Shown here piece by piece: positions 1-64,000 of a DNA stretch of 64,000 nt. The DNA lies in contig JAICLL010000003.1 of assembly GCA_025927475.1 (NCBI GenBank), positions 1 to 64,000 of the forward strand, read 5' to 3'. Position 1 is the stretch's first letter, and each line of letters starts with the position of its first letter. The notes below the pieces were generated by a model that was given only the letters and a program-made list of their open reading frames with translations, was not told the origin of the DNA and made no database searches. A program made the position numbers and the translations under genes. This DNA comes from Pirellulales bacterium (lineage in GTDB: Bacteria > Planctomycetota > Planctomycetia > Pirellulales > JAICIG01).

Positions 1-60
1 TGGTGGTGGTGGTTGTTTTAAAAAAACCCCCGTTCCCACACCGCGCTACCCCGGCGGCCG
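1..60. other. low-complexity window edge
   Basis: This stretch has TGG repeats, runs of T/A and then C-rich sequence running into a long poly-C/poly-G tract at about 61–84. No gene is visible. It may be a real hairpin-forming repeat or a sequencing/assembly problem near an edge. Confidence 0.5.
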
Positions 61-195
61 GCCCCCCCGCCGGGGGGGGGGGGGCAGCCGGCGGATAACG
101 GCGGAAAGTGGATGGTTAAGGGCCGCACTGTTGATGGCCAACGTGAGACTCCACCGGGCAAGCCGATGGCATCTTCGCAGAACAAAAATGGAACC
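61..195 (+). repeat. dispersed repeat P9, copy 1
   Basis: The stretch ends with a block (136–195) of about 60 bases that matches 13880–13940 at most positions, sharing CCACCGGGCAAGCCG and a final AATGGAACC. Both copies are preceded by a GC-only palindrome (here a C-run/G-run at 61–84). It lies downstream of the UbiA gene; no coding function is seen in this copy. Confidence 0.7.
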
Positions 196-251
196 ATTTG
201 CTGGCTTGCCATCTCGTTCGCCATATCCGCTCAACGCGGATGGAGTCGATA

Positions 252-1118
252 TCAATTCGCCGCCAACAGCACCGCCCCCGCGGTGGCCGCGATCACCGCC
301 AGGCTCGTGCGGTCTTGCAGGGCAAAGGCCACCGGGTCGTAATGTACCGCCCGCCGCCGCGCCAACAACCAGAACCGCGTGATCCAATACAACAACAACG
401 GGCACGCCACCCACAACCACTCGCGGTGCGGATAGAGCCTGCCGACCGCGCTGCTCTCGATGTACAGGCAAAACACCAGCACGGCCAGGTAGCCGCTTGT
501 CGCCCCGATCTGCCCGAGCAAAGGGGCGTCGTCGCCGCAATACCCGCGGCCGGGCAGCGCCTCGCCCGAGTCGTCCGGCGAGCGGCGCAGCTCGATATAC
601 CGCTTGCCCAGCGCCAGGCTAAGAAAAAAGAACATGGCGAAGGCCAATAGCCATGGCGACACCGGCACGCTCACAGCCGCCGCGCCCGCGGCGATGCGCA
701 GCGTATACAGCCCCGCCAAGACGATCACGTCGATCACGATGTGCTTCTTGAGCCAGAGCGAATAGAGCGTGGTGGCGGCCAAGTAGACCGCCAGCCAGGC
801 GGTGAACGCCGCCGGCAGCCCGCCCAGCGCCAGCCCGCCGGCGACCGTCGCCGAGCAAGCGGCCAGCTTCAACCCGGCGGGCACCGACAGATCGCCCGCC
901 GCGAACGGGCGGCGGCGTTTGATCGGATGCCGGCGGTCCGACTCGATATCGAGCAGATCGTTGACAATATAAATGGCCGAGGCCGCGGCCGAAAAGGCCG
1001 CCACACCCAGCAGCGCCAGGCCCAGCTTGCCAAGCAGGGTCCACTGATGCGCCAAGAACAGCGGCAGCACCAGCAGCAGGTTTTTGGCCCACTGATGCGG
1101 TCGCAGGGCGGCGACCAT
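252..1118 (-). CDS. UbiA-family polyprenyl (phosphoribosyl) transferase
   Basis: Polytopic membrane enzyme of the UbiA superfamily. The sequence shows the first Asp-rich motif NDLLDIESDRRHP followed by IKRRRPFAAG, and the later LALGKRYIEL segment. This resembles decaprenyl-phosphate phosphoribosyltransferases more than quinone-ring prenyltransferases. About eight hydrophobic helices follow. The frame is open upstream to 1325, but the family's usual N-terminus (LRPHQWAKNLLL) sits just after three clustered Met codons at 1151, 1130 and 1118; 1118 is chosen and the others remain possible. It is the last gene of the polysaccharide operon, about 230 bases or less after the preceding membrane-protein gene. 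A role in making or modifying a polyprenyl-phosphate-linked sugar is inferred from family and context; the substrate is not determined by sequence alone. Confidence 0.8.
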   Translation of the reverse strand: MVAALRPHQWAKNLLLVLPLFLAHQWTLLGKLGLALLGVAAFSAAASAIYIVNDLLDIESDRRHPIKRRRPFAAGDLSVPAGLKLAACSATVAGGLALGGLPAAFTAWLAVYLAATTLYSLWLKKHIVIDVIVLAGLYTLRIAAGAAAVSVPVSPWLLAFAMFFFLSLALGKRYIELRRSPDDSGEALPGRGYCGDDAPLLGQIGATSGYLAVLVFCLYIESSAVGRLYPHREWLWVACPLLLYWITRFWLLARRRAVHYDPVAFALQDRTSLAVIAATAGAVLLAAN

Positions 1119-1345
1119 CGGCCTGACCATTGCGCCCGGCCGGGCGATCATACGCGCCTGAGCCGACGCACCGCGTGCCGCCTTCCACAGCCGCGCTCTT
1201 GGCGCGGCGATGCCGGCTTCATCGGCTGCATCCCACGGGCACGCATCCGGCGGCGCAGAAACGCGGGTCTGAATAATCATTCCCGTCGCGGGCGCGAAAT
1301 CCAGATTACGTGGCCGGTGGTGCATCGCTCAGTTCTCGGTGGACT

Positions 1346-3082
1346 TTAGCGCATAAACGCGCCGTAGCGATACGCCGGTCGCAGCATCAGGGTCGTGAGC
1401 GGCGCAGAGCGGTTCACCGGCAATTCGCTCACGGTATAAACAAAAAACCGCGGCTTATCGGTCAGTACCCAAGTGCCAAGGTCGTAGTAAGCCCAATGGT
1501 CGTTTCCCAAGTTTTTGGCGAGCTGCGTGTAACCGCGAGTCAAGCGCGCCAGCAGCCCCTGGTGATCGTGGGGCGTCTGAACGGCCCCTTCGATATGCGC
1601 CAGATCGAGCCCGCGAATCGCTCCCTCTTTCAGTGTTTCTGGCGAGTACGTCGTCAAGAGCCGATATGGCCCCGGTGGCTTATCGCCTCGATTCACGAAA
1701 TAAACGCGAGTCGGCGCCGGAAGCCCGAAAAAGGCCGGGCCGTATTTCTCAAAATGGAGCTTGACGGTGTCCTGGATCTCATTGCCCATGCATCCCTCGA
1801 CTTCAAACTGATCTCCACTGCAAGCAATTGCGTAACCCTCGCGGGCGCCTGTCTCCAGTTGCCCTAGCGCGGCGCCAAATTCCTGCATGTCTTCGACGAA
1901 GGCCAGCGTCTGACTATAGAGATCGCCGGCCATCCAGGCCGGCAGCAACAACAGCAATGCGGGCTTCAAAAGCCAAGCGGCCCGCGGCAATTGAGTCATG
2001 CCGGCCGCCGCCAGAATCGCCAGTGCGTAAATCACCGAAATCATGTAGCGGCCGCTGCCTCTCACCGCCGGAATGGAAAGAAACGCCAACATGCCCGCGG
2101 CCGCAAACAGAGCCAGGCAAAGCGTCGTCCGAAGCGGCGCGTCGCCCCTGCGAAACGCCCGTGCCGACAGCAGCAGCAAGCCCAGGCACAGCCCTGCCAG
2201 GCAATGCCCAGGCGACGGCGGGCACAACCATCGAAGATGCTCAACAAGGCGGCCCGCGACCTCGCCGAGCGCCAGGACGTATTGGTCCTTGGGGCGCGCC
2301 TCGGCCAGCCGATACATCCAAAACAACAGCAATCCGTAAAAGGGAGCGAGTCGCAGCCAGGCGATCCGTGATCGCCAAGCGCAGACTTGCCAGAGCATCA
2401 CGAAACCGAGGCAGACTACCAATGCTACTTCCTTGGCGCCAAGCAACAGGAACCAGGCCGAGAGCACAAGGGAATACTTCGCCCGAGAGATCTGATCGAT
2501 CCGGAAGACGCCGGTTTCCGGCGAGGAAAATCGCAGCGTGAGAAAAACGAGCGCCACCATGAAAAGCACCACCAACCCGTCAGCCGACCAAAGAATCGGA
2601 TCGAGTGTCGAAGGGTGAAACAATGCCAAGGCGCCGGCAGCATAGCGCGACAAAGCATCGATTCGCAGCCGGCGAAGAATCGCGAGCAGCAGCGAGATCG
2701 ACGCGAGCTTGAGCGACCACTTCACAGCATACATCGCCCCAAACTCGGGCCCCAGCGCCACATATTGAAGATTGTTCAGCAATACCTGCGTCGGTCGCAC
2801 CATGAATTTCGAACGAACAATGCCGTGCCAATAATTCGGCAAGATTTTCCGCGCCGACGTGAAATCGGCGCTCGGCGAGTAATGGATCTCAGGGCCGGTA
2901 AACACATCGGTAATTGGAAGCGGGCATTGAATGAAAGCCAAAGCAAGCGGCGCCATCACGACCAGCGAGATCGCCACCCATAAGGCACGCACGCACGCGA
3001 TCGTGTGCGGGCCGGGTTCCGACCGCAGCCAATCGAGGGCGCGGGAGCTTGCCTGCCTTATCAATTCCATCTGCGATTCCAT
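1346..3082 (-). CDS. polytopic membrane protein of polysaccharide operon
   Basis: I do not recognise a specific family. About 578 residues with roughly ten hydrophobic segments between residues 30 and 400, followed by a soluble C-terminal part of about 180 residues. The layout (Arg/Lys-rich loops, long first periplasmic loop with conserved-looking Asp/Glu, soluble tail) is what one sees in GT-C-fold glycosyltransferases and O-antigen ligases or polymerases. No diagnostic motif was seen, so this is only a suggestion. It sits 23 bases after the polyprenyl-phosphate glycosyltransferase gene and before the UbiA gene, so it is almost certainly co-transcribed with them. A second Met codon lies four residues in (3070). 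Confidence 0.65.
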   Translation of the reverse strand: MESQMELIRQASSRALDWLRSEPGPHTIACVRALWVAISLVVMAPLALAFIQCPLPITDVFTGPEIHYSPSADFTSARKILPNYWHGIVRSKFMVRPTQVLLNNLQYVALGPEFGAMYAVKWSLKLASISLLLAILRRLRIDALSRYAAGALALFHPSTLDPILWSADGLVVLFMVALVFLTLRFSSPETGVFRIDQISRAKYSLVLSAWFLLLGAKEVALVVCLGFVMLWQVCAWRSRIAWLRLAPFYGLLLFWMYRLAEARPKDQYVLALGEVAGRLVEHLRWLCPPSPGHCLAGLCLGLLLLSARAFRRGDAPLRTTLCLALFAAAGMLAFLSIPAVRGSGRYMISVIYALAILAAAGMTQLPRAAWLLKPALLLLLPAWMAGDLYSQTLAFVEDMQEFGAALGQLETGAREGYAIACSGDQFEVEGCMGNEIQDTVKLHFEKYGPAFFGLPAPTRVYFVNRGDKPPGPYRLLTTYSPETLKEGAIRGLDLAHIEGAVQTPHDHQGLLARLTRGYTQLAKNLGNDHWAYYDLGTWVLTDKPRFFVYTVSELPVNRSAPLTTLMLRPAYRYGAFMR

Positions 3083-3105
3083 TTTCGTGCTCTGTAATTA
3101 AAAGG

Positions 3106-4113
3106 TTACGCCGCGCGCCCCGCCCGCGCCGCGCTTTGGGGCGCGTTGAGCTCGCACTCGACGATCGCCTCGTGCGGCCGCTTAAGCTGTTGATAAATGC
3201 GCCCCAGATATTCGCCGATGATTCCCAAAAAAATGGCGTTCATGCTCGTCGAGGCCAGGATCAAGACGGTGGTTGTCGCAAAACCGGCGGGCCAATCGGC
3301 GCCCATGACGAGCTTGCTAAAAAGATACGCGCAGCAGGCCAGCAAGGTAATCGCCGATACCGCCAGCCCACCGAACGTCGCCATGCGGAGCGGCACGATC
3401 GAGTGGCTCAGGATGCCGTCGACCGCCAGCCGGACCAGGGCGGCGAGCGAAAACTTGCTCTTGCCCCGGGTGCGCGCCCGGCGATCGTAAGCGATGCCGC
3501 GCTGCTCGAAACCAAGGGTGGCGATGTAGCCCCGCAGGTACGGGTGCGAGTCGTTCAATCGCTTCAGCTCGTCGAGTACGCGCCGCCCGACCAAGCGGAA
3601 ATCGCCGCTGTCGTGCGGCAAGCGCTCTTCACTGAGCAGATCGATCAGCCGGTAAAATACGCGTCGGGCGGCGTTGATCCACCAACCCTCTTGCCGCGAG
3701 CGCCGGACGCCGTACACCACCTCACACCCCTCGCGCCAATGCCGCAGAAACTCGGCGATCAGTTCGGGCGGGTCCTGCAAATCGCAGTCAAGTTGAATGC
3801 CACAATCGCCGCGGGCGTGCTGATAGCCGGCGAGAATCGAGCGCTGGTATCCAAAATTGCGCGAGAACCGCAACACCCTGACGCGCGGATCGCACTGCGC
3901 CAACGCGCCGAGCAAGGCAAACGTGCCATCACTGCTGTGGTTATCGGTGAAAATGAACTCGAAATCGTAATTCGCCACGCAAGCCTGTGCCGTCGATCGC
4001 AGCGCGTCGTAGCAGGCTTCGATATTCTCTTTTTCGTTGAATACCGGCACAATCAGCGACACGAGCGGCCGGCCGATCGTTACAACTTCACTCTGCGGGA
4101 GATGCGTCATCAT
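3106..4113 (-). CDS. GT2 polyprenyl-phosphate glycosyltransferase (DPM1/GtrB-like)
   Basis: Transfers a hexose from a nucleotide sugar to polyprenyl phosphate at the inner face of the membrane. It has a GT-A domain at residues about 15–230 with [15 protein letters not shown], the TDNHSSDGT region, SRNFGYQRS, and [10 protein letters not shown], which is the metal-binding DxD of this subfamily. Two C-terminal transmembrane helices follow (about 235–300), as in GtrB and ArnC. The length of 335 residues is typical. The start overlaps the end of rfbH by four bases (ATGA), which indicates translational coupling. Its product probably feeds the membrane proteins encoded downstream; which sugar is used is not evident. 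Confidence 0.88.
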
Positions 4114-5453
4114 GCTGCCGCGGCGCCGGCCGCCGCCTCACCAAATGCTTGATTGAAGGTCCGCAGCACATAGTCGAGCATTTCATGCGAAAGACCGGGA
4201 TAGACGCCGATCCAGAATGTATCGCGCATCACGCGATCGGTTTGTGTAAGTGGCCTGACCAAGCGGTGCGGTATGTTTGCGTAAGCCGGTTGGCGCAATA
4301 AGTTGCCGGCGAATAGCTGACGGGTGGCGATGCCCCGCGATTCGAGCCACTGCACCAGTTCGGTGCGTCGCAGCGGCGAGCCTTCGCGCACAGTAATCGG
4401 AAACCCAAACCAAGACGGCGAACTACCGGCAGTTGGCTCGGGCAAAATCAAATACCGTTGCAGTTCGGACAAGCCCTCACGCAAGACCGCGAAATTCTCC
4501 CGGCGGCGCTCGATGAATCGTGGCAGCTTTTGCAATTGGCTCACGCCGATGGCCGCTTGCATATCGGTCACTTTCAGGTTGTAGCCAATGTGACCATACG
4601 TGTATTTGTGATCGTAGCCCGCCGGCAGTTCGCCCAGTTGCCACTCGAACCGTTTGCCGCAGGTGTTGTCCTTGCCCGGTGCGCACCAGCAATCGCGCCC
4701 CCAATCGCGGAACGATTCGACCAACTTTTTCAGCAGCGGGCTGTTGGTGAGCACCGCGCCCCCTTCGCCGGTGGTGATGTGGTGCGCGGGGTAGAAACTG
4801 GTCGTCGCCAAATGCCCGAACGTGCCGACCGGCCGCCCGTCGTATTCCGAACCGACGGCGTCGCACATGTCTTCAATCAACCATAACTGGTGGCGCTCAA
4901 CCAATTCCATGACCGCGTCGACATCGAATGGGTTGCCCAGCGTGTGTGCCAGCATGATGGCGCGGGTACGCGGACCGACGGCGCTGGCAAGCTGCTCGGC
5001 TGCGGCATTGTAAGTCGGCAACGTGATATCGACGAAAACGGGCACCAGACCGTTCTGCAGAATCGGGTTCACCGTGGTCGGAAAGCCAGCGGCGACGGTC
5101 ACCACTTCGTCGCCCGGCTTCAGGCGGCGCTCACCCAGTCGGGGAGAGGTCAACGCCGAGACGGCCAATAGGTTGGCACTCGATCCAGAATTGGTCAGTA
5201 GCGCGTGCCGCACGCCGCAAAAATGCGCAAACTCGCGCTCAAACTCGTCGGCGAACCTGCCCGTCGTCAGCCAGAAGTCGAGCGACGAATCAACTAGGCT
5301 CACCACATCGGCTTCGTCAAACACTTTGCCGCTGACCGGCACTCGGTCCTCGCCGGGGCGGAACGAGTGGCTCGGCCACTGCGCGCGGCAATATTCGCGG
5401 ACCAAACTCAGAATGGCTGCGCGGATTTCATTGGTCTCTTCGGACATAACCAT
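4110..5453 (-). CDS. rfbH: RfbH, CDP-4-keto-6-deoxyglucose 3-dehydrase (E1)
   Basis: PMP- and [2Fe-2S]-dependent dehydrase of the DegT/DnrJ/EryC1 fold. It removes the C3 hydroxyl of CDP-4-keto-6-deoxy-D-glucose on the way to 3,6-dideoxyhexoses. The usual aminotransferase Lys is replaced by His in [14 protein letters not shown], the hallmark of this family. The cluster Cys pattern is present as a Cys in EDMCDAVG followed at distance by CWC-x7-C ([14 protein letters not shown]). Length 447 matches the family. The start is ATG at 5453; a second in-frame ATG at 5447 is equally plausible. It is preceded by a short palindromic repeat (5481–5532) that separates it from the SDR gene and overlaps the following glycosyltransferase gene by four bases. 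The partner reductase E3 (RfbI/DdhD) is not in the window. Confidence 0.92.
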
Positions 5454-5480
5454 CCAGTTCTCTTGATGACGCGGCGGAGC

Positions 5481-5532
5481 GTCGCCTTTCGCTCCGCGAA
5501 AATAGTGACTCTCTCGCGGAGCGAAAGCCGAC
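5481..5532. repeat. palindromic element P1, short copy
   Basis: The arms GTCGCCTTTCGCTCCGCGA and CTCGCGGAGCGAAAGCCGAC are nearly perfect inverted repeats around a short spacer. It fills the gap between the SDR gene and rfbH. The same arms flank longer (~84 bp) copies inside two hydrogenase-operon genes at 16837–16920 and 24635–24718. Confidence 0.85.
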
Positions 5533-5534
5533 TT

Positions 5535-6509
5535 TTACGCGGCCACCCCTACCTGCCTCTCGCGAGTCAATGCCTCAACGGTCGATGAAACGCCCTCGCG
5601 CAGCGATCTGCTCGGCTGCCAACTTGTAACCGACATAAGCTTGTTTGGGTCGCCCACCAGCCAACGCGGCTCATCGTGCCGCGCTTCGCGCCGTCCAAAA
5701 GTCAGCAGTTCGCGGGGCTTTTGCATCACGTCGGCGATAGTTTCGGCCAATCGCCGCACCGAAAGCGCCACGCCCGAGCACACGTTATAAACTTCCCCCG
5801 GCCGCAAATCGGGTGATTGAGCGGCGGCGAGGTACGCATCGGTCACGTCGTCGATATACAGCACGTCGCGCACCTGTTCGCCATCAGTCAATTCCGCCGC
5901 CTGATCGCACGCGAGGCGCTCAACAAGATAAGGAAGTAAACGGCGGGGCGACTCGCCGGACCCATATACGCCAAACAATCGCAAGCTATAAAACGGCACG
6001 CCATGCGCGGCGGCCCAGGCCTTGCCGTACAAGAACGAGCCGGCCTTGGCAGCGGCATAGGTCGAGATGGGAAACAGTGCATCGCTCTCGCGCGAGGGCC
6101 GCGGCGCGCCGGCTTCGCGGGGCGATTCGCCGTATTCATAACAACTGCCTGTATGGATCACGCGGCCAACGCCGGCTGCACGCGCGGCAACCAGCACGCG
6201 CTCTAGCAAGGTCAGATTGCCCTCGATCATTTGGCCCGGTTCGCGATCCGATGGATTGACCCCATACGCCGCTAGGTGAAACACAACATTGGGGGCCGCG
6301 GCGAGAAAGAGTTCGGTCAATGCGTGTTGTTCCATCCGCGGTGCGCAGGCGATCTGCACCCCCATGGCGGCCAGCTTTTGGACCCGCGCTGCCTCGGGCC
6401 TGCGCACCAGCGCATAAACGCCGACGCCCGCGGCGCGCAGGCGCGCGCACAGAGCCGAGCCGATGAAGCCCGACGCCCCCGTAACCATCGCGGAGCGAAA
6501 CTGGTTCAT
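5535..6509 (-). CDS. NAD(P)-dependent SDR reductase for CDP-dideoxyhexose
   Basis: Extended short-chain dehydrogenase/epimerase of about 324 residues. The nucleotide-binding motif GASGFIGSALC is at the N-terminus, HLAAYGVNP follows at about 80, and the active-site STYAAAKAG (YxxxK) is at about 150. In this position (after rfbF and rfbG, before rfbH) it most likely reduces the C4 keto group in the last step, like the abequose/paratose synthases; which epimer is made cannot be read from the sequence. ATG at 6509 overlaps the rfbG stop as ATGA, which decides the start over an upstream GTG at 6515. The stop codon lies three bases from palindromic repeat P1. Confidence 0.82.
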   Translation of the reverse strand: MNQFRSAMVTGASGFIGSALCARLRAAGVGVYALVRRPEAARVQKLAAMGVQIACAPRMEQHALTELFLAAAPNVVFHLAAYGVNPSDREPGQMIEGNLTLLERVLVAARAAGVGRVIHTGSCYEYGESPREAGAPRPSRESDALFPISTYAAAKAGSFLYGKAWAAAHGVPFYSLRLFGVYGSGESPRRLLPYLVERLACDQAAELTDGEQVRDVLYIDDVTDAYLAAAQSPDLRPGEVYNVCSGVALSVRRLAETIADVMQKPRELLTFGRREARHDEPRWLVGDPNKLMSVTSWQPSRSLREGVSSTVEALTRERQVGVAA

Positions 6510-7591
6510 CGGCACGCCACGCCTCCGCTGACCCGCTCCAGGTACTCGTCGATTTGATCGTGCAGAGCGGCTTCGGCGGCGTTGTCTTCCAGATGCGCGC
6601 GCGTCCAGTCAACTGTCAGCCGCAGGGCGTCGTCCAGCGACAGCAGCGGCCGCCAGCCGAGTCGCGCGCGTGCTTTGCTGCAATCAAGGCGGAGCGTGTG
6701 CGCCTCGTGCGGCGCGGCCGTTTCTCGCTCGACGCGCAATCGCCCGCGGCCCCAGTGGGCAATCAGCCGCTCCGCAAGTTCCCCCACTGTGGTCACGCAG
6801 TCGTCGTTGGGGCCGAAGTTCCAGCTATCCGCGAATTCGCCTCCCTCCGCCGCTAGACGCTGAGCGAGTTGCAGATAGCCGTGCAGCGGATCGAGCACAT
6901 GCTGCCACGGACGCACCGCGTCGGGATTGCGCAGCACCACGGGCCGATCGTTGGCGATCGCGCGAACGATGTCGGGCACCAGCCGGTCCGGCGACCAGTC
7001 TCCGCCGCCGATGACGTTGCCCGCGCGCGCCGTGGCCACCGCTGGCCCGCTGCGCCCGGAGAAATACGATTGGCGGTAGGCACGGGCGACAAGCTCAGCG
7101 CAGGCCTTACTTGCGCTGTACGGGTCATGTCCGCCGAGCGGCTCGTCCTCGCGGTATCCCCAGGCCCACTCGCGGTTCTCGTAGCATTTGTCGCTCGTGA
7201 CGATCACCACTGCCCGCACCGAGCGCGTGCGGCGCACAGCGTCCAACAAATGAGCGGTGCCCATCACGTTGGTCGTCAACGTCTCGACCGGTTCACGGTA
7301 CGAGCGCCGCACCAGCGGCTGGGCGGCGAGATGAAAAACGATTTCAGGTTCATGGACCGCGAGCGCGGCCAATAACCCGTCCAATTCGCGCACATCGCCG
7401 AAGATCGACTCGATGCCACACTCTACGCGGGCCGCGTGATAAAGGCCGTCCGCGCCCTGTTCAGGCGGAAGCGCGTAGCCGACGACCCGCGCTTCCATCC
7501 GCTTCAGCCAGGTCGTGAGCCAACTGCCTTTGAATCCGGTATGTCCCGTAATGAATACTTTGGTCCTTCGGTAAAAGGCCGTCAGCGTCAT
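6506..7591 (-). CDS. rfbG: RfbG, CDP-glucose 4,6-dehydratase
   Basis: Converts CDP-glucose to CDP-4-keto-6-deoxyglucose. It is an extended SDR with the cofactor motif ITGHTGFKGSWL, the HLAAQPLVRRSY block and the catalytic VTSDKCYEN and DPYSASKACAE (YxxxK) segments, all characteristic of RfbG rather than dTDP-glucose dehydratases. The start at 7591 is preceded by AAGGAAGG at good spacing; the frame is open to 7627 but those residues do not belong to the family. About 360 residues, full length. Its first 131 bases are also read in another frame by the extended 3' end of rfbF. Its stop overlaps the next start as ATGA. Confidence 0.93.
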   Translation of the reverse strand: MTLTAFYRRTKVFITGHTGFKGSWLTTWLKRMEARVVGYALPPEQGADGLYHAARVECGIESIFGDVRELDGLLAALAVHEPEIVFHLAAQPLVRRSYREPVETLTTNVMGTAHLLDAVRRTRSVRAVVIVTSDKCYENREWAWGYREDEPLGGHDPYSASKACAELVARAYRQSYFSGRSGPAVATARAGNVIGGGDWSPDRLVPDIVRAIANDRPVVLRNPDAVRPWQHVLDPLHGYLQLAQRLAAEGGEFADSWNFGPNDDCVTTVGELAERLIAHWGRGRLRVERETAAPHEAHTLRLDCSKARARLGWRPLLSLDDALRLTVDWTRAHLEDNAAEAALHDQIDEYLERVSGGVACR

Positions 7592-8366
7592 GCTTTCCTT
7601 CCTTGAGTTTCCAAGCCGCCTTGCCACTGGCCCAGAGCGATTCCAGGTACTGTTTATCGCGCAGCGTATCCATGGGGTGCCAGAATCCCGTGTGCCGATA
7701 AGCCATCAACTGGCCCTCGGCCGCCAACCGTTCCAGTGGCGCCCGTTCTAAAACCACGTCGTCGCCACCGAGGAAGCGGAGCACTTCGCGCTCGAACACG
7801 AAAAAGCCACCGTTAATCCAGCCTTCGCCCGTCTGCGGCTTTTCCGAAAACTCGCGCACGGCGTCGCCTTCGAGCGTCAAGCCACCGAAGCGTGCCGGCG
7901 GGCGCACCGCGGTGACCGTTGCCAGCCGGCCGTGCATCCGATGAAACGCCACCAGCGCCGTGATGTCGATATCGGCGATGCCGTCGCCATAGGTCACCAG
8001 GAACGTCGAATCGTCGAGCCACGCTTCGAGCCGCTTTATGCGGCCGCCAGTCATGGTATCGAGTCCGGTATCAATCAGCCCGACGCGCCAATCGCAAACT
8101 TGCGAGCCGACCGTCTGGACCACCCCATCGCGCAGATCGACCAACCAGTCGGTGTTGCGCACCTTGTAGTTGTGAAAATACTCTTTGATGACCTCGCCTT
8201 TGTACCCGCAGGCGATGAGAAAATCATTGACCCCGTGCCCCGCATAGGTCGTCATGATATGCCAAAGCATCGGCTTGCCGCCGATCTCGACCATCGGCTT
8301 AGGACGCGCGCTTGTCTCTTCCGCCAGCCGCGTGCCGTATCCGCCGGCCAGGATAATGGCTTTCAT
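7461..8366 (-). CDS. rfbF: RfbF, glucose-1-phosphate cytidylyltransferase
   Basis: Makes CDP-glucose from CTP and glucose-1-phosphate. The nucleotidyltransferase signature LAGGYGTRLAEET, then RPKPMVEIGGKP, is at the N-terminus and metal-binding TYGDGIADID is at about 126. The usual family end (an ...LWASGKAPWK-like sequence) is found at about residue 257. Here it is followed by some 44 extra residues that come from reading through the start of rfbG in another frame; 301 residues against about 257 normally. The native stop appears to have been lost. The start is ATG 8366 with GAGGGG upstream. It begins the CDP-sugar block of the operon. Confidence 0.92.
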   Translation of the reverse strand: MKAIILAGGYGTRLAEETSARPKPMVEIGGKPMLWHIMTTYAGHGVNDFLIACGYKGEVIKEYFHNYKVRNTDWLVDLRDGVVQTVGSQVCDWRVGLIDTGLDTMTGGRIKRLEAWLDDSTFLVTYGDGIADIDITALVAFHRMHGRLATVTAVRPPARFGGLTLEGDAVREFSEKPQTGEGWINGGFFVFEREVLRFLGGDDVVLERAPLERLAAEGQLMAYRHTGFWHPMDTLRDKQYLESLWASGKAAWKLKEGKHDADGLLPKDQSIHYGTYRIQRQLAHDLAEADGSAGRRLRASA

Positions 8367-8512
8367 GAATTACACCCCTCGCGCAGGAACGGAACATGTC
8401 TCTGAGCGGCGTTGATATAAACGGCTTTGGCAATCTGGTCAAGGGAGACTGACCGGTGCGAAGCCTTTTCCGGCTCTCTGTAGCTGGATCTACGAATCGT
8501 TTTTGCACCACG

Positions 8513-9709
8513 TCAGGCGCTCTTGAGCATCATCTTCGGCAGCGAGAGCCGCTTTGCGACATTGAAATCTTCCGCGACGAGATGCCCGAGATCGTGATCC
8601 TTTGGGATCACCAACACGTCGGTCCAATGTGGCGGCTCACTGAGAATTCGCCTTGCGAAGTCGTCCCTGTTCTCTGCCGTCACCTTCTCACGGAGCAATG
8701 GTGGTAGCGTTGCCCGCGTCAGATCATTGCGCAAAAAAGCAACAGCGGCGCCATCGATATGCGCTGCTTGGTGTTCGATTACTCCCAGATCGTAGACGTC
8801 GCCATAGTTGGTAAGTAGAGCAACATAGTCTTGTGCTAGCATGCGGGCGTTTAGCGCCCAGGGCGTGAACTCCGATACAATCACACACCCATTGCACTTC
8901 AGGAACTCTGCCGCTCCAGCAATCACATCAGGCTCATTCCCTTGAGTGTCGATCACCAGGACAGTTGGTCCGGCGATGCGATGCTGGGAGCAGAAGGCGT
9001 CGAGGGTCACCGTCTCAACGAGCCGCGACACGCGCAGCGGCGAGTCGACGAAATTGACGAGCTTATTGTCTTCCGAATGCCCGATGATGTGCTGCATGAT
9101 CGCGTGCGAATTCGCGCATGACGCGGCTATATTATAGAATTCGATGTTATGCAGTTGATTCAACCGAAATGTTGGCGCCGCGAGCGTTCCAGCGATTCCC
9201 GGATCGAAGGCAACTATCCGACAATTCAGATTTCGTTTGAGGATAAAATCGGCTAGCTTCATTAGGTGGAACCCATAGCTGCACCCAACATAGATCAGGT
9301 TAACTGATTGACCGCTCTTGGCTAGCGACCATACTGCACGCGCGACAGCATCGATCATATGAAGGTTTCGGCGCGCGTCAGACGTGCGAGCGTCTGCGAC
9401 AATGGAGCTTATTTCGGTGGACGAGAGCTTGGCATGCTGACACCAAGCGTCTGGAGGATTTGTGTTGCGCGGCCCGTCGTCCTCGTAGATGAAATAAAAA
9501 AAATCTTCCAGGCGCAACAGGTCGATGTTCTTCGCGAAGCCGGCCACACTCTCCAGGGACGCCATGCGGTCTTCGAGTTGCTTGAGCCGAGCATTCGTGG
9601 ATTGGTGCATCGAGCCCCAGAAGCCTTTCGCGCGTTGGAAATGCGCGTTGCGTAGAAGCTCCCTGGCATGCGCTTTCAAAAAACTCGGCAACATGCTTCT
9701 GATTGACAT
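8513..9709 (-). CDS. FkbM-family methyltransferase
   Basis: SAM-dependent methyltransferase-like protein of 398 residues. The Rossmann motif NLIYVGCSYGFHLMKLADF is at about 140 and the FkbM hallmark VLVIDTQGNEPDVIAGA at about 250, with the following VSEFTPW segment. The first 100 residues are helical and charged, and the last 100 have no recognised motif. The reading frame looks visibly AT-richer than its neighbours, a possible sign of separate acquisition. It lies within the polysaccharide operon between glycosyltransferases and rfbF, so O-methylation of a glycan sugar is the natural inference, but the substrate is unknown. Confidence 0.8.
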   Translation of the reverse strand: MSIRSMLPSFLKAHARELLRNAHFQRAKGFWGSMHQSTNARLKQLEDRMASLESVAGFAKNIDLLRLEDFFYFIYEDDGPRNTNPPDAWCQHAKLSSTEISSIVADARTSDARRNLHMIDAVARAVWSLAKSGQSVNLIYVGCSYGFHLMKLADFILKRNLNCRIVAFDPGIAGTLAAPTFRLNQLHNIEFYNIAASCANSHAIMQHIIGHSEDNKLVNFVDSPLRVSRLVETVTLDAFCSQHRIAGPTVLVIDTQGNEPDVIAGAAEFLKCNGCVIVSEFTPWALNARMLAQDYVALLTNYGDVYDLGVIEHQAAHIDGAAVAFLRNDLTRATLPPLLREKVTAENRDDFARRILSEPPHWTDVLVIPKDHDLGHLVAEDFNVAKRLSLPKMMLKSA

Positions 9710-9809
9710 CCGAGTCCATCCTTGTGTTCAGTTGAAAGGGCCTAAGCAAATCGTCGTCAGGGTCGCCAGGCCATGCCTTTCGCGTCTTTGAGCCCCGATG
9801 CAAAAAAAA

Positions 9810-10919
9810 TTATCCGGCTTTCCGGAGATAGGGCCGCACGCCGTCAAACTGGTGCGGCCAGTTCAGTTCCTCGGCCACAGCGGTGCGACAGTTCTCGACC
9901 ATCTGGTCATAGTCGGGCGTGCCGTACAGGCGAAGCCCGTGTCGTATCGTGCGGTAGAACGATTCGTAACTCCAGTCGTCCATGACCAGGCCGCAGTCGT
10001 ACCGTTCGACGAGCAGCTTGTGCTGGGGATGAGGCGCGGTGATCGGGGGCACACCGTCGGCGATCGCTTCGAAGAACTTGTTTGACGGCGCAAACAGCGC
10101 CCGCTCTGCCACGGGATTCCAACTCACAATGCTATAGCTATATTGCCGGCGGACCTCCATCAGGCTTTTCAGGTCGATCTGGCCGCAATAGCGGACGTTC
10201 TGGTGCATTTCAGCGAATTCGCGGCGCAGCCGCTCCGCCGCTTGCCCCTCGACCGGTCCATAGATATCGACCGGCATACGCTGCATTTGCTCGGTCAGAT
10301 AGTAATCGGGAAACGTCCATTCCGCCGCAATCGTCCCCTGGTTGATCAGCCGTCCGTTGCGCTGGCTCGGGGCAATGATTCGATCCTTGGAATCCGCCGA
10401 GTTCGCACAGTTCAAGAGCGTGACCACCGGAATTGCCTGCAAGTGGCATCGTTCCATGTCTCGCGCGGCCCGGTTCTCTTCGGGAAAGATCACCAGATCC
10501 ATCCACCGTGCGGCGGCGCGGTTCATCTCGATGTCCGCTTGGCCATAAGTGACGATCGATTCGATCGAATAATAGATCACAAATTTTGGCCGCCGCGCGA
10601 GCTTGAACAGCAGCGGCACGCAGTAGGTGCAGAAGACCACCAAAACATCGGGTTTGAGCGCATTCACCCGCTCTGCCGCTGAAAGCAGGTAGCGCGTCCG
10701 CCCTTCGGGGCAGTAGGGCGGCACACCGGTGTAAATGCGTTCGATCGGCAAGTCGGGATAGAGATCATGGCGCGGCGGCTTTTCGGGCGTGTCCGGCTCA
10801 AGGACCAGCGCCTGCCCCGCGTAGTGCTCGCGCAGCAACCGCATGAATTCCGGGATCTGCGGGCTGCCGAACCCCAAGCTCGCATCAGCAACGGCGACAA
10901 TCAATGGATTTGGCTTCAT
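9810..10919 (-). CDS. GT-B glycosyltransferase, probable
   Basis: 369 residues without transmembrane segments. The sequence has the look of a GT-B enzyme: an N-terminal half with KPDVLVVFCTYCVPLLFKLA, and a C-terminal half with the donor-site-like NKFFEAIADGVPPI, equivalent to the ExxA(x)GxP block, then RYDCGLVMDD. The start overlaps the upstream glycosyltransferase by four bases (ATGA). It is likely a cytoplasmic glycosyltransferase acting in assembly of the repeat unit. Acceptor and donor are not predictable from the motif set. Confidence 0.75.
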   Translation of the reverse strand: MKPNPLIVAVADASLGFGSPQIPEFMRLLREHYAGQALVLEPDTPEKPPRHDLYPDLPIERIYTGVPPYCPEGRTRYLLSAAERVNALKPDVLVVFCTYCVPLLFKLARRPKFVIYYSIESIVTYGQADIEMNRAAARWMDLVIFPEENRAARDMERCHLQAIPVVTLLNCANSADSKDRIIAPSQRNGRLINQGTIAAEWTFPDYYLTEQMQRMPVDIYGPVEGQAAERLRREFAEMHQNVRYCGQIDLKSLMEVRRQYSYSIVSWNPVAERALFAPSNKFFEAIADGVPPITAPHPQHKLLVERYDCGLVMDDWSYESFYRTIRHGLRLYGTPDYDQMVENCRTAVAEELNWPHQFDGVRPYLRKAG

Positions 10920-12982
10920 GCGGCGTTCCTTAGTGCATCAACGCAGAGCGGCTCACTCCGGCCGGGTAGGGCGGCTTCGGGGGCGTCAAGACCGCGCAAC
11001 GTGGCGACAAAGCTCGCGGCGTTATGCCGCAGCACCCATGCACGCGAAAACTCGCGCGCCGATTTTCGATAATGCTCGCGGTGGTCAACCATCTCGCGCA
11101 GCAGCGCCGGAATGTCTTCCACCGCCCGATAGACGAGGCCGACGCTGCCGGTTGGCAGCCGCGCGTCTTGCGGCGACGCGCCAAGAAAGTCGATTTGGGG
11201 AGCAGATACGACCAACCGGCGGTGATCGACGGCGTTTCGGAAGCCAATTCGCAGGCGGCACGCTCGCCTGTCGAGAGGCACCAGCAGCGCGGCGCGGGAC
11301 GCCGCCGCATGCTGCTCCAGATAATGCAGGCTTTTGGAAACCAAGAGCCGGTTGGCGGCGGACTGTAATACCCGCACCTCGAGAAGATCGCCGGGTTTGT
11401 TCTCGGCGAGCGAGAGCGAAACCAGCATCCAGCGCGAATCGACGATGTCGAAACGGCACGTCGTCCACCGTAATCCACCACACACCCACCAGTCATTTCC
11501 CTTGCGTACGATCGCCTTTGGGCAAGCCTCGACCCGCGGTTTCAAATCGGACGCGGTCAGGCAGCCAGCCACGCCTAGCTGCTCGCGGAGCCGAAGTCGG
11601 TGCTGATAAATTTCGTCAATGATCTGCCGCGACATCCACGTGCCCGCCGGGACCAATACGGGAACGCCCGCTGCCAGCGATTCTGCCAGGATGCCCGAGC
11701 TGCGCGCGTAGTAGTTATCGCGATCATAGGGGAGCAAGGAAATGTCGGACGAGTGAACCATGTCCCAGTACGAAGGGGAATCGAGGGGCGATTCAACGAG
11801 AGTGACCTTGTGCGGGACGAACCGCCTGAGCTGACTGCGCGCCACGATCGCGGCTGGCTCTCCTTGGGGCACGTTGTAGTTGGATTGGATTACGAACGAG
11901 GCCTTGCCCGTGCGAATGTGATCCCAGAGCAGATCTCCGATAATTCGTGGCAGGTGCTGGTAACCTTTTTCGGTTCGGGCGTCGCCGAGGTAGCTGACGC
12001 AGGCCGGGCGGCTACGTCGCTCGCTTTCGCGCGGTGGCTGAGTATGAGGTATCGGGAGAGTTCTAAAGAGTGCGCCGGAAATCAGGCGGTACTGCGCAGT
12101 CAATTCTTCCGTATCGGTGAAATAGGCCAAGACTCCGCGCTCGTGCAGATCGGCGCACGATTGGAAGACGCCGCGCACGGCGGTCAATTCGGGACTGGCA
12201 GAGAACTCGATCTCTTGCCGCCCCGGAAACAGATTCCTGCGGAAGATCAGGTGCCAATGGGCCTGCGCGAGTGACGGCGCGCCGCGCAAAACCGTCGCGA
12301 GGCCGGCCAATTCAATCTCCGAGGTGGTGGGAAGCAAAACCACGTCGCCAGGCGAAAGCGATTCCACACGCGATAGCTGCCGAGTGCTTCGGGTGAAATG
12401 ATGCAGTCGATACCTATCGGTGGCGAATTTGCAAGGCCAACCGCCCCGAGACACGAGACGCGATACCAAGCGTCCAACGCCGCCAATCACGCGCGATGCG
12501 GCACCCGCGACGCGCGCAAGGTAGCCTCGCAATGGCATCATTTCGCGGCATGCGGCGACGGCGGCGGCGAGGCACTTTGCGGTCAGCGCCGCCGCGACGA
12601 CCGGTAGCCAAAAAATAGGAAAACGCGCCGTGAGGGTATGCGAACGCAAATAGGCGCCCGGTCTTCGGCGAATGTACCAGAGCAGAAAGGCGCGGGAGTA
12701 GACCAGCCGGGTTCGGCAGCGGAGGTAGCCACACTGCACCGCCTTCGCGGTTGACCGCAATGTTTCAAAGCGGCTTGGTTGCGACAGATTTCCCCAATAT
12801 CCGACCTTGTAAATGGCATGCACCGGCCAGGGGAGCGGTTCGCTGGCCCGGAAGGCTCGGTTTGCGACTAAGACCGGGTCGTAGCCCGCCTCCTTCGCGG
12901 CTTGAAGCACGTGGCGCGCGTACTCGTAATAATGGCCTCCCACTCCGGCGATCGAGTGGTCGATCACGACAAATTTTGGCAT
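10916..12982 (-). CDS. GT-B (GT4-like) glycosyltransferase with inserted domain
   Basis: About 688 residues from ATG 12982; an upstream in-frame start at 13006 adds eight unlikely residues. The N-terminus IDHSIAGVGGHYYEYA is typical of GT4-like enzymes. The C-terminal GT-B lobe is clear at VSYLGDARTEKGYQHL and YARSSGILAESLAAGVPVLV. After GTWMSRQI (about residue 450) the lobe is interrupted by about 150 residues with no transferase features, rich in alternating hydrophobics (beta-sandwich-like). It resumes at GSVGLVYRAVEDIPALLREM (about 610) through the C-terminal helix. First gene of the minus-strand polysaccharide operon. Confidence 0.75.
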   Translation of the reverse strand: MPKFVVIDHSIAGVGGHYYEYARHVLQAAKEAGYDPVLVANRAFRASEPLPWPVHAIYKVGYWGNLSQPSRFETLRSTAKAVQCGYLRCRTRLVYSRAFLLWYIRRRPGAYLRSHTLTARFPIFWLPVVAAALTAKCLAAAVAACREMMPLRGYLARVAGAASRVIGGVGRLVSRLVSRGGWPCKFATDRYRLHHFTRSTRQLSRVESLSPGDVVLLPTTSEIELAGLATVLRGAPSLAQAHWHLIFRRNLFPGRQEIEFSASPELTAVRGVFQSCADLHERGVLAYFTDTEELTAQYRLISGALFRTLPIPHTQPPRESERRSRPACVSYLGDARTEKGYQHLPRIIGDLLWDHIRTGKASFVIQSNYNVPQGEPAAIVARSQLRRFVPHKVTLVESPLDSPSYWDMVHSSDISLLPYDRDNYYARSSGILAESLAAGVPVLVPAGTWMSRQIIDEIYQHRLRLREQLGVAGCLTASDLKPRVEACPKAIVRKGNDWWVCGGLRWTTCRFDIVDSRWMLVSLSLAENKPGDLLEVRVLQSAANRLLVSKSLHYLEQHAAASRAALLVPLDRRACRLRIGFRNAVDHRRLVVSAPQIDFLGASPQDARLPTGSVGLVYRAVEDIPALLREMVDHREHYRKSAREFSRAWVLRHNAASFVATLRGLDAPEAALPGRSEPLCVDALRNAA

Positions 12983-13730
12983 CAGCCCAAACTCCCCTTG
13001 GCCCAAAAACTCGGCGTGTCAGCGGCGCCACCGCATGTTGGCAATGACAGGGCGGCGGATAGTAAAGGACATGACGATTTCGGGCAAGAGCGGTGAAGGA
13101 AAAGGAGACATGGGTCGAGGGGGCGGGGTCGTGGGTCGGAGTGGAAACGGCCTCGCTTGCGCGGAGCCGGGCGCACCGGCGATCGGCTTGCAGTTTTTTT
13201 CGACGACTCGCTGGGTGCTTTCGTGCGAACCATCCAAGCCACGCGGCGCGGTAGAATGCGGTGAGGAAGACCACATGCGCACCAGGTGATGCAGCATGGA
13301 AGCCCGACGCGTAAAGCGAGGGAAGGCCGGCCCACGACCGTCGCTTTACGCGTCGGGCTTGCACGGGCTAGCGCTTCGGGTTGTGTGGTTCGCCGCCGCC
13401 GCCTGCAAAAGGCCCTAAGCACGCGATCTGGCATGTCGCCGTAAGTGCCGAGGTTTGAGATCTGCCGCAACCCCCGCCACAGTAGGGCGAGTGCCGAGAT
13501 TTTTCGGGTTTTTACGGGCGTTGCAAATTTGCAACAGCCGTGCGCCTCGGGGACGCGGAAAAATGACTTACGTCGATTTCCACGGCGGGCAGCCGATTGC
13601 CGCCCGAGCGGCCGGCAGGCTAGGATGTGAGGTGCCCAAGGGCTGGGCTGCGGAGAATCCGTGTTTCAGGAATCAGCAAGCGTAATTGACTCACGGTGAT
13701 TCGTTCCGCTGAAGCGTGGAAGACTGCCAT
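12983..13730. other. intergenic region between divergent transcripts
   Basis: About 950 bases separate the glycan operon from the cytochrome gene. The section contains hairpin P5 (13300–13360) and, further right, the large palindrome P9. Promoters for both directions should be here, but no −35/−10 pair stands out. No open frame on either strand resembles a protein. Confidence 0.5.
13300..13360. repeat. perfect 20-bp inverted repeat P5
   Basis: AAGCCCGACGCGTAAAGCGA at 13300–13319 is the exact reverse complement of 13341–13360, with a 21-base spacer. It would form a strong hairpin. It is not followed by a T-run, so it is not a simple terminator. From memory, short palindromes with an AAGCCCGACGCG-like core are scattered in planctomycete genomes. 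Confidence 0.85.
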
Positions 13731-13940
13731 GCCTCCGGCTTGCCCGGTGGTTGCTGACGTTGGTTTCTAAAAAGACCCGACGTTTTCCGAACACGTCCTC
13801 GGGCGTCTGCCCGCCCGCCTGCGGCGGGCGGGCAGACGCCGGAGAACAACGAAATGATGGAACGTGCTTCGCTGTAGACGGCCAGCGTGAAAACTCCACC
13901 GGGCAAGCCGGTGGCAACTTTGCGGAACAGAAATGGAACC
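13731..13940. repeat. large imperfect palindrome P9, copy 2
   Basis: The centre is a perfect 16-bp stem with a 5-base loop (13803–13839). Its left half contains GCTTGCCCGGTGGTTGCT and its right half CTCCACCGGGCAAGCCGG, so about 100 bases on each side are related in inverted orientation. The right half matches the block at 136–195. The right end of the element includes the start codon of the cytochrome gene at 13933. Confidence 0.75.
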
Positions 13941-14940
13941 AAACACGAAACGCAATCACATACGACTCCTGACCACCATCGCGATCTGCCTCGGCGCTTC
14001 GGCAATGTTGCACGCCGGCCCAGCGATGCAGCGGGGGACCGCCGGCAAACGGCTGTTCAAAACGGCGCCTCCGCCCAAGTTCGATCAGGAGACGATCGAG
14101 ACGTTTTTCACCGATGCGCGAAGCAAGCTCGGTCCCGGGCAGCCCGGCGGAGCGGCGGTGGCCAGCAATGCGTCCAGCACGCCCGACGCCGGCGGTGAAG
14201 AGGGCGGGGCCGGCCCGGCCGACAGTTCGGGCGGGTTTGCCTGGAGCAAGCTCATCAGCGCCTCGGCCCTGGAAGATGAGATCAAAGCGCAGCTCACGCC
14301 GGTGGCCGAAGCGACCAAAACGCCCAGCGAGTTCAAGGGCGGCGGCAACCACAAAGACCGCGTCTATTTCACCGAGCTGGCCATGCTGTTTGGCGTGATC
14401 GCCCAGTACGACGGCGACGTGCGGTCGAGTTGGAAACGCGACGCCTTGGCCCTGCGCGATCTGTTCAAGCGAGCCGGCGTGAACTGCAAGGTCGGCACCG
14501 ACAATTCGTTCAAAGAAGCCAAGCAGCGCAGCGAAGACCTGGCCCAGTTGGTCAGCGGCGGCAAGGTCGAGCTGCCCAAGCCCGACCCGGATGTGAAATG
14601 GGCCGATGTGGCCAACCGCCCGCCGCTGATGGAGCGGATGGGCAAAGAGGGTTTCGACCCGCGCATCAAGGCCTGGACGGCCGACAAGGGCGAGTTTTCC
14701 AAAAACCGGCAGGCGCTGGCCAACGAGGCGCAGCTTGTGGCGGTGATTGCCCGGCTGATTCAAGACGAGAGCTACGAGTATGCCGACGACGAGGGGTATC
14801 TGGGCTTCGCCAAAGAGCTGGAGCGGCAGGCCACCGAGATTGTCGAGTCGATCAAGGCCGACAGCTTCGAGCGTGCGCAGACGGCCGCCGGGCAGTTGAA
14901 CAAGGCCTGCAGCAGTTGCCACGCCGATTATCGCAGCTAA
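13933..14940 (+). CDS. secreted cytochrome c'-like mono-haem protein
   Basis: 335 residues. An N-terminal signal peptide (about 1–28, ending ASAMLHAGPA) is followed by a Pro/Gly/Ala-rich linker and a helical C-terminal domain. The haem-binding motif is at the very end, C326-S-S-C329-H330, the position seen in class II cytochromes c (cytochrome c' / b562 fold). This suggests a periplasmic electron carrier or gas-binding protein. The ATG lies inside the end of dispersed repeat P9, with only a weak upstream purine stretch; no better start exists that keeps the signal peptide. It stands alone, divergent from the glycan operon and convergent with the hydrogenase operon. A direct link to the hydrogenase is possible but not shown. 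Confidence 0.72.
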   Translation: MEPNTKRNHIRLLTTIAICLGASAMLHAGPAMQRGTAGKRLFKTAPPPKFDQETIETFFTDARSKLGPGQPGGAAVASNASSTPDAGGEEGGAGPADSSGGFAWSKLISASALEDEIKAQLTPVAEATKTPSEFKGGGNHKDRVYFTELAMLFGVIAQYDGDVRSSWKRDALALRDLFKRAGVNCKVGTDNSFKEAKQRSEDLAQLVSGGKVELPKPDPDVKWADVANRPPLMERMGKEGFDPRIKAWTADKGEFSKNRQALANEAQLVAVIARLIQDESYEYADDEGYLGFAKELERQATEIVESIKADSFERAQTAAGQLNKACSSCHADYRS

Positions 14941-15100
14941 TGTGCGGTCAGATCCACCGGCCTTTGACTCAGGCTTCGTTGGATCCATGCGGCGATTGAC
15001 CGCATCACAAGCATCATGCCACTGTCGAAGGACGCCCCGGGGTGTCTCGTGGCCCACATCTCGACTTAATTTGAAGACAATACGAATCATTCGCGCCGCG

Positions 15101-15304
15101 CTACATACGCTTGATGCGCGCGTAGCGGATGGCCTCGGGCATCATCTTAATGACGGCAAAGATGGCAAGGCCGCAGAGCACGAAGCCGAGCGCCCGCTTG
15201 ACCGCGCTTTTTGTGGGGTGGGTGACCGTCTCGACTGCCGTTTTGCCCGCCGCTTCGATGGCCGATTTGGCGCTGTGTTTCGCCGCCTTCGCTTTCAATA
15301 ACAT
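15101..15304 (-). CDS. 67-aa single-helix membrane protein
   Basis: Small basic protein with an amphipathic Ala/Lys-rich N-terminal half, one hydrophobic segment (GFVLCGLAIFAVIKMM, about 40–55) and a basic tail. ATG 15304 has AGGAG six bases upstream. It begins 12 bases after the stop of the hydrogenase maturation protease, so it is probably the last cistron of the hydrogenase operon. It could tether a soluble partner to the membrane. I do not recognise a family. Confidence 0.6.
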   Translation of the reverse strand: MLLKAKAAKHSAKSAIEAAGKTAVETVTHPTKSAVKRALGFVLCGLAIFAVIKMMPEAIRYARIKRM

Positions 15305-15316
15305 GGCACTCTCCTG

Positions 15317-15844
15317 TTAAACAATCTGGGTAAAGATAATCTCGTTGTCAGCGGCAAACTGCTCGACGAGCGATTCGACCAGTTGCACCGCGGGATCAAG
15401 GGCCGCGGCCACCGGCGGGCTGAGACCCGCAAGGATGTCGTAGGCGTCGAGCGGCGTTGGCTCGCAACCAACCAGCCGCAACCAGCCTAACTGCCCGCCC
15501 ATGGCACGCACCATTTCGAGCACCCGCGCCGGATCGAGCTGGTGCGGCTGCAACGTCATCGTCTGCGCCTGGCCTTGAGGATCGAGCGGCGGGGCACTGA
15601 TCTCCGGCTCGATGACGAACAGCGTGCCGGGCGGCTCGCCGCGCGGCAGGGCATCGACGAGAATGACCCCGTCCCAGCCGTCGAGCAGCGCGTAGGTGAG
15701 ATCAAGGCCGCGAATGCCGAAATCGCGCACCACCACGCCGTCGGGCAGCGGGCGCCCAGACAATCGCCGCAGAACCTCGACACCAAAGGCGTCGTCGCCC
15801 AAAAAAATGTTGCCGATGCCGGCGACCAGCAATCGCGGGCTCAT
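15317..15844 (-). CDS. [NiFe]-hydrogenase maturation protease (HyaD/HycI family)
   Basis: Nickel-dependent endopeptidase that clips the C-terminal extension of the hydrogenase large subunit after Ni insertion. 175 residues with the family N-terminus VAGIGNIFLGDDAFGVEV (first metal-binding acidic residue), ILVDALPRG (second) and a His in LQPHQLDP (third). The large subunit encoded upstream ends in a cleavable tail after DPCLPCGVH, so enzyme and substrate match. The start overlaps the 111-aa gene stop as ATGA. Confidence 0.9.
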   Translation of the reverse strand: MSPRLLVAGIGNIFLGDDAFGVEVLRRLSGRPLPDGVVVRDFGIRGLDLTYALLDGWDGVILVDALPRGEPPGTLFVIEPEISAPPLDPQGQAQTMTLQPHQLDPARVLEMVRAMGGQLGWLRLVGCEPTPLDAYDILAGLSPPVAAALDPAVQLVESLVEQFAADNEIIFTQIV

Positions 15845-16176
15845 CGCTCACCCAGTTTCGTAAGCGGTTCGACTTCGTCAACTTGGAAAAAGAAGCGGTG
15901 GCCCGATTGAAGCTGCTCGCCCAGATCGCGGCCGGGATCGTCGTCGACGGTCACGGCCAGATGCGCACGGCCCTCAAAATCTTCTTCGATCGAGCTAATG
16001 GTGGCCGTTTTGCCCTGCAACACCAGGTCGAAGATGTCGCCGCCCTCGCGGGGGCACAGCCGCACGCGGTCGCCGGGGGTCAGCTCGACGCCCGCCACCC
16101 GCACGCTGGTCAGCGTGCGCGTATCGAGCGATTGCCAGGGAGCGATGGGGTGGTCCATGCCATTCCTTTCCTGCAA
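15841..16176 (-). CDS. 111-aa conserved protein of the hydrogenase operon
   Basis: Small soluble protein, mostly beta-strand by eye. PGDRVRLCPREGGDIFDLVL is followed by an acidic DDDPGRDLG block and GHRFFFQVDEVEPL. There is no HypC-type N-terminal Cys motif, so it is not a normal HypC although it is a small likely barrel. An alternative ATG lies six residues in (16158). From memory, proteins with a closely similar ending occur next to group 1h hydrogenases in actinobacteria. That and its coupling to the protease gene suggest a maturation role. Function unproven. Confidence 0.7.
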   Translation of the reverse strand: MQERNGMDHPIAPWQSLDTRTLTSVRVAGVELTPGDRVRLCPREGGDIFDLVLQGKTATISSIEEDFEGRAHLAVTVDDDPGRDLGEQLQSGHRFFFQVDEVEPLTKLGER

Positions 16177-16182
16177 CGGAAC

Positions 16183-17301
16183 TTACATTTTTCCATGCAA
16201 CTGCAACATCGCTTCGGGCGAGAGCGATTCGACGCGCCGCAACAACTCGCTGCCGCGCACGTCGAGCGAATCCATGGCGCGCTTTTCCTCGTCGCTCAAA
16301 GTCATGATTCGCAACGTCAAGATCTCATCGATTTCGGTCGAGTCGAACAGTCCGCCGGGGCTTTGCGGCGCAATCTGGGGATAGTCGTACAAGATAATCG
16401 GCGCGGCCAGCAGCAAATTGCACCGGGGCGGCTCGCCCACCAGCACCGGCCACGCGCCGACATTGTGGTTTTCGGCCGCCAGCGCCCGCCACGTCTCCGG
16501 CGGATCGATCTGGGAGACAAACTGCCCGCCCTCGGCGGCCAGCACCAGGTGCGCCGAGGCAAAGGAACGCAACTGCGCCCCGTCGCCGGTGCAGGTTGGC
16601 GGATCGCACGTGGTTTCGTTCACGGCCCGAACTGTCAGACGAAATCCAGCGGGGGCGACTTTTTCGGCGGCAACTTCGAGGGCGCCGGTCAGTGCGTGCC
16701 GCTCGCGCACGATGACGGCGGCGACTCGCTGCCGCTCATCATGCACCGGCTCGATCTGCCGCTCGGACGCAAAGGCAAACTCCATGCGGTACGGCTCGGC
16801 GGCCAGTTCGCCGAGCGCGAATCGCGAATGGCCATTGTCGCTTTTCGCTCCGCGAAAGTAGCGCTCTCGATCGCCTTCTGCTCCGTGTATGTGAGCACTT
16901 TCGTGGAGCGAAAAACGGCAGAGCACCACCTGTTGCTCGATCGCCTCTTGCCACGAATAGAGTTCTTGCCCGTTGACATCCAAGTGATCGACCAAGGTGT
17001 AACGCGCCTTGCTCAAATCCGCCGCCGCCGCCGGTGACCCTTCGAGTCTGCCGATGCGCCGATCGACCAATTGCAGAAATCGCAGCGTGACTTGGACCGC
17101 GGTGTGCTCCTCTCCTTCGACCAGACACTGCACCTGCATGGCCGCCGATTCGTTGCCGGTCGCATCGGCGCAATAGGCGGGCGGATACAGCCCGCCAAAG
17201 GTCCAACGCTGACTGTTTTTGACCGCCGGACGATACGGGTAGAGCAAGTACCCTTCGTAAAGCACTGTCTCGGCGATCTGATCGATTAGAGAGATTGGCA
17301 T
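16183..17301 (-). CDS. 372-aa conserved hydrogenase-cluster protein with palindrome insert
   Basis: Soluble protein starting with a segment (LYEGYLLYPYRPAVKNSQRW) that I associate with accessory proteins of group 1h hydrogenase clusters; function unknown. It has no Cys-rich motif and no membrane segment. Around residues 128–155 the even sequence is interrupted by about 28 residues encoded by palindromic repeat P1 (16837–16920), read as CRFSLHES...YFRGAKSDN; flanking sequence resumes afterwards in frame. The gene begins six bases after the DUF6084 stop and ends six bases before the 111-aa gene, so all three are coupled. Whether the insert is tolerated in the folded protein is unknown. Confidence 0.75.
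   Translation of the reverse strand: MPISLIDQIAETVLYEGYLLYPYRPAVKNSQRWTFGGLYPPAYCADATGNESAAMQVQCLVEGEEHTAVQVTLRFLQLVDRRIGRLEGSPAAAADLSKARYTLVDHLDVNGQELYSWQEAIEQQVVLCRFSLHESAHIHGAEGDRERYFRGAKSDNGHSRFALGELAAEPYRMEFAFASERQIEPVHDERQRVAAVIVRERHALTGALEVAAEKVAPAGFRLTVRAVNETTCDPPTCTGDGAQLRSFASAHLVLAAEGGQFVSQIDPPETWRALAAENHNVGAWPVLVGEPPRCNLLLAAPIILYDYPQIAPQSPGGLFDSTEIDEILTLRIMTLSDEEKRAMDSLDVRGSELLRRVESLSPEAMLQLHGKM
16837..16920. repeat. palindromic element P1 inside the 372-aa gene
   Basis: Left arm GTCGCTTTTCGCTCCGCGAA and right arm TTTCGTGGAGCGAAAAACGG are inverted repeats. The internal spacer (AAAGTAGCG...CTCCGTG) is clearly related to that of the copy in hypB. It is about 84 bp, i.e. 28 codons, so the reading frame is kept. 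The frame used differs from the frame used in hypB. Confidence 0.85.
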
Positions 17302-17307
17302 TGTGAT

Positions 17308-17976
17308 TTAAAACTGAGTAATCTCTTCGTCAGCCAGCAGGCTCTCCAACGATTGTTCCCAGGTGGCCATCGCCAACCGCCGCTTGCGTTGATCGATCTG
17401 CTCGAAGACGTCGCGCCGCAGGCAAACCCAAACCGAGTTGGGATAATACTCGTCGATCATGTCTTGCCAGACCCGCACCGGCAGGCGGTAGACGGCTTCG
17501 CGCTCCCACGAGATGGGGGCGATTTGCAGCCCGTGCTCGGGCGACTGGTAAAACACCGAACCGCTGAACAACAGGCACAGCGGCACCTCGCCCTCTTGCA
17601 GCCCGGCAAAGTAGCGGGTGGCCGCCACGTTGAAGTCATAGCCGCAGGGCACCGGCAGGTCGACCTGCGTCTCGCCGCGAAAAGCTCGCACGTTGACGCT
17701 GGCATGGGTCCAGAGCATGCTCTTGACCGTGCGGCCCCAGTCGGCCGGTTTGCCGAAGAGCTCGAACAGCCGGTCCTTTTCGCCATCGGCATAGCCGCGC
17801 CGCGTAGGTTCGATACGAATCTGGCATTGCAAGGCGACCGATTCGATCGCCGCGGCCTCGGCCGCGCCCTGTGCCGCGCCGCGGTCGGTCAATCGCAGCT
17901 TGAACAGCAAATGCGGGGCGACCGCGAAGCGATGCGGTTCGGCGCCTTCAACCTGAAAATCGAGATCTACAGACAT
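17308..17976 (-). CDS. DUF6084 protein
   Basis: 222 residues from ATG 17976, which overlaps the DUF5947 stop by ten bases. The sequence has LQCQIRIEPTRRGY, LFELFGKPADWG, VDLPVPCGYDFNVAATRYF and EGEVPLCLLFSGSVF, the pattern I recall for DUF6084, a family found almost only beside group 1h hydrogenase genes. It has one conserved-looking Cys in the VPCGYD motif and no membrane helix. Role unknown; probably assembly or a stable subunit of the complex. Confidence in the family name rests on memory of the motif set. Confidence 0.75.
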   Translation of the reverse strand: MSVDLDFQVEGAEPHRFAVAPHLLFKLRLTDRGAAQGAAEAAAIESVALQCQIRIEPTRRGYADGEKDRLFELFGKPADWGRTVKSMLWTHASVNVRAFRGETQVDLPVPCGYDFNVAATRYFAGLQEGEVPLCLLFSGSVFYQSPEHGLQIAPISWEREAVYRLPVRVWQDMIDEYYPNSVWVCLRRDVFEQIDQRKRRLAMATWEQSLESLLADEEITQF

Positions 17977-18638
17977 CGTGCGGTCAGTTCTTGAAAGAAG
18001 CGGTCGATCTCGCCCCAGACGCGCGTTCCGCCCGACAGTCCGCGCCAATGCCCGCGGATGACTCCCACCAGCTTAAAGCACTCGTCGATCGGCGCCAGAT
18101 ACCAATCGTTCGCGCCGTTGATGCGATTGACCAACAGGGCCTCGACGTCAGGCTCGATGGCGGGCAATTCAGGATTGGCGGCGATCAGTTCTTGCCACAC
18201 TTCGTCGCTGGGAGCGGCTTCGACCGCGCCGGCCGGGCTGGGATAAAGGGCGGTCAGCCGCTTGTTCTGGGTGCTGGTGAAAAGAAAAGCCAGATCGATC
18301 GGCAGGTTCAAGCGCGCCCATTGCGCATCGTCGCAGCGAAAACCCTCCAGCCGGCAGACGCGGCGGGGAATGCGGCGGAATTTGAGGTTCCGACTATCGA
18401 ACAGCACGCCGCAGGCGTGACAAGCGCAGAGGACCTGCCGCGCCTCCGGCTCGAAGAGATGTTCATGCTCGGGGGCAATGTCAGCGCCGCAAAGCTCGCA
18501 TCGTTCCGCGGCGGGCTGCGCTTGCCGCCAGCGGCGCAGGGTGGCAAGGGCGGCGGGCAGCGCGTCGACGCCGGCCGACGCCGCAGCCGGTAGCACGTCG
18601 GTGGCTGGGGCAGAGCTTAAGATGCGCAAATTGCTCAT
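17967..18638 (-). CDS. DUF5947 protein, Cys-rich N-terminal half
   Basis: 223 residues from ATG 18638; a Met four codons earlier (18650) is also possible and neither has a clear ribosome site. Counted from the 18650 Met, Cys residues are at about 51 and 54 (CELCG) and 75, 77 and 80 (CACHACG), a likely metal or Fe-S site. The C-terminal half ends with DWYLAPIDECFKLVG and WGEIDRFF. These match my memory of DUF5947, which accompanies group 1h hydrogenases. It could carry electrons or scaffold cluster assembly; this is inference. About 165 bases separate it from the 72-aa gene. Confidence 0.75.
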   Translation of the reverse strand: MSNLRILSSAPATDVLPAAASAGVDALPAALATLRRWRQAQPAAERCELCGADIAPEHEHLFEPEARQVLCACHACGVLFDSRNLKFRRIPRRVCRLEGFRCDDAQWARLNLPIDLAFLFTSTQNKRLTALYPSPAGAVEAAPSDEVWQELIAANPELPAIEPDVEALLVNRINGANDWYLAPIDECFKLVGVIRGHWRGLSGGTRVWGEIDRFFQELTARCL

Positions 18639-18803
18639 TCCGTACGGCATGTTGTATGTTCTGTTTTTGTTCCGCTCCGACTGGCTTGCCCCAGTCGAGC
18701 GATGGCTGACTAGCTAGCTTCGCCCGCCCGAAGCGCCCCCTCCGTTTCCGCGTTGCATCCGTCGCCGGAGGCGGCGGAGCGGTACGATTCTGGCACAGAA
18801 ATC

Positions 18804-19022
18804 TTACTGCGGTGGAATGTTGGGCATGATCGGCAGGATCGGGCCGCGGGCCTGCGGATTCACGGACGTCGAATCGCGCGCGCTTCGGTAACCACGGCCT
18901 AAGTGCGGGCCGCGGCCGTTCTCGCGCCGCTTGCGGACCAGCTCTTCGGCCTTTGGCACTCCGGGAATGTGGTGCGGTTGGGGCGGATCGTGATGGAACA
19001 AGCTAAAGAACGTCCCTAACAT
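18804..19022 (-). CDS. 72-aa Pro/Arg-rich small protein
   Basis: ATG 19022 is preceded by GGAGG at seven bases (complement at 19030–19034), the best ribosome site in the operon, which is the main support for a real gene. The protein begins with a short hydrophobic stretch (MLGTFFSLF), then HHDPPQPHHIPGVP, then a basic helix and a Pro-rich end. The His/Pro block could bind metal. It lies between the NifU-like gene and DUF5947. No family is recognised. Confidence 0.55.
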   Translation of the reverse strand: MLGTFFSLFHHDPPQPHHIPGVPKAEELVRKRRENGRGPHLGRGYRSARDSTSVNPQARGPILPIMPNIPPQ

Positions 19023-19029
19023 TTCAAAA

Positions 19030-19034
19030 CCTCC
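19030..19034 (-). promoter_or_regulatory. ribosome binding site of the 72-aa gene
   Basis: GGAGG on the minus strand, seven bases before ATG 19022. It decides the start of this short gene, whose frame is open further upstream into the NifU-like gene. Confidence 0.65.
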
Positions 19035-19065
19035 GTTTTCAATGACTCGATCTTTCGCTGTAACT

Positions 19066-19641
19066 CTAACCGGGCGCCGCGCTGCCGGCGAGCACCGCCA
19101 GCGGCACAAATCCGGCTGAAGCCGCGGCCGGCGCCGACTCGACCGCGCCTTCGACCACGAGCGCCGCCACGTCGGGCGCCGCCGCATACACGGCCTGCTC
19201 GATGGTTTGCCGCAAGGTCTGCTGCGACGAGGGACAGCCGTGGCAATTGCCCGTCAGCCGCAACCGCACCTCGCCCTGCTCGTTGCAACCGAGCAGTTCG
19301 ACGCTGCCGCCGTGGGTGGCCAACAGCGGCCGCACTTGCGCCAGCGCCGCTTGGACGCGAGGTTCAAGGCCTTCGGGGTGCAAGTCATAAAGCAGGAGCA
19401 TGTCTCGTACCAAGGGATCGTCGGCCAGGTCGGCCCAAAGCCGCCGCCCCGCCGAAGCCGATTTCGTCACGCGCTCGATGATGCGCGTCAGCCCAGCGGC
19501 ATGAAAATCGAGCAGAGTTTGCACAATTTCCCGCGCTTGCGCCCGCTGATTGGCGTCGGACGACGAGTCGATTTCTTGCAGAAGCGTTTCGAGCCGCCGC
19601 ATGCGGTCGTCGAGCGAGGGAGCGGTGTTGAGTTCAGGCAT
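19066..19641 (-). CDS. NifU C-terminal-domain protein
   Basis: 191 residues. A helical N-terminal half (1–100) precedes a NifU-like domain with the scaffold motif GNCHGCPSSQQTLRQTIEQA at about 130–150, where the two Cys of C-x-x-C can hold a transient Fe-S cluster. The family usually donates clusters to apo-proteins. Immediately downstream of the large subunit, it most likely helps build the Fe-S clusters of the small subunit. The Ala-rich last 25 residues look like a flexible tail. Confidence 0.85.
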   Translation of the reverse strand: MPELNTAPSLDDRMRRLETLLQEIDSSSDANQRAQAREIVQTLLDFHAAGLTRIIERVTKSASAGRRLWADLADDPLVRDMLLLYDLHPEGLEPRVQAALAQVRPLLATHGGSVELLGCNEQGEVRLRLTGNCHGCPSSQQTLRQTIEQAVYAAAPDVAALVVEGAVESAPAAASAGFVPLAVLAGSAAPG

Positions 19642-19724
19642 TACGTAGTCCTCGGATGTGCCCCAGCAAGGGCAACAGAGCTTAATCGGCGGTTCTTCGT
19701 CCTGTTTTGTTCTGCAAAATGTAT

Positions 19725-19787
19725 CGTAGGATGGCCTTCGAGGCCGTCTGCCCCGGATCGTTGACGGCCTGGGACGGCCATCCTACG
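19725..19787. repeat. inverted repeat P6 between large-subunit and NifU genes
   Basis: CGTAGGATGGCC (19725–19736) is the exact reverse complement of 19776–19787, with a further imperfect inner pair (GAGGCCGTC / GACGGCCT). A hairpin here could protect or attenuate the hydrogenase mRNA between the structural and accessory genes. Confidence 0.75.
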
Positions 19788-19805
19788 ACTGCGCTTGGCT
19801 ATCTA

Positions 19806-21593
19806 CTATGACTGCATGCCAAACATCGGGCTGTGACGGGTTTCGAGCGTTTTGCCGCCGCCCAGATACATGTGTACCCCGCAAGGCAAGCATGGATCGA
19901 AGCTCCGCACCGCCCGCATGATGTCGATGCCCTTGAAATTGTCGGGCCCGTTCTCTTCGAAGATGGGTGTATTCTGCACGGCATCTTCATACGGCCCCGG
20001 CGTGCCGTAGCTGTCGCGCGGGCTGGCGTTCCAGGGCGTCGGCGGATAGGGATGATAGTTGGCAATCACGCCATTGCGGATCACCACGTGATGCGAGAGC
20101 ACCCCGCGCACCGCCTCGTGAAAGCCGCAGCCAATCGCTTCTTTCGGCACTTTGAAGTCAGACCACGTCCGCGTGTTGCCCGAGTACACCGCGTCCATCG
20201 CCTTGTCCAGAAAATACAAGGCCGCCGCCGCCGCGTAGGCCTGAAAGTAGGTCCGCGCCCGATCGCGCTCGATGGCGTTGCTCCATTGGGGCACTTTCCA
20301 CTCGAACTGCATTTCGGGCATGGTGGCGGTCTTGGGCAGATGGATCAGCACGCTGTTGCCGGTGGCCTTGATGTGCCCGATGTCGACCAGGCCGCTCAGC
20401 GCGGTCGACCAGAGCCGGGCGATCGGCCCGCCGCCGGTGTCGAGCGCCAGGTGATCGCCGGATCGCGGGTCGTACCACCGCGGCGACATCACCCAGGTGT
20501 AGTTGCCCTGGAAGTCGCGCTTTTGCGGCCGGGGAACGGTGGTTTGGTTCCAGGGATGCCGCATGTCGATCTTGTTGCCCAGTTCATCGGTTTCGACGAA
20601 CTTTTCGCCCTCCATCCAGTCGTCGTAATAAGAGCTGCCCAGCAAGATGCGCATGCCGAGGTTGATGTCCATCAGGTCGTTGGTGACCAATTCGCCGTCG
20701 ACAACGATGCCGGGGGTGACGTACATGTCGCGCCCCCAACTGCTCATCTTGCGATAGGTGTAATCGCACGTATCGGGGTTGTTGAACGCGCCCCAGCAGC
20801 CGAGCAAGATGCGCCGCTGGCCGACTTTTTCATAGCCGGGCAGCGCTTCGTACATGAAGTCGAACAAGTCGTCGTGCAGCGGCACCATCTTTTTGATGAA
20901 CTCGACGTATCGCATCAACCGCACGAGGTAATCGGTGAAGTTCTGGATGCTGGGCACGGTGCCGACGCCGCCGGGGTACAGCGTCGAGGGATGCACGTGC
21001 CGGCCCTCCATCAAGCAGAACATTTCGCGCGTCAGCCGGCTCATGCGCAGCGCTTCCAGATAGAGGGTGCCGGTGAAGGGATTGAACGAGGTCATGATGT
21101 CGGCGATCGTTCGATAACCGTGGATCTCGGCGTGGCGGGCCTCGGTTTTCTGAGCGAGCTCCCACACGCCAGGATTCGTTTCACGGACCATCCGTTCGCA
21201 GAAATCGACCCCCACCAGGTTTTCCTGGTAAAGGCAATGGTCGAACATATACTCGGCGGCCTCGCCCAGGTTGACGATCCATTCGCCCAGCTCGGGCGGC
21301 TTCACGCCGAAAGCCATTTGCTGCGCATAGTTGGCGCAGGTGGCGTGGTTGTCGCCGCAGATGCCGCAGATGCGGCTGGTGATAAAGTGGGCGTCGCGCG
21401 GGTCTTTGCCTTGCATGAAGATGCTGAAACCGCGGAAGATCGACGACGTGCTGTAGCATTCAGCGACTTGTTTGGCCTCGAAGTCGATTTTGGTGAAGAT
21501 GCCCAGGCTTCCCACAATGCGCGTGATCGGGTCCCACGATTTTTCGACGAGTTTCCGCGTGCCCGTCTGCGGTTGCATTTCGACCGTTGCCAT
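19806..21593 (-). CDS. hhyL: group 1h [NiFe] hydrogenase large subunit
   Basis: Carries the NiFe(CN)2CO active site that splits H2. The N-terminal ligand motif is RICGICGDNHATC (C76, C79) and the C-terminal one DPCLPCGVH (C568, C571). A tail of 21 residues after His574 must be removed by the protease encoded downstream. The length of 595 and the small soluble-type partner fit group 1h. The start at 21593 has AAAGGAA about eight bases upstream. It follows the small-subunit gene after a 170-base spacer holding palindrome P8. No Tat signal or membrane anchor is present, so a cytoplasmic enzyme is expected. Group 1h members known from actinobacteria and Ralstonia have high affinity or marked oxygen tolerance; whether this one scavenges atmospheric H2 is inference. 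Confidence 0.95.
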   Translation of the reverse strand: MATVEMQPQTGTRKLVEKSWDPITRIVGSLGIFTKIDFEAKQVAECYSTSSIFRGFSIFMQGKDPRDAHFITSRICGICGDNHATCANYAQQMAFGVKPPELGEWIVNLGEAAEYMFDHCLYQENLVGVDFCERMVRETNPGVWELAQKTEARHAEIHGYRTIADIMTSFNPFTGTLYLEALRMSRLTREMFCLMEGRHVHPSTLYPGGVGTVPSIQNFTDYLVRLMRYVEFIKKMVPLHDDLFDFMYEALPGYEKVGQRRILLGCWGAFNNPDTCDYTYRKMSSWGRDMYVTPGIVVDGELVTNDLMDINLGMRILLGSSYYDDWMEGEKFVETDELGNKIDMRHPWNQTTVPRPQKRDFQGNYTWVMSPRWYDPRSGDHLALDTGGGPIARLWSTALSGLVDIGHIKATGNSVLIHLPKTATMPEMQFEWKVPQWSNAIERDRARTYFQAYAAAAALYFLDKAMDAVYSGNTRTWSDFKVPKEAIGCGFHEAVRGVLSHHVVIRNGVIANYHPYPPTPWNASPRDSYGTPGPYEDAVQNTPIFEENGPDNFKGIDIMRAVRSFDPCLPCGVHMYLGGGKTLETRHSPMFGMQS

Positions 21594-21653
21594 GAGGGGT
21601 TCCTTTCGTCTGGGGTTCGACCTCTCGAATGCCTCGTTGCCTTTACCCGGTGG

Positions 21654-21728
21654 CCGGTGGCGGAGCCTAGGCGACGCCCCGGTTGGCTATTTGCCGGGGC
21701 ATCGCCAAGGCTCTGCCCCAGCCACCGG
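21654..21728. repeat. palindrome P8 between hydrogenase subunit genes
   Basis: Left arm CCGGTGGCGGAGCCTAGGCG and right arm CGCCAAGGCTCTGCCCCAGC form a long imperfect inverted repeat with a short spacer (about 21683–21692). A half copy is present at 44867–44899. Located in the 170-base gap between small- and large-subunit genes. Confidence 0.75.
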
Positions 21729-21764
21729 TTTGCCGTCTTCCGCTCCGGCGACTGGCGACCTGCC

Positions 21765-22919
21765 TTACCGCTGCGTGCCGGCCATCGGCCGCGAGCCGCC
21801 GTCGGGCGGTCCGTACGTCGTCGGGTGATAGCCGCTGGTCAACCGGTTGCCCCGATGATGCCACTTCGGCTCGCGATTCATCGTTTTGTTGGTGAAATGC
21901 CGCAGCCAACGAATCATGTTTCCATAGGGCTTGACCAGGCTGGTCGAGACCGACCCGCCCGGCGGCTCGTCCATAAACGGCATGAACTTGTCGGGAAACC
22001 CCGGCATGGTGCAGCCAATGCAGATGCCGCCCACGTTCGGACAGCCGCCGATGCCCGCCATCCAACCGCGCTTGGTCACATTGCAGTTCACCACCGGTCC
22101 CCAGCAACCCAGCTTGACCAAGCATTTGGGCGAGCCGTATTCATGCGCGAAATCGGCTTGTTCGTAGTACGCGCCGCGGTCGCAGCCTTCGTGTACCGTC
22201 TTGCCGAACAACCACGTGGGCCGCAACTGCAGGTCGAGAGGAATCACCGTCGCCTTGCCCGCCGCCATGTAGAGCAGATAAAGCAGCGTCTCGGTCATGT
22301 TGTCGGGCTGGACCGGACAACCGGGCACATTGACGATCGGATATCCGCCCTTGGAGAGAAACGTGCGGCCCAGGTAATCGGCCAGGCCCATGGCGCCGGT
22401 GGGATTGCCCTGCATGGCATGGATGCCGCCATAGGCGGCGCACGTGCCGCACGCCACTACGGCCAGGGCCTTGGGCGCCAACCGATCGATCCATTCGCAG
22501 GTGGTGATGGGTTGCCCGGTCTCGTGGTTCGTGCCTTGGGCGGCGAAGTAGCCCTCCGTCTTGATGTTTTCGTTGGGGATCGAGCCTTCGACCACCAGCA
22601 CAAACGGATCGAGCTCGCCCCGCTCGGCCATGTACCAATAGGTCATCAACTCCTCGCCGACTTCATAGCAAAGCACGGGGTTGTGCAGATGCACTTTGGG
22701 CAGGCCGGGAATGGCGCCCATCACGAGCTCTTCGATGCTGGGCTGCATGGCGGCCGTGATCGAGACCGAGTCGCCATCGCAACTCAGCCCGCCGGTGATC
22801 CAAATGATGTGAATGTCGCTCGGAGGCGGCCCTTTGTGCTTTTGGGGCGTGAGCGGATGTTGGGGGTCGATCTTATCGACAACCTGTTTCGCCGCTCCCA
22901 CAGCTTTGGAGAAGTTCAT
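21765..22919 (-). CDS. hhyS: group 1h [NiFe] hydrogenase small subunit
   Basis: Holds three Fe-S clusters that carry electrons from the NiFe site. The proximal-cluster motif is C47-D-G-D50 in GGLSCDGDSVS: Asp stands where standard enzymes have the second Cys, as reported for the Ralstonia eutropha actinobacterial-type hydrogenase. Further ligands are visible in VACGTCAAYGG, VNVPGCPVQP, HEGCDRG with KCLVKLGCWG (distal), and GGCPNVGGICIGC (medial). There is no twin-arginine leader and no C-terminal helix. 384 residues. GGAG lies about ten bases before ATG 22919. The last 60 residues are polar and Gly/Arg-rich, probably flexible. Confidence 0.95.
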   Translation of the reverse strand: MNFSKAVGAAKQVVDKIDPQHPLTPQKHKGPPPSDIHIIWITGGLSCDGDSVSITAAMQPSIEELVMGAIPGLPKVHLHNPVLCYEVGEELMTYWYMAERGELDPFVLVVEGSIPNENIKTEGYFAAQGTNHETGQPITTCEWIDRLAPKALAVVACGTCAAYGGIHAMQGNPTGAMGLADYLGRTFLSKGGYPIVNVPGCPVQPDNMTETLLYLLYMAAGKATVIPLDLQLRPTWLFGKTVHEGCDRGAYYEQADFAHEYGSPKCLVKLGCWGPVVNCNVTKRGWMAGIGGCPNVGGICIGCTMPGFPDKFMPFMDEPPGGSVSTSLVKPYGNMIRWLRHFTNKTMNREPKWHHRGNRLTSGYHPTTYGPPDGGSRPMAGTQR

Positions 22920-22975
22920 GGGTCGCTCCGGAGAAAGGATTTCGGGATTCAGGCTTCGGGGTTCAGCGAAAGGGG

Positions 22976-23082
22976 TCGGAGGTCGGAGGCCAGAGGTCGG
23001 GGCTCTTGCGCCGCTGTTTTGAGTGCGGCGTGAACCACGCTGGCGCGTCCCTGAATCCCGAACCCTGAATCCCGAATCCTGA
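22976..23082. repeat. dispersed repeat P4, copy 1
   Basis: Core CCGCTGTTTTGAGTGCGGCG then GAACCACGC and GCGCGTCCCTGA, framed by GAGGTCGG- and CCCGAA-type low-complexity stretches. It lies between the hydrogenase small subunit and the DUF892 gene. Two more copies follow at 23693–23790 and 23995–24106. Confidence 0.85.
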
Positions 23083-23083
23083 G

Positions 23084-23632
23084 TTACTCTTTGGCAATCT
23101 CGGCGGCGGCGGGATTGGCCGAACTCTCGGCAATCTCGGTCAGCAGCCGATCGGTCTCGACTTCGTTTTGCAGCGTCTCTTGCAAAAGCTGGGCAATATC
23201 ATCGCGCCCCAGGCGTCGCGCAAAGGTGCGGGCGCAGCCGTAACCGGCGATTTCATAGTGCTCGACGCGCTGGGCGGCGGCGATCAGCGCGGCGTCTTTC
23301 ACGTCGGGGTCGCCCAGCGTGGTGGCAATTTCGTTCCCCTCGGAAATCAGGCCGGCCATCGCCTCGCATTTTTCGCCGCCCGGCTTGGCGCCCAGGCCCT
23401 GAAGTGCTTTCTCCAGCCGTTGTTTGTGCTGCATCGTATCTTGCAGGTGCGCCTCGAACGCCGTTTTCAATCGCGAACTCGAAGCGGCCTGGGCCATCTT
23501 GGGCAGCGCCTTGATTAATTGCTCTTCGGCGCTATACAGGTCTTCGAGTTGTTGAACCAGCAAGTCGTTCAGATTGCCAAGCGTCAGCGTCTTGCCCAGC
23601 ATTTTTCCAAACCAGGATGATGCGGCAGCCAT
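23084..23632 (-). CDS. DUF892 (YciE/YciF) ferritin-like protein
   Basis: 182 residues forming a predicted four-helix bundle. The family start NLNDLLVQQLEDLYSAEEQL is present. Glu/His residues that could bind a di-iron site occur at EDLYSAEEQ, AHLQDTMQHKQRLE, QRVEHYEIAGYG and ETLQNEVETDRLL. YciE-type proteins are linked to stress tolerance in other bacteria. A role here in iron storage or protection of an oxygen-exposed hydrogenase is plausible but unproven. The gene is bracketed by P4 repeats on both sides, so it could have been inserted as a unit between hypB and the small subunit. No convincing ribosome site precedes ATG 23632; ATG 23602 (residue 11) is an alternative. Confidence 0.85.
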   Translation of the reverse strand: MAAASSWFGKMLGKTLTLGNLNDLLVQQLEDLYSAEEQLIKALPKMAQAASSSRLKTAFEAHLQDTMQHKQRLEKALQGLGAKPGGEKCEAMAGLISEGNEIATTLGDPDVKDAALIAAAQRVEHYEIAGYGCARTFARRLGRDDIAQLLQETLQNEVETDRLLTEIAESSANPAAAEIAKE

Positions 23633-23692
23633 GTTTAGGGTCCAGGGGCTAGGGAATAGGAGATAGGGGACAGGGGACAGGGGACAGGGAAG

Positions 23693-23790
23693 ATGTCGGA
23701 GGCCAGAGGTCGGAGGTCAGGGTTCTCTCGCCGCCGTTTCGAGCGGGCGAACCACGCTTGCGCGTCCCTGACCTCTGGCCTCCGGCCTCC
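23693..23790. repeat. dispersed repeat P4, copy 2
   Basis: Contains CGCCGCCGTTTCGAGCGGGC then GAACCACGCTTGCGCGTCCC, with GGAGGTCAGGG-like flanks. It lies in the 386-base gap between DUF892 and hypB together with copy 3. Confidence 0.85.
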
Positions 23791-23994
23791 TACTCCTTTC
23801 TTTAGCGCGTGGCCAGCGGCGACAGCGGGGTACATAACCAATCAACCTCCCAGTCGATGCGTCCTCGTATCCTCCGGTCTTCCCAGCCGCGGCGGCCGCG
23901 CGTTCTCTCGCCGCGCTCGCCGTCGCCGCCGGCCTCACGCTAATCAGGGGTCGGGATTCAGGATTCGGGATTCAGGGAAGGGTCCGGAGGCCAG
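23791..23994. other. intergenic spacer between repeat copies
   Basis: The sequence is repeat-like (GGGATTCAGG and CGCCGC runs). No open frame or regulatory motif is recognised. Confidence 0.4.
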
Positions 23995-24106
23995 GGGCCG
24001 GAGGTCAGGGGCCGGAGGTCAGGGTTCGCTCGCCGCCGTTTCGAGTGCGGCGCGAACCACGCTTGCGCGTCCCTGACCCCCGACCTCTGAATCCCGATCC
24101 CTTCTT
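23995..24106. repeat. dispersed repeat P4, copy 3, overlapping the end of hypB
   Basis: Contains CGCCGCCGTTTCGAGTGCGG then CGCGAACCACGCTTGCGCGT. The hypB stop codon (24019–24021) lies inside this copy, so about the last 30 residues of HypB are encoded by the repeat. Confidence 0.85.
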
Positions 24107-24912
24107 GACCTTGAACCCTGTAAAGCACGTTTCTCCTTAAGTCGCGTTGTCAGGTAATCGATCCATTCTTCCAAGCCCTCGCCGGTCTTGGCCGAAAGCT
24201 GAAACACCGGCACGCCGGGACGAACGCGCTCGATGTTCCGCAAAAGCAGGGCCACATCGAACTCGATCGCCGCGACCAGGTCGAGCTTGCTCACCACTAC
24301 CGCGTCAGCCGAGTTGATCAGCGTGGGATATTTCAACGGTTTGTCTTCGCCTTCGGTGGCCGCGCAAAGCAGCACGCGCAGGTCTTCGCCCAGGTCCCAA
24401 CTGGTCGGGCAGACCAGGTTGCCCACGTTCTCGATAAACAAAAAATCGAATTCGCTCAGGTTCCAATCGGCCAGCGCGCCGGCCACCATGTCGGCCTCAA
24501 GATGGCACATCGTGCCGGTGAGAATCTGCCGGGTCGGCGAGCCGCTGGCCGCCAGCCGCCGCGCGTCGTTGTCGGTCGCCAGATCGCCCACGATGGCCGC
24601 TGTGCGATACGCCGCCTTTCGCTCCGCGAGCATGGTCGCCTTTCGCTCCGCGAAAGTAGCGTCTTCGTCCGTCATTTGCCCCGCGACCAAGCGTTGCTTT
24701 CGCGGAGCGAAAGACGACATGGAATCGCCCGGCCCGCCGCCGTTGAGCAGGGCGAGTGTGCGCGTGAGCAGCTCGGTTTTGCCAGAGCCGGGCGCGGAGA
24801 CCACGTTGATCACCAATAAGCCGCGGTGCGCGAATTGGATGCGCAGTTGGCGCGCCAGGGCGTCGTTTTTCTTCAGAATGTTTGTGCGAAGCTCAAGTAT
24901 CCGCGGCTGCAT
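24019..24912 (-). CDS. hypB: HypB, hydrogenase nickel-incorporation GTPase
   Basis: SIMIBI-class GTPase that drives Ni delivery to the hydrogenase with HypA. P-loop VSAPGSGKTELLT (about 38–50), AIVGDLATDNDARR (about 106–119), the family signature FIENVGNLVCP and SKLDLVAAIEFD for base recognition are all present. Between P-loop and VGDL about 40 extra residues (64–102) are found: residues about 65–92 (SFAPRKQ...TFAERKAT) come from an 84-bp P1 palindrome and about 94–101 from an extra half copy. The end of the protein (GRASVVRAALETAASEP) is written in repeat P4. GGAGGT precedes ATG 24912. The start overlaps hypA by 20 bases. There is no His-rich Ni-binding N-terminus. Confidence 0.9.
   Translation of the reverse strand: MQPRILELRTNILKKNDALARQLRIQFAHRGLLVINVVSAPGSGKTELLTRTLALLNGGGPGDSMSSFAPRKQRLVAGQMTDEDATFAERKATMLAERKAAYRTAAIVGDLATDNDARRLAASGSPTRQILTGTMCHLEADMVAGALADWNLSEFDFLFIENVGNLVCPTSWDLGEDLRVLLCAATEGEDKPLKYPTLINSADAVVVSKLDLVAAIEFDVALLLRNIERVRPGVPVFQLSAKTGEGLEEWIDYLTTRLKEKRALQGSRSRRDRDSEVGGQGRASVVRAALETAASEP
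24611..24632. repeat. half copy (left arm) of palindromic element P1
   Basis: GCCGCCTTTCGCTCCGCGAG repeats the left arm of P1 directly beside the full copy at 24635–24718. It encodes the LAERKAA segment of HypB. Confidence 0.8.
24635..24718. repeat. palindromic element P1 inside hypB
   Basis: The arms GTCGCCTTTCGCTCCGCGAA and CTTTCGCGGAGCGAAAGACG are near-perfect inverted repeats. Length is 84 bp (28 codons), so the hypB frame is kept. The internal spacer is related to that of the copy at 16837–16920. Confidence 0.9.
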
Positions 24913-25258
24913 TGTCCGTTACCTCCAACGACACCAACTCCAACTCCCGCCCGGCGACAATTTGAGGCGTGGGCGCTCCGCATGCCGGACAGATCAACAC
25001 AAATCCGTCGGAGAGGGCGCGCGGCGCGTCACACTGCGAACAGAAGACTTGGACGCGGACTTCTTCGACTTCGAGCACCGCGCCTTCGCAGGCGGTGCCT
25101 TCCGCGGCCAGACCAAACGAGAACTGCAAGGCTTCGGGAACCACGCCCGACATGAGGCCAATCCTGACCGCCAGCCGGGTGACTCGCACGGGGCCTTCGT
25201 CGGCGGCCGCTTCGCAGGCCGCGTCGATGAGACTTTGCGCTATCGAGAGCTCGTGCAT
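24893..25258 (-). CDS. hypA: HypA, hydrogenase nickel metallochaperone
   Basis: 121 residues. It begins MHELSIAQSL, whose His2 is a known Ni ligand in the family. The zinc site is C73-x2-C76 (FCSQC) and C90-x2-C93 (CPAC). It works with HypB to insert Ni into the large subunit. It is the first gene of the minus-strand hydrogenase operon, so the promoter should lie between 25258 and about 25470. That gap also has to hold the promoter of the divergent gene at 25471. Confidence 0.93.
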   Translation of the reverse strand: MHELSIAQSLIDAACEAAADEGPVRVTRLAVRIGLMSGVVPEALQFSFGLAAEGTACEGAVLEVEEVRVQVFCSQCDAPRALSDGFVLICPACGAPTPQIVAGRELELVSLEVTDNAAADT

Positions 25259-25470
25259 TACTGACCCCCGCCACCGATGGAGCCGGAGGCCACCTTGCCA
25301 CGCTGCCCGGATTGTAGCGAACGAAAAAGAACTGTCAAAAAAATGCCCCCGGAATGAGCCAGAGAATGCTTGCGGGCAGCGCCGCAACCGCTTATCTTCA
25401 AGGCGCTTGGGGCGGACGGAGAAGCCGAGGCACGGTGCGGTACACAGCCATCAAAGTGAAGGAGCCGATC

Positions 25471-26148
25471 ATGTCGCAAAAGACGTCGCGCCGCTTGGCG
25501 CGGGAGTTCGCACGGGCCAACGCCCCCGTCGTCGAAAAAAACCTGCTCAGCGGTTTCGACAACGCCGCCGGGCGGGGGCTGAATTGCACCTTTGCCATCA
25601 GCCGCGAGCTGACCAAAGATGGTGTTCCCTACTTGCTGTCGTGTTATGGCGGCGAGACTTTTGTGTTCTCGTTGACGCAGCGCCAGGCGAAAAGCTTCCG
25701 CGCCATTCAACGCACGATGCAATGCGTCGAAGGCGGACCGATCTTGGAGTTGCCGCCCCACCTCGAACCGCCGATCGAAATCGAGCGCGTCGAATTCGAT
25801 GACGCCGACGGTTTGCCTTGCGAACAGCCCATGACCGGCCGGCTCGAATACACGATGGCCGGCGACCTGGCACGGTTTGACGGCACGATTTGCGTGGCGG
25901 CCGAATTCAGCCTGACCGGCCGCTGCCGCGTGACCAACTATTACTATCCGCCGCAAGGCTTGTTGCCCGAGGGAGAGATTAAGTTCCGGTTCGAGCCGGT
26001 GGCGAATGGCGCGGATGAGCGCAAACAGGGCTTTAGTGGCCCGATTGTGGCCCATGTTCGCTTCCTGGGCATGCAGGACCCCAAGGTTCCCCGCAGTCCG
26101 GTGATGCCATTGAGCAATACCGGCGCGGTGCTGATTGAGTTGATCTGA
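25471..26148 (+). CDS. hypothetical soluble protein
   Basis: 225 residues. ATG 25471 is preceded by AAGGAG (25459–25464), which excludes upstream in-frame starts. The N-terminus is basic, followed by a largely beta-strand protein with ELTKDGVPYLLSCYGGETFVFSL and NTGAVLIELI at the end. No signal peptide, Cys motif or known catalytic motif is seen. Divergent from hypA with about 210 bases between. I do not recognise a family. Confidence 0.6.
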   Translation: MSQKTSRRLAREFARANAPVVEKNLLSGFDNAAGRGLNCTFAISRELTKDGVPYLLSCYGGETFVFSLTQRQAKSFRAIQRTMQCVEGGPILELPPHLEPPIEIERVEFDDADGLPCEQPMTGRLEYTMAGDLARFDGTICVAAEFSLTGRCRVTNYYYPPQGLLPEGEIKFRFEPVANGADERKQGFSGPIVAHVRFLGMQDPKVPRSPVMPLSNTGAVLIELI

Positions 26149-26402
26149 TCGATAGGCGGCGGCCTAGAGTTTGCAGCGTCGCGGCGGCCATGAAAGCCGT
26201 CCGACGCATTCCCACCCTGTTACGACGCACAGACGCGCGCAAAGTCGTGGCGGGTGCTGCGATTGCAACCACCTCAGCCGCCGCAGGCGCGGCAATTTGG
26301 GCGGCCGCCCGACGCCGGCGCCGCCTGCATTCGGAAGAAATCCGCCCGTTGCGCAGCCTTTGGACCACCGTCGGCGGACGACCAAGTCTCACGGAGGAAC
26401 CC

Positions 26403-26816
26403 ATGCTGGCCTTTTGGAAACCGTTTGCCGTAGTCTTTTTGGGAGTCGTGCTCACGAGCAGCGGGCAAGTGCTGTTCGCGAAGTGCGTGAAAGAACGCGC
26501 CGAGCCGCAGTCGGGCACTGAAGCGTCGCGTCATTGGCGGCAGTTGTGCAAGGCGCTCGCGGATCGCCGCGCGGCGATCGGCGTCGTGTGCATGCTCATC
26601 GCTTTTCCGCTGGGACTACTGGCGCTGGAAATGGCCGACGTCAGCGTGGCCGTGCCGCTGGGCGCCGTGTCGTACATCTTGGCGACCTTCATGGGCAAGT
26701 TCTACCTCGGCGAGCAAGTGGGCCCCTTGCGCTGGCTGGGCGTACTTACGATCGTCGTTGGCACGGTGCTGATAGGCATCAGCGCGTGTAAAGACGGCGA
26801 TCTCGATGCCGGCTGA
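26403..26816 (+). CDS. small EamA/SMR-type membrane transporter
   Basis: 137 residues with four hydrophobic segments, like half of a DMT-superfamily carrier. VAVPLGAVSYILATFMGKFYLGE followed by PLRWLGVLTIVVGTVLIG resembles EmrE/ArnE-like flippases and exporters. ATG 26403 has GGAGGA seven bases upstream (26393–26398). The frame is open back to 26190 with a possible extra helix and an Arg-rich stretch, so a longer protein of 208 residues cannot be excluded. Substrate unknown. Confidence 0.7.
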   Translation: MLAFWKPFAVVFLGVVLTSSGQVLFAKCVKERAEPQSGTEASRHWRQLCKALADRRAAIGVVCMLIAFPLGLLALEMADVSVAVPLGAVSYILATFMGKFYLGEQVGPLRWLGVLTIVVGTVLIGISACKDGDLDAG

Positions 26817-26907
26817 CGACGCCCGGATTCCCTCTCGCGACGCGAATGCCTTGCCGGTGCTGGTCCGGCATGCCAGAATAGGAGCCGATCCTTCAGCCGG
26901 AGTTGTC

Positions 26908-27585
26908 ATGGCGTTCGTCGCAAGTCCAGCCACCGCGTTTACCCTGAATGAGCTCGCAGAGCTCTTCGGAGACATGCCGGCTTGTCGCATTCGTAACCAG
27001 CCGGCGCCCGGCACAGCGACGGAAGACCACGTAGTCGAAATCGAAGCGCGTGAAGACCGGCTCTGTGAATTGGTCGAGGGCGTGCTGGTGGAGAAGACCG
27101 TGGGTTATGAGGAATCTTGTTTAACGGTCGAGTTGATCACACTGATCAACACTTTCGTAAAAGCGCACAAGCTAGGCAAAGTCTCGGGTCCCGACGGCAT
27201 GATGCGGCTGTTTCCTGGCCTGGTGCGGATTCCGGACGTCGCCTTCGTATCCGATCAGCGATGGTCCGAACGCCGCGGTACGAGAAAGCTGCCCGACCGT
27301 GTGCCCGACCTGGCCGTTGAGGTGCTGAGCGAGGGCAACACTCCCCAGGAGATGTCGCGCAAGCTGGACGACTATTTCGATGCCGGGGTGCGTTTAGTCT
27401 GGTTCGTCGATGCGCGCAAGCGCACGGTGAAGGTTTTCACCGGCAAGAAATCATCAAAGTTGCTCGGTGAACAAGAAGTGTTGAGCGGAGGAAAGGTTTT
27501 GCCCGGCTTCTTTGTTCCGCTCAAAGAGTTATTTGCCGAGGTGGCGGGCGCTTCTCACCCCCGGCGAAAGAAGCGGTCGAGATAG
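26908..27585 (+). CDS. Uma2-family (DUF820) restriction-endonuclease-fold protein
   Basis: 225 residues. The PD-(D/E)xK-like core is visible as RIPDVAFVS, then PDLAVEVLSEGNT and, after a basic helix, FDAGVRLVWFVDARKRTVKVF. This order (D…ExL, helix, VWxVD) is the Uma2 signature. These proteins are very abundant in cyanobacteria and planctomycetes and their substrates are unknown. ATG 26908 has GGAG about eight bases upstream; the open frame runs back to 26806. The C-terminus is strongly basic (HPRRKKRSR). Confidence 0.85.
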   Translation: MAFVASPATAFTLNELAELFGDMPACRIRNQPAPGTATEDHVVEIEAREDRLCELVEGVLVEKTVGYEESCLTVELITLINTFVKAHKLGKVSGPDGMMRLFPGLVRIPDVAFVSDQRWSERRGTRKLPDRVPDLAVEVLSEGNTPQEMSRKLDDYFDAGVRLVWFVDARKRTVKVFTGKKSSKLLGEQEVLSGGKVLPGFFVPLKELFAEVAGASHPRRKKRSR

Positions 27586-27720
27586 CTCAACCACGCATCA
27601 ACATCGACCGTCGCTTTGTACACGCCAACGGCCTGCGGTTCGATGTGGCGACGGCGGGGCCGCCCGAATGTGCCGCTGGTGTTGCTGCTGCAGGGTTTTC
27701 CCGAGGTGTCAGTTCCGCTC
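27586..27720 (+). pseudogene. alpha/beta-hydrolase N-terminal remnant
   Basis: One frame reads RRFVHANGLRFDVATAGPPE and the next frame continues NVPLVLLLQGFPEV. Together these give the usual start of an epoxide-hydrolase-like alpha/beta hydrolase (strand, then the oxyanion HGFPE-type loop, here QGFPE). One extra base near 27669 breaks the frame. Nothing of the catalytic domain follows. A decayed fragment only. Confidence 0.6.
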
Positions 27721-27993
27721 ACAGCGCGCGTTTTGGCGCGCGGCTGTGCAGTAACATCGCCATCGCCCAATGCCCAGCAGCCCGTGTTTTCGGGCTACCT
27801 CGGTGGACAATGCTGCTCATGGCAACGGAGCGCCGGTGTGAAATCGATCAGGGCCTGTGATTTGCAATGCCCCCCGCAAAAGCAGTTGAAAAGAATCGAC
27901 CTTTCAGTACATCCTATAAGTATAAGGCGCCGCTTTGAATCGGTCGCTCCGAACGTGCGGCGTTTACTGACCCAGTTTCTCAGGAACGAAAAA
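27721..27993. other. non-coding stretch before the haem protein gene
   Basis: Nothing recognisable as a protein follows the hydrolase remnant. A small GC hairpin is formed by AGCCCGTGTTTTCGGGCT (27779–27796). The promoter of the next gene should be near the right end, where the sequence becomes AT-rich (27900–27990). Confidence 0.4.
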
Positions 27994-28620
27994 ATGCGTT
28001 GGAAGCTAGCGGCGAGTCTTTGCATGGTTGGCGTCGTGTCGGCGACGTTGCTGGTGGCCTTGGCCGTGTGCGAAGACACGCCAGGCGCGGCGGCTGCCAC
28101 GGCCCGTGGGGATGGCGCGAAAGCCGGGACCGGTGAGGCCGACGACACGCACGTGCCAGTGCCGCGCGTGCCCGTTGCCGTGGCGCGCGAGCGTGCCGAG
28201 TTGATGCACCGCATCTACGCCGCCACACTCGACATGCTGCATCACCGTTATTTTCACGACAGCCGCGCCATGGTGCCCGCCCGCGCCATGGAAGACGTGT
28301 TTGCCGAGATGGCCACGCAATCACAGGTCGAGGCCCATTGGATTGCGGTCAACATGCGGGCCATGAGCTTGAGCCACGAACCGAAGAACGAATTCGAAAA
28401 AGCCGCCGCCCAGGAAATCGCCGATGGCAAGGAGACTTATGAATTGGTTGAGAATGGCTATTATCGCCGCGCCGGCGCGATTCCGCTGGCCTCGGGCTGC
28501 GCCAACTGTCATGGAGGCTTTTTTAAAGAGCCGCCCAAGACGCCGCGCTTCGCCGCGCTGGTGATCAGTGTGCCGGTGCGGGAAACAGAGGGCGCCAGTC
28601 TTGACAAGCCCGCAAAATAG
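27994..28620 (+). CDS. periplasmic DUF3365-type haem protein
   Basis: 208 residues. ATG 27994 has AGGA about ten bases upstream. A signal peptide or anchor spans residues 4–26 (KLAASLCMVGVVSATLLVALAV). After a low-complexity linker there is a helical domain with ATLDMLHHRYFHDSRAMVPARAMEDVF, and a c-type haem site C169-A-N-C172-H173. DUF3365 domains are haem- or redox-sensing modules attached to the membrane. Here the domain stands alone, without a kinase or cyclase partner in the same protein. Role unknown. Confidence 0.75.
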   Translation: MRWKLAASLCMVGVVSATLLVALAVCEDTPGAAAATARGDGAKAGTGEADDTHVPVPRVPVAVARERAELMHRIYAATLDMLHHRYFHDSRAMVPARAMEDVFAEMATQSQVEAHWIAVNMRAMSLSHEPKNEFEKAAAQEIADGKETYELVENGYYRRAGAIPLASGCANCHGGFFKEPPKTPRFAALVISVPVRETEGASLDKPAK

Positions 28621-28659
28621 CCGGCACGAGCTCCGCCGCGACGCGCGTACTGAAGCGAG

Positions 28660-29700
28660 TCAGTTCCGCGCGAGCGCGCGGGACGCGAATTCCGCCTGCG
28701 TCGGCGAGAGCTGCTCGAGCGCGGTGGAGTCGATGTGCGTCTTGCAATCGATGAGCGCCGGCTGGATGCGGTCGGCTCCGGCTGAGTCGGCGCAAAACGT
28801 CGCGCCGAACAGCGAGGCGCCGCGTAGATCGGCCCCGCGCAAATCGGCGCCCGAAAAATCGGCGCCTTCCAAGCCGGCGCCGACCAGCGAAGCCTCGGCC
28901 AGGTCGGCACCCTGGAAGTGAGCGTTCGTAAGGTTGGCGCCGTCAAAACACGCCCGGCAAAGCCGGCTGCCGCGAAAGTCGGCATCGCGCAGCACCGCTT
29001 CGCGGGCATTGAGGCCGGTCAGATCATGGCCGCGGGCGTCGAGGCTCCGCAAGTTGCGCTGCGAAAAGTCGCGGCTGGCCAGCGCCGCTTGCACTTCTTG
29101 TCGTGAAAGATCGGGCGCCATGTACCGCTGTTCTTGCCAGGGGTCGGCGGTGTTGTGGTAGCCCCCTTCGCGCTCCCAATAGCCCAAACGGTCGTCGGCC
29201 AGCAACTCGATGCGCGCGAGCCATTTGAGGCTTTTGTAAAAATAGCGGCCTGGCACGGCCATGCGCACCGGCCCGCCATGCTCGCTCGTTAGTGGGCGAC
29301 TCTCGGCTTCCAGTGCCACGAGACTGTGTAATTTCAGGGCGTCGTCCAGCCGCAGCGAGGTGGAATGCCCGCGCTCGCTGCGCGCGACAAACGAGACATA
29401 TCGCGCCTCAGCCGTGGGACGAGCCAACTGCAGCAATTGACCCAGCGGCACGCCAGCAAACCGCATCGCCGGTTTAGACCAGCGCGTGACGCAATGGATA
29501 TCGATGGTTTGCGCGAGCTGGGGCATGTCGCGCAGCTCGGCCAGCGAGACGATGCGCGGTTCTGCCACGCAGCCGCAGAGCGAAATCGTCCAATCGGCGG
29601 GACCCGGCGCGGGCGCCCGCTCGCCCACCAGCGGCCATTTGCCGGGCGCGGCCAACTGTTGTCCGGGGGGAAGAGGTAACGGCTCCATTTCCGACAGCAT
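28660..29700 (-). CDS. molybdopterin oxidoreductase fused to pentapeptide repeats
   Basis: 346 residues. Residues about 35–195 form an MsrP/sulfite-oxidase-type molybdopterin domain: DIHCVTRWSKP with the Mo-ligand Cys70, FAGVPLGQLL, HGGPVRMAVPGRYFYKSLKW and GYWEREGGYHNTADPW. Residues about 212–302 are pentapeptide repeats (ADFSGADLRGADLRGASLFG) expected to make a right-handed beta-helix. No Tat or Sec signal is seen, unlike MsrP. The fusion suggests the repeat helix positions or dimerises the enzyme. The electron donor is not in the neighbourhood. Convergent with the DUF3365 gene. Confidence 0.8.
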   Translation of the reverse strand: MLSEMEPLPLPPGQQLAAPGKWPLVGERAPAPGPADWTISLCGCVAEPRIVSLAELRDMPQLAQTIDIHCVTRWSKPAMRFAGVPLGQLLQLARPTAEARYVSFVARSERGHSTSLRLDDALKLHSLVALEAESRPLTSEHGGPVRMAVPGRYFYKSLKWLARIELLADDRLGYWEREGGYHNTADPWQEQRYMAPDLSRQEVQAALASRDFSQRNLRSLDARGHDLTGLNAREAVLRDADFRGSRLCRACFDGANLTNAHFQGADLAEASLVGAGLEGADFSGADLRGADLRGASLFGATFCADSAGADRIQPALIDCKTHIDSTALEQLSPTQAEFASRALARN

Positions 29701-29765
29701 ACGATCGCGGTTGCCCTGCGGATAGCGGCGGCTACGATAAATGGTTTGCGAACGTCAAGTGGGGA

Positions 29766-30449
29766 ATGGGGATGCCGGCGATTTTTTTTGGCTGTCCGCG
29801 TTGTGGAGCGACCGCTCAGATCGACAGTTCGATGGCGGGCCGCGAGACGCAATGCCCCCGTTGCGAACGCGCGGTGGTGGTGACCCCCCTGGGGCCGAAT
29901 GCGGCGCTCCAGCCCGGCGGAGCGGCGGTCGTGGGCGGGCCGCCGCCGGTCAGCGCGGGCCCGCCACGCGCGTCGGGCCCTCCACCGATCGCCGCTGGAA
30001 AACCGCCCTTGGCCGGCGCGATGCCTCCGCCCAGCGTGTTGCCCGCGGCCGGTCCGCCGCCCGTGGCTCGGAGCGTTCCGCCGGTGTTTTCGGCGGCGCC
30101 GCCGCGAGCGTCTGCCGCGCCTCCGATCGCGCCGGTTGCGCCTCCCATGGCATCGGTTGCGCCTCCCGCCACGTCGACGGTTCCGCCAGTTGCCGCGGCG
30201 GCCCCCGCAGCCGTGCCCATCATGGCGCCCAGGATCGCGCCGCTGGCAGCCCCATCAACCGCCGCGCCGGTCGCTCCCGCGGCCCGCAAACCGCAGACGT
30301 TGCCCGAGGAGCCCGGCGACCGTGCGCAGCGAAAACTCACCGAGGAAGAACGTCAGCACCGCCGCCTGCGGCGCAACATCATCACCGCTTCGCTTTGCCT
30401 GGCGGTGCTGCTGATCGTGATGGCAATCTTGCTAAAACTCGGCGGCTAG
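29766..30449 (+). CDS. zinc-ribbon, Pro/Ala-rich, tail-anchored membrane protein
   Basis: 227 residues. The N-terminal zinc ribbon has C10-x2-C13 and C30-x2-C33 (GCPRCGA, QCPRCER). Residues about 45–180 are Pro/Ala-rich low complexity. A charged stretch (RKLTEEERQHRRLRRN) leads to one C-terminal helix (about 204–225). The order resembles planctomycete proteins that span the cytoplasm to the membrane. Function unknown. The second Met (residue 3) is an alternative start. Confidence 0.65.
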   Translation: MGMPAIFFGCPRCGATAQIDSSMAGRETQCPRCERAVVVTPLGPNAALQPGGAAVVGGPPPVSAGPPRASGPPPIAAGKPPLAGAMPPPSVLPAAGPPPVARSVPPVFSAAPPRASAAPPIAPVAPPMASVAPPATSTVPPVAAAAPAAVPIMAPRIAPLAAPSTAAPVAPAARKPQTLPEEPGDRAQRKLTEEERQHRRLRRNIITASLCLAVLLIVMAILLKLGG

Positions 30450-30461
30450 AGCCACGGATCC

Positions 30462-30635
30462 ATGGACCGCGACACATTTACCGCGGCGATCCTGGCGTTC
30501 AAGCACCGCGCGCCCTTCCGGCCGTTCACGGTCGTGACCGTAAGCGGAAACCGTCATGAAGTCGATCACCCCGATGCGCTGGCGGTAAATGACGGCGAAC
30601 CGCTTGGCTTCGGGCTAGCGGGCCTGCCCGTCTGA
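30462..30635 (+). CDS. 57-aa protein of a planctomycete small-protein type
   Basis: Begins MDRDTFTAAILAFKHRAPF, then RPFTVVTVSGN and HEVDHPDALAV. The phrase 'PF.PF.v...sG....v.HP' recurs in a very common small planctomycete protein family of unknown function (from memory). The usual C-terminal half is replaced by GEPLGFGLAGLPV, so this copy may be truncated. It starts 12 bases after the previous stop and its last 21 bases overlap the convergent gene at 30615. Confidence 0.45.
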   Translation: MDRDTFTAAILAFKHRAPFRPFTVVTVSGNRHEVDHPDALAVNDGEPLGFGLAGLPV

Positions 30636-30845
30636 GCAACAACGGCCGAGCGCCTCGGTCACCAGCGGCACCGTGGTCAGGGCGCCGACCGCCACTAAAG
30701 TCCAGCCGACCGCTCGGCGTTGTTCGGGCGAAAAACGATCGGCCATCAGCAGGCCCAGTCCCGCACCCAGCGCAGCGCGTGTACCGGCAATCAGGCCAAG
30801 TTCGGGAAAGGTGAGGTGGGTTTCTCTCATGGTGGTTTGCTCCAA
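30615..30845 (-). CDS. 76-aa small membrane protein
   Basis: Two hydrophobic helices (LIAGTRAALGAGLGLLMA and VGWTLVAVGALTTVPLV) with a charged loop (DRFSPEQRRA) between them. A start at residue 6 (30830) is also possible. The pattern is that of small membrane-hairpin proteins; no family is recognised. Its 3' end overlaps the convergent 57-aa gene. Confidence 0.5.
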   Translation of the reverse strand: MEQTTMRETHLTFPELGLIAGTRAALGAGLGLLMADRFSPEQRRAVGWTLVAVGALTTVPLVTEALGRCCSDGQAR

Positions 30846-31062
30846 TTCAGAGATCTAGCGTGTGCCATTTGTCGTGCAAGATTGGTGCCCGTTGCATTGA
30901 GCGGGGCGGCGCAAGCTTTGCTCACGGCGCATTTTATCAACTAGCCACTTGTGGTGCTTGCGTGCCTCCCTAGAATACGGGATACCGCTGGGACGCGGGC
31001 TTTTCAGACTGTCGACTCACTTCCAAGGCCGGAATCTCGTAAAGCCGCCCCAGGCTTGGGTC

Positions 31063-31069
31063 AAGGAGG
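31063..31069 (+). promoter_or_regulatory. ribosome binding site of the double-receiver gene
   Basis: AAGGAGG nine bases before ATG 31078. It sets the start against an open frame running back to 30949. Confidence 0.65.
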
Positions 31070-31077
31070 AAACGGCT

Positions 31078-32034
31078 ATGCCAGAGTCTCACGCGATGCC
31101 CGTTCGCGTCTTCGTAGTGGGCGACGAGGAGCGTGTGGTTTCGATGGTCCTTCGGCAGTGGGGCAACGAAGTCGACACCGTCGACGGACGTGCCTATCCT
31201 ATCTGCGAGGCCCGCCGATTTCAGCCCGACTTGGTGTTAATCGACATCGGGCAGCGCACCTTTGACGGCTGTGCTCATGTCCGGCGCTTTCGGCGCCGGG
31301 CCGAATTCGGCGCGATCCCCTTGGCCGTGTATGCCGATTTTCTTCAAAACGGAGGGCGCGTTCAAGTCGTTCCCACGGGTGGAGAAGGGCTAGCGACCAA
31401 GGCTCTGCCACCCGTCGAATTGGCTCGCGTACTTGATGAGATTCGGCAATTGATCGTGATTCCCAACGCCAACCTCCTCGAGCAAACGAAGTCGCTGGCG
31501 ATGCAAGCCAACGCTAGCCGGCAGGCGCTTGGCTCGACTCGCCGGACGCGTTGCATCGGGTCGCCGAAGAAGCGGTTTGCCCTGACCTACGATTCGCAAA
31601 TCACGCTGTCTCGCTCGCGACGCGTTGTTTTGTTCGAGCGACAGGGAGAGTCGTTGCACTCGATCGCCCCCTGTTTGAGGCGAATGGGGGCCGAAGTGCT
31701 GGACTGCGTTTCTCCCGACGAGTGCGTCGATTTCACGCGGCGATATGCCCCGGATTTCGTCGTTCTTAATAGCGGTCGGCCGGCATATCTCGGCTACGAG
31801 ATGGCCCGTCGGATTCAGCAAATCCCCGCCTCGAGCAACAGGCACGTGGTCCGCATCAGCAGCGCGGACGATTACATACAAGACTTTCTGGCGGCCGAAG
31901 TGGACATCGTCCGGCAATTGACCCGGCCGCTGCGAATTCAAGACCTCGTGAACGCTCTGCGCGAGCTGGAAGAATCGTTGGCCGAATGCAAGCCGCCTTT
32001 CACCGTACCAGGTGCTGCCCGCACAACAGGCTAA
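31078..32034 (+). CDS. double receiver-like protein, second domain lacks phospho-Asp
   Basis: 318 residues. Domain 1 (about 8–125) has a CheY-like layout with DLVLID56 at the acceptor position but no clear conserved Lys. Domain 2 (about 185–300) begins RRVVLFERQGESLHSIAPCLRRMG and has FVVLN231SG, so Asn replaces the acceptor Asp. A basic linker (STRRTRCIGSPKKRF) joins them. No output domain is present. It may act as a phosphorylation-independent adaptor or sink. No histidine kinase is nearby. The start is fixed by AAGGAGG. The 3' end overlaps the convergent DUF58 gene by 35 bases. Confidence 0.7.
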   Translation: MPESHAMPVRVFVVGDEERVVSMVLRQWGNEVDTVDGRAYPICEARRFQPDLVLIDIGQRTFDGCAHVRRFRRRAEFGAIPLAVYADFLQNGGRVQVVPTGGEGLATKALPPVELARVLDEIRQLIVIPNANLLEQTKSLAMQANASRQALGSTRRTRCIGSPKKRFALTYDSQITLSRSRRVVLFERQGESLHSIAPCLRRMGAEVLDCVSPDECVDFTRRYAPDFVVLNSGRPAYLGYEMARRIQQIPASSNRHVVRISSADDYIQDFLAAEVDIVRQLTRPLRIQDLVNALRELEESLAECKPPFTVPGAARTTG

Positions 32035-33307
32035 TTGACGCCTCATCGGTCACTCGGCGCGACTCAATGCCTTGGGCCAAAAGCCGCCCGGCATAATCCT
32101 CGAACTCGAAATCGTCGAACACCACCAGCACGACCACCACCGCATGACCGCGGCGGCGCAGAATGCCCAACGCCAACGCCGTCTCGGGCTCGACCCGGGC
32201 CAGCACCGCCACCACCGTGGCGTCGCGCGGCAAGCGGCTGGTGCTCTCGGCCAGAAGCTGGCTGAACGACAAGCCATCGGTCAACTCGACTCGCGCGAGT
32301 GTCTCCAGAATGCGCCAAAGCTGCTCGGGGCCTTGCCGCGTGGGCACGAGCACGGGCCGCAGCCGCTCGCTTTGCTCAACCATGTTCACATTGGCCTGCG
32401 CGGCGGATCGCGTGCGATAATCGTGCGACCAGCCTTCTTGCCGAATGCGGTCGGCGGCATCGCGGCCATTGGTCACCAGCCCGATCTGTTGCCCCATCAG
32501 ATAGACTTCGTTGGCGATCGAGGCCGCCGTGGTCACCGCCAGCTCAGAACGCAGCGGTTCGTTGCTTTTTGGATAGTCATCGCGATGAAATCCCATCACC
32601 ACGGTGGCGCCGGCAATCGTCGAGGGTTCGTAGATCTTGCTGTGCAAAACGCCGGTTCGGGCGGTGGCGCGCCAGTTGACGCGATTGAGCGGATCTCCCT
32701 CTTGATACAGCCGCAGACCCGCGATGCGCGTGGGGTCCTCAAACAGCCGGTGCGTGAGGCGAATTTCGCCCACGGGCCGCCGTGAAGCCAGGTCGTAGCC
32801 GGCCAGAGGCACCAATCGCGGGTAGACCAGCACAAAGTGCGGCTCCGTCGCCACGCGATAGCGTCGATGCAGGCCGAACAAATCGCCGGTTTCGACCACC
32901 ACCGGGCCGATCTGATAATAGCCGCGCATCTGGAACTCAACCTGGTAGAGCATGGTCTTCTGCCCGCCGCGCCAGAGCATGCCGATCATCAGCCGTCGGT
33001 TGTGAACCTTCAGCCGCGGCGGGCGCTGCACCAGGGCCTGCCGCGGCAAGCTGTCTTCGACCAGCACCCAGGCCACCGGCAGCCCGCCGCCGTTGCGCAC
33101 TTGAACGGCCACGCCCAGCTTGTCGCCGATTTCGGCGGTCAGACGGTTGCACTCGCGCGTGGCCGTGAGATGGTCGATCCAATAGCGAGCGACGAACCGG
33201 CTGACCAGCATCACGCCCAGCAGCACATACATGGCGTAGGCCAGCAATCCCAGCCCGAACACCAGCGACACGATCAACACCGCAATCGCGCCGAGATACC
33301 ACCTCAT
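32000..33307 (-). CDS. DUF58 membrane-anchored protein
   Basis: 435 residues. Two N-terminal hydrophobic helices (about 4–45) precede a beta-domain. The DUF58 signature follows at about 190–235: LRLYQEGDPLNRVNWRATAR, then LHSKIYEP. A vWA-like C-terminal half follows. DUF58 proteins are encoded beside MoxR ATPases and are thought to be their client or adaptor. ATG 33307 overlaps the moxR stop as ATGA. No vWA/BatA-like genes follow in the window, so this is a minimal two-gene version. Confidence 0.88.
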   Translation of the reverse strand: MRWYLGAIAVLIVSLVFGLGLLAYAMYVLLGVMLVSRFVARYWIDHLTATRECNRLTAEIGDKLGVAVQVRNGGGLPVAWVLVEDSLPRQALVQRPPRLKVHNRRLMIGMLWRGGQKTMLYQVEFQMRGYYQIGPVVVETGDLFGLHRRYRVATEPHFVLVYPRLVPLAGYDLASRRPVGEIRLTHRLFEDPTRIAGLRLYQEGDPLNRVNWRATARTGVLHSKIYEPSTIAGATVVMGFHRDDYPKSNEPLRSELAVTTAASIANEVYLMGQQIGLVTNGRDAADRIRQEGWSHDYRTRSAAQANVNMVEQSERLRPVLVPTRQGPEQLWRILETLARVELTDGLSFSQLLAESTSRLPRDATVVAVLARVEPETALALGILRRRGHAVVVVLVVFDDFEFEDYAGRLLAQGIESRRVTDEASISLLCGQHLVR

Positions 33308-34266
33308 GAGGCGGCGGCTCCTTTGGCGGTCGTCGGCACCGGCACTTCAGCCAACACGTCTTCGACCACCTTGGCGGCGCTGACGCGCCGCAGCCGGCTT
33401 TCGGGCTTCAGCACCAGCCGATGCGTGAGCACCGGCGCGGCCATGCGTTTGACATCGTCGGGCAACACAAAGTTGTTGCCGCGCATCGCCGCCACCGCTT
33501 GCGAGGTGCGGAACAGCGCCAGCGATGCCCGAGGACTGCCGCCCAGGGCCACGTCGTCGTGCAACCGTGTGCTTTGCACGATTTCGAGCACGTAATTGCG
33601 TACCTTTTCGTCGACGTACACTTCGCGCACCGCCTGCTGACAGGCGATCACGTCGGCCGGCGCCACCACCGGCTCGATCTGCTCGATCGGATGGCCTCGT
33701 TGCAGCCGTTCGAGCATCTTGCCTTCGTCTTCGAAGCTGGGATAGCCCAGGCTGAGGCGGACCAGAAAGCGGTCGAGTTGCGCTTCGGGCAGCGGGAACG
33801 TGCCTTCATGATCGACCGGGTTCTGTGTGGCGATGACCATGAAGGGCCGCTCCAGGTCGTAGGTCTGGCCGTCGACGGTCACGCGGCTTTCGGCCATCGC
33901 CTCCAGCAGGGCCGACTGGGTGCGGGGCGTGGCCCGGTTGATTTCGTCGGCCAACACAATCTGCGCGAAGATCGGCCCCGGGCGAAAGACGAATTCGGCC
34001 TCTTTCTGATTGAAGATCGAGGCGCCGGTGATGTCGGAAGGCAAGAGGTCGGGTGTGCACTGCACGCGCTTGAACGCGCAATCGATGCTGCGGGCCAGCG
34101 CGCGGGCGAGCATCGTTTTGGCCACGCCGGGCACGTCTTCCAGCAGAATGTGCCCTTCGCAAAGATACGCCACCATCGCCAGCAGCAACTCTTGCCGCTT
34201 GCCCAGGATGACCTTCTCGACGTTGCCGATAATTTTTTTGGCGACTGCGCTGACGTTGGTAGACAT
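33304..34266 (-). CDS. MoxR-family AAA+ ATPase
   Basis: 320 residues. Walker A EDVPGVAKTMLARALA (about 40–55), Walker B IVLADEINRATPRTQSALLEAM and sensor MVIATQNPVDHEGTFPLPEAQ followed by DRFL are all canonical for MoxR. It acts as a chaperone-like ATPase on partner complexes. The true start is ATG 34266 (MSTNVSAVAKK); the frame is open further upstream to 34527 but with non-family sequence. Coupled to the DUF58 gene. Confidence 0.92.
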   Translation of the reverse strand: MSTNVSAVAKKIIGNVEKVILGKRQELLLAMVAYLCEGHILLEDVPGVAKTMLARALARSIDCAFKRVQCTPDLLPSDITGASIFNQKEAEFVFRPGPIFAQIVLADEINRATPRTQSALLEAMAESRVTVDGQTYDLERPFMVIATQNPVDHEGTFPLPEAQLDRFLVRLSLGYPSFEDEGKMLERLQRGHPIEQIEPVVAPADVIACQQAVREVYVDEKVRNYVLEIVQSTRLHDDVALGGSPRASLALFRTSQAVAAMRGNNFVLPDDVKRMAAPVLTHRLVLKPESRLRRVSAAKVVEDVLAEVPVPTTAKGAAAS

Positions 34267-34337
34267 GGCAGCGCCATTATGCCTTGCCGCGCCGCGGGTT
34301 CCTAGTGGCCTAGGTAAGCCGCCAACCGAATGCACGC

Positions 34338-37300
34338 TCAGTTTCGATTGATGTTGAGCATGGGCAATACCTGACGCAGCTCGGCAATGGCGTCGTCGGT
34401 CACGGCGGTCTTGCTCAAGTTGACCCAACGCAATGAGGCAATGCCGCGCAGCTCTTGCAGGCCGCGGTTGGTCACCTTCGTGCCGTCGAGCGACAGACTC
34501 TGCAAACGGGGCATGCCTTGCAGCCACGCCAACCCAGCGTCGCCCACGGCGGTGTTGCTCAGCCGCAGAGTGGACAACGAAGCGGCTTGACGCAGGTGCT
34601 TCAGCCCGGCGTCGGAGATCTGAGTTGAAGAAACATCGAGATTGCTCAATTGCGGCAGCGTCGCCAGTTGGGCCAGCCCCGCATCGCCAAAGGAAGAGTT
34701 TTTGAGGCTAAGCCGCCGCAATTGCAACAGCCGCGCGAGCTGCTTTGCGCCCGCATCGCCAATTCCGCGCGATTCGGCGGTCAGCGTCGTCAACGAGGCG
34801 TGCCTGAGAAGGTGTGCCAGTCCGTCGTCGGTTACGGTACACTCGCCAAGTTCGAGTTCTTCGAGCTGATCGAGCGGGTCGAGATGCGCCAATCCGGCGT
34901 CGCCCACCCGCGGGCCCCAGAGAATTAAGACTTTCAAGCTTGTCAAGCCGCTGATAGGAGCCAGTGTGGCGTCGGTCAGGTTCGGGCAAGTCAGCCGCAG
35001 ACGGCGAAGCGACCGCAACTCGGCCAGAAACGCCATTGCCTCGTCCGCCACCTGTGGTCCCGAGATATCGAGTTCTTCCAGACGTTTCAGCCGCCCGACG
35101 GGCCGCAAGCCCTCGGCAGAAAGATTGATTTGCCAAAGATTCAACTTGCGGAGATCGGCAAACTGATCGAGCGGGCTGAGATCGGTGATGGGGATGTCGT
35201 TCAGTTGCAGCGACGTCAAGCTTTTCAGCGCGGTCAGTTGCTCGAGTCCTCGATCGGTGGTTTTGGTTCTCAGCAGCGTCAGCTCGAGGAGACTGGTCAT
35301 CTCCGCCAGTTGCTGCATGCCCGCGTCGGTCACGTTGGGGCAGTTCCAGAAGTTGATCGAGCGAAGGTAAGGCAGCTCTTTGAGCAGACGCACGGTTTGA
35401 TCGGTCACTTGCGGACCTTGCAGCATCACCCCGCCGGGCACGTTCGATCCCGGCGAAAAATTGTGGTTAAACCTCGCGCCTTGGGTTTGCAGTTCGGCGG
35501 CGGCCGCCGCCATTTGCGCGGTTGGCTCGAACGCCAGGGCGGCGCCGCGCCCTTGCGCCACGGGATTGTTCAGCGGAAATCCAATTCGCATTTCCGCCGA
35601 ACGCCGGGCGGCCCGCGTCGTCGCACGGGTGCGGGAGCCGGTGATCACCGCCACTTTCTTGCCTTCACGGAAGCGGTCGACGCCCGACCCGGTGACGCGC
35701 GTGCCCGACGCCCGCACTTGCTGCAGCGACTTGAGCTTCTTGAGCCGCAGCAATCCCTTATCGCCGACTTCGCTGCCCTCCAGCGAAAGCCTACGCAGAT
35801 GGCGCAGTTGGGCGATCGCCGACATGCTGCGGTCGCTGACCTTCGTGCCGTCGAGCACCAACTCTTCCAATGCCGGGGAGCGAAGCTGCGACAACCCTGG
35901 GCCCGCAACCTGGGTGTTCGAAAGATCGAGCAGCTTGAGGTTCTGCAAGCCATGCAGGTGTTTCAATGCGGGATCGCCGATGGGCAGGTTGGTCAGGCGC
36001 AAAGTCGCCAGCTCGGTCAGGTCAGTCAGGCTTTCCAGCCCGGCGTCGCTGATTGCCGCACGGTCGATGGTCAATTCGGTGAGCAGCGTCAGCGGCTTCA
36101 GATAGGCAAGCGCCGGATCGCCGATTCGCTTGCCGCGCAGCTCGAGTCGGCGAAGCGTCGTCAACGTTTGAATAAACTCCAGGTCGGCATCGGTGGCGTC
36201 GTCATTATCGACGCGCAGGCTGATGGGCGTTTTTTCTTGTGTGCCCTTTTCGGCCATCAGCCGGCCGCGCACCTTGCGCACCGCCGCAGCCACATCGAGC
36301 GCCGCCGGTTGAACGGGCATGGGCTCCGGCGATGGCCGAGGCGGTTCCGGATCTGGCTGGGGTGGCGCTGGCGGCGATGCCGCAAGTTGTGCAGGATCGC
36401 CGTCGATCGTCAGACGCGGCAAGGCGGCCTGTAACCTGGCCACGCCGGCCGAGCTCACGGGCGTGTTTTTGAGCACCAAATGTTCCAGATGGCTCAGTCG
36501 ATGCAATGCCGGCAAGGCGGCGTCTGTCACAGGAAGCCCTTGCAGACAAAGCCAGCTCAAGTCGGCCAGTTGGGCCAGCCGTGGCAAGCCGGCGTCAGTC
36601 ACCTTGGTGTATTGCAGGTTCAGCACGCGCAGCTCGCGCAGGCGGGCCAGCGACTCGAGCCCGGCGTCGCTCACCGCGGTGCTGGAGAGATCGAGCCAGT
36701 TGAGGTGGACCAGCAGTTCAAGGTGCCGCAGCCCCTGGTTGGTGACGCGCGTTTCAGCGAGATTGAGCGCTTCGAGTTGAGGCAACGCAGTAAGAGCTTG
36801 CAGTCCTTGATCTCCGATAGGCGTGCCATTCAGCCCAAGCGATCGCAGACTTTCCAGCGGCCGCAACCGCGCAAGGTCGTCGTCGGAAAGCTGCTGACCT
36901 GACAAATCGATCCTGGTCAATGCTTGGCTGGCCGGATCGCGCTCGAGCCGGGCGCCGGCTTGCTCCAGCCAGGCCATCGCGTCGTCGCGCGGCGATGGCG
37001 CGAGCGGCGCGGACGGCGAACCATGGGTCTCAGTCGCCATCGGTTCCGCAGGCGACGCCGCGCGGGGCGGCGAAGGTGAGTTGGCTGGTTCAACCGTCAG
37101 CTGGGCGTGGGACGAACGCGATTGCTCGGAAGTTGCTGGATCTGCCGGCGTGGCTTGAGATGTCGACCGAGCCGTGTCAGACGACATCTTCGCCAACAAC
37201 AGCGCAATGCCGCCTGCGGCGAAACCCGCGACGACGACGGCCAAGGCCGGTTTGGGCAATCGCTTGCGAGCCGGGCGGGAAGTTTGGGCCGACGCCACGG

Positions 37301-37700
37301 CGGGTTGAACGACGGGCCGGGCCATGGCGACCGGGGCCGGCGCTGTCCGCGCCGGCTGGAGGGGCGCCGCGGCGACGGGCGCACGCGGCGTCTCGACTTG
37401 GGGCGCAGGTTCCGCCGCGGACAAGCGGGCGCGCAGCGATTCATCGTAAGCGGTGCGCCGCGCCGGCTCGAGCAGGCAGAGCCGGGCCGCGGCCACCTCG
37501 TTGAGCAGCTTCTGCGAAAGCGCCGAATGCTGCCCGGTCTGGACCGTACGCAAAAACGCCATCAGCCGGTCGGCTGCTTGCTCGATCACATCGGGATCGG
37601 TTTCAAACAGTTCGATGCTGAGCAGGCGGTAATGGTGCGGCGGCTGGTCTTTCGGGCGAATGCCCAGCCACTTGTAATACGGATCGAACTGGTCGGGCAT
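34338..37700 (-). CDS. membrane-anchored leucine-rich-repeat protein
   Basis: 1120 residues. The N-terminal module (1–95, DPYYKWLGI then HHYRLLSIELFETDPDVIEQAA) is the planctomycete-specific domain often found in front of kinases or repeat proteins. A Pro/Ala linker and one helix follow (about 151–170). The rest, from about 255 to the end, is more than twenty RI-type leucine-rich repeats (LxxLxLxxTxVxDAGLxxL), interrupted near 450–490 by a Pro-rich linker and again near 690–760. The N-terminus should be cytoplasmic and the repeats outside, or in the planctomycete periplasm. Probable protein-binding role; partner unknown. Confidence 0.85.
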   Translation of the reverse strand: MPDQFDPYYKWLGIRPKDQPPHHYRLLSIELFETDPDVIEQAADRLMAFLRTVQTGQHSALSQKLLNEVAAARLCLLEPARRTAYDESLRARLSAAEPAPQVETPRAPVAAAPLQPARTAPAPVAMARPVVQPAVASAQTSRPARKRLPKPALAVVVAGFAAGGIALLLAKMSSDTARSTSQATPADPATSEQSRSSHAQLTVEPANSPSPPRAASPAEPMATETHGSPSAPLAPSPRDDAMAWLEQAGARLERDPASQALTRIDLSGQQLSDDDLARLRPLESLRSLGLNGTPIGDQGLQALTALPQLEALNLAETRVTNQGLRHLELLVHLNWLDLSSTAVSDAGLESLARLRELRVLNLQYTKVTDAGLPRLAQLADLSWLCLQGLPVTDAALPALHRLSHLEHLVLKNTPVSSAGVARLQAALPRLTIDGDPAQLAASPPAPPQPDPEPPRPSPEPMPVQPAALDVAAAVRKVRGRLMAEKGTQEKTPISLRVDNDDATDADLEFIQTLTTLRRLELRGKRIGDPALAYLKPLTLLTELTIDRAAISDAGLESLTDLTELATLRLTNLPIGDPALKHLHGLQNLKLLDLSNTQVAGPGLSQLRSPALEELVLDGTKVSDRSMSAIAQLRHLRRLSLEGSEVGDKGLLRLKKLKSLQQVRASGTRVTGSGVDRFREGKKVAVITGSRTRATTRAARRSAEMRIGFPLNNPVAQGRGAALAFEPTAQMAAAAAELQTQGARFNHNFSPGSNVPGGVMLQGPQVTDQTVRLLKELPYLRSINFWNCPNVTDAGMQQLAEMTSLLELTLLRTKTTDRGLEQLTALKSLTSLQLNDIPITDLSPLDQFADLRKLNLWQINLSAEGLRPVGRLKRLEELDISGPQVADEAMAFLAELRSLRRLRLTCPNLTDATLAPISGLTSLKVLILWGPRVGDAGLAHLDPLDQLEELELGECTVTDDGLAHLLRHASLTTLTAESRGIGDAGAKQLARLLQLRRLSLKNSSFGDAGLAQLATLPQLSNLDVSSTQISDAGLKHLRQAASLSTLRLSNTAVGDAGLAWLQGMPRLQSLSLDGTKVTNRGLQELRGIASLRWVNLSKTAVTDDAIAELRQVLPMLNINRN

Positions 37701-37755
37701 GGCGCACCCCGCGGAGCCTCAAAGCGGACGCAGGGCGTTAAGTATACCACGCCGA

Positions 37756-38094
37756 TCAATAATCGCGGCCGCGTCCGCCGCCGTGTCCGCCTCGTCCGCC
37801 GCCGTAGCCACCGCGTCCGCCGCCGCCACCACCGCCTCCGCCCGCCCGGGGCGTGCGCTCGCGGGCCTCATTGACCGTCAGATTGCGGCCTTGAAACGGG
37901 GCGCCGTTGAGCGCCTGCATGGCTTGTTGAGCGGCATCCTGGCTCTCCATCTCGACAAACCCGAAGCCGCGCGAGCGGCCGGTCTCGCGGTCCATAATCA
38001 CCTCGACCGAACGCACCGCGCCATAGGCGCCAAACAGCCCCTCGAGGTCTGCCTGCGTGACTCCCCAAGCCAGGTTACCAACATACATCTTCAT
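37756..38094 (-). CDS. glycine-rich RRM RNA-binding protein
   Basis: 112 residues. One RNA-recognition motif with RNP2 MYVGNLAW (3–10) and RNP1 RGFGFVEM (about 43–50), then a tail of Gly/Arg repeats (GGRGGYGGG). These bacterial proteins (as in cyanobacteria) bind single-stranded RNA and are often cold-induced. A long upstream spacer of about 350 bases before the next gene leaves room for a regulated 5' leader. Confidence 0.92.
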
Positions 38095-38441
38095 CGAACG
38101 AACCCTTCAGAAACAAACACAGAACAAAGAGAACCGCGGTAGAATTCCGCGGGGCAAACACCAGAGAAGGCAAGAGCGAGCATGGACAAGATAAGAGAGT
38201 CTGGCGGCCGAGGCCGCGAATCCAATCAGGTGCTCGCCTGGGGTGAGACGGGGCGGCCCGGCAGACCTATCGTCAGCCAGAGCATCAATCCCCATCGGTA
38301 GGGCTTCTATACTACAAATCTAGCCCCGTTGCTAGAGCGATTTGCGGAGTTTCTCAGAATTTGGGCCGATGCCCACCCCAGCCGGCCACAAGGGCCGGGG
38401 CTACCGAGGGGCCACAAAGGCCGGTGGTTCTGAGGGGCGTC
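38095..38441. other. intergenic region with GC-rich inverted repeats
   Basis: No gene is seen. The part beside the RRM gene (38095–38340) should hold its promoter and leader. At 38371–38430 GCCGG and GGCC blocks (CCCAGCCGGCCACAAGGGCC) form overlapping short inverted repeats, possibly the terminator of the DUF1080 gene. Confidence 0.45.
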
Positions 38442-39431
38442 TTACTTTTCGACGACCCAGATGTTGCGGAACCGCACCGGGTTGCCGTGGTTTTGCAGGT
38501 GAATCGGACCTTTTTCAGCGCCCTCGCCCATCGTGCCGCCGGGCGTGCCGCTGGGTAGCTCGACGTCGGGCTGGACTGGCACGCCATTGTGACGAACCGT
38601 GATCCGGGCGTTTTGTGTCTTCTTGCCCGAGGCGTCGTACTTGGCCGCCGTAAAGTCGATGTCGTAGGTCTGCCAGACCAGCGGCGGATAGCACATGTTC
38701 AAATCGGGATCGCGGATCGTATAGATGCCGCCGCACTCGTTGTTCTTGCCCGCCAGGCCGAACGAATCGAGAATCTGCAATTCGTAACGCCCCTGCTCAT
38801 AGCAGCCGCTGTTGCCGCGGCCCTGGTCGCGGGCCTCGGGCATGAAGGGCAGGCGGAACTCCAGGTGCAGCGTGTGATCGCCAAATTTGCGCTTGCTGGT
38901 GACGCCCTGAATCAGCAGACCATCTTCCGTCAGCTTGCCGCCCGGAAACTCGTCGGCGTTCTTGCCGTCGAAGAGCACGATGGCGCCTTGCGGCGGCTGC
39001 TTGCCCAGGGTCGGGCTTTTGCGCTCGACGCGCTTCAGCTCGGCCACGTCCTGGCCGTCGTCGCTGCTGAGCGTCATCACGCCTTGCTTGATGCGGGCCG
39101 AACCGCGGTCGCCGCGAAACCTGGTCACGCCGTCTTTGGTTTCGCCGTCGCCCTCACGCTTATGTTCTTTGTCCCAGCCGTCGCCGGGCAGTCCGCCGCG
39201 GTAAAAGACCGCATGAAACTTGCCGCCGCCAAGGGCAATGACCTGCACGCCCACTTTGTGCGGGCCTTCGTCGGTCCGCAGTTCGCCGGTGTATTCGCCC
39301 TGCACGGCGAAGTCGGGATCGGCCTGGGCGGCTTTTGGGTCGTCGTAGGTTTTGCCTTTACTTTCGGCGGCGTAGGCGGCCGATGCGACACCAAGCGCGG
39401 CGGCGATCAAACAGAACAAGCGGCAAAGCAT
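38442..39431 (-). CDS. secreted DUF1080 (3-keto-disaccharide hydrolase-like) protein
   Basis: 329 residues from ATG 39431. The signal peptide is residues 1–22 (LCLIAAALGVASAAYA then AESKG). The C-terminal DUF1080 jelly-roll domain (about 145–329) shows IVLFDGKNADEF, GDHTLHLEFRLP, NSGCYEQGRYELQILDSFG and GPIHLQNHGNPVRFRNIWV. Residues 30–140 are a second beta domain. DUF1080 proteins are greatly expanded in planctomycetes and some cleave 3-keto-glycosides. Periplasmic or extracellular sugar metabolism is inferred. Confidence 0.88.
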   Translation of the reverse strand: MLCRLFCLIAAALGVASAAYAAESKGKTYDDPKAAQADPDFAVQGEYTGELRTDEGPHKVGVQVIALGGGKFHAVFYRGGLPGDGWDKEHKREGDGETKDGVTRFRGDRGSARIKQGVMTLSSDDGQDVAELKRVERKSPTLGKQPPQGAIVLFDGKNADEFPGGKLTEDGLLIQGVTSKRKFGDHTLHLEFRLPFMPEARDQGRGNSGCYEQGRYELQILDSFGLAGKNNECGGIYTIRDPDLNMCYPPLVWQTYDIDFTAAKYDASGKKTQNARITVRHNGVPVQPDVELPSGTPGGTMGEGAEKGPIHLQNHGNPVRFRNIWVVEK

Positions 39432-39556
39432 GGTGCGTCTCCTGGAAGCGGGCGATGGCAAGCTGGTACGGCGATTATTGTGATCGCTGGTGGGCCGAAC
39501 TGCAAGCGCGTGTGTCACGCGCCCATAAACCTCCGGTGGCGCACGATCGCGCGAAG

Positions 39557-39663
39557 TGTAGGATGGGCCGAGCGCCGCGAGCCCCACCATCGGGCGAAAA
39601 TACGCCATTTAACGCCCCGCTGCCATGAACGGTGGGACTCGCGAGCTCGTTCCACCCTACGCG
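39557..39663. repeat. palindromic repeat P3, full copy
   Basis: GTAGGATGGGCCGAGCGCCG...AGCCCCACC on the left and GGTGGGACTCGCGAGC...CACCCTAC on the right are inverted repeats about 100 bases across. Related copies are at 47658–47764 (full) and 45009–45037 (half). It lies between the DUF1080 and DUF4058 genes. Confidence 0.8.
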
Positions 39664-39676
39664 GAGATCTACGGCG

Positions 39677-40468
39677 CTACCGCAATCCCTTCGCCTTCAG
39701 CAACTCATTCGCCCAGGCGGCGGTCGCCGGGTCGAACGGCGGATCGGGATCGAGGGTGTAATCGGTCCGATCATACCGGCCATTGCGGTAGCAAAGCTCC
39801 ATCAGCGCTTCCAGATCGAGCGGCACGTCTTGGTCCGTTTCGCGCAGAGGTATCTGAATCGTCGGCAATCGCTTCTCAAGCGGGGCGCGATAAAGCTCAA
39901 CGCGCCGCGGACGCCAGCCTCGCCGCACGCAAACGCGGCAGGGAGTACGATAGTCGCGCGGAATGAGCCGGCTCGGCACATTGAGCACATGTCCACCGGC
40001 GCGCAATAAATCAATCTCCACCAGGCTGACGCCGCCCGCGTTCAACTCCTCTTGCTCTTGCCGATAAAGGCGCTGCCCTTCGCCGGGCAGTTTGTTCGTC
40101 AAGCTCAAGACTTCAATGACGGTGACTACTTTCTCCGACTTTGAGTCGGTGATTTTGATAAAGCCCTCAGTGATCGGTTCGTCATCCAGTTCAATCAGCG
40201 CCGGGGCTTCGATCTCTTCCGCAACGGCGACACCGGCGGCCCCCAAAGCCCTTGCGGGCGCGTTTTGCTCCACGACGCGCACGTCAGGATGGATTCCGCG
40301 TGCCGGCGAGTCATCGGGCTCGACCATGAGCCGCTCTTCGACGCGGGCCAATAAATCTCGTGGTAATGACTCCTGAATCTGATCGCAGCCGTAAATGACT
40401 AATCGTTGATGGATATCGAGCCAGTGCTGCTCCAGGTAAGGGTCCGTGCCCGGAAACGGACTGTTCAT
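39677..40468 (-). CDS. DUF4058 protein
   Basis: 263 residues. NSPFPGTDPYLEQHWLDIHQRL at the N-terminus is typical of DUF4058. The middle has a PD-(D/E)xK-like core (VVTVIEVLSLTNK, then LYRQEQEELNAGGVSLVEIDLLR). The C-terminus is DVPLDLEALMELCYRNGRYD. Activity is unknown; a nuclease-like fold is inferred from the E-V-L…E-I-D spacing. It is the first of two DUF4058 genes, separated by a truncated DUF2293 gene. Confidence 0.82.
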   Translation of the reverse strand: MNSPFPGTDPYLEQHWLDIHQRLVIYGCDQIQESLPRDLLARVEERLMVEPDDSPARGIHPDVRVVEQNAPARALGAAGVAVAEEIEAPALIELDDEPITEGFIKITDSKSEKVVTVIEVLSLTNKLPGEGQRLYRQEQEELNAGGVSLVEIDLLRAGGHVLNVPSRLIPRDYRTPCRVCVRRGWRPRRVELYRAPLEKRLPTIQIPLRETDQDVPLDLEALMELCYRNGRYDRTDYTLDPDPPFDPATAAWANELLKAKGLR

Positions 40469-40687
40469 GGATTGGCTCCTCTTGAAAGCAACCGCGGTGG
40501 CAATTAAGATCCCCGCCTGGGAATGAGTGGATCGGCGGCGCGCAGCCGATCACCCCCCATTTGGCAAGCGGGTCGAAATTCTGAAAGCTCCGGCCCGATC
40601 AACTGTATTCTACCTTTCCACCGCGCGAACCAGCGAGGGCGAGTCTGCTGACCCCACTTTCCAGCACGTCGTGGTAGGACAACGTCC

Positions 40688-41452
40688 TCAGCCTCGAGAC
40701 GTAGCTTCGCCACACTCGCGCTCGGCCTGTGCCAGGGCGTCCGGCGTGACGAGGATGCCCTGGCGCTCATAGCGATTGCGCGCGCGGCTGAAGCGCACCA
40801 CCACGGCACTCAGCGCACTGTACTTCCGAGCGCGGCGCGTCAGGGCCGTACCGCCGCTGGGCAGAAAGACAAGCTGGTCAAGATCGGCGCAAGCCAGGCA
40901 AAGTGGTTGGGTTTGCCGCAGGAATAACAACGATCCCTTCAAGATTTCGGCGTGGCACTCGCTGCACTGGCTGGCCGGGCTGGTCAGTTCGTAGACGACT
41001 ACCTCCGGCGCCTTGTCGAGCTTGTCGAGCCGCTTCTTTGCCTTCTTGTCCGTCAGCTCCGCGGGCGCATAGCGCGTGCGAAAGAAGCGTTCACGCTCGA
41101 CGTCGCCGTCGGCCGTAACGGGCAGTATCTCCGGCCCGTTCGGCGTCAAGCGGCGGTAAGGGACTTCCACCGGCGCCAATCCTTGCTGCCGGACCCAATC
41201 GTGGAAATGCTGGTAAGTCTTTTCCAACTTGGCCGGACCGCACTGAATGTGCGGTTCGAGCCCAGCATAATACGGATTGCCTTTCTGCCAGGCCTGAAAG
41301 TGAACCGGCTGCAGAAACAGCATCTGCTGAAGCAATTCGAGCGGGCCGACGGCGCCATCGCGCTCGAGGCATTGCTCGGCCGCCCGGCGAACCCGCTGTT
41401 GCAAATCGTTGGTTGCGCCTCGACCTCCCAAGCCTGTCTTTGCTCGCTCCAT
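40688..41452 (-). CDS. DUF2293-type protein lacking its C-terminal domain
   Basis: 254 residues. A basic helical N-terminal half precedes a zinc-ribbon-like centre with CSECHAE and CLACADL and the conserved-looking TALTRRARKYS then VVRFSRARNRYERQGILV. In relatives (from memory) this is followed by another hundred or so residues containing the DUF2293 domain. Here the protein stops after GEATSRG and no such sequence is seen further along in any frame. Probably truncated, perhaps still functional. Confidence 0.6.
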   Translation of the reverse strand: MERAKTGLGGRGATNDLQQRVRRAAEQCLERDGAVGPLELLQQMLFLQPVHFQAWQKGNPYYAGLEPHIQCGPAKLEKTYQHFHDWVRQQGLAPVEVPYRRLTPNGPEILPVTADGDVERERFFRTRYAPAELTDKKAKKRLDKLDKAPEVVVYELTSPASQCSECHAEILKGSLLFLRQTQPLCLACADLDQLVFLPSGGTALTRRARKYSALSAVVVRFSRARNRYERQGILVTPDALAQAERECGEATSRG

Positions 41453-41482
41453 TCGGGGCGCTCCTGGATTGAACTAATCCGA

Positions 41483-42268
41483 TTATGCCGTCGGCTCGAC
41501 CTCGCCGCGCGCGGCGCCACTCGGAACTGGCAGAACGGATGATTGATGAATGCGGAGGTCCGCGCACGTCATCTGATAGCTGGCTTCCAGATCAAGAGGC
41601 ACTGAAAAATCAGAGGCGATCCATAAGGGGAGGGTTGGCAATGGCTGGCCCAGAGCAAGCGGCGCCGGCCAAACCTCAAGTTGTTGCGATTCTTCGTCAC
41701 GCCCCACCGCTCGGTAGGAAACTGCCGAAAGGCTCGCCGGCGCTAGCGATGCCGCGCCCCTATCGACTCCGAGCAGTGACAGAATGGTGCTTCTCAAGTC
41801 AGCTCGTCCCGTGGTGACCGTATCCACAACCACGACGCTGCTGCCCTGCTGCAGGTAGCCGACGCACTTGACCGCGAACGCCTGCCGGGCTGCCGGGCGG
41901 TCTTTGTTCCGCGGGCTGAGCAGTTCGACCGCGGCCGCGAGGCGCGGATCGCCGTCGTTGGCAAACACGTGAACCTGAACTCCATCGACCGTGGCCAGAT
42001 CGACCGCGACCGCGACGGCGGGGGCGGGTGCAGTCCATGTCGTCGGCTCGAAACCACCGCTCTCGAAGCCAGATCCCTCCGAGTCTTGAAGTGTGGCAAC
42101 GTCGATTTCAATAGGTCCGTCGCGGTCCACGAGGGGAACGGCGTAATAGCCTACGGGCAGGACGCCCTGGTTGAGCAACCGGGCCATGGCCGCGGCCCAG
42201 GCCCCGTGAAAGCTACGCCACGGGTGCGTTCGGCTCAAAGGCGGGTTGAAGTGGTCCAGTAGTGGCAT
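41483..42268 (-). CDS. DUF4058-like protein, second copy
   Basis: 261 residues from ATG 42268; GTG at 42283 would add five. The start HFNPPLSRTHPWRSFHGAWA is the DUF4058 opening in another guise. VAVDLATVDGVQVHV and AVELLSPRNKDRPAARQAFAVK carry the E-L-L-S-P…K segment expected for the nuclease-like core, followed by SVVVVDTVT. It differs strongly from the copy at 39677, so this is not a recent duplication. Confidence 0.72.
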   Translation of the reverse strand: MPLLDHFNPPLSRTHPWRSFHGAWAAAMARLLNQGVLPVGYYAVPLVDRDGPIEIDVATLQDSEGSGFESGGFEPTTWTAPAPAVAVAVDLATVDGVQVHVFANDGDPRLAAAVELLSPRNKDRPAARQAFAVKCVGYLQQGSSVVVVDTVTTGRADLRSTILSLLGVDRGAASLAPASLSAVSYRAVGRDEESQQLEVWPAPLALGQPLPTLPLWIASDFSVPLDLEASYQMTCADLRIHQSSVLPVPSGAARGEVEPTA

Positions 42269-42455
42269 AGGAGGCAGTGTCACTGGGCATCCCCGATCGT
42301 TATTAGTCTATCTGGAGATTGCGTCACGAGAAAGACCGCCAGTGGTCTTGATCGTCCGACATAACGATGCAGTAATCAAACTATCTCGTTGGCCCCGCCG
42401 CGAGCATCGCTGGCTTGCGGGCCATCACAATGCGGTTATTCTGGAAGGAGAAAGA

Positions 42456-42584
42456 ATGAGCCGCCGGATCGAAGTCGCGAGTGGCTCGAAAGAGGAGATC
42501 GAGTGGCCGCAGGTCGGTTTTTGGATGTTGATCCTGCACTGCTGCGGTTGCCGCCTAGTCGTCATCAAGGGGCTGACCCGTTGA
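42456..42584 (+). CDS. 42-aa small protein
   Basis: ATG 42456 has GGAGAAAGA directly upstream, a good ribosome site. The product is short, with a basic N-terminus (SRRIEVASGSKEEIEW) and a hydrophobic, Cys-containing end (MLILHCCGCRLVVIKGL). No family is known. It is coupled with the next small gene through a TTGA overlap at 42581–42584. Confidence 0.4.
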   Translation: MSRRIEVASGSKEEIEWPQVGFWMLILHCCGCRLVVIKGLTR

Positions 42585-42814
42585 AGCTCACAGATTACGA
42601 TGAGTCCAGTCGCGAAAAACTGTTGCGACTATTGGCCCAAATGAGTGAGCAGTATCCCGACTGGCGCTTAGGCCAGTTGGTGGCCAATACCGCAGGTTGG
42701 GCTCGGCAACTGAGCGAGCCGCAGGATACGGGCATCTGGGACGTTGAGGACGAAGAGATGCTGGCGGCCCTGGAAAGCCACCTGAAGCACTCTCAACAAA
42801 AGGTGACATCATAA
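42581..42814 (+). CDS. 77-aa acidic protein of planctomycete type
   Basis: Reads LTDYDESSREKLLRLLAQM, then SEQYPDWRLGQLVANTAGWA and IWDVEDEEMLAALESHL. The block 'YPDWRLGQLVAN..GWA' is frequent in short planctomycete proteins of unknown function. No ATG fits the family start except an internal one. TTG at 42581 overlaps the previous stop (TTGA), which suggests translation by re-initiation. Helical throughout. Confidence 0.5.
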   Translation: MKLTDYDESSREKLLRLLAQMSEQYPDWRLGQLVANTAGWARQLSEPQDTGIWDVEDEEMLAALESHLKHSQQKVTS

Positions 42815-42847
42815 GGCTGGGGTCACCGGCGACGCGTTGCAAATAAT

Positions 42848-44833
42848 CTACCGTGCTCGCCTGGCGTGTGTCTTTCGGTGGGGCCGATAACCGCCCTTGC
42901 CGGAACGAATGTGGTCGCCCTCGCGCTGCTCGCGCACTTCGTCGTTGGCCTGCCGGCGGCGGCGGTCGAGCGCCTCTTTCGGCGGATTCGCCGCGATCAG
43001 GCAATCGCAATCGCTACCGATCAAATCTTGCCGCCCGGCCTGCTCCAGCGCCTTGCGGACCTCGAAATAATTCTCGGGCTTGAAGAATTGCAAGAGCGCC
43101 CGTTGAAGGCGCCGGTCGCGCAGGTGCTTGGCAATAAACACCGGCCGCTTGGTGAAGGGATCGAGCCCGGTGTGATACATGCACGCCGCGATGTCGAACG
43201 GGCTGGGAATAAAATCTTGCACCTGGTCGGGGCGATAGTGATTGCGCTTTAAGAACAACGCCAGCTCGATCATCGAATCGAGGTCGCTGCCCGGATGGCT
43301 GGCGATGAAATAGGGAATTAGGTACTGCTTCTTGCCAGCCGCACGCGAAGCTTTTTTGAACTCGCGGTCGAAGCCCAAAAAATCTTCCTGGTCGGGCTTC
43401 TTCATCAGCGAGAGCACCTGCGGATCGACATGCTCCGGGGCGACTTTCAGATGCCCGCCCACGTGATGGGTGACCAATTCGCGCATGTATTCCGGGCTGC
43501 GGCGGGCCAGGTCCATGCGAATGCCCGAGGCGACGAGCACCTTTTTCACGCCCGGCTCGTTGCGGGCCTGCTTCATCAGCTCGACCAGCGGGCCGTGATC
43601 GGTGCCCAGCAGCTTGCAGATGGTCGGATGCACGCAACTCAGCCGGCGGCAGCGGGCTTCGACCTCGGGCCGCGTGCAACGCATCTGATACATGTTCGCC
43701 GTGGGACCGCCGATGTCGCTGACCACCCCCGAAAATTTGGGGTCGGCCGTCATCTGCCGGATTTCGCCCAATACCGACTGCTGGCTGCGGCTTTGGATGA
43801 TCCGTCCCTCGTGAGCCGTGATCGAGCAGAACGTGCAGCCGCCGAAGCAGCCGCGCATGATTTGCACCGAGTCTTTGACGACTTCATAAGCTGGAATCCG
43901 CTGGTTTCCGTAGCTGGGGTGCGGATGGCGTGTGTACGGCAGCCCGTACACGCGGTCCATCTCGGCCTCGCTCAGCGGGAAGGCGGGCGGATTGACCACC
44001 ACGGTTTCGCGGTCGTGCCGCTGCGTCAATCGCCGGGCGTTGTAGGGATTCGTCTCGTGATGGGCGATCTTCGTCATTTCGGCGAAGGCCCATTTGTCGG
44101 CCAAGACCTTTTCGTAGCTGGGCAGGCTGATCGTGTCGTCGGTCGGCGGAGCTTCGCTGGCGCCGAGCCGATAGGCCACGCCCCGCAAGTCGCGCAGCTC
44201 GCGCACCGTTTCGCCCCCCGCCAGGCGATGGACAATCTCGACCAGCGGCCGCTCGCCCATGCCAAACACCACCAGGTCGGCCTTGCAATCGAGCAGGATC
44301 GAGCGGCGGACCGTGTCGCTCCAATAATCGTAGTGAGCCAGCCGCCGCAGGCTGGCTTCGACTCCGCCGGCGATGACGGGCACGCCCTTATACGCCTCGC
44401 GCGCGCGTTGGCAATAGGCCAGCGTGGCCCGGTCGGGCCGCAGGCCGATCTTGCCGCCGGGACTGTAGGCGTCGTCGTTGCGGACCTTGCGGTTGGCGGT
44501 GTAGTGGTTGATCATCGAGTCCATGTTGCCGGCGCTGATGGCGAAGCACAGCCGCGGCTTGCCAAAGGTGCGCCAAGCCTCGCACGAACGCCAGTCGGGC
44601 TGGCTCAGAATGGCCACGCGAAAGCCCTCGGTCTCGAGCAGCCGGCCCAGCAGGGCCATGGCGAAGCTGGGGTGATCGACATACGCGTCGCCCGTGACGA
44701 ACACCACATCGACCTCGTCCCAGCCGCGCTCGTGCATTTCCGCCCGCGTCATCGGCAGCGGCCGCTGCGCAACGGCGGGCGCGCGGGCTGGTGGATCGAC
44801 GATGGGCAAGGTGGAAGGAAGGTCGATAGACAT
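42848..44833 (-). CDS. ygiQ: YgiQ-family radical SAM protein
   Basis: 661 residues. A B12-binding-like N-terminal part contains [18 protein letters not shown]. The radical SAM cluster motif is C-x3-C-x2-C in [18 protein letters not shown] (about residue 330). The C-terminal region has the conserved SHPGSD and [20 protein letters not shown] segments. This family (UPF0313) is widespread and its substrate is not known. The last 40 residues are Arg/Lys-rich ([16 protein letters not shown]), perhaps for RNA or DNA contact. Confidence 0.92.
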
Positions 44834-44866
44834 TTGGTAATCGGGAGCAGCAACGCCAAAAACACT

Positions 44867-44899
44867 CGGTGGCCAGGGCAGAGGCTCGGCGATGCCCTA
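44867..44899. repeat. half copy of palindrome P8
   Basis: CGGTGGCCAGGGCAGAGGCT followed by CGGCGATGCCCTA matches one arm of the palindrome between the hydrogenase subunit genes. Confidence 0.65.
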
Positions 44900-45008
44900 G
44901 CGGTTTGCGGCGCTGAACGAGTCCGCAATCGTGTATTGTAGACGGTTGAACCGTCGGCAGGCTATGGCCAGGCAGCCCCGGCCCTTGTGGCCGCCCGTCT
45001 CGAGAACC

Positions 45009-45037
45009 GTAGGGGGTCGAGCGAAGCGAGTCCCACC
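45009..45037. repeat. half copy of palindromic repeat P3
   Basis: GTAGGGGGTCGAGCGAAGCG then AGTCCCACC, the left arm of P3. Confidence 0.7.
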
Positions 45038-45187
45038 TTTGCGCAGTTCATCGAGTCATCCACGATAATCTTCGCTAATCGAAAGAAGCCGATCAATATT
45101 GAGATTAGTGCAGATCAGCGATAATCAGTGTTCCATACGGGTCTGCCGCGGCGTGTGTCTGCCGGCGCGACGTTCAATCGGTAGTTC

Positions 45188-45220
45188 GCGGAACGGCACG
45201 GAGTCCGTTCCCTACAGACG
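45188..45220. repeat. repeat P2, copy 1
   Basis: GCGGAACGGCACGGAGTCCG then TTCCCTACAGACG. The same sequence occurs inverted at 47595–47626 and in this orientation at 63444–63475. Internally it is an imperfect palindrome (GGAACGG…CCGTTCC). Confidence 0.85.
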
Positions 45221-45282
45221 TCAAACGTAAGATCAGTCTTTACGGTGTTCCCGACAGAACGCCAAACCGCAATAATTCCCGC

Positions 45283-46677
45283 ATGCGAGACTACCAGCTC
45301 GATGCCCTCAGCTACGACCCCCTTCACGGCTACATCGCCTTTGCCAGCCGGCCCTCGACGCTGGGCGAAATCTGCGAGCGCGACCTGATCGACCACGCCT
45401 GGGTGCAGCGGCTGCGGCAGATCCATCAACTTCAAACCGCCTGGTGGGTGTTTCCCGCCGCCGAACACACGCGGTTCCAGCACGTGCTGGGGGCCATGCA
45501 CCTGGCCAGCCGCGCCGTGGCTGCCCTGTACGACAGCCTGGCCGAAGCCTGCCCCGCTGTGCCCAGCCGAGGATATGTCGAATCGCTCCTGCGGCTGGCC
45601 GCCCTGTTGCACGACGTTGGACATGGTCCGTTCGGACATTTCTTCGACGAGCATTTTCTCTCGCGCTTCGGGCTGAATCACGAGACGCTGGGCCGCGTGA
45701 TCATCGCCGAGCAGCTTGGCGAGCTGATTCGCGGCGTGCGGCGAAATCCCCACAGCCGCCTGGCCGACAGCGAGCAGCTCGACCCCGCGCAAATCGGCTA
45801 CCTCATCACGCGGCCCAAGCCCGGCGACCGCGCCGCGTCGCAGTGGCTGGCGCATTTGCGCAGCCTCTTTAGCGGGCTGTATACCGTCGACAACATGGAC
45901 TTTGTGCTGCGCGACGCCTACATGTCGGGCTACAACACGCAGGCCTTCGATCTCGAGCGGCTGCTGCACTACAGCTTTTTCAGCCCGCGGGGACTGACGA
46001 TTCACGCCCGTGGCCTGCCGGCCTTGGTGCGGTTCATCAGCGTGCGGGCGGAACTGTTTCGCTCGCTCTATTTTCATCGCACGGTGCGGGCGATCGATCT
46101 CGACCTGGCCGACCTGTTCGCCGACAGCGGCGAGTTGCTCTTCCCCGGCAATCCGCTGGAGCGACTCGACGAATACCAGCGGTTCACCGAATGGTCGCTG
46201 CTGCTCGACGCCGCCCGCTGGGCCGACTCGCCCGATGCCGGGCGGCGGGCGCTGGGGCTGCGTTGGCGGGCGTTGCTCGCGCGGCAGGTTCGCTGGAAGA
46301 TGGCCTGCGAGCGGACGCTGTTTTTCTCGCCCACGGCCGGCGAATCGAGCAGTCTCTTCAGTCAGCCGTCGTTTGTCGAAGCTGCGCTGCGTGCCCAGCT
46401 TCCCGGCGAGCTGCGCGAGCTACCGCTGCGTATCGACTTGGCGCGGCACGTTCACCGGCCCGGCACGCGCGGCGCCGCCGCCGGGCAGAACTTTCTGTTT
46501 GACCCGGCCCTTGGCGGCATCCGCGAGCTGACGGCCAGCGAGCTTTTTCGACAGATACCCGTCAGTTACCGCATTTGCCGCGTCTACGCCCTGACCGACC
46601 AGCACAACGCCGCCCTGGCCGCCGCGCTCGACTCGTTGGTCGACGGGCAGGCGGCGGATGATGCCACGAACATGTGA
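45283..46677 (+). CDS. HD-domain phosphohydrolase (dGTPase/SAMHD1-like)
   Basis: 464 residues. The HD motif is spread over RLRQIHQLQ, HTRFQHVLGAMHLA (first His), AALLHDVGHGPFGH (HD pair) and the later SGLYTVDNMDFVLRDA (final Asp), as in SAMHD1-type proteins. Such enzymes hydrolyse dNTPs or other phosphomonoesters. The C-terminal 200 residues are helical with no second domain recognised. Start ATG 45283 opens a typical MRDYQLDALSYDPLHGYI start; no strong ribosome site is visible. Confidence 0.85.
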   Translation: MRDYQLDALSYDPLHGYIAFASRPSTLGEICERDLIDHAWVQRLRQIHQLQTAWWVFPAAEHTRFQHVLGAMHLASRAVAALYDSLAEACPAVPSRGYVESLLRLAALLHDVGHGPFGHFFDEHFLSRFGLNHETLGRVIIAEQLGELIRGVRRNPHSRLADSEQLDPAQIGYLITRPKPGDRAASQWLAHLRSLFSGLYTVDNMDFVLRDAYMSGYNTQAFDLERLLHYSFFSPRGLTIHARGLPALVRFISVRAELFRSLYFHRTVRAIDLDLADLFADSGELLFPGNPLERLDEYQRFTEWSLLLDAARWADSPDAGRRALGLRWRALLARQVRWKMACERTLFFSPTAGESSSLFSQPSFVEAALRAQLPGELRELPLRIDLARHVHRPGTRGAAAGQNFLFDPALGGIRELTASELFRQIPVSYRICRVYALTDQHNAALAAALDSLVDGQAADDATNM

Positions 46678-46719
46678 AGATGCGCCACCGATGCGCATTA
46701 CCGTCGGTGCTAAATCGAC

Positions 46720-46795
46720 ATGTGGCCCAGCCGCCCTCGGCTGGGTTGCGGTGGCCTTTGGCGGCCGGGAGACAGCCGGGGCGGCTGTCCCACAT
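46720..46795. repeat. palindromic repeat P7
   Basis: The ends ATGTGGCCCAGCCGCC and GGGGCGGCTGTCCCACAT are inverted repeats, with a second inner pair (CTCGGCTGGG / related). It lies between the HD gene and the ECF sigma gene. Confidence 0.75.
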
Positions 46796-46969
46796 TGGAG
46801 AAACGCTCGCGAACGGTTGTGGCGTGAGGAAAGGTCAATTCACGATCGGCGCTATTCGCCGGAGAATCAACTTGACAACCCGCCCATTTGTGGGGATGCT
46901 CTGAGCGGTCCTTTTTTGGCGCGCCATGACGCCGCGCGTCTGCTTTTCTCTTTTTGGGCATCTTCTCCC

Positions 46970-47602
46970 ATGGAAACGCAACACGCGGCGGGGCTTCAGC
47001 TCAAAACGGACGTTCAAGGGTGGATCGATGAGGGACGCGATGGCTCCGCCGACGCGCAAGGCCGATTGTTCGAGCGCTGCCGCAATTATTTGTTGCTGGT
47101 GGCCGACCGCGAAATCGATCGCGGCTTGCGCGGCAAGCTCGAGGCATCGGACCTCGTGCAAGAGACGTTTTTGCGTGCCGGGCGGGGGTTCGGCCAGTTC
47201 CGCGGAACCAGCGAAGAAGAAGTGTTCGCCTGGCTGCGGCGCATTTTGAACAACGAAGCCGGGCAGGCCGTGCGCCGCTTCCGCCGCGCGGCGAAGAGAA
47301 ACGTTCGCCGCGAGCAGCCGCTTTCGTCTTGCGATGGGCAGACGGGCGGTTCCGAGTTTCGCGGCGATATCGAGACACCCAGCCGGGTGTTGGAGGCCGC
47401 CGAAGAACTCGACCGCCTGGCTGCGGCCTTGGCGCGTCTGCCCAAGCATTACCAGCAGGTGATTCAACTTCGAAACACCGAGCGGAAATCGTTTGATGAA
47501 ATTGGCAAAGCCCTTGATCGCTCGCCCGAGGCCGCTCGCAAATTGTGGGTGCGGGCGATCGAGCAATTGCGCGGCGAGTTGCACATCGCAGACAGTCTGT
47601 AG
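46970..47602 (+). CDS. ECF RNA polymerase sigma factor
   Basis: 210 residues from ATG 46970; the open frame extends upstream to 46658 through repeat P7, which is unlikely to be coding. Region 2 is RLFERCRNYLLLVADREID, then KLEASDLVQETFLRAGRGFGQF and FAWLRRILNNEAGQAVRR. Region 4 is RLPKHYQQVIQLRNTERKSF, then DEIGKALDRSPEAARKLWVRAIEQL. This is the planctomycete type of ECF factor normally followed by a Ser/Thr kinase that controls it; here the kinase is reduced to a fragment. The stop codon (TAG) is part of repeat P2. Confidence 0.9.
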   Translation: METQHAAGLQLKTDVQGWIDEGRDGSADAQGRLFERCRNYLLLVADREIDRGLRGKLEASDLVQETFLRAGRGFGQFRGTSEEEVFAWLRRILNNEAGQAVRRFRRAAKRNVRREQPLSSCDGQTGGSEFRGDIETPSRVLEAAEELDRLAAALARLPKHYQQVIQLRNTERKSFDEIGKALDRSPEAARKLWVRAIEQLRGELHIADSL

Positions 47603-47626
47603 GGAACGGACTCCGTGCCGTTCCGC
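47595..47626. repeat. repeat P2, copy 2, overlapping the sigma-factor stop
   Basis: GTCTGTAGGGAACGGACTCC then GTGCCGTTCCGC, the inverse of the copy at 45188. Its TAG is the stop codon of the ECF sigma gene. Confidence 0.85.
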
Positions 47627-47657
47627 GAGGAGCGGCGCGAGGGCCGAACCGTAGCGG

Positions 47658-47764
47658 GTAGGATGGGCCGAGCGAAGCGAGTCTGCCCTTTTTCCCACAT
47701 CGGGCCTTGCCGCGTCGTGCTGCCCGAGATGGTGGGACTCGTTTCACTCGGCCCACCCTATGCG
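47658..47764. repeat. palindromic repeat P3, second full copy
   Basis: GTAGGATGGGCCGAGCGAAG...GAGTC and GACTCGTTTCACTCGGCCCA...CCCTA form a long inverted repeat with about 50 bases between the arms. Confidence 0.85.
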
Positions 47765-47829
47765 CGATCGCCCGTGCCACTGTTAGTCTGCAAAACCGAT
47801 CATAACCCGCGTGACGTAAAACCGAGGCA

Positions 47830-48207
47830 ATGGACCCTGAGCCGGAAACATCCGACGACGTTTTCGAATCGCTGCTGATCGCCTACGACGAGGCGTTGGC
47901 ATCGGGCGAAGACCGCCTGCCCGACGAGAGCCAGGTGCCCGATCAACTGCGTCCGCGGTTTCGCGCGGCGTTGGCCTGCTTGTCGCTGTTGGCCAAGGCC
48001 CGCCAGACCGATCTGACGCTCACCTGTCCGCCGGCCGATGCCGCGCGCGAAGGCGAGCTCAGGCCAATCCCGCCATGAGTGTGGGACCTGGCCACCGACG
48101 CTTCGCCCGAATCGCGGACATCGTTGATGGGAAATCTTGCCCAGCCACCTGGCAGCCGCTCGAACCTGATGTCACCCAAGTGTTTTGTCTGTTTTTGACT
48201 TGAGCCC
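47830..48207 (+). pseudogene. collapsed Ser/Thr kinase–WD40 gene
   Basis: The first 82 residues (MDPEPETSDDVFESLLIAYD, LPDESQVPDQLRPRFRAALACLSLL) are the usual N-terminus of planctomycete kinases that follow ECF sigma genes. After a stop at 48076–48078 the same frame continues at once with VWDLATDASPESRTS, the end of a WD40 repeat protein, and stops near 48207. The kinase domain and nearly all WD40 repeats are missing. The join is in frame except for the single stop. A short N-terminal product of 82 residues could still be made (47830–48078). Confidence 0.65.
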
Positions 48208-48412
48208 GGCTGAAACGTTGCAACTTGTCGAAGACCTTTGGGACGATCTTGCGGCGACCGCCGAGGCAGTGCCGATTCACGACTGGCAAAAAGCTGAGGT
48301 CGCGCGGCGCAAAACAAATCTGATGAACAATCCCGCCTCTGGACTGCAGTGCGAGGACGTGAAGGCCCAAATCCGGCAGCGTTATGGCCGCTGCATTCAT
48401 CCTGACTCCTGA
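48185..48412 (+). CDS. addiction-module antitoxin (TIGR02574-type)
   Basis: 75 residues if TTG 48185 is used. LSPAETLQLVEDLWDDLAA then VPIHDWQKAEVARRKTNLM and EDVKAQIRQRYGR are the standard pattern of the small antitoxin that partners ParE/RelE toxins. No ATG lies at the family start, which favours TTG. It overlaps the kinase–WD40 remnant and is followed directly by a broken toxin gene, so it is now probably an orphan. Confidence 0.7.
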   Translation: MSVFDLSPAETLQLVEDLWDDLAATAEAVPIHDWQKAEVARRKTNLMNNPASGLQCEDVKAQIRQRYGRCIHPDS

Positions 48413-48659
48413 GACGCATCAAAATCTACCGCCTGGCGACTCGCGTCACCCGCGACCCCGGGCCGACGCCTACGCGTGGCACGAGGAGCGCCGAACGGGA
48501 CTCGGCGAAGGTTTTCTAGGCGCCGTGGATGCTTGCTCCGCGCGAATTCAGCGCCAGCCAGAAATGTATCCGGTTGCCTATGAGACGTTTCGGAGAGCTC
48601 CGTCACCGCTCCGCGGTGGAAGACCGAAAAGCGCAACACCAAATTTACACTTCGGGTAA
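48405..48659 (+). pseudogene. broken ParE/RelE-type toxin
   Basis: The N-terminal strand is in one frame (KIYRLATRVT). The next frame gives ADAYAWHEERRTGLGEGF then VDACSARIQRQPEMYPVAYE, the core of ParE-like toxins. After FRRA the C-terminal beta-strands (normally RFPY…VxAVxH) are absent from every frame. So there is one shift near 48455–48465 and loss of the end. Confidence 0.65.
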
Positions 48660-49052
48660 GTGTGGGGCGCTCCGTTCGGCAGTTCCGGGCCGAACGCCCA
48701 ATGCGGGTTAGGCAGCGGACTCGATGCCGTTCCGCGGAGTGCCGCGCGACGTCGCCCTGCGATTCGGCAGTACCGACTGGATGCCGATCCGTGAGCGCGC
48801 ATCGCCCCCGCATGACTAAATGCATCGACGCCCCAGCGCAAGCGACCTCGCTTGCGCCCCCGAACCGCGCTGATCCGCGCGGCCCCGGAGACTCGGAAGT
48901 CACGGGCACGACGTGTTTTACGCCGCTCTCCGTCACCATTACCAAAAAAATTCCAACTTGCCGCGTCCGGTCTTTGCCGCCATTGCATCTTTTCTAACAG
49001 GGGGCAGTTGACTGACCGCAACCGACCCGTCTCCCGTCTCAACGCCTTAATC
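48660..49052. other. intergenic region before the S53 peptidase
   Basis: About 390 bases without a recognisable gene. A degenerate piece of repeat P2 (GCGGACTCGATGCCGTTCCG, near 48715–48740) is present. The right end (48940–49050) is less GC-rich and should carry the promoter of the peptidase gene. Confidence 0.45.
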
Positions 49053-49058
49053 AGGAGG
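49053..49058 (+). promoter_or_regulatory. ribosome binding site of the S53 peptidase
   Basis: AGGAGG six bases before ATG 49065; it fixes the start although the frame is open to 48852. Confidence 0.75.
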
Positions 49059-49064
49059 AGTATC

Positions 49065-50600
49065 ATGGCAACTGCAACCAAGTCGTACGTCAAGCATCAA
49101 CGTCCGGGCACCGCCAAGCCCACGACCCAACCTGCCGCGAAGTCGTACATCAAATTCCCTTCGCCATTGGCGGCGCGTGCGGTATCGAGCTGGCGAGTCG
49201 CCGATCTGTGCGCCGCTTACCAAATTCCTAAAAAGGCTTGCCCTGGCGGCGGCGTCATCGGAATTCTGGAGCTGGGCGGAGGCTGGAAGCAAGCAGACCT
49301 CGATATGTTCTCGAGAAGCAACGGATTACCCGCGATTACTGTCGCCGACAGGCCGATCGGCGGCGCCAATCAGCCGGGCGGTGAGGCAGACGCCGAAGTC
49401 CTGCTCGACATCGAAGTGGCCGCGGCGGTGTATCACTATGCGACTGGTCAAATGCCCGAAATCAAGGTGTATTGGGCGCCCAATGACTTTCAGGCGTTCC
49501 GCGAGGCAGTCCAAGCGGCGGTCACCGAAGGATGCGACGTGCTTTCGATCAGTTGGGGCGCCGACGAAAAACGCTGGAACTCGGTCGCCCCACACGAGGC
49601 CAAGTTGCTCGAGGCGGCCGTCGCCGACGCGGCGCAAGCGGGCCTGGTGGTGTTCACCGCCGCCGGCGACAACTCCTCGGGCGATAGTGACCCGGGCGCC
49701 AATGTCGATCTACCTTCGTCGTGTCCGCATGTGATTGCCTGCGGCGGGACGACCAAGTCTCGTGGGCTGCCGGAAAAGGTCTGGGGGACCGCGAACCCGA
49801 ACGGCGAGGGAACGGGCGGCGGCTTTTCGGCGGTGTTTTCGATGCCCGCCTGGCAAGCCAGCAACGGAGCCCCGAGCGGCCCGCCGCTGAATCCAAAGGG
49901 CGATCGAATGGTTCCCGACGTTGCCGCCAACGCCGACCCGCAAACCGGCTACCTGGTGGTCATCGACGGCGTGGAAACCACCATCGGCGGAACCAGCGCG
50001 GCGGCGCCCTTTTATGCGGGTTTGTTTGCCGCGTTCGGGCGTAAGCTCGGGGCGATTGGGTCCACCCTGTGGCAGAACGAGTCGGCGTTCACCGATATTG
50101 CCAGCGGCACGAACGGTGGTTTTATCGCCACACGCGGACCCGATCCCTGTACGGGGTTGGGCGTGCCCGATGGCCGCGCGTTGGCGGCCGTGTTTTCCGA
50201 TCACGTCGTTGGAGATGACGGGCAGGCAGATTTGCTGTCTCGTGCCTTGGGCAGCAACTCGCCGGCCCACTGCGTGGTGGTGCAGGCCGAGGGCCGCAAC
50301 GGCGCAGCGGCAAAGCCCAGCGTCAGCGCCGCCAGCTATACGAACTTCGCGCTCTGGCATGGCAGCGGCTTGGTGAGGCTTCAGATCAACGATCCGAACA
50401 TCACGGCCGACTCGCGCGTGTTCGTCGCACTGAGCGAGTATTCCACCGACGCGCGGCTCAATCGTTTCATCGGTTCCGCGCAGATGTCGATTTTGAACGT
50501 CTCCCCAGCCAACCGCGCGGTGGTGGTGCTGGCCAACGTGAGCTGGCCCAACGCGCTTAACGTCCGGTTCGATTATTTTGTTGACCCGCAGCAGATCTGA
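49065..50600 (+). CDS. S53 (sedolisin-type) peptidase without prodomain
   Basis: 511 residues. Catalytic residues fit sedolisins: E111 and D115 in GGEADAEVLLDIE, oxyanion D202 in TAAGDNSSGDS, and Ser311 in IGGTSAAAPFYAG. The start of the catalytic domain (SSWRVADLCAAYQIP) is at about residue 40. The usual ~200-residue inhibitory propeptide and the signal peptide are therefore missing. The N-terminus has two similar KSYVKHQRPG / KSYIKFPSP pieces. After about residue 375 a beta-rich domain of unknown type follows. The start is fixed by AGGAGG. A cytoplasmic or unconventionally exported protease is inferred. Confidence 0.82.
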   Translation: MATATKSYVKHQRPGTAKPTTQPAAKSYIKFPSPLAARAVSSWRVADLCAAYQIPKKACPGGGVIGILELGGGWKQADLDMFSRSNGLPAITVADRPIGGANQPGGEADAEVLLDIEVAAAVYHYATGQMPEIKVYWAPNDFQAFREAVQAAVTEGCDVLSISWGADEKRWNSVAPHEAKLLEAAVADAAQAGLVVFTAAGDNSSGDSDPGANVDLPSSCPHVIACGGTTKSRGLPEKVWGTANPNGEGTGGGFSAVFSMPAWQASNGAPSGPPLNPKGDRMVPDVAANADPQTGYLVVIDGVETTIGGTSAAAPFYAGLFAAFGRKLGAIGSTLWQNESAFTDIASGTNGGFIATRGPDPCTGLGVPDGRALAAVFSDHVVGDDGQADLLSRALGSNSPAHCVVVQAEGRNGAAAKPSVSAASYTNFALWHGSGLVRLQINDPNITADSRVFVALSEYSTDARLNRFIGSAQMSILNVSPANRAVVVLANVSWPNALNVRFDYFVDPQQI

Positions 50601-50785
50601 CTCATAGGATGTGCCGGCCGTAGCTGAACGAGGCGAAGTTAGTGGGCGCTGCGATTGGGCTGGCATTCACAGCGCCCTACTAGCCAGGCCAATCCGGCGA
50701 TAATTTGGTTGTCGGTGTTCCACCGCATTCGCGCTGGTCTGCTGCCCGCACGGCATGGAAACACCAACAAGGAGCTTCGGCTGCG

Positions 50786-53700
50786 ATGTTCGAGCGACCC
50801 GCGGAGCATGCCGTCAAGGAATTCTCCGACGTTCTTAACTCGGAAGCTGAAGAGCTTTGGAAACGGCGCCAGGTTGTCGAAGACGTCGATGGTGGCGTGC
50901 CGCGGCCAACCGGCATTCCCACGGACTTGGTTGGCCTGGCTCTCTCCGGCGGCGGAATCCGCTCGGCCTCGGTCGGGCTGGGCGTCCTGCAGGCGTTTCA
51001 CAAACTTGGCCTGCTCAAATTCGTCGACTATCTCTCGACCGTCTCCGGCGGCGGATACATTGGCTGCGCCTACAGCTCCGCGGTGGCGACGGCCAGGGAG
51101 AAACCGTGCGAAGATCGTTTCCCGCTGGATCGCACGACACAGAAAGCGGGCGATCGAAAGCAGCCGTCCGAACCTCAGATCGGTCAGTCAGCCTCGGTGC
51201 TGCGGCTGATCTATGGCGGCAACTACCTGTTTCGGCCCTGGGAGGCAACGAACAAGTACCTGATCGGCTTGTGCTTGAACAACGTTCTCTTGTTTTCGGG
51301 CTTGGCCGCGGCCTGTTCCCTGCTGGTGTTGTTCTGGCGGATGCTCGACCGCCAGGCGGTGAGGGATGTTCTGGGGTTGATTTGGCTCGACCGCGACGTC
51401 TATGTCGCCTTCTTTCCTTTCCTTGGGTTTAGCGCGTGCTGGCTTTTCGCCTGGTTTCTCTCTTATTGGAAATATGCGGCGGAGGCGCCCGGCCGGTGGG
51501 CGCAGCGCTGGCTCTACCTGGCGTTGGCAGCCCTGCTCGTCGGGTGCGTGATGCTCTTGGTCAACGGCTATTCAACGGTCGGCTTCTTTCAGGCCTTCTT
51601 GGGCGGCGACCGCAAAACGAGCTCGGACGATCTTGGGAAGTGGCTGCTTAGTTTGCTCGGCGCCGGATTGGTGCCGCTCTTTAAGCCCGATCTGATCGAG
51701 CGCGGACTGAAGCCGCGCGGGTTGCTCGACAAGCTCCTTTTTTACACGGCCGGAACGGCCTTGCTGGTTGGCATTCCGCTGGCAGTCGTCGGGCTGCTCG
51801 GTCAGCAAAACCTGTCGGATACGGCGACGGCGCCGGGACACGTTATCCGCTCGGGCGACATCTATAGCTGGCCGGCCTTTTGCGGCCTGGTCGCGCGGCA
51901 GAGGGGGGACGATCTTGACGTTGCCGACGATGCTTCGATGACGCCGATGGAACCGCTCAGCGACGCCGACTTGAGCCGGCTCAAAAACTACCGTCAAGCC
52001 GCCGCGCGCGGTCCGTTGGCGAAGTCCAACCAAGAGGGCTTGATTGTCCTCGCCGCCAAGCAATTAGATTACCTCGGACAGAAGCTGGCCATTGATTTGC
52101 GCAAACGCGACCGGCTCGCGGCGGCGCTGGAGGCCGAATACCCGCATTTTTGGGACCGCCTTTTTCTTCTGGGCGGCTGGTTCTTGATGGACGGCAACCC
52201 GGCTGCCGAGCTTTGGCGTGCCAAGCGCGAAATCGCCGATGAAGGGAGAGAGTTTTGCGCCCTGTTCAGCGAAACGATTCTGACGCACCCTCGCCTGGCA
52301 AGCTATTTGGCATCCGAAACGGGCCCGCTGACCGCCCTTGCGCAGCCCCTCGGCGTGGCAAGCGAGCCCCGTTTTCCCAACATTGCGGAACTCGGTAAAC
52401 GGCTGGAGGCTAGGAAGCTAGCGTTCACCAGGGATTTGAGCGAAACGCTTAGCGACGCCCGGCTCTCGAGCAGAGCCGACTGGTACGCCAACGACCGCGC
52501 ATCGCTAAATCGTGCGATCTTGCTGGCCATGCATCCCGAGTGCTTTTGGGAGCCCGACACTATCTACCGATGGAACGTTGTCGATGGCGACCAGCACGTA
52601 AGGCGGTGGATTTTCGGGATTTCGGCGACCGTCTTCGCCCTGGCCCTGCTGGTGAACGTGAATGCGACGTCGCTGCACCGCTTCTATCGCAACCGCCTGG
52701 CATATGCCTATCTTTCCAGCGAGCACGGAGGCCGGCGGCGACTGAATCTGAGCGCGCTGCACACGACGGAATACGGGGCGCCTTACCATTTGATCAATGC
52801 GAGCATCAACCTGAATCGCCCCAGATTCCTGGATGAGGTCGATCGCGAGTGCGAAAAAGAGGGCGCGGAGCTCCGCGATGCAGAGTGTTTTTTGTTTTCG
52901 AAGCTGTTCTGCGGATGCGGCGCCACCGGCTGGGCCGGCACCGCATCGTTCGAGGCATTTCTGGACGACAACATATCGGTTGCCGACGCCATGGCAATAT
53001 CCGGCGCGGCCGTCGACACTCTGGAGCTGAATTCGTTCCCGCTGGCGCTGTTGGGCCTCGCCCTAAATCTGAATCTGGGCCAATGGCTTCCGAACCCAAA
53101 ATACCGCAAGCCCTTGTTCAAGCCCCGCGCGTGGCGGCTCCTCGCGGATTGCAGGAGATCCGTCGCGGACGCGGGGTATTGCTCGGTGGCCGATGGCGGA
53201 TTTAGCGATAATCTCGGTTTCCTGTCACTGTTGAAGCGCCGCTGTCGCCTGATCGTGCTCGTAGACGCGGGGTGTGACGAGAAGCACGAGTTCACCGACC
53301 TGGCAAGGAGCGTTCGACACGCACGGATCCACGAGGGCATTCAGTTGCGCGATTTCGGACGGCGCCGCCGTCGCGATCTCGACACGCGCCCGCTGCGCCT
53401 GGACGGGCAAGGCTTCTGCCAACGGCATTACCTCGTAGGGCGGATCATTTACCCGCCGACGCCCAACCTCGCAGGGCCGAAAAGCGGGTTGCTGATTTAC
53501 ATCAAGCCCTGCCTGACCGGTGAGGAGGGCGTCGACTTGCTGGAGCAACGATGCAGGGACCGAAGCTTCCCCCATCACGCGACCGACGACCAATTCTACA
53601 GCGCTCAGGACGTTGAATGTTACCGTCAGCTCGGCTTCGAAATCGCGTCCGACGCGGGGCGGTTGTTCAACGGTTTGTATCAACCCGGCAAAAGCTTATG

Positions 53701-53959
53701 GAGTTTGCGCCGGCCGGACCTCGACAAACTCGAAAGGATCATCCGACGGAGGCGGCGCCGACAGGCGGACATGCTTGGTGAGCGCGTCTCGGCCAGTGAA
53801 ACGGCAAGTAAAACGGCGATGGCTAGCGCCACGAAGGACGAGCTGACCTCTCGACCGTCAACAATGATCGCGGGCGCCGTTGCTGAACCCGAATCGCCGC
53901 CAAAAAACGCCCCCAGTAAGCCGCCAGGCAATGAGAAAAAACGTCCACGGGCTAAATAA
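50786..53959 (+). CDS. patatin-like phospholipase with membrane insertion
   Basis: 1057 residues. The patatin N-terminal block is GLALSGGGIRSASVGLGVLQ (about 50–68) and the nucleophile Ser87 is in LSTVSGGGYIGC. The catalytic Asp803 is in SVADGGFSDNLGFLSLL. Between them lie about 700 residues with at least five hydrophobic segments (about 160–350, another near 615), so the active site is split by a membrane region. The nucleophile elbow is T-V-S-G-G rather than G-x-S-x-G. The C-terminal 100 residues are charged and Pro/Lys-rich. AAGGAG lies about ten bases before ATG 50786. A membrane lipid hydrolase is likely; substrate unknown. Confidence 0.8.
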   Translation: MFERPAEHAVKEFSDVLNSEAEELWKRRQVVEDVDGGVPRPTGIPTDLVGLALSGGGIRSASVGLGVLQAFHKLGLLKFVDYLSTVSGGGYIGCAYSSAVATAREKPCEDRFPLDRTTQKAGDRKQPSEPQIGQSASVLRLIYGGNYLFRPWEATNKYLIGLCLNNVLLFSGLAAACSLLVLFWRMLDRQAVRDVLGLIWLDRDVYVAFFPFLGFSACWLFAWFLSYWKYAAEAPGRWAQRWLYLALAALLVGCVMLLVNGYSTVGFFQAFLGGDRKTSSDDLGKWLLSLLGAGLVPLFKPDLIERGLKPRGLLDKLLFYTAGTALLVGIPLAVVGLLGQQNLSDTATAPGHVIRSGDIYSWPAFCGLVARQRGDDLDVADDASMTPMEPLSDADLSRLKNYRQAAARGPLAKSNQEGLIVLAAKQLDYLGQKLAIDLRKRDRLAAALEAEYPHFWDRLFLLGGWFLMDGNPAAELWRAKREIADEGREFCALFSETILTHPRLASYLASETGPLTALAQPLGVASEPRFPNIAELGKRLEARKLAFTRDLSETLSDARLSSRADWYANDRASLNRAILLAMHPECFWEPDTIYRWNVVDGDQHVRRWIFGISATVFALALLVNVNATSLHRFYRNRLAYAYLSSEHGGRRRLNLSALHTTEYGAPYHLINASINLNRPRFLDEVDRECEKEGAELRDAECFLFSKLFCGCGATGWAGTASFEAFLDDNISVADAMAISGAAVDTLELNSFPLALLGLALNLNLGQWLPNPKYRKPLFKPRAWRLLADCRRSVADAGYCSVADGGFSDNLGFLSLLKRRCRLIVLVDAGCDEKHEFTDLARSVRHARIHEGIQLRDFGRRRRRDLDTRPLRLDGQGFCQRHYLVGRIIYPPTPNLAGPKSGLLIYIKPCLTGEEGVDLLEQRCRDRSFPHHATDDQFYSAQDVECYRQLGFEIASDAGRLFNGLYQPGKSLWSLRRPDLDKLERIIRRRRRRQADMLGERVSASETASKTAMASATKDELTSRPSTMIAGAVAEPESPPKNAPSKPPGNEKKRPRAK

Positions 53960-54135
53960 CCGTGCTTGCTCACCGGATCGGCGAAGGCGTTCCGCACCAT
54001 CTCGAAAGAGGCAAACGACAGGCCGCGAACCAATGATGGGACCAGGAGATTCTTGTTTGCGGCCGACGAGATCCACAAAGCCGACTTGCGATATCATCGC
54101 GGCCAATTGCGATCGGCCGACCTTGGCGAATTGGC
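53960..54135. other. spacer between patatin and sigma remnant
   Basis: No recognisable gene. On the minus strand GLSFASFEMVRNAFADPVSK looks protein-like but is short and has no identified relative. Confidence 0.35.
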
Positions 54136-54396
54136 TCACGCAACAAACCGCGGTCTTGCTTCCATGAGGCCGCCGATTTCGTCGAACGCCTTGCGCTCGG
54201 AGTTTCGCAATTGGATTACTTGCCAATAGCGGCGCACTGCTTGCCCGGCATGGTTGAGTGGATCGAGCTCGCGCTCGGCCACCAGCAGCAGGTAGTTTCG
54301 GCAACGCTCAAAGAGCCTGCCTTGGGTGTCGGAATTCCCGTCGCGTCCCGCCGCAATCCACTGCCGCACTTCGTCGATGTCGGTTTCGACCACCAT
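54136..54396 (-). pseudogene. ECF sigma-factor skeleton with internal deletions
   Basis: It reads RLFERCRNYLLLVAERELD, jumps to NHAGQAVRRY, and then to WQVIQLRNSERKAFDEIG, all in one open frame of 86 residues. Compared with the intact paralogue at 46970–47602 it lacks about 50 codons of region 2 and about 60 codons before region 4. It also lacks the end of region 4, which is the DNA-contacting helix. It cannot be a working sigma factor. The open frame after several losses suggests deletions in steps of three or selection for a short product. Confidence 0.7.
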
Positions 54397-54465
54397 GTCG
54401 GCTGCATCTTGCGGACGGGCGGAAACGGGTGTAAGAAAGCCTTTGCCATTCGGCATTCACTGAAA

Positions 54466-54473
54466 AAAGGAGG
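54466..54473 (+). promoter_or_regulatory. ribosome binding site of the 1443-aa gene
   Basis: AAAGGAGG eight bases upstream of ATG 54481. It rejects earlier in-frame starts inside the sigma-factor skeleton. Confidence 0.75.
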
Positions 54474-54480
54474 CATTCAC

Positions 54481-57400
54481 ATGATCGCGCGGCGGAAATC
54501 GCGAGGCTTGTTTCTGCTTGTCGGTGTCGCGGTGGGCGGCGTTTCGTTGGCCTTGATCGTCGTTGGCTGGCAATGGCGGGCGCATGCGGTGGCCGCGGGG
54601 GCGCATGGGCCTCAGGCGCCCGGTTCGCTCGCCAATAACCATCAATCGCCTCAACCGCCGCGCAAGCCGCCGGAACTTGCCAGGCAGGTCGCCGGGCCGG
54701 CGGGACGCATCGTTGCTGTGCATCTGGCTTGGCCAGGTTCAACCGGCGGCGGCCTGGCGGATGGAATCGAAGGCCTCCTGCCCGCCGGTCAAGACGCTGA
54801 TGTTGTTTGGGCCCGCAACCAACTGTTTCTGCTGAAGAAACAGGGGCATCTCGATCTGGCTTGGACGGCCGCGAACGTCAACGATTCGTTTCGGGCCCCG
54901 GAAAGCGGCGGCACCTGCGTCTGTTTCGATGGGAAATATGTTTGGGCGTCGCTCATGCGACATCGCCAAGCCCCGTTGCTGGTTGTTCTCGATCCACAGA
55001 ACGGCAAGACTTGGACGTTCGGTCCCGAAGACGGACTGCCTGTCGATCACGCCAATGGCCAGCCGCCGAGTAGCGGCGATCCTTATTTGCTGGTAGGGCC
55101 GCTCGGTCCCGGCAAAGCCTGTCTGGCATATTGCACGGCAACGTCGCAGTCGCCCCCAGCCGTGCCCGGCGGGGCGGCCCAGGTTCGTCTTGGGGCGGCT
55201 CGCTTGGCCCGCGCCGAGTTCGATCCGGCGCAAGGGGCGTCGTTCCATGTCTTTCTGTCGCCCGGGCCATCGGCCGCCGGGATTGCCTCGCCGCCAGACG
55301 CGCCGCGACTTGAACGACCCGTGGCCCTCTATTCCTTGTCGGCGACCGATGGAGCGGGTGGCAAGCCCGTGCGGCGGATTGCGATCATGCGGAGCTTGCG
55401 TAGTTTTAAAGACACGCCGCTGCTGATCGATCCAGAAACTCTGGCTCATGAGTTCGCATCGAACAATGCGACCGCCATGCCCATCAATAACTCGCGCATC
55501 GCCAGCTTAAACGGCGCTCTGTACTGGCTTAGCCAGCCTTTTGAGCAGTCGCTCAAGTTTCTTTTAACGCGCGCCGCCCCGCCGAGGCTGGATGAGGAGC
55601 TTGTGCTCGATAACATGCCCGAAGGAAAACCAGTGGCCTATCGGGATGGCTTGGCTTTCCTGGGTGAGAAGTGTTGGTTCTGGAAGCCCGGCGGGCAGAC
55701 GCTCGAGGTCATCGACGTGCAAGTGCCCTGGTCGTTCTCTTCCAGTCTGCGTCCGCAGCGGCCGTCAGAAATTCCGACCGGCGAGCAATGGGAGTTGCGC
55801 GGGGTGTTCGCCAGCCAGGTTTACGGCGTGCTCGCCACGGCAGTTAAAAAGACCGGCGGCAACAGGTACGCCGAAACCCTTCGGTTTTTCCAGTTCGCCA
55901 TGGCCGACGATCCGCGCATCACGCCCGACTCGCCGCCGCCGGTGGAAAAGCCAACTTTGGCGGTGGATCTGCCGCCGGGCACGGCCGGCAGCGAACTGAG
56001 CGTGTATGCCGGCGATGCGAATGGGGCGGCGCCCACGGTCCGCTTGGGCAGCGTCGTCGAGACGGCGGCCGACCAGAACCTGCGCTATCCGATTTTAGCG
56101 CGAGAGATCGTTCGGCAGGCGCTGCTGATTGCCGCGCGCGATCAATTGCAATGGGGCACGCGCGACCAGATCTTGGGCGAGGATCCGCAGGACGAAGCTT
56201 CGCCAGCCTCAAAGCTCGTCGTTTCGATGCGGTTTCCGCACACCGGCGCCAGCGAATTTGATCTGCGGCGCATCGCTGGCGCAAAGGGCGCCGCGGCGAT
56301 CTGGAAAGAGCAACTCGTCCTGAACCAGCAACATGACGAGCCGCTCGATTATGGCCGATTGGTCGAAGCGGCCGAGCGCTGGTCGCGCGAGGCGTTTCCG
56401 GCTCTGCTCACTCAGCAGCAATTGAGCGGCGAGCCGGTCGCTTTGTCCGACGATGCGCCGCTCTCGGCGGCGGCCGAGGGTTGGCTGAAGCAGATGGCCT
56501 TTACGGCCCAGTTCGTCGTCGTGCGTGACCTACACCGCGCCATCCGCCGACAAGGCGAATCGGACGAATTGCTGGCAGCGCTGGCTCGCGCCTACGCCAA
56601 CCTGGGCGTGTTGAGCGAATTCCACTGGAACTCGGCCCACAAGGCGCTCAAAGCCCGCTCGCTCTTGTACGCCCAGCGATATGTAGCGCGAAAACCGCAA
56701 TCGCCCGATGCGCTTTGGAATCGCGCCTATGCCAAAGGCCTGGCCGGGCTGCACGACGCGGCGCTTGCCGATCTGGAGTCGGCCGAGAAGCTGCGGGCCG
56801 CGCAGGCCGACGCGGGGCCGCGACCGCCCTGGGTCGACATCCTCGGCGCCTATTGCCGATTCGAGACCGACAAGCTGGCCGAGTTTGCCCAGCAGGGCGA
56901 CTACGCGCCGCTGGCCGCGCTATTGCAGTTCTTCCACGTCGAAAGTCTGAAAGAATCGGTGGCGGTGCAGACGCTGGCCCGGCGCCTTTTGGAAGAAAAC
57001 CCCGAAGACTTCCGGCTGTATGATGCGATGTGCGACAGTTGCGCGATCGACACGTTGCACGTGGTCACGCAATTGGCGCCCGCCGTGCTCAACGCGACGG
57101 CGGCCGCGCGGCTGGGGCAGCTTTCCGCGTTGCCCGCCGCCACCACCGAGTTGTTGCATCGCCCGGCGGACAACCCGGCCAGCCTGGCGGAATTGATCGA
57201 ATCGCTCTTGGCGTCCCCCGTGGCGGACGACCAAGGCGAGCTTTCCTGGCGCCTGCTCGGCCGGCTGCTGCAAGAAACCGAGTTCATTCAGCTTTGGCGG
57301 CGCGTGTACTTCATGCGGTTTCAATGGGCGGTGCCGGCAGACGACTTCATTGCCGCGATCGAAGGCGTGGCGAGCACCCACCGCTACCGCCCGCTGATCG

Positions 57401-58812
57401 ACGCCTGCTCGCTCAATTCCGCCCGGGCGCAGGCGGCCGCCGAAGCGCTGTCTGCCCGGCTGTCGCTGGAGGAACTTGAATACCCTCAGCTACGCGCCTT
57501 TCAGCACACGATGCGTCAAGTCTGGCAAACGCACTCGCCCGATCAGTATGCCCAGGCCGAGCAGCGGGCTGCCTTGCACACCGACGACGTGCACCGCGAT
57601 CTGCTCGGGCGGCTGGAATATGAGCAATGGCGCGCCGTGGGAAACCTGGCGTCGCGGCTGAATCGGGTTAGTTCGCGCAGTCCCGATGCGGTGGCGGCGA
57701 CCATCCGCCAGAACCATTCCATCGACGCCGGCATGCAGACCGCGCTGGAGGCGAAATTCGCCGGCAGCGCGCAGTTCTGGAAGGTCGTCGCCGAGAACTC
57801 GCACGCCGCCGATCAGCGCCAGAAGTCCCTGCGGCGGTACATCGACCTCTCGCCCGACGCCTGGGCCTACCGGCAGCTCGCCGAGCAGTTCCGGCAAGCG
57901 GGCAAGATTGACCAGTGGAAGGCCACGCTCGATGAATGCTTGCAGCAGCCGGAGTTCGGTCTGGAGCATGCGGGTTTGCGCGTGAACATCGCCAACTATT
58001 TCATGGATCAAGGCCAGTGGGAGCAAGCGCGTCCGTATGCCGCAGCGGCGGCCGAGACCTGGGCCGAGTGGGCCATGCTGTGCGCCATTCGGTGCTATCA
58101 AGGCTTGGGTGACGACGAGCAAGAAGGTGTCTGGCGAGCTCGGGTCGCCGAGCGCTATCCCAAAGTGCGGCACTCGCTTGACTATTATGTCTGGGCCCGC
58201 CGCACCGGTCAGGGCAACGCCGAGCAGTTGCTGCCGGCGCTCGATCCACAAATCGCCGCCGTCGCGGAGAAGACGGAGCCAAAATCGCAGTACATCATCG
58301 GTTTGTTTTATCAGCTCAGCAAACGACCGCAGCCGGCGCTGGCCGCGTATCAAAAAGGCGCCGGAGATCATCGCGATCTACGTGTGGCCTGCTTCGATGG
58401 CTTGTGGGCAGCCGCGTTGGCCCAGGAGTTGGGCAATCCCGCTGTGCGTGACGCCGCCCTGCAACAGATCACCAAGCTGGCAGGTCCCCAGGCGGCCAGC
58501 TATCGCGAGCTAGCGCAGTGGGTGCAGCGGCTCGTCGCCGAAGGCGGCAAATCGATCGACTTGGCCCAGGCCGAGCAGATGGCGAGCAACGCGCCGCGGA
58601 ATGATCGGGCCGCGTTGTGCAGTGTCATCGCACGCTTTCTGGAACTGAGCGAACGGACCGACGACGCGCTGAAGTTTTACTGGAAGGCCGTCGCCGAGCC
58701 GGCGCCGCGTTTCGCGGCCAGTTATGCGCTGGCCTGCGCGGCGCTGCGCGATCGCGGGCTCGACCCGCGCCAAGGCCCCGCGACGACCAAAGCTGATGCG
58801 AAAGGCGATTGA
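54481..58812 (+). CDS. 1443-aa membrane-anchored helical-repeat protein
   Basis: A single N-terminal helix (about 9–31, GLFLLVGVAVGGVSLALIVV) with a basic start puts the rest outside the cytoplasm. Residues 60–480 are beta-rich (LFLLKKQGHLDLAW, GKYVWASLMRHRQAPLLVVLD), possibly a propeller. From about 680 to the end it is helical, with TPR-like units (LARAYANLGVLSEF, LWNRAYAKGLAGLHDAALADLESAEKL, YFMDQGQWEQARPYAAAAAE). No catalytic motif is found. Three bases separate it from the small membrane-protein gene, so they are one operon. A scaffold for an envelope complex is a guess. Confidence 0.7.
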   Translation: MIARRKSRGLFLLVGVAVGGVSLALIVVGWQWRAHAVAAGAHGPQAPGSLANNHQSPQPPRKPPELARQVAGPAGRIVAVHLAWPGSTGGGLADGIEGLLPAGQDADVVWARNQLFLLKKQGHLDLAWTAANVNDSFRAPESGGTCVCFDGKYVWASLMRHRQAPLLVVLDPQNGKTWTFGPEDGLPVDHANGQPPSSGDPYLLVGPLGPGKACLAYCTATSQSPPAVPGGAAQVRLGAARLARAEFDPAQGASFHVFLSPGPSAAGIASPPDAPRLERPVALYSLSATDGAGGKPVRRIAIMRSLRSFKDTPLLIDPETLAHEFASNNATAMPINNSRIASLNGALYWLSQPFEQSLKFLLTRAAPPRLDEELVLDNMPEGKPVAYRDGLAFLGEKCWFWKPGGQTLEVIDVQVPWSFSSSLRPQRPSEIPTGEQWELRGVFASQVYGVLATAVKKTGGNRYAETLRFFQFAMADDPRITPDSPPPVEKPTLAVDLPPGTAGSELSVYAGDANGAAPTVRLGSVVETAADQNLRYPILAREIVRQALLIAARDQLQWGTRDQILGEDPQDEASPASKLVVSMRFPHTGASEFDLRRIAGAKGAAAIWKEQLVLNQQHDEPLDYGRLVEAAERWSREAFPALLTQQQLSGEPVALSDDAPLSAAAEGWLKQMAFTAQFVVVRDLHRAIRRQGESDELLAALARAYANLGVLSEFHWNSAHKALKARSLLYAQRYVARKPQSPDALWNRAYAKGLAGLHDAALADLESAEKLRAAQADAGPRPPWVDILGAYCRFETDKLAEFAQQGDYAPLAALLQFFHVESLKESVAVQTLARRLLEENPEDFRLYDAMCDSCAIDTLHVVTQLAPAVLNATAAARLGQLSALPAATTELLHRPADNPASLAELIESLLASPVADDQGELSWRLLGRLLQETEFIQLWRRVYFMRFQWAVPADDFIAAIEGVASTHRYRPLIDACSLNSARAQAAAEALSARLSLEELEYPQLRAFQHTMRQVWQTHSPDQYAQAEQRAALHTDDVHRDLLGRLEYEQWRAVGNLASRLNRVSSRSPDAVAATIRQNHSIDAGMQTALEAKFAGSAQFWKVVAENSHAADQRQKSLRRYIDLSPDAWAYRQLAEQFRQAGKIDQWKATLDECLQQPEFGLEHAGLRVNIANYFMDQGQWEQARPYAAAAAETWAEWAMLCAIRCYQGLGDDEQEGVWRARVAERYPKVRHSLDYYVWARRTGQGNAEQLLPALDPQIAAVAEKTEPKSQYIIGLFYQLSKRPQPALAAYQKGAGDHRDLRVACFDGLWAAALAQELGNPAVRDAALQQITKLAGPQAASYRELAQWVQRLVAEGGKSIDLAQAEQMASNAPRNDRAALCSVIARFLELSERTDDALKFYWKAVAEPAPRFAASYALACAALRDRGLDPRQGPATTKADAKGD

Positions 58813-58815
58813 CCG

Positions 58816-59469
58816 ATGATTCTATCGAACTCGCTCTTGCTTGCGATGCTGGTGGTGGTCTGCCTGCTGTTTGGGATCGTCGCCGCGGCGCTTGCCGCAC
58901 GCAAGGGATATAGCTTCGCCGCGTGGTTCGGGGCGGGCGGGCTCGTGTTGCTGGCCGCGATCGCACTCGGGTTTCTTCCCAGCGTGCGAGATCCGTCGCT
59001 TCCGCCCGCGGAGCGTGAAAAGGCGCTCGCTCGGGGAAATCTGATCGGGCTGGCGCTCTCGCTGCTGACCCTCTCGATGGCGTTTTTCGGCATCCTTGCC
59101 CGGCTGTTGGCGTTTTCCGTCGTCAGCGGCGGCGAGGAATCGCAGTTTTTTGAATACTACTACGCGCCGGCCAATCAGTTTTTGACTTGGGTTCAGTTCC
59201 TGACGTTGGTCGTCGTGCTGTCTGCGTATGTGGCCAGCCCCCGCCATCCGAAATCGCTGGCAGTGGTGCTCTCCCTGGCTCTGCTCGCGCTGGTCGATCT
59301 GTATTTTTCGTTGGTCCCGCTTTTCGATCACCTGCCAATCGCCACCCGTCTGCCAGTGCAACTGAAATATTCGAGCGATTATTTCGCGCGCGTGCTCAGT
59401 TATTTCGGCATTGTTGGGCTATGCGTCGGCATCCTGTCGGCGCATAGGCCGAAGGCGTCAGTGGTTTGA
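58816..59469 (+). CDS. 217-aa membrane protein
   Basis: About six hydrophobic helices; the first is [23 protein letters not shown] cytosolic loop [20 protein letters not shown] lies between helices 2 and 3. No transporter or enzyme signature is seen. It begins three bases after the stop of the large repeat protein, suggesting a partner of that protein. Confidence 0.6.
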
Positions 59470-59603
59470 GTGTCAAGGGCGTGCACCGCCCCGCGTCGAA
59501 GTGTATGCTGCCGCAGCAGATTCGAGGCAAGGCCTACGCATGGCAGGCGGCGGCGAGTATGCTGGTGACCATCCCGCCCGCACAATCCACCCGCCGGTGC
59601 CTT

Positions 59604-61631
59604 ATGATCGCGTCTCCCTCACCCGTTCGCCGTCAACGCTGCGCCCTGCCACGCGCGGTCGCGGCTGCGTTGCTCAGCATGGTCATGTGCCTGGCGGCGC
59701 GGGGCGCCGAACCGGCAAAGCCCGCGGCAAAACAGCGGCCGGCGAATCGACTCGCCAAAGAGACCAGCCCCTATCTGCTGCTACACGCCCACAACCCGGT
59801 CGATTGGCGCCCTTGGGGCGACGAAGCGCTGGCCAAGGCCAAGGCCGAGAACAAACTGGTCTTTCTCTCGATCGGCTATTCAAGCTGCTATTGGTGCCAC
59901 GTGATGGAACGCGAGTCGTTCCTGGACGACGAAGTGGCCGCGTTTCTCAACAAGCACTTCATCTGCATCAAGGTCGATCGGGAAGAACGGCCCGACATCG
60001 ACGAGATCTATATGTCGGCCTTGCACGCGCTGGGCCGGCCCGGCGGCTGGCCGCTGACCATGTTTTTGACGCCCGACGCTCGGCCCTTCTTTGGCGGCAC
60101 CTACTTTCCGCCCCGCGACAAGGAAGTGGCCGTTCCGCCCAAAGCGCCTGAGGACGCCGAGGCGCCAGGCGCCGAGGCGGGCGAGAAACAAACGATCACC
60201 GGGCTGCTGACACTGTTGGGGCTGGTCGAAAACGCCTGGCAAAACACGCCCGATGATCTGCTGAAGGCCAGCGAGGCCCTGGCGGCCCATGTCAAGCGGA
60301 CCTTGTCGCGGCAGTCGTTGACGCCCGGCCAGGTGACTGCTGACCTGGGCGACCAAGTGTTGGCCGGGCTGGTCGAGCAATACGACGCCAAATACGGCGG
60401 GTTTGGCTACAGTGCCGCCGAAAACCGGCGCCCCAAGTTTCCCGAGCCATCGAACTTGTTGTTTCTGCTCGACCGCGTGAAGCGCGACGACGACCAACAA
60501 GCTCGCAAGATGCTGGTTCACACGCTCGACATGATGGCCACCGGCGGCATGCGCGACCACGTGGGCGGCGGCTTCCATCGTTACAGCACCGACCGCTTCT
60601 GGCGCATTCCACACTTCGAGAAGATGCTGTACGACAATGCCCAGTTGGCCACCGTGTATGCCGAAGCCGCGAAGCTGGCCGACCGCGATGACTTTCGCCA
60701 GGTGGCCCAAGAGATTTTGGAATTCATCGCCCGCGAAATGACCGACGCCAGCGGCGGGTTTTACGCGGCGCTCGATGCCGAGACCGACGGCGACGAAGGC
60801 GCCTATTATGTTTGGACGCGCGACCAGGTGCGCGCGGCGCTCGATGCCGATGAATACGAACTGCTGGCCGACGCCTATGGCGTGTCGGGCGAGCCAAACT
60901 TCGAGGGCCGATATGTGTTGTTGCTGGCCCACCCGCTCAAAGAAACCGCCGCCAGGCATGGTCTTTCGCTGGCCGAGCTGAACGAACGGCTCGCCGGCGG
61001 GCGGAAAAAACTATTGGAAGTTCGCAATCGCCGCAAACGCCCGCTGACCGACACCAAGATTCTGACTGGTTGGAACGGCTTGATGATTCGCGGGCTGGCC
61101 GACGCCGGGCGTGCACTCGATGAACCCCAATACCTTGACGCCGCCGCGCGGGCCGCCCGCGCGGTGCTCACTCACCTTCGCACCGACGACGGCCGACTGT
61201 TGCATACTTATACGGCCGGCGAGGCCAAGCTGAACGCTTATCTCGACGATTACGCGTTTCTGGTCGATGGCTTGTTGGCCTTGCACGGCGCGACGGAAGA
61301 CGAGCGCTGGCTGAAGGCGGCCGATGAATTCACCGAGCGGCAGATCGAGCTGTTTTGGGACGAACGGTCCGGTGGGTTCTTCTTCACCTCCGGCGACCAC
61401 GAAGAGCTCTTTGCGCGCAGCAAAGACCCGGTCGATTCGGCTACGCCGTCGGGCAATGCAGTGTCAGCCGGCAATCTGGCCCGGCTGGCGGCGCCATCTC
61501 AGCCCGATCAGCTCAAGCGCGCCGAACAAACCATTTCGGCCTTTGCGGGCTATCTGAACTCCAGCCCCGCCGCGATGCCGCGCATGGCCCTCTCCTGGCA
61601 GGCGGTGCTCGACGCCAAACGGGGCCAATAG
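59604..61631 (+). CDS. DUF255 thioredoxin-like protein (YyaL/SSP411 family)
   Basis: 675 residues from ATG 59604, which gives a signal peptide (about 1–30, [21 protein letters not shown]); the frame is open to 59466. The thioredoxin-like domain has [18 protein letters not shown] with C95-x2-C98 and the family block [14 protein letters not shown]. Residues about 270–650 form the (alpha/alpha)6-barrel part with [25 protein letters not shown] and [16 protein letters not shown]. The role in bacteria is not settled. The signal peptide puts the redox pair outside the cytoplasm. Its last 82 bases overlap the convergent gene at 61550. Confidence 0.9.
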
Positions 61632-63367
61632 CCGCGAGGTCGCTCGATCGTGACCTGGCGGCTGCGATTGAGCTCGTCAACATACGCGTCCAACTCGGTC
61701 CACGGCGTGAGCACGCTCTCTTGATAGGCGTTCGCCGCCGCCGTGTAGGCCGATTGCAGGTCGCTGGCGAAACTCATGCGGCGGACGCGCAACCGCCGAT
61801 CGAGCAACTCGATCTGGTCGATCACGCGGAACGTTTCGGCGGCGCCGCCCGAAAACTCAAAGCGGCGCGTGAGCCTGATGGGACAAGTCTTGCGCGGGGC
61901 AATCAACCGCCGCTGCAAGATTTGGCGCACCAGGCCGCGGCCCCAGCGGCCCACCGAAATCATGCCGAGGTGAAACGCGGCTTGCTTCAGCGGCGTGGCG
62001 GTTTCATGCCGGGCCCATCGCAAGAGTCCGCTGACCGTGAGTTCGGCGGCCGCGCTCGGCCCATCGGGCGGCGCCGAAGTATCGCCGTGCCAAAGAATTT
62101 GCCGCGTCAAATCGTGGCCCTGCGAGACGGCCTGGCGGCCGTCAGTGGTTTCAATGATCAGGCCGGTATCGGTTTGCGGCCGATGGCCCCTGCGGCAATG
62201 TTTAAAGACGCCGCCTCGCGCCGCCGAAACAATGGTCGAGGCGTCGCTGGCCCGAAGCACCAGGACTCCGGCGTGCGGCAGATAGCGGAAGCCATTGGAA
62301 GAGCCGGCCACGAGGGCCGGGGCCACCGGGTCCGTTGAAGGGTTGCTCGGCGACGTGGCCGACCAGTCGAGATAGGCCTCGATCAGATTGCCCAAACGAT
62401 GGGCGTACATGCGGTCGTCGTCAAAGGCGGCCAGCTTGCCGTTGCCCATGCTGTGCAAGAAGGCGTCGGCCAGTTCGGCGGCGTCGCGGCTCTGCCCGGC
62501 CAGCAGCTCGAAGCCGTGCGGGTAAAAGTGGTAGGTCCCCCGGCTGCCATACTCGCCGGCATAGCTGCCGTCGGCGTGTAAAAACAGCCGCGCGAAGCCG
62601 ACGGCCCGCCGCAACGGCTCGTCGAGCGCGGCATCGCCGGTCAATTGCCGCAGCTTGGCCAGGGCGTCGATGGTGACCGTCTGATAGCCCGGATCGGCGC
62701 CGCCATACTCCTCGAACCACCCTTCCGAAGATTGCCAGGCGAGCACTCGCCGCACACGCTCGTCGGCGTCCCGCCGGAAGCGGTCGTCGCCAGTGATGCG
62801 TGCGACGCGCGTCAGCCCGAGCGCCGCCAGCGCGTGATGATTGGCCAGTCGGCCGCTCTCGTCGTGCCGGGCGATCCAAACTGCCCGGCGCACCAGCCAG
62901 GCACGCACTTCGGCGTTGTCGAGCCGCAGCAGCTCATACGCCCGCGCGGCCGCTTGCAGCGAGAAGACCGCCGCGCCCAAGGCCCGTTCATAGGGATAAT
63001 AGTCGTCGCACGAGCCATCGCGGTGGCTATGGCGTGCCGCGAACCGCAACGCGGCGATCGCCAACTCGCGCACGCGCGGCTCGCCTTGCCAGCAGTTGGC
63101 CGGCAGCGGAGTGCAATACACCAGCGCCAGCGGCAGCACGGCCTCTTGATACATCTCGCTGGCGAAGCTGGCCGTGCGATAGTGCCAGAACTGCCGATCG
63201 AAGCAGCCGTAGGTCTTGTGATACGGATTGCGATCGACCGCGCCCAGCAACCGAGGGATTTGCGCCAGCGCGAGTGTCAGATAACGATCGCGCAGGGCAG
63301 GATCGCGGTGTGCCACCCGACATTCCGCACTCCGCAGCTCGCGGTTCGCAATTGATTCATTCCGCAT
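61550..63367 (-). CDS. alpha-helical-barrel protein, possibly polysaccharide-active
   Basis: 605 residues from ATG 63367, which has GAGGAG six bases upstream; the open frame goes further but runs through repeats. Residues 20–350 contain repeated helix pairs ([48 protein letters not shown]) with aromatic/acidic loops ([19 protein letters not shown]) typical of an (alpha/alpha) toroid. A beta-rich C-terminal half follows, as in heparinase-like lyases. No catalytic residue can be named. The next gene in the same direction upstream is a GT2 glycosyltransferase, consistent with glycan work. No signal peptide is seen. Confidence 0.65.
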
Positions 63368-63443
63368 TCCGCACTCCTCATAGCTCGCATCCGGCCCACC
63401 ATAGGTTAGCGTCGAAGGGCGGGTCGATGTCGCGCCGCCTCCT

Positions 63444-63475
63444 GCGGAACGGCACGGAGTCCGTTCGCTACAGAC
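63444..63475. repeat. repeat P2, copy 3
   Basis: GCGGAACGGCACGGAGTCCG then TTCGCTACAGAC. It lies between the barrel-protein gene and the GT2 gene; same orientation as 45188–45220. Confidence 0.85.
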
Positions 63476-63519
63476 CTCGGCCGAGACGTTACCCGTCTCG
63501 TTCTCAAAGAACCGCGCTC

Positions 63520-64000
63520 CTATCGCCGTTGATGCGCCACAATCACTTCGGCCAGCAGCCCGAGCATGCAGGTCATAAAGCCCGCCACCATGACGACAAT
63601 GTCCGACTCTTGCATGCTGCCGGTCGCCAGGCGGCTGTAGACGCTCTTGGCCACGCCCGCGGCGATCATCGTCGCGGCCAGCGGCAAAAAAACTTTCAAC
63701 GGGCGGAAATAGAGCACCATCCGCAAGACCGTGCTCAAATAGGCCAGCGTATCTTTCACCGGATGAAACTTGCTGCGGCCGATCCGCGGTCGGTAAGGCG
63801 TGGGCACATACTTCACCGCATAGCCGTTGGTCAAAAAAGCCAGCGTCATGGTGGTCACGCAACTAAAGCCATCGGGCACCACCCACAGCCACGGCAACAT
63901 CGCCTCGCGCTTGAAGGCTTTCAGGCCGGTGTTCAGGTCGGGAATACGGCAGCCCGTCAGATAGCAGGCCAATTTGCGGATGGCCCATTTGGCGGGCCGC
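63520..64000 (-). CDS. GT2 glycosyltransferase (DPM1-like), 5' part outside window
   Basis: The frame stays open to the right edge, so about the first half of the gene is missing. The visible part has CRIPDLNTGLKAFKREAM (acceptor-side loop of the GT-A fold), GFSCVTTMTLAFLTNGYAVKYVP and RIGRSKFHPVKDT. Two C-terminal hydrophobic segments follow (VFLPLAATMIAAGVAK, IVVMVAGFMTCMLGLLAEVIVA). It is a polyprenyl-phosphate-type glycosyltransferase like the one at 3106–4113. Confidence 0.85.
   Translation of the reverse strand, partial: RPAKWAIRKLACYLTGCRIPDLNTGLKAFKREAMLPWLWVVPDGFSCVTTMTLAFLTNGYAVKYVPTPYRPRIGRSKFHPVKDTLAYLSTVLRMVLYFRPLKVFLPLAATMIAAGVAKSVYSRLATGSMQESDIVVMVAGFMTCMLGLLAEVIVAHQRR

Follow-up and report, generated by a model that had tools for sequence, protein, structure and literature searches.

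A sulfite-oxidase-family molybdopterin domain fused to a pentapeptide-repeat solenoid in planctomycetes and other bacterial phyla

The methionine sulfoxide reductase MsrP (YedY) acts in the periplasm and belongs to the sulfite oxidase family. The same family has a cytoplasmic branch with, to our knowledge, no known function, of which we take B. subtilis YuiH to be a named member. In PMC7759655, uncharacterized single-subunit cytoplasmic enzymes form the third group of the family, and PMC8945050 treats Deinococcus DR_0716, a cytoplasmic COG2041 protein, as uncharacterized, with methionine sulfoxide (MetO) reductase activity suggested and left open. Regarding pentapeptide repeat proteins (PRPs), a review (PMC8145042) states that a biochemical role is known for very few pentapeptide domains, and it contains no mention of “molyb,” “fused,” or “oxidoreductase.” Here, we describe a protein in which these two kinds of module are joined.

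The window (i.e., the whole stretch of DNA that was analyzed) comprises 64,000 nt of a Pirellulales bacterium genome (GenBank assembly GCA_025927475.1, contig JAICLL010000003.1, positions 1 to 64,000). The fused gene lies on its reverse strand at 28660..29700 (ATG at 29700, stop codon at 28660-28662) and encodes 346 amino acids in an open reading frame (ORF) with no internal stops, a full length that is kept in relatives. The first part is a sulfite-oxidase-family molybdopterin domain (PF00174, Oxidored_molyb; residues 33-175; 29176..29604, reverse strand), identified by Pfam (E 1.4e-32, 113 bits vs. a cutoff of 24) and by matches of the structural model to 1xdy/1xdq and sulfite dehydrogenases. 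The second is a pentapeptide-repeat solenoid (PF00805, Pentapeptide; residues 210-304; 28789..29073, reverse strand), recognized by Pfam (E 3.5e-19, 68.4 bits vs. a cutoff of 20.2), by repeat register, and by DSSP of the model. A C-terminal helical cap follows (residues 305-346; 28663..28788, reverse strand; helices 325-329 and 333-344), in which L331 and Q335 are conserved. Pfam detects no heme, flavin, or other redox domain in the protein; electrons would thus be expected to pass through a separate partner.

The first-pass annotation had read this ORF as a fusion, a reading upheld by the intact frame, the two Pfam domains, and the relatives with the same architecture. It had also allowed that a base error at the junction might conceal two separate genes. 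Such an error is excluded because the same fusion occurs in dozens of other genomes. We therefore give almost no credence to the idea that two genes were brought together here by a base error or by chance read-through: the same junction occurs in 77 rows of the catalytic-domain tree (see below), each of the 70 members of alignment A2 (window protein plus 69 loci) has both PF00174 and PF00805, and the codon-position base composition is steady across the domain junction.

To what extent is the catalytic part related to MsrP? The best Foldseek matches of the model are 1xdy and 1xdq (both MsrP), MsrP is also the top sequence match of the catalytic part among solved structures, and the SUOX fold of the model gives VIA Z scores of 15-21 to solved family members (17-21 for most sulfite dehydrogenases). 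The initial label “MsrP-like” is thus apt for the fold, but does not extend to membership. All 70 relatives reach the NCBIfam MsrP equivalog model at an E-value of 0.001, and the window protein, the only one for which scores were set against cutoffs, has 69.8 bits versus the 207 required; in addition, it carries Cys-Val-Thr at the ligand cysteine versus Cys-Val-Glu in MsrP. Neither an arginine pair near the N terminus nor a 12-residue hydrophobic stretch occurs in any of the 20 full-length proteins examined by a simple measure (Kyte-Doolittle mean > 1.5 over 12 residues, plus Arg-Arg) that involves no signal-peptide predictor; to this extent, the annotated lack of an export signal is borne out. 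Membership of MsrP was rejected on the basis of the score, the Thr at Cys+2, and the absence by this simple test of a Tat signal. Also rejected was membership of SorA (30.8 bits vs. a cutoff of 600), SorT (25.7 vs. 570), and SoxC (40.2 vs. 420), given that these NCBIfam scores are far below the cutoffs and the ligand-Cys motif differs. There is no Pfam match to the C-terminal Mo-co dimerization domain, and the corresponding stretch is pentapeptide repeat. The window protein probably fits the uncharacterized cytoplasmic single-subunit group; the comparison is with the description in PMC7759655, which gives no sequences.

These comparisons bear directly on one possible function, that of a cytoplasmic MetO reductase acting on oxidized proteins much as MsrP does, with the solenoid as an arm that presents the substrate protein. 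We consider this unlikely given that all 77 fused rows carry Thr in place of the MsrP Glu at Cys+2, the MsrP score is below the cutoff, and no Tat signal was detected by the simple test, although MsrP leads both the structural and the sequence comparisons and a potential MetO activity has been proposed for DR_0716 (PMC8945050). A presenting arm would also be in keeping with PMC8145042, in which the few direct functions known for pentapeptide domains are mostly macromolecule binding.

The Mo-ligand position is occupied by Cys70 (29491..29493, reverse strand) within the motif H69-C-V-T-R-W74. It aligns, in the solved-structure sequence comparison, with the Mo-ligand cysteine of MsrP. As first annotated, this residue is kept: all 77 fused and all 27 stand-alone relatives have Cys here (two further rows, L126 and L148, discussed below, were excluded from all fused/stand-alone residue counts). 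Invariant or near-invariant in both sets are H69, C70, V71, T72, W74, G83, G142, P144, R146, K156, S157, K159, W160, W175, E176, Y181, H182, D186, and R192, and because these catalytic invariants are common to fused and stand-alone relatives, activity has probably been kept. Three positions distinguish the fused proteins: H112 (all 77 fused rows, against W, Y, or F in the 27 stand-alones), S115 (74 of 77; N in all 27), and Y155 (76 of 77; W in all 27). This pattern suggests a pocket or interface peculiar to the fused proteins. The host encodes MoaA, and thus makes molybdopterin; its genome has six PF00174 loci in all.

Structure prediction, which had been recommended at the outset, yielded a model that is confident for both domains. 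AlphaFold2 gave a pLDDT of 89 and pTM of 0.80 with 20 sequences, and 95.1 and 0.89, respectively, with 70 sequences, in each case modeling a single chain. With a linker pLDDT near 90-95 in the 70-sequence model, the relative placement of the two domains is probably fixed. For the first model, Foldseek and VIA matched the first part to MsrP and sulfite dehydrogenases and the second to pentapeptide proteins, the latter predicted to be a quadrilateral beta-helix, with VIA Z scores of 14-19 against solved PRPs. DSSP of the model places one bridge per five residues in the solenoid. The range of residues originally given for the repeats (212–302) was right, but their number is 19 rather than about 18, with centers at 212, 217 ... 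302 in one unbroken register; at least eight contiguous repeats is the number set for PRPs. In the model, two short helices cap the solenoid after repeat 19. Qnr/MfpA-like gyrase protection was considered and rejected because the NCBIfam scores (25.6 bits vs. a cutoff of 240 for Qnr, 27.1 vs. 360 for MfpA) are far too low, and the window protein is under all cutoffs for the HetL, Alr5209, Qnr, and MfpA models.

One coil of such a solenoid is made of four repeats (PMC8145042), so every fourth repeat lies on the same face. The face formed by repeats 217, 237, 257, 277, and 297 has a mean entropy for outward residues of 1.31 bits, versus 2.19-2.52 for the other three faces. Its most conserved stretch runs from N256 to G279 (28864..28935, reverse strand): across 70 rows, N256 and G279 never vary, and conservation reaches 97% at each of D276 and E278 (the window protein has Gly at 276). 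When single positions were shuffled, the signal was matched in 4 of 10,000 trials. Shuffling whole repeats is the fairer control, and by this measure the signal is moderate: out of 20,000 trials each, 538 matched it with all rows, 68 with the 44 planctomycete-type rows, and 366 with the remaining 26. All of these statistics ignore kinship among rows. The pattern has a period of four repeats and is absent at periods of three and five in both subsets. This conserved face, one of four on the solenoid, is a new observation and points to a putative docking surface that includes N256, E278, and G279.

A domain-architecture search, as proposed in the first-pass annotation, found that the fusion recurs. 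In a protein search, 173 of the 397 genomes of the class had a match, 20 of them near full length (window genome included; 43-62% identity for the 19 others). Most of the remaining matches among those listed end at about residues 190-215 and represent stand-alone relatives of ~200 amino acids; a few extend to 217-258, and most of these are read-through frames. When the alignment was searched against the phylum (392 genomes), 100 genomes matched at E ≤ 1e-40, 11 of them over most of the length. Genome contigs were also scanned, and among the best 80 of 504 loci (ranked by similarity to the fused query, which favors fused proteins), 69 have both parts and 11 have the catalytic part alone (L126-L136). 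In one of these 11 (L126), the frame runs off the contig edge. Hosts identifiable by name among these 80 loci include Rhodopirellula europaea, R. rubra, Stieleria sedimenti, and Nevskia bins. It had been allowed that the architecture might be common and already described: it is common across phyla, but we found no published description of the pairing (subscription papers were outside the search, and protein databases may list the architecture). Two unusual arrangements were seen in passing. On a contig labeled Pseudomonadales, a 480-amino-acid open frame has DUF454 (PF04304) ahead of the molybdopterin and pentapeptide parts, possibly a triple fusion (L098:7572-9011), and one Terrabacteria contig has catalytic-domain matches in three consecutive ORFs (L136:7962-11175).

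In a tree of 106 catalytic domains (identical rows were removed beforehand), the 77 fused rows form one clade with SH-aLRT support of 98, although this and the other tree used here are quick trees with many open forks. The only solenoid-less row within the clade is L126. The nearest row outside it is the stand-alone L148, and the other 27 stand-alones, a small sample from a scan that favors fused proteins, fall on the far side. Because all fused rows are in one supported clade and the sole solenoid-less row within it is truncated by a contig end, the fusion arose once and has been kept since. No loss was seen, though rare losses may be missed in a sample biased toward fused proteins. The pairing of domain and solenoid appears to be old. 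The deeper branches include Acidobacteriota, Verrucomicrobiota, Actinomycetota, Chloroflexota, Nevskia, and further planctomycete groups, mostly as metagenome bins. Several rows labeled Armatimonadetes, Binatota, Fraserbacteria, Alphaproteobacteria, Pseudomonadales, and Myxococcota nest among the planctomycetes, perhaps through transfer or the misbinning of contigs; the claim that the fusion occurs in several phyla therefore rests on the separate deeper branches.

In 12 of 79 fused loci, all planctomycete, fae and then mtdB lie upstream on the same strand, and the gap from the end of mtdB to the conserved core is 31-130 nt in seven of the 12, 339-424 nt in two, and 957-1324 nt in three. This link is newly noted, and it makes a connection to formaldehyde (C1) metabolism no more than a lead. 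On a tree of 56 rows, 51 of which can be scored (12 with the adjacency and 39 without, including four outgroup rows), the adjacency requires six changes, whereas each of 500 shuffles needed more; a single ancient gain would be compatible with it. The same picture would result from slow decay of gene order, however, and the adjacency is absent from the window genome, in which fae is ~78 kb away on the same contig. Co-occurrence with Fae was rejected as evidence: it is uninformative because 372 of the 397 genomes of the class have Fae. With no fae-mtdB neighbor found among the genes scanned beyond the planctomycete-type loci, we think it quite improbable that the protein is a molybdoenzyme of formaldehyde/H4MPT one-carbon metabolism in which the solenoid holds a partner.

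A second type of neighbor, a gene for ~600 amino acids, occurs downstream on the same strand and within 463 nt at nine planctomycete loci. The two that were scanned (L081, L054) encode Cys/Met-metabolism PLP enzymes, and at two loci the 3′ end of the fused gene shares 4 nt with a gene of ~590 amino acids (L054:9821-11596, one of those scanned, and L090:8996-10774). Along with the fold, for which most sulfite dehydrogenases give Z scores of 17-21, this arrangement could indicate a cytoplasmic enzyme that oxidizes sulfite to clear it from sulfur amino-acid or sulfonate metabolism. The PLP neighbor is confined to a few planctomycete branches, however, and the protein scores far below the SorA, SorT, and SoxC cutoffs, lacks their dimerization domain, and does not have the Cys-Ala-Gly that sulfite oxidases carry at the ligand cysteine, so that this function is also improbable.

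Beyond the planctomycete-type loci, no common neighbor was found among 20 Pfam-scanned genes of 116 (three of the 20 are from L086, labeled Phycisphaeraceae, and L089, labeled Armatimonadetes). These neighbors vary by clade (HhH-GPD, cation efflux, FAD oxidase, Trp/Tyr tRNA synthetase, Usp, and others), and six of the 20 have no Pfam match. At two related loci (L100:7295-7951 and L117:7311-7967), an HhH-GPD base-excision repair gene is immediately upstream of the fused gene. In the window itself, a Tll0287-like protein (PF11845) with a CxNCH heme motif is encoded at 27616-28620 on the forward strand, in convergent orientation to the fused gene across a 40-nt gap. It was dropped as a candidate partner as no recurring cluster (at least four loci) was recognized among related loci. 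A zinc-ribbon protein (29766-30449) was also set aside; a zinc-ribbon cluster (representative L068) is found in four of 79 loci. Elsewhere in the window are a gene for a HypA nickel metallochaperone (PF01155; 24893-25387, reverse strand) and, at 32000-34527 (reverse strand), a DUF58 gene beside a MoxR-type AAA ATPase gene.

The explanation that we favor, and consider reasonably probable, builds on the two domains, the single fusion origin, the fixed architecture, the conserved cofactor-binding site, and the one conserved face established by sequence and model. In this explanation, the protein is a single-subunit molybdoenzyme of the sulfite oxidase family that works in the cytoplasm and has its catalytic domain permanently linked to a pentapeptide solenoid, which serves as an assembly module. 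Mo-molybdopterin would be bound via Cys70, and the enzyme would carry out a two-electron oxo-transfer in the cytoplasm, its substrate being a small oxidized or reduced compound of sulfur (or nitrogen). The solenoid and its C-terminal helical cap would act as a rigid module occupying the place of the C-terminal dimerization domain of sulfite oxidases, with the conserved face docking on the catalytic domain, a second subunit, or the electron partner. The solenoid can also be there for mere stabilization. A bolder version, in which the solenoid replaced the dimerization domain and the N256/E278/G279 face couples oxo-transfer to another enzyme, in planctomycetes Fae-MtdB, strikes us as a long shot.

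The interest of the fusion lies in its testable conserved face and in the tie, made once and found across phyla, between two modules of unknown function, the cytoplasmic sulfite oxidase branch and the pentapeptide domain. Whatever binds the conserved face should indicate the role of the enzyme. We know of no pentapeptide-repeat domain with a defined role in redox catalysis; should the bolder version hold, the solenoid would be the first. Deletion and pull-down experiments look feasible because named isolates (Rhodopirellula europaea, R. rubra, and Stieleria sedimenti) carry the fusion.

Overall, the fused protein is neither a categorically new system nor an isolated curiosity. It represents a genuine, conserved, single-origin subfamily, probably within an uncharacterized branch of the sulfite oxidase family, to which a solenoid has been added. 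With MsrP, it shares the fold, the cofactor-binding core, the position of the Cys ligand, and the absence of a dimerization domain, whereas MsrP has a Tat signal and CVE at the ligand (1xdq), and the window protein has CVT, a solenoid, and a sub-cutoff score. SorA, SorT, SoxC, and SUOX have the same SUOX fold (Z 15-21), but sulfite oxidases and dehydrogenases have both Cys-Ala-Gly at the ligand cysteine and a C-terminal dimerization domain, and the window protein has neither. Pentapeptide repeat proteins such as HetL, Alr5209, thylakoid PRPs, Qnr, and MfpA differ in that the solenoid here is joined to a redox enzyme. Its likeness to the cytoplasmic group lies in the single catalytic domain, a predicted cytoplasmic location, and an invariant set nearly identical to that of the stand-alone proteins of ~200 amino acids; the fused proteins differ from these by a fixed solenoid at the C terminus and by H112/S115/Y155 in place of (W,Y,F)/N/W.
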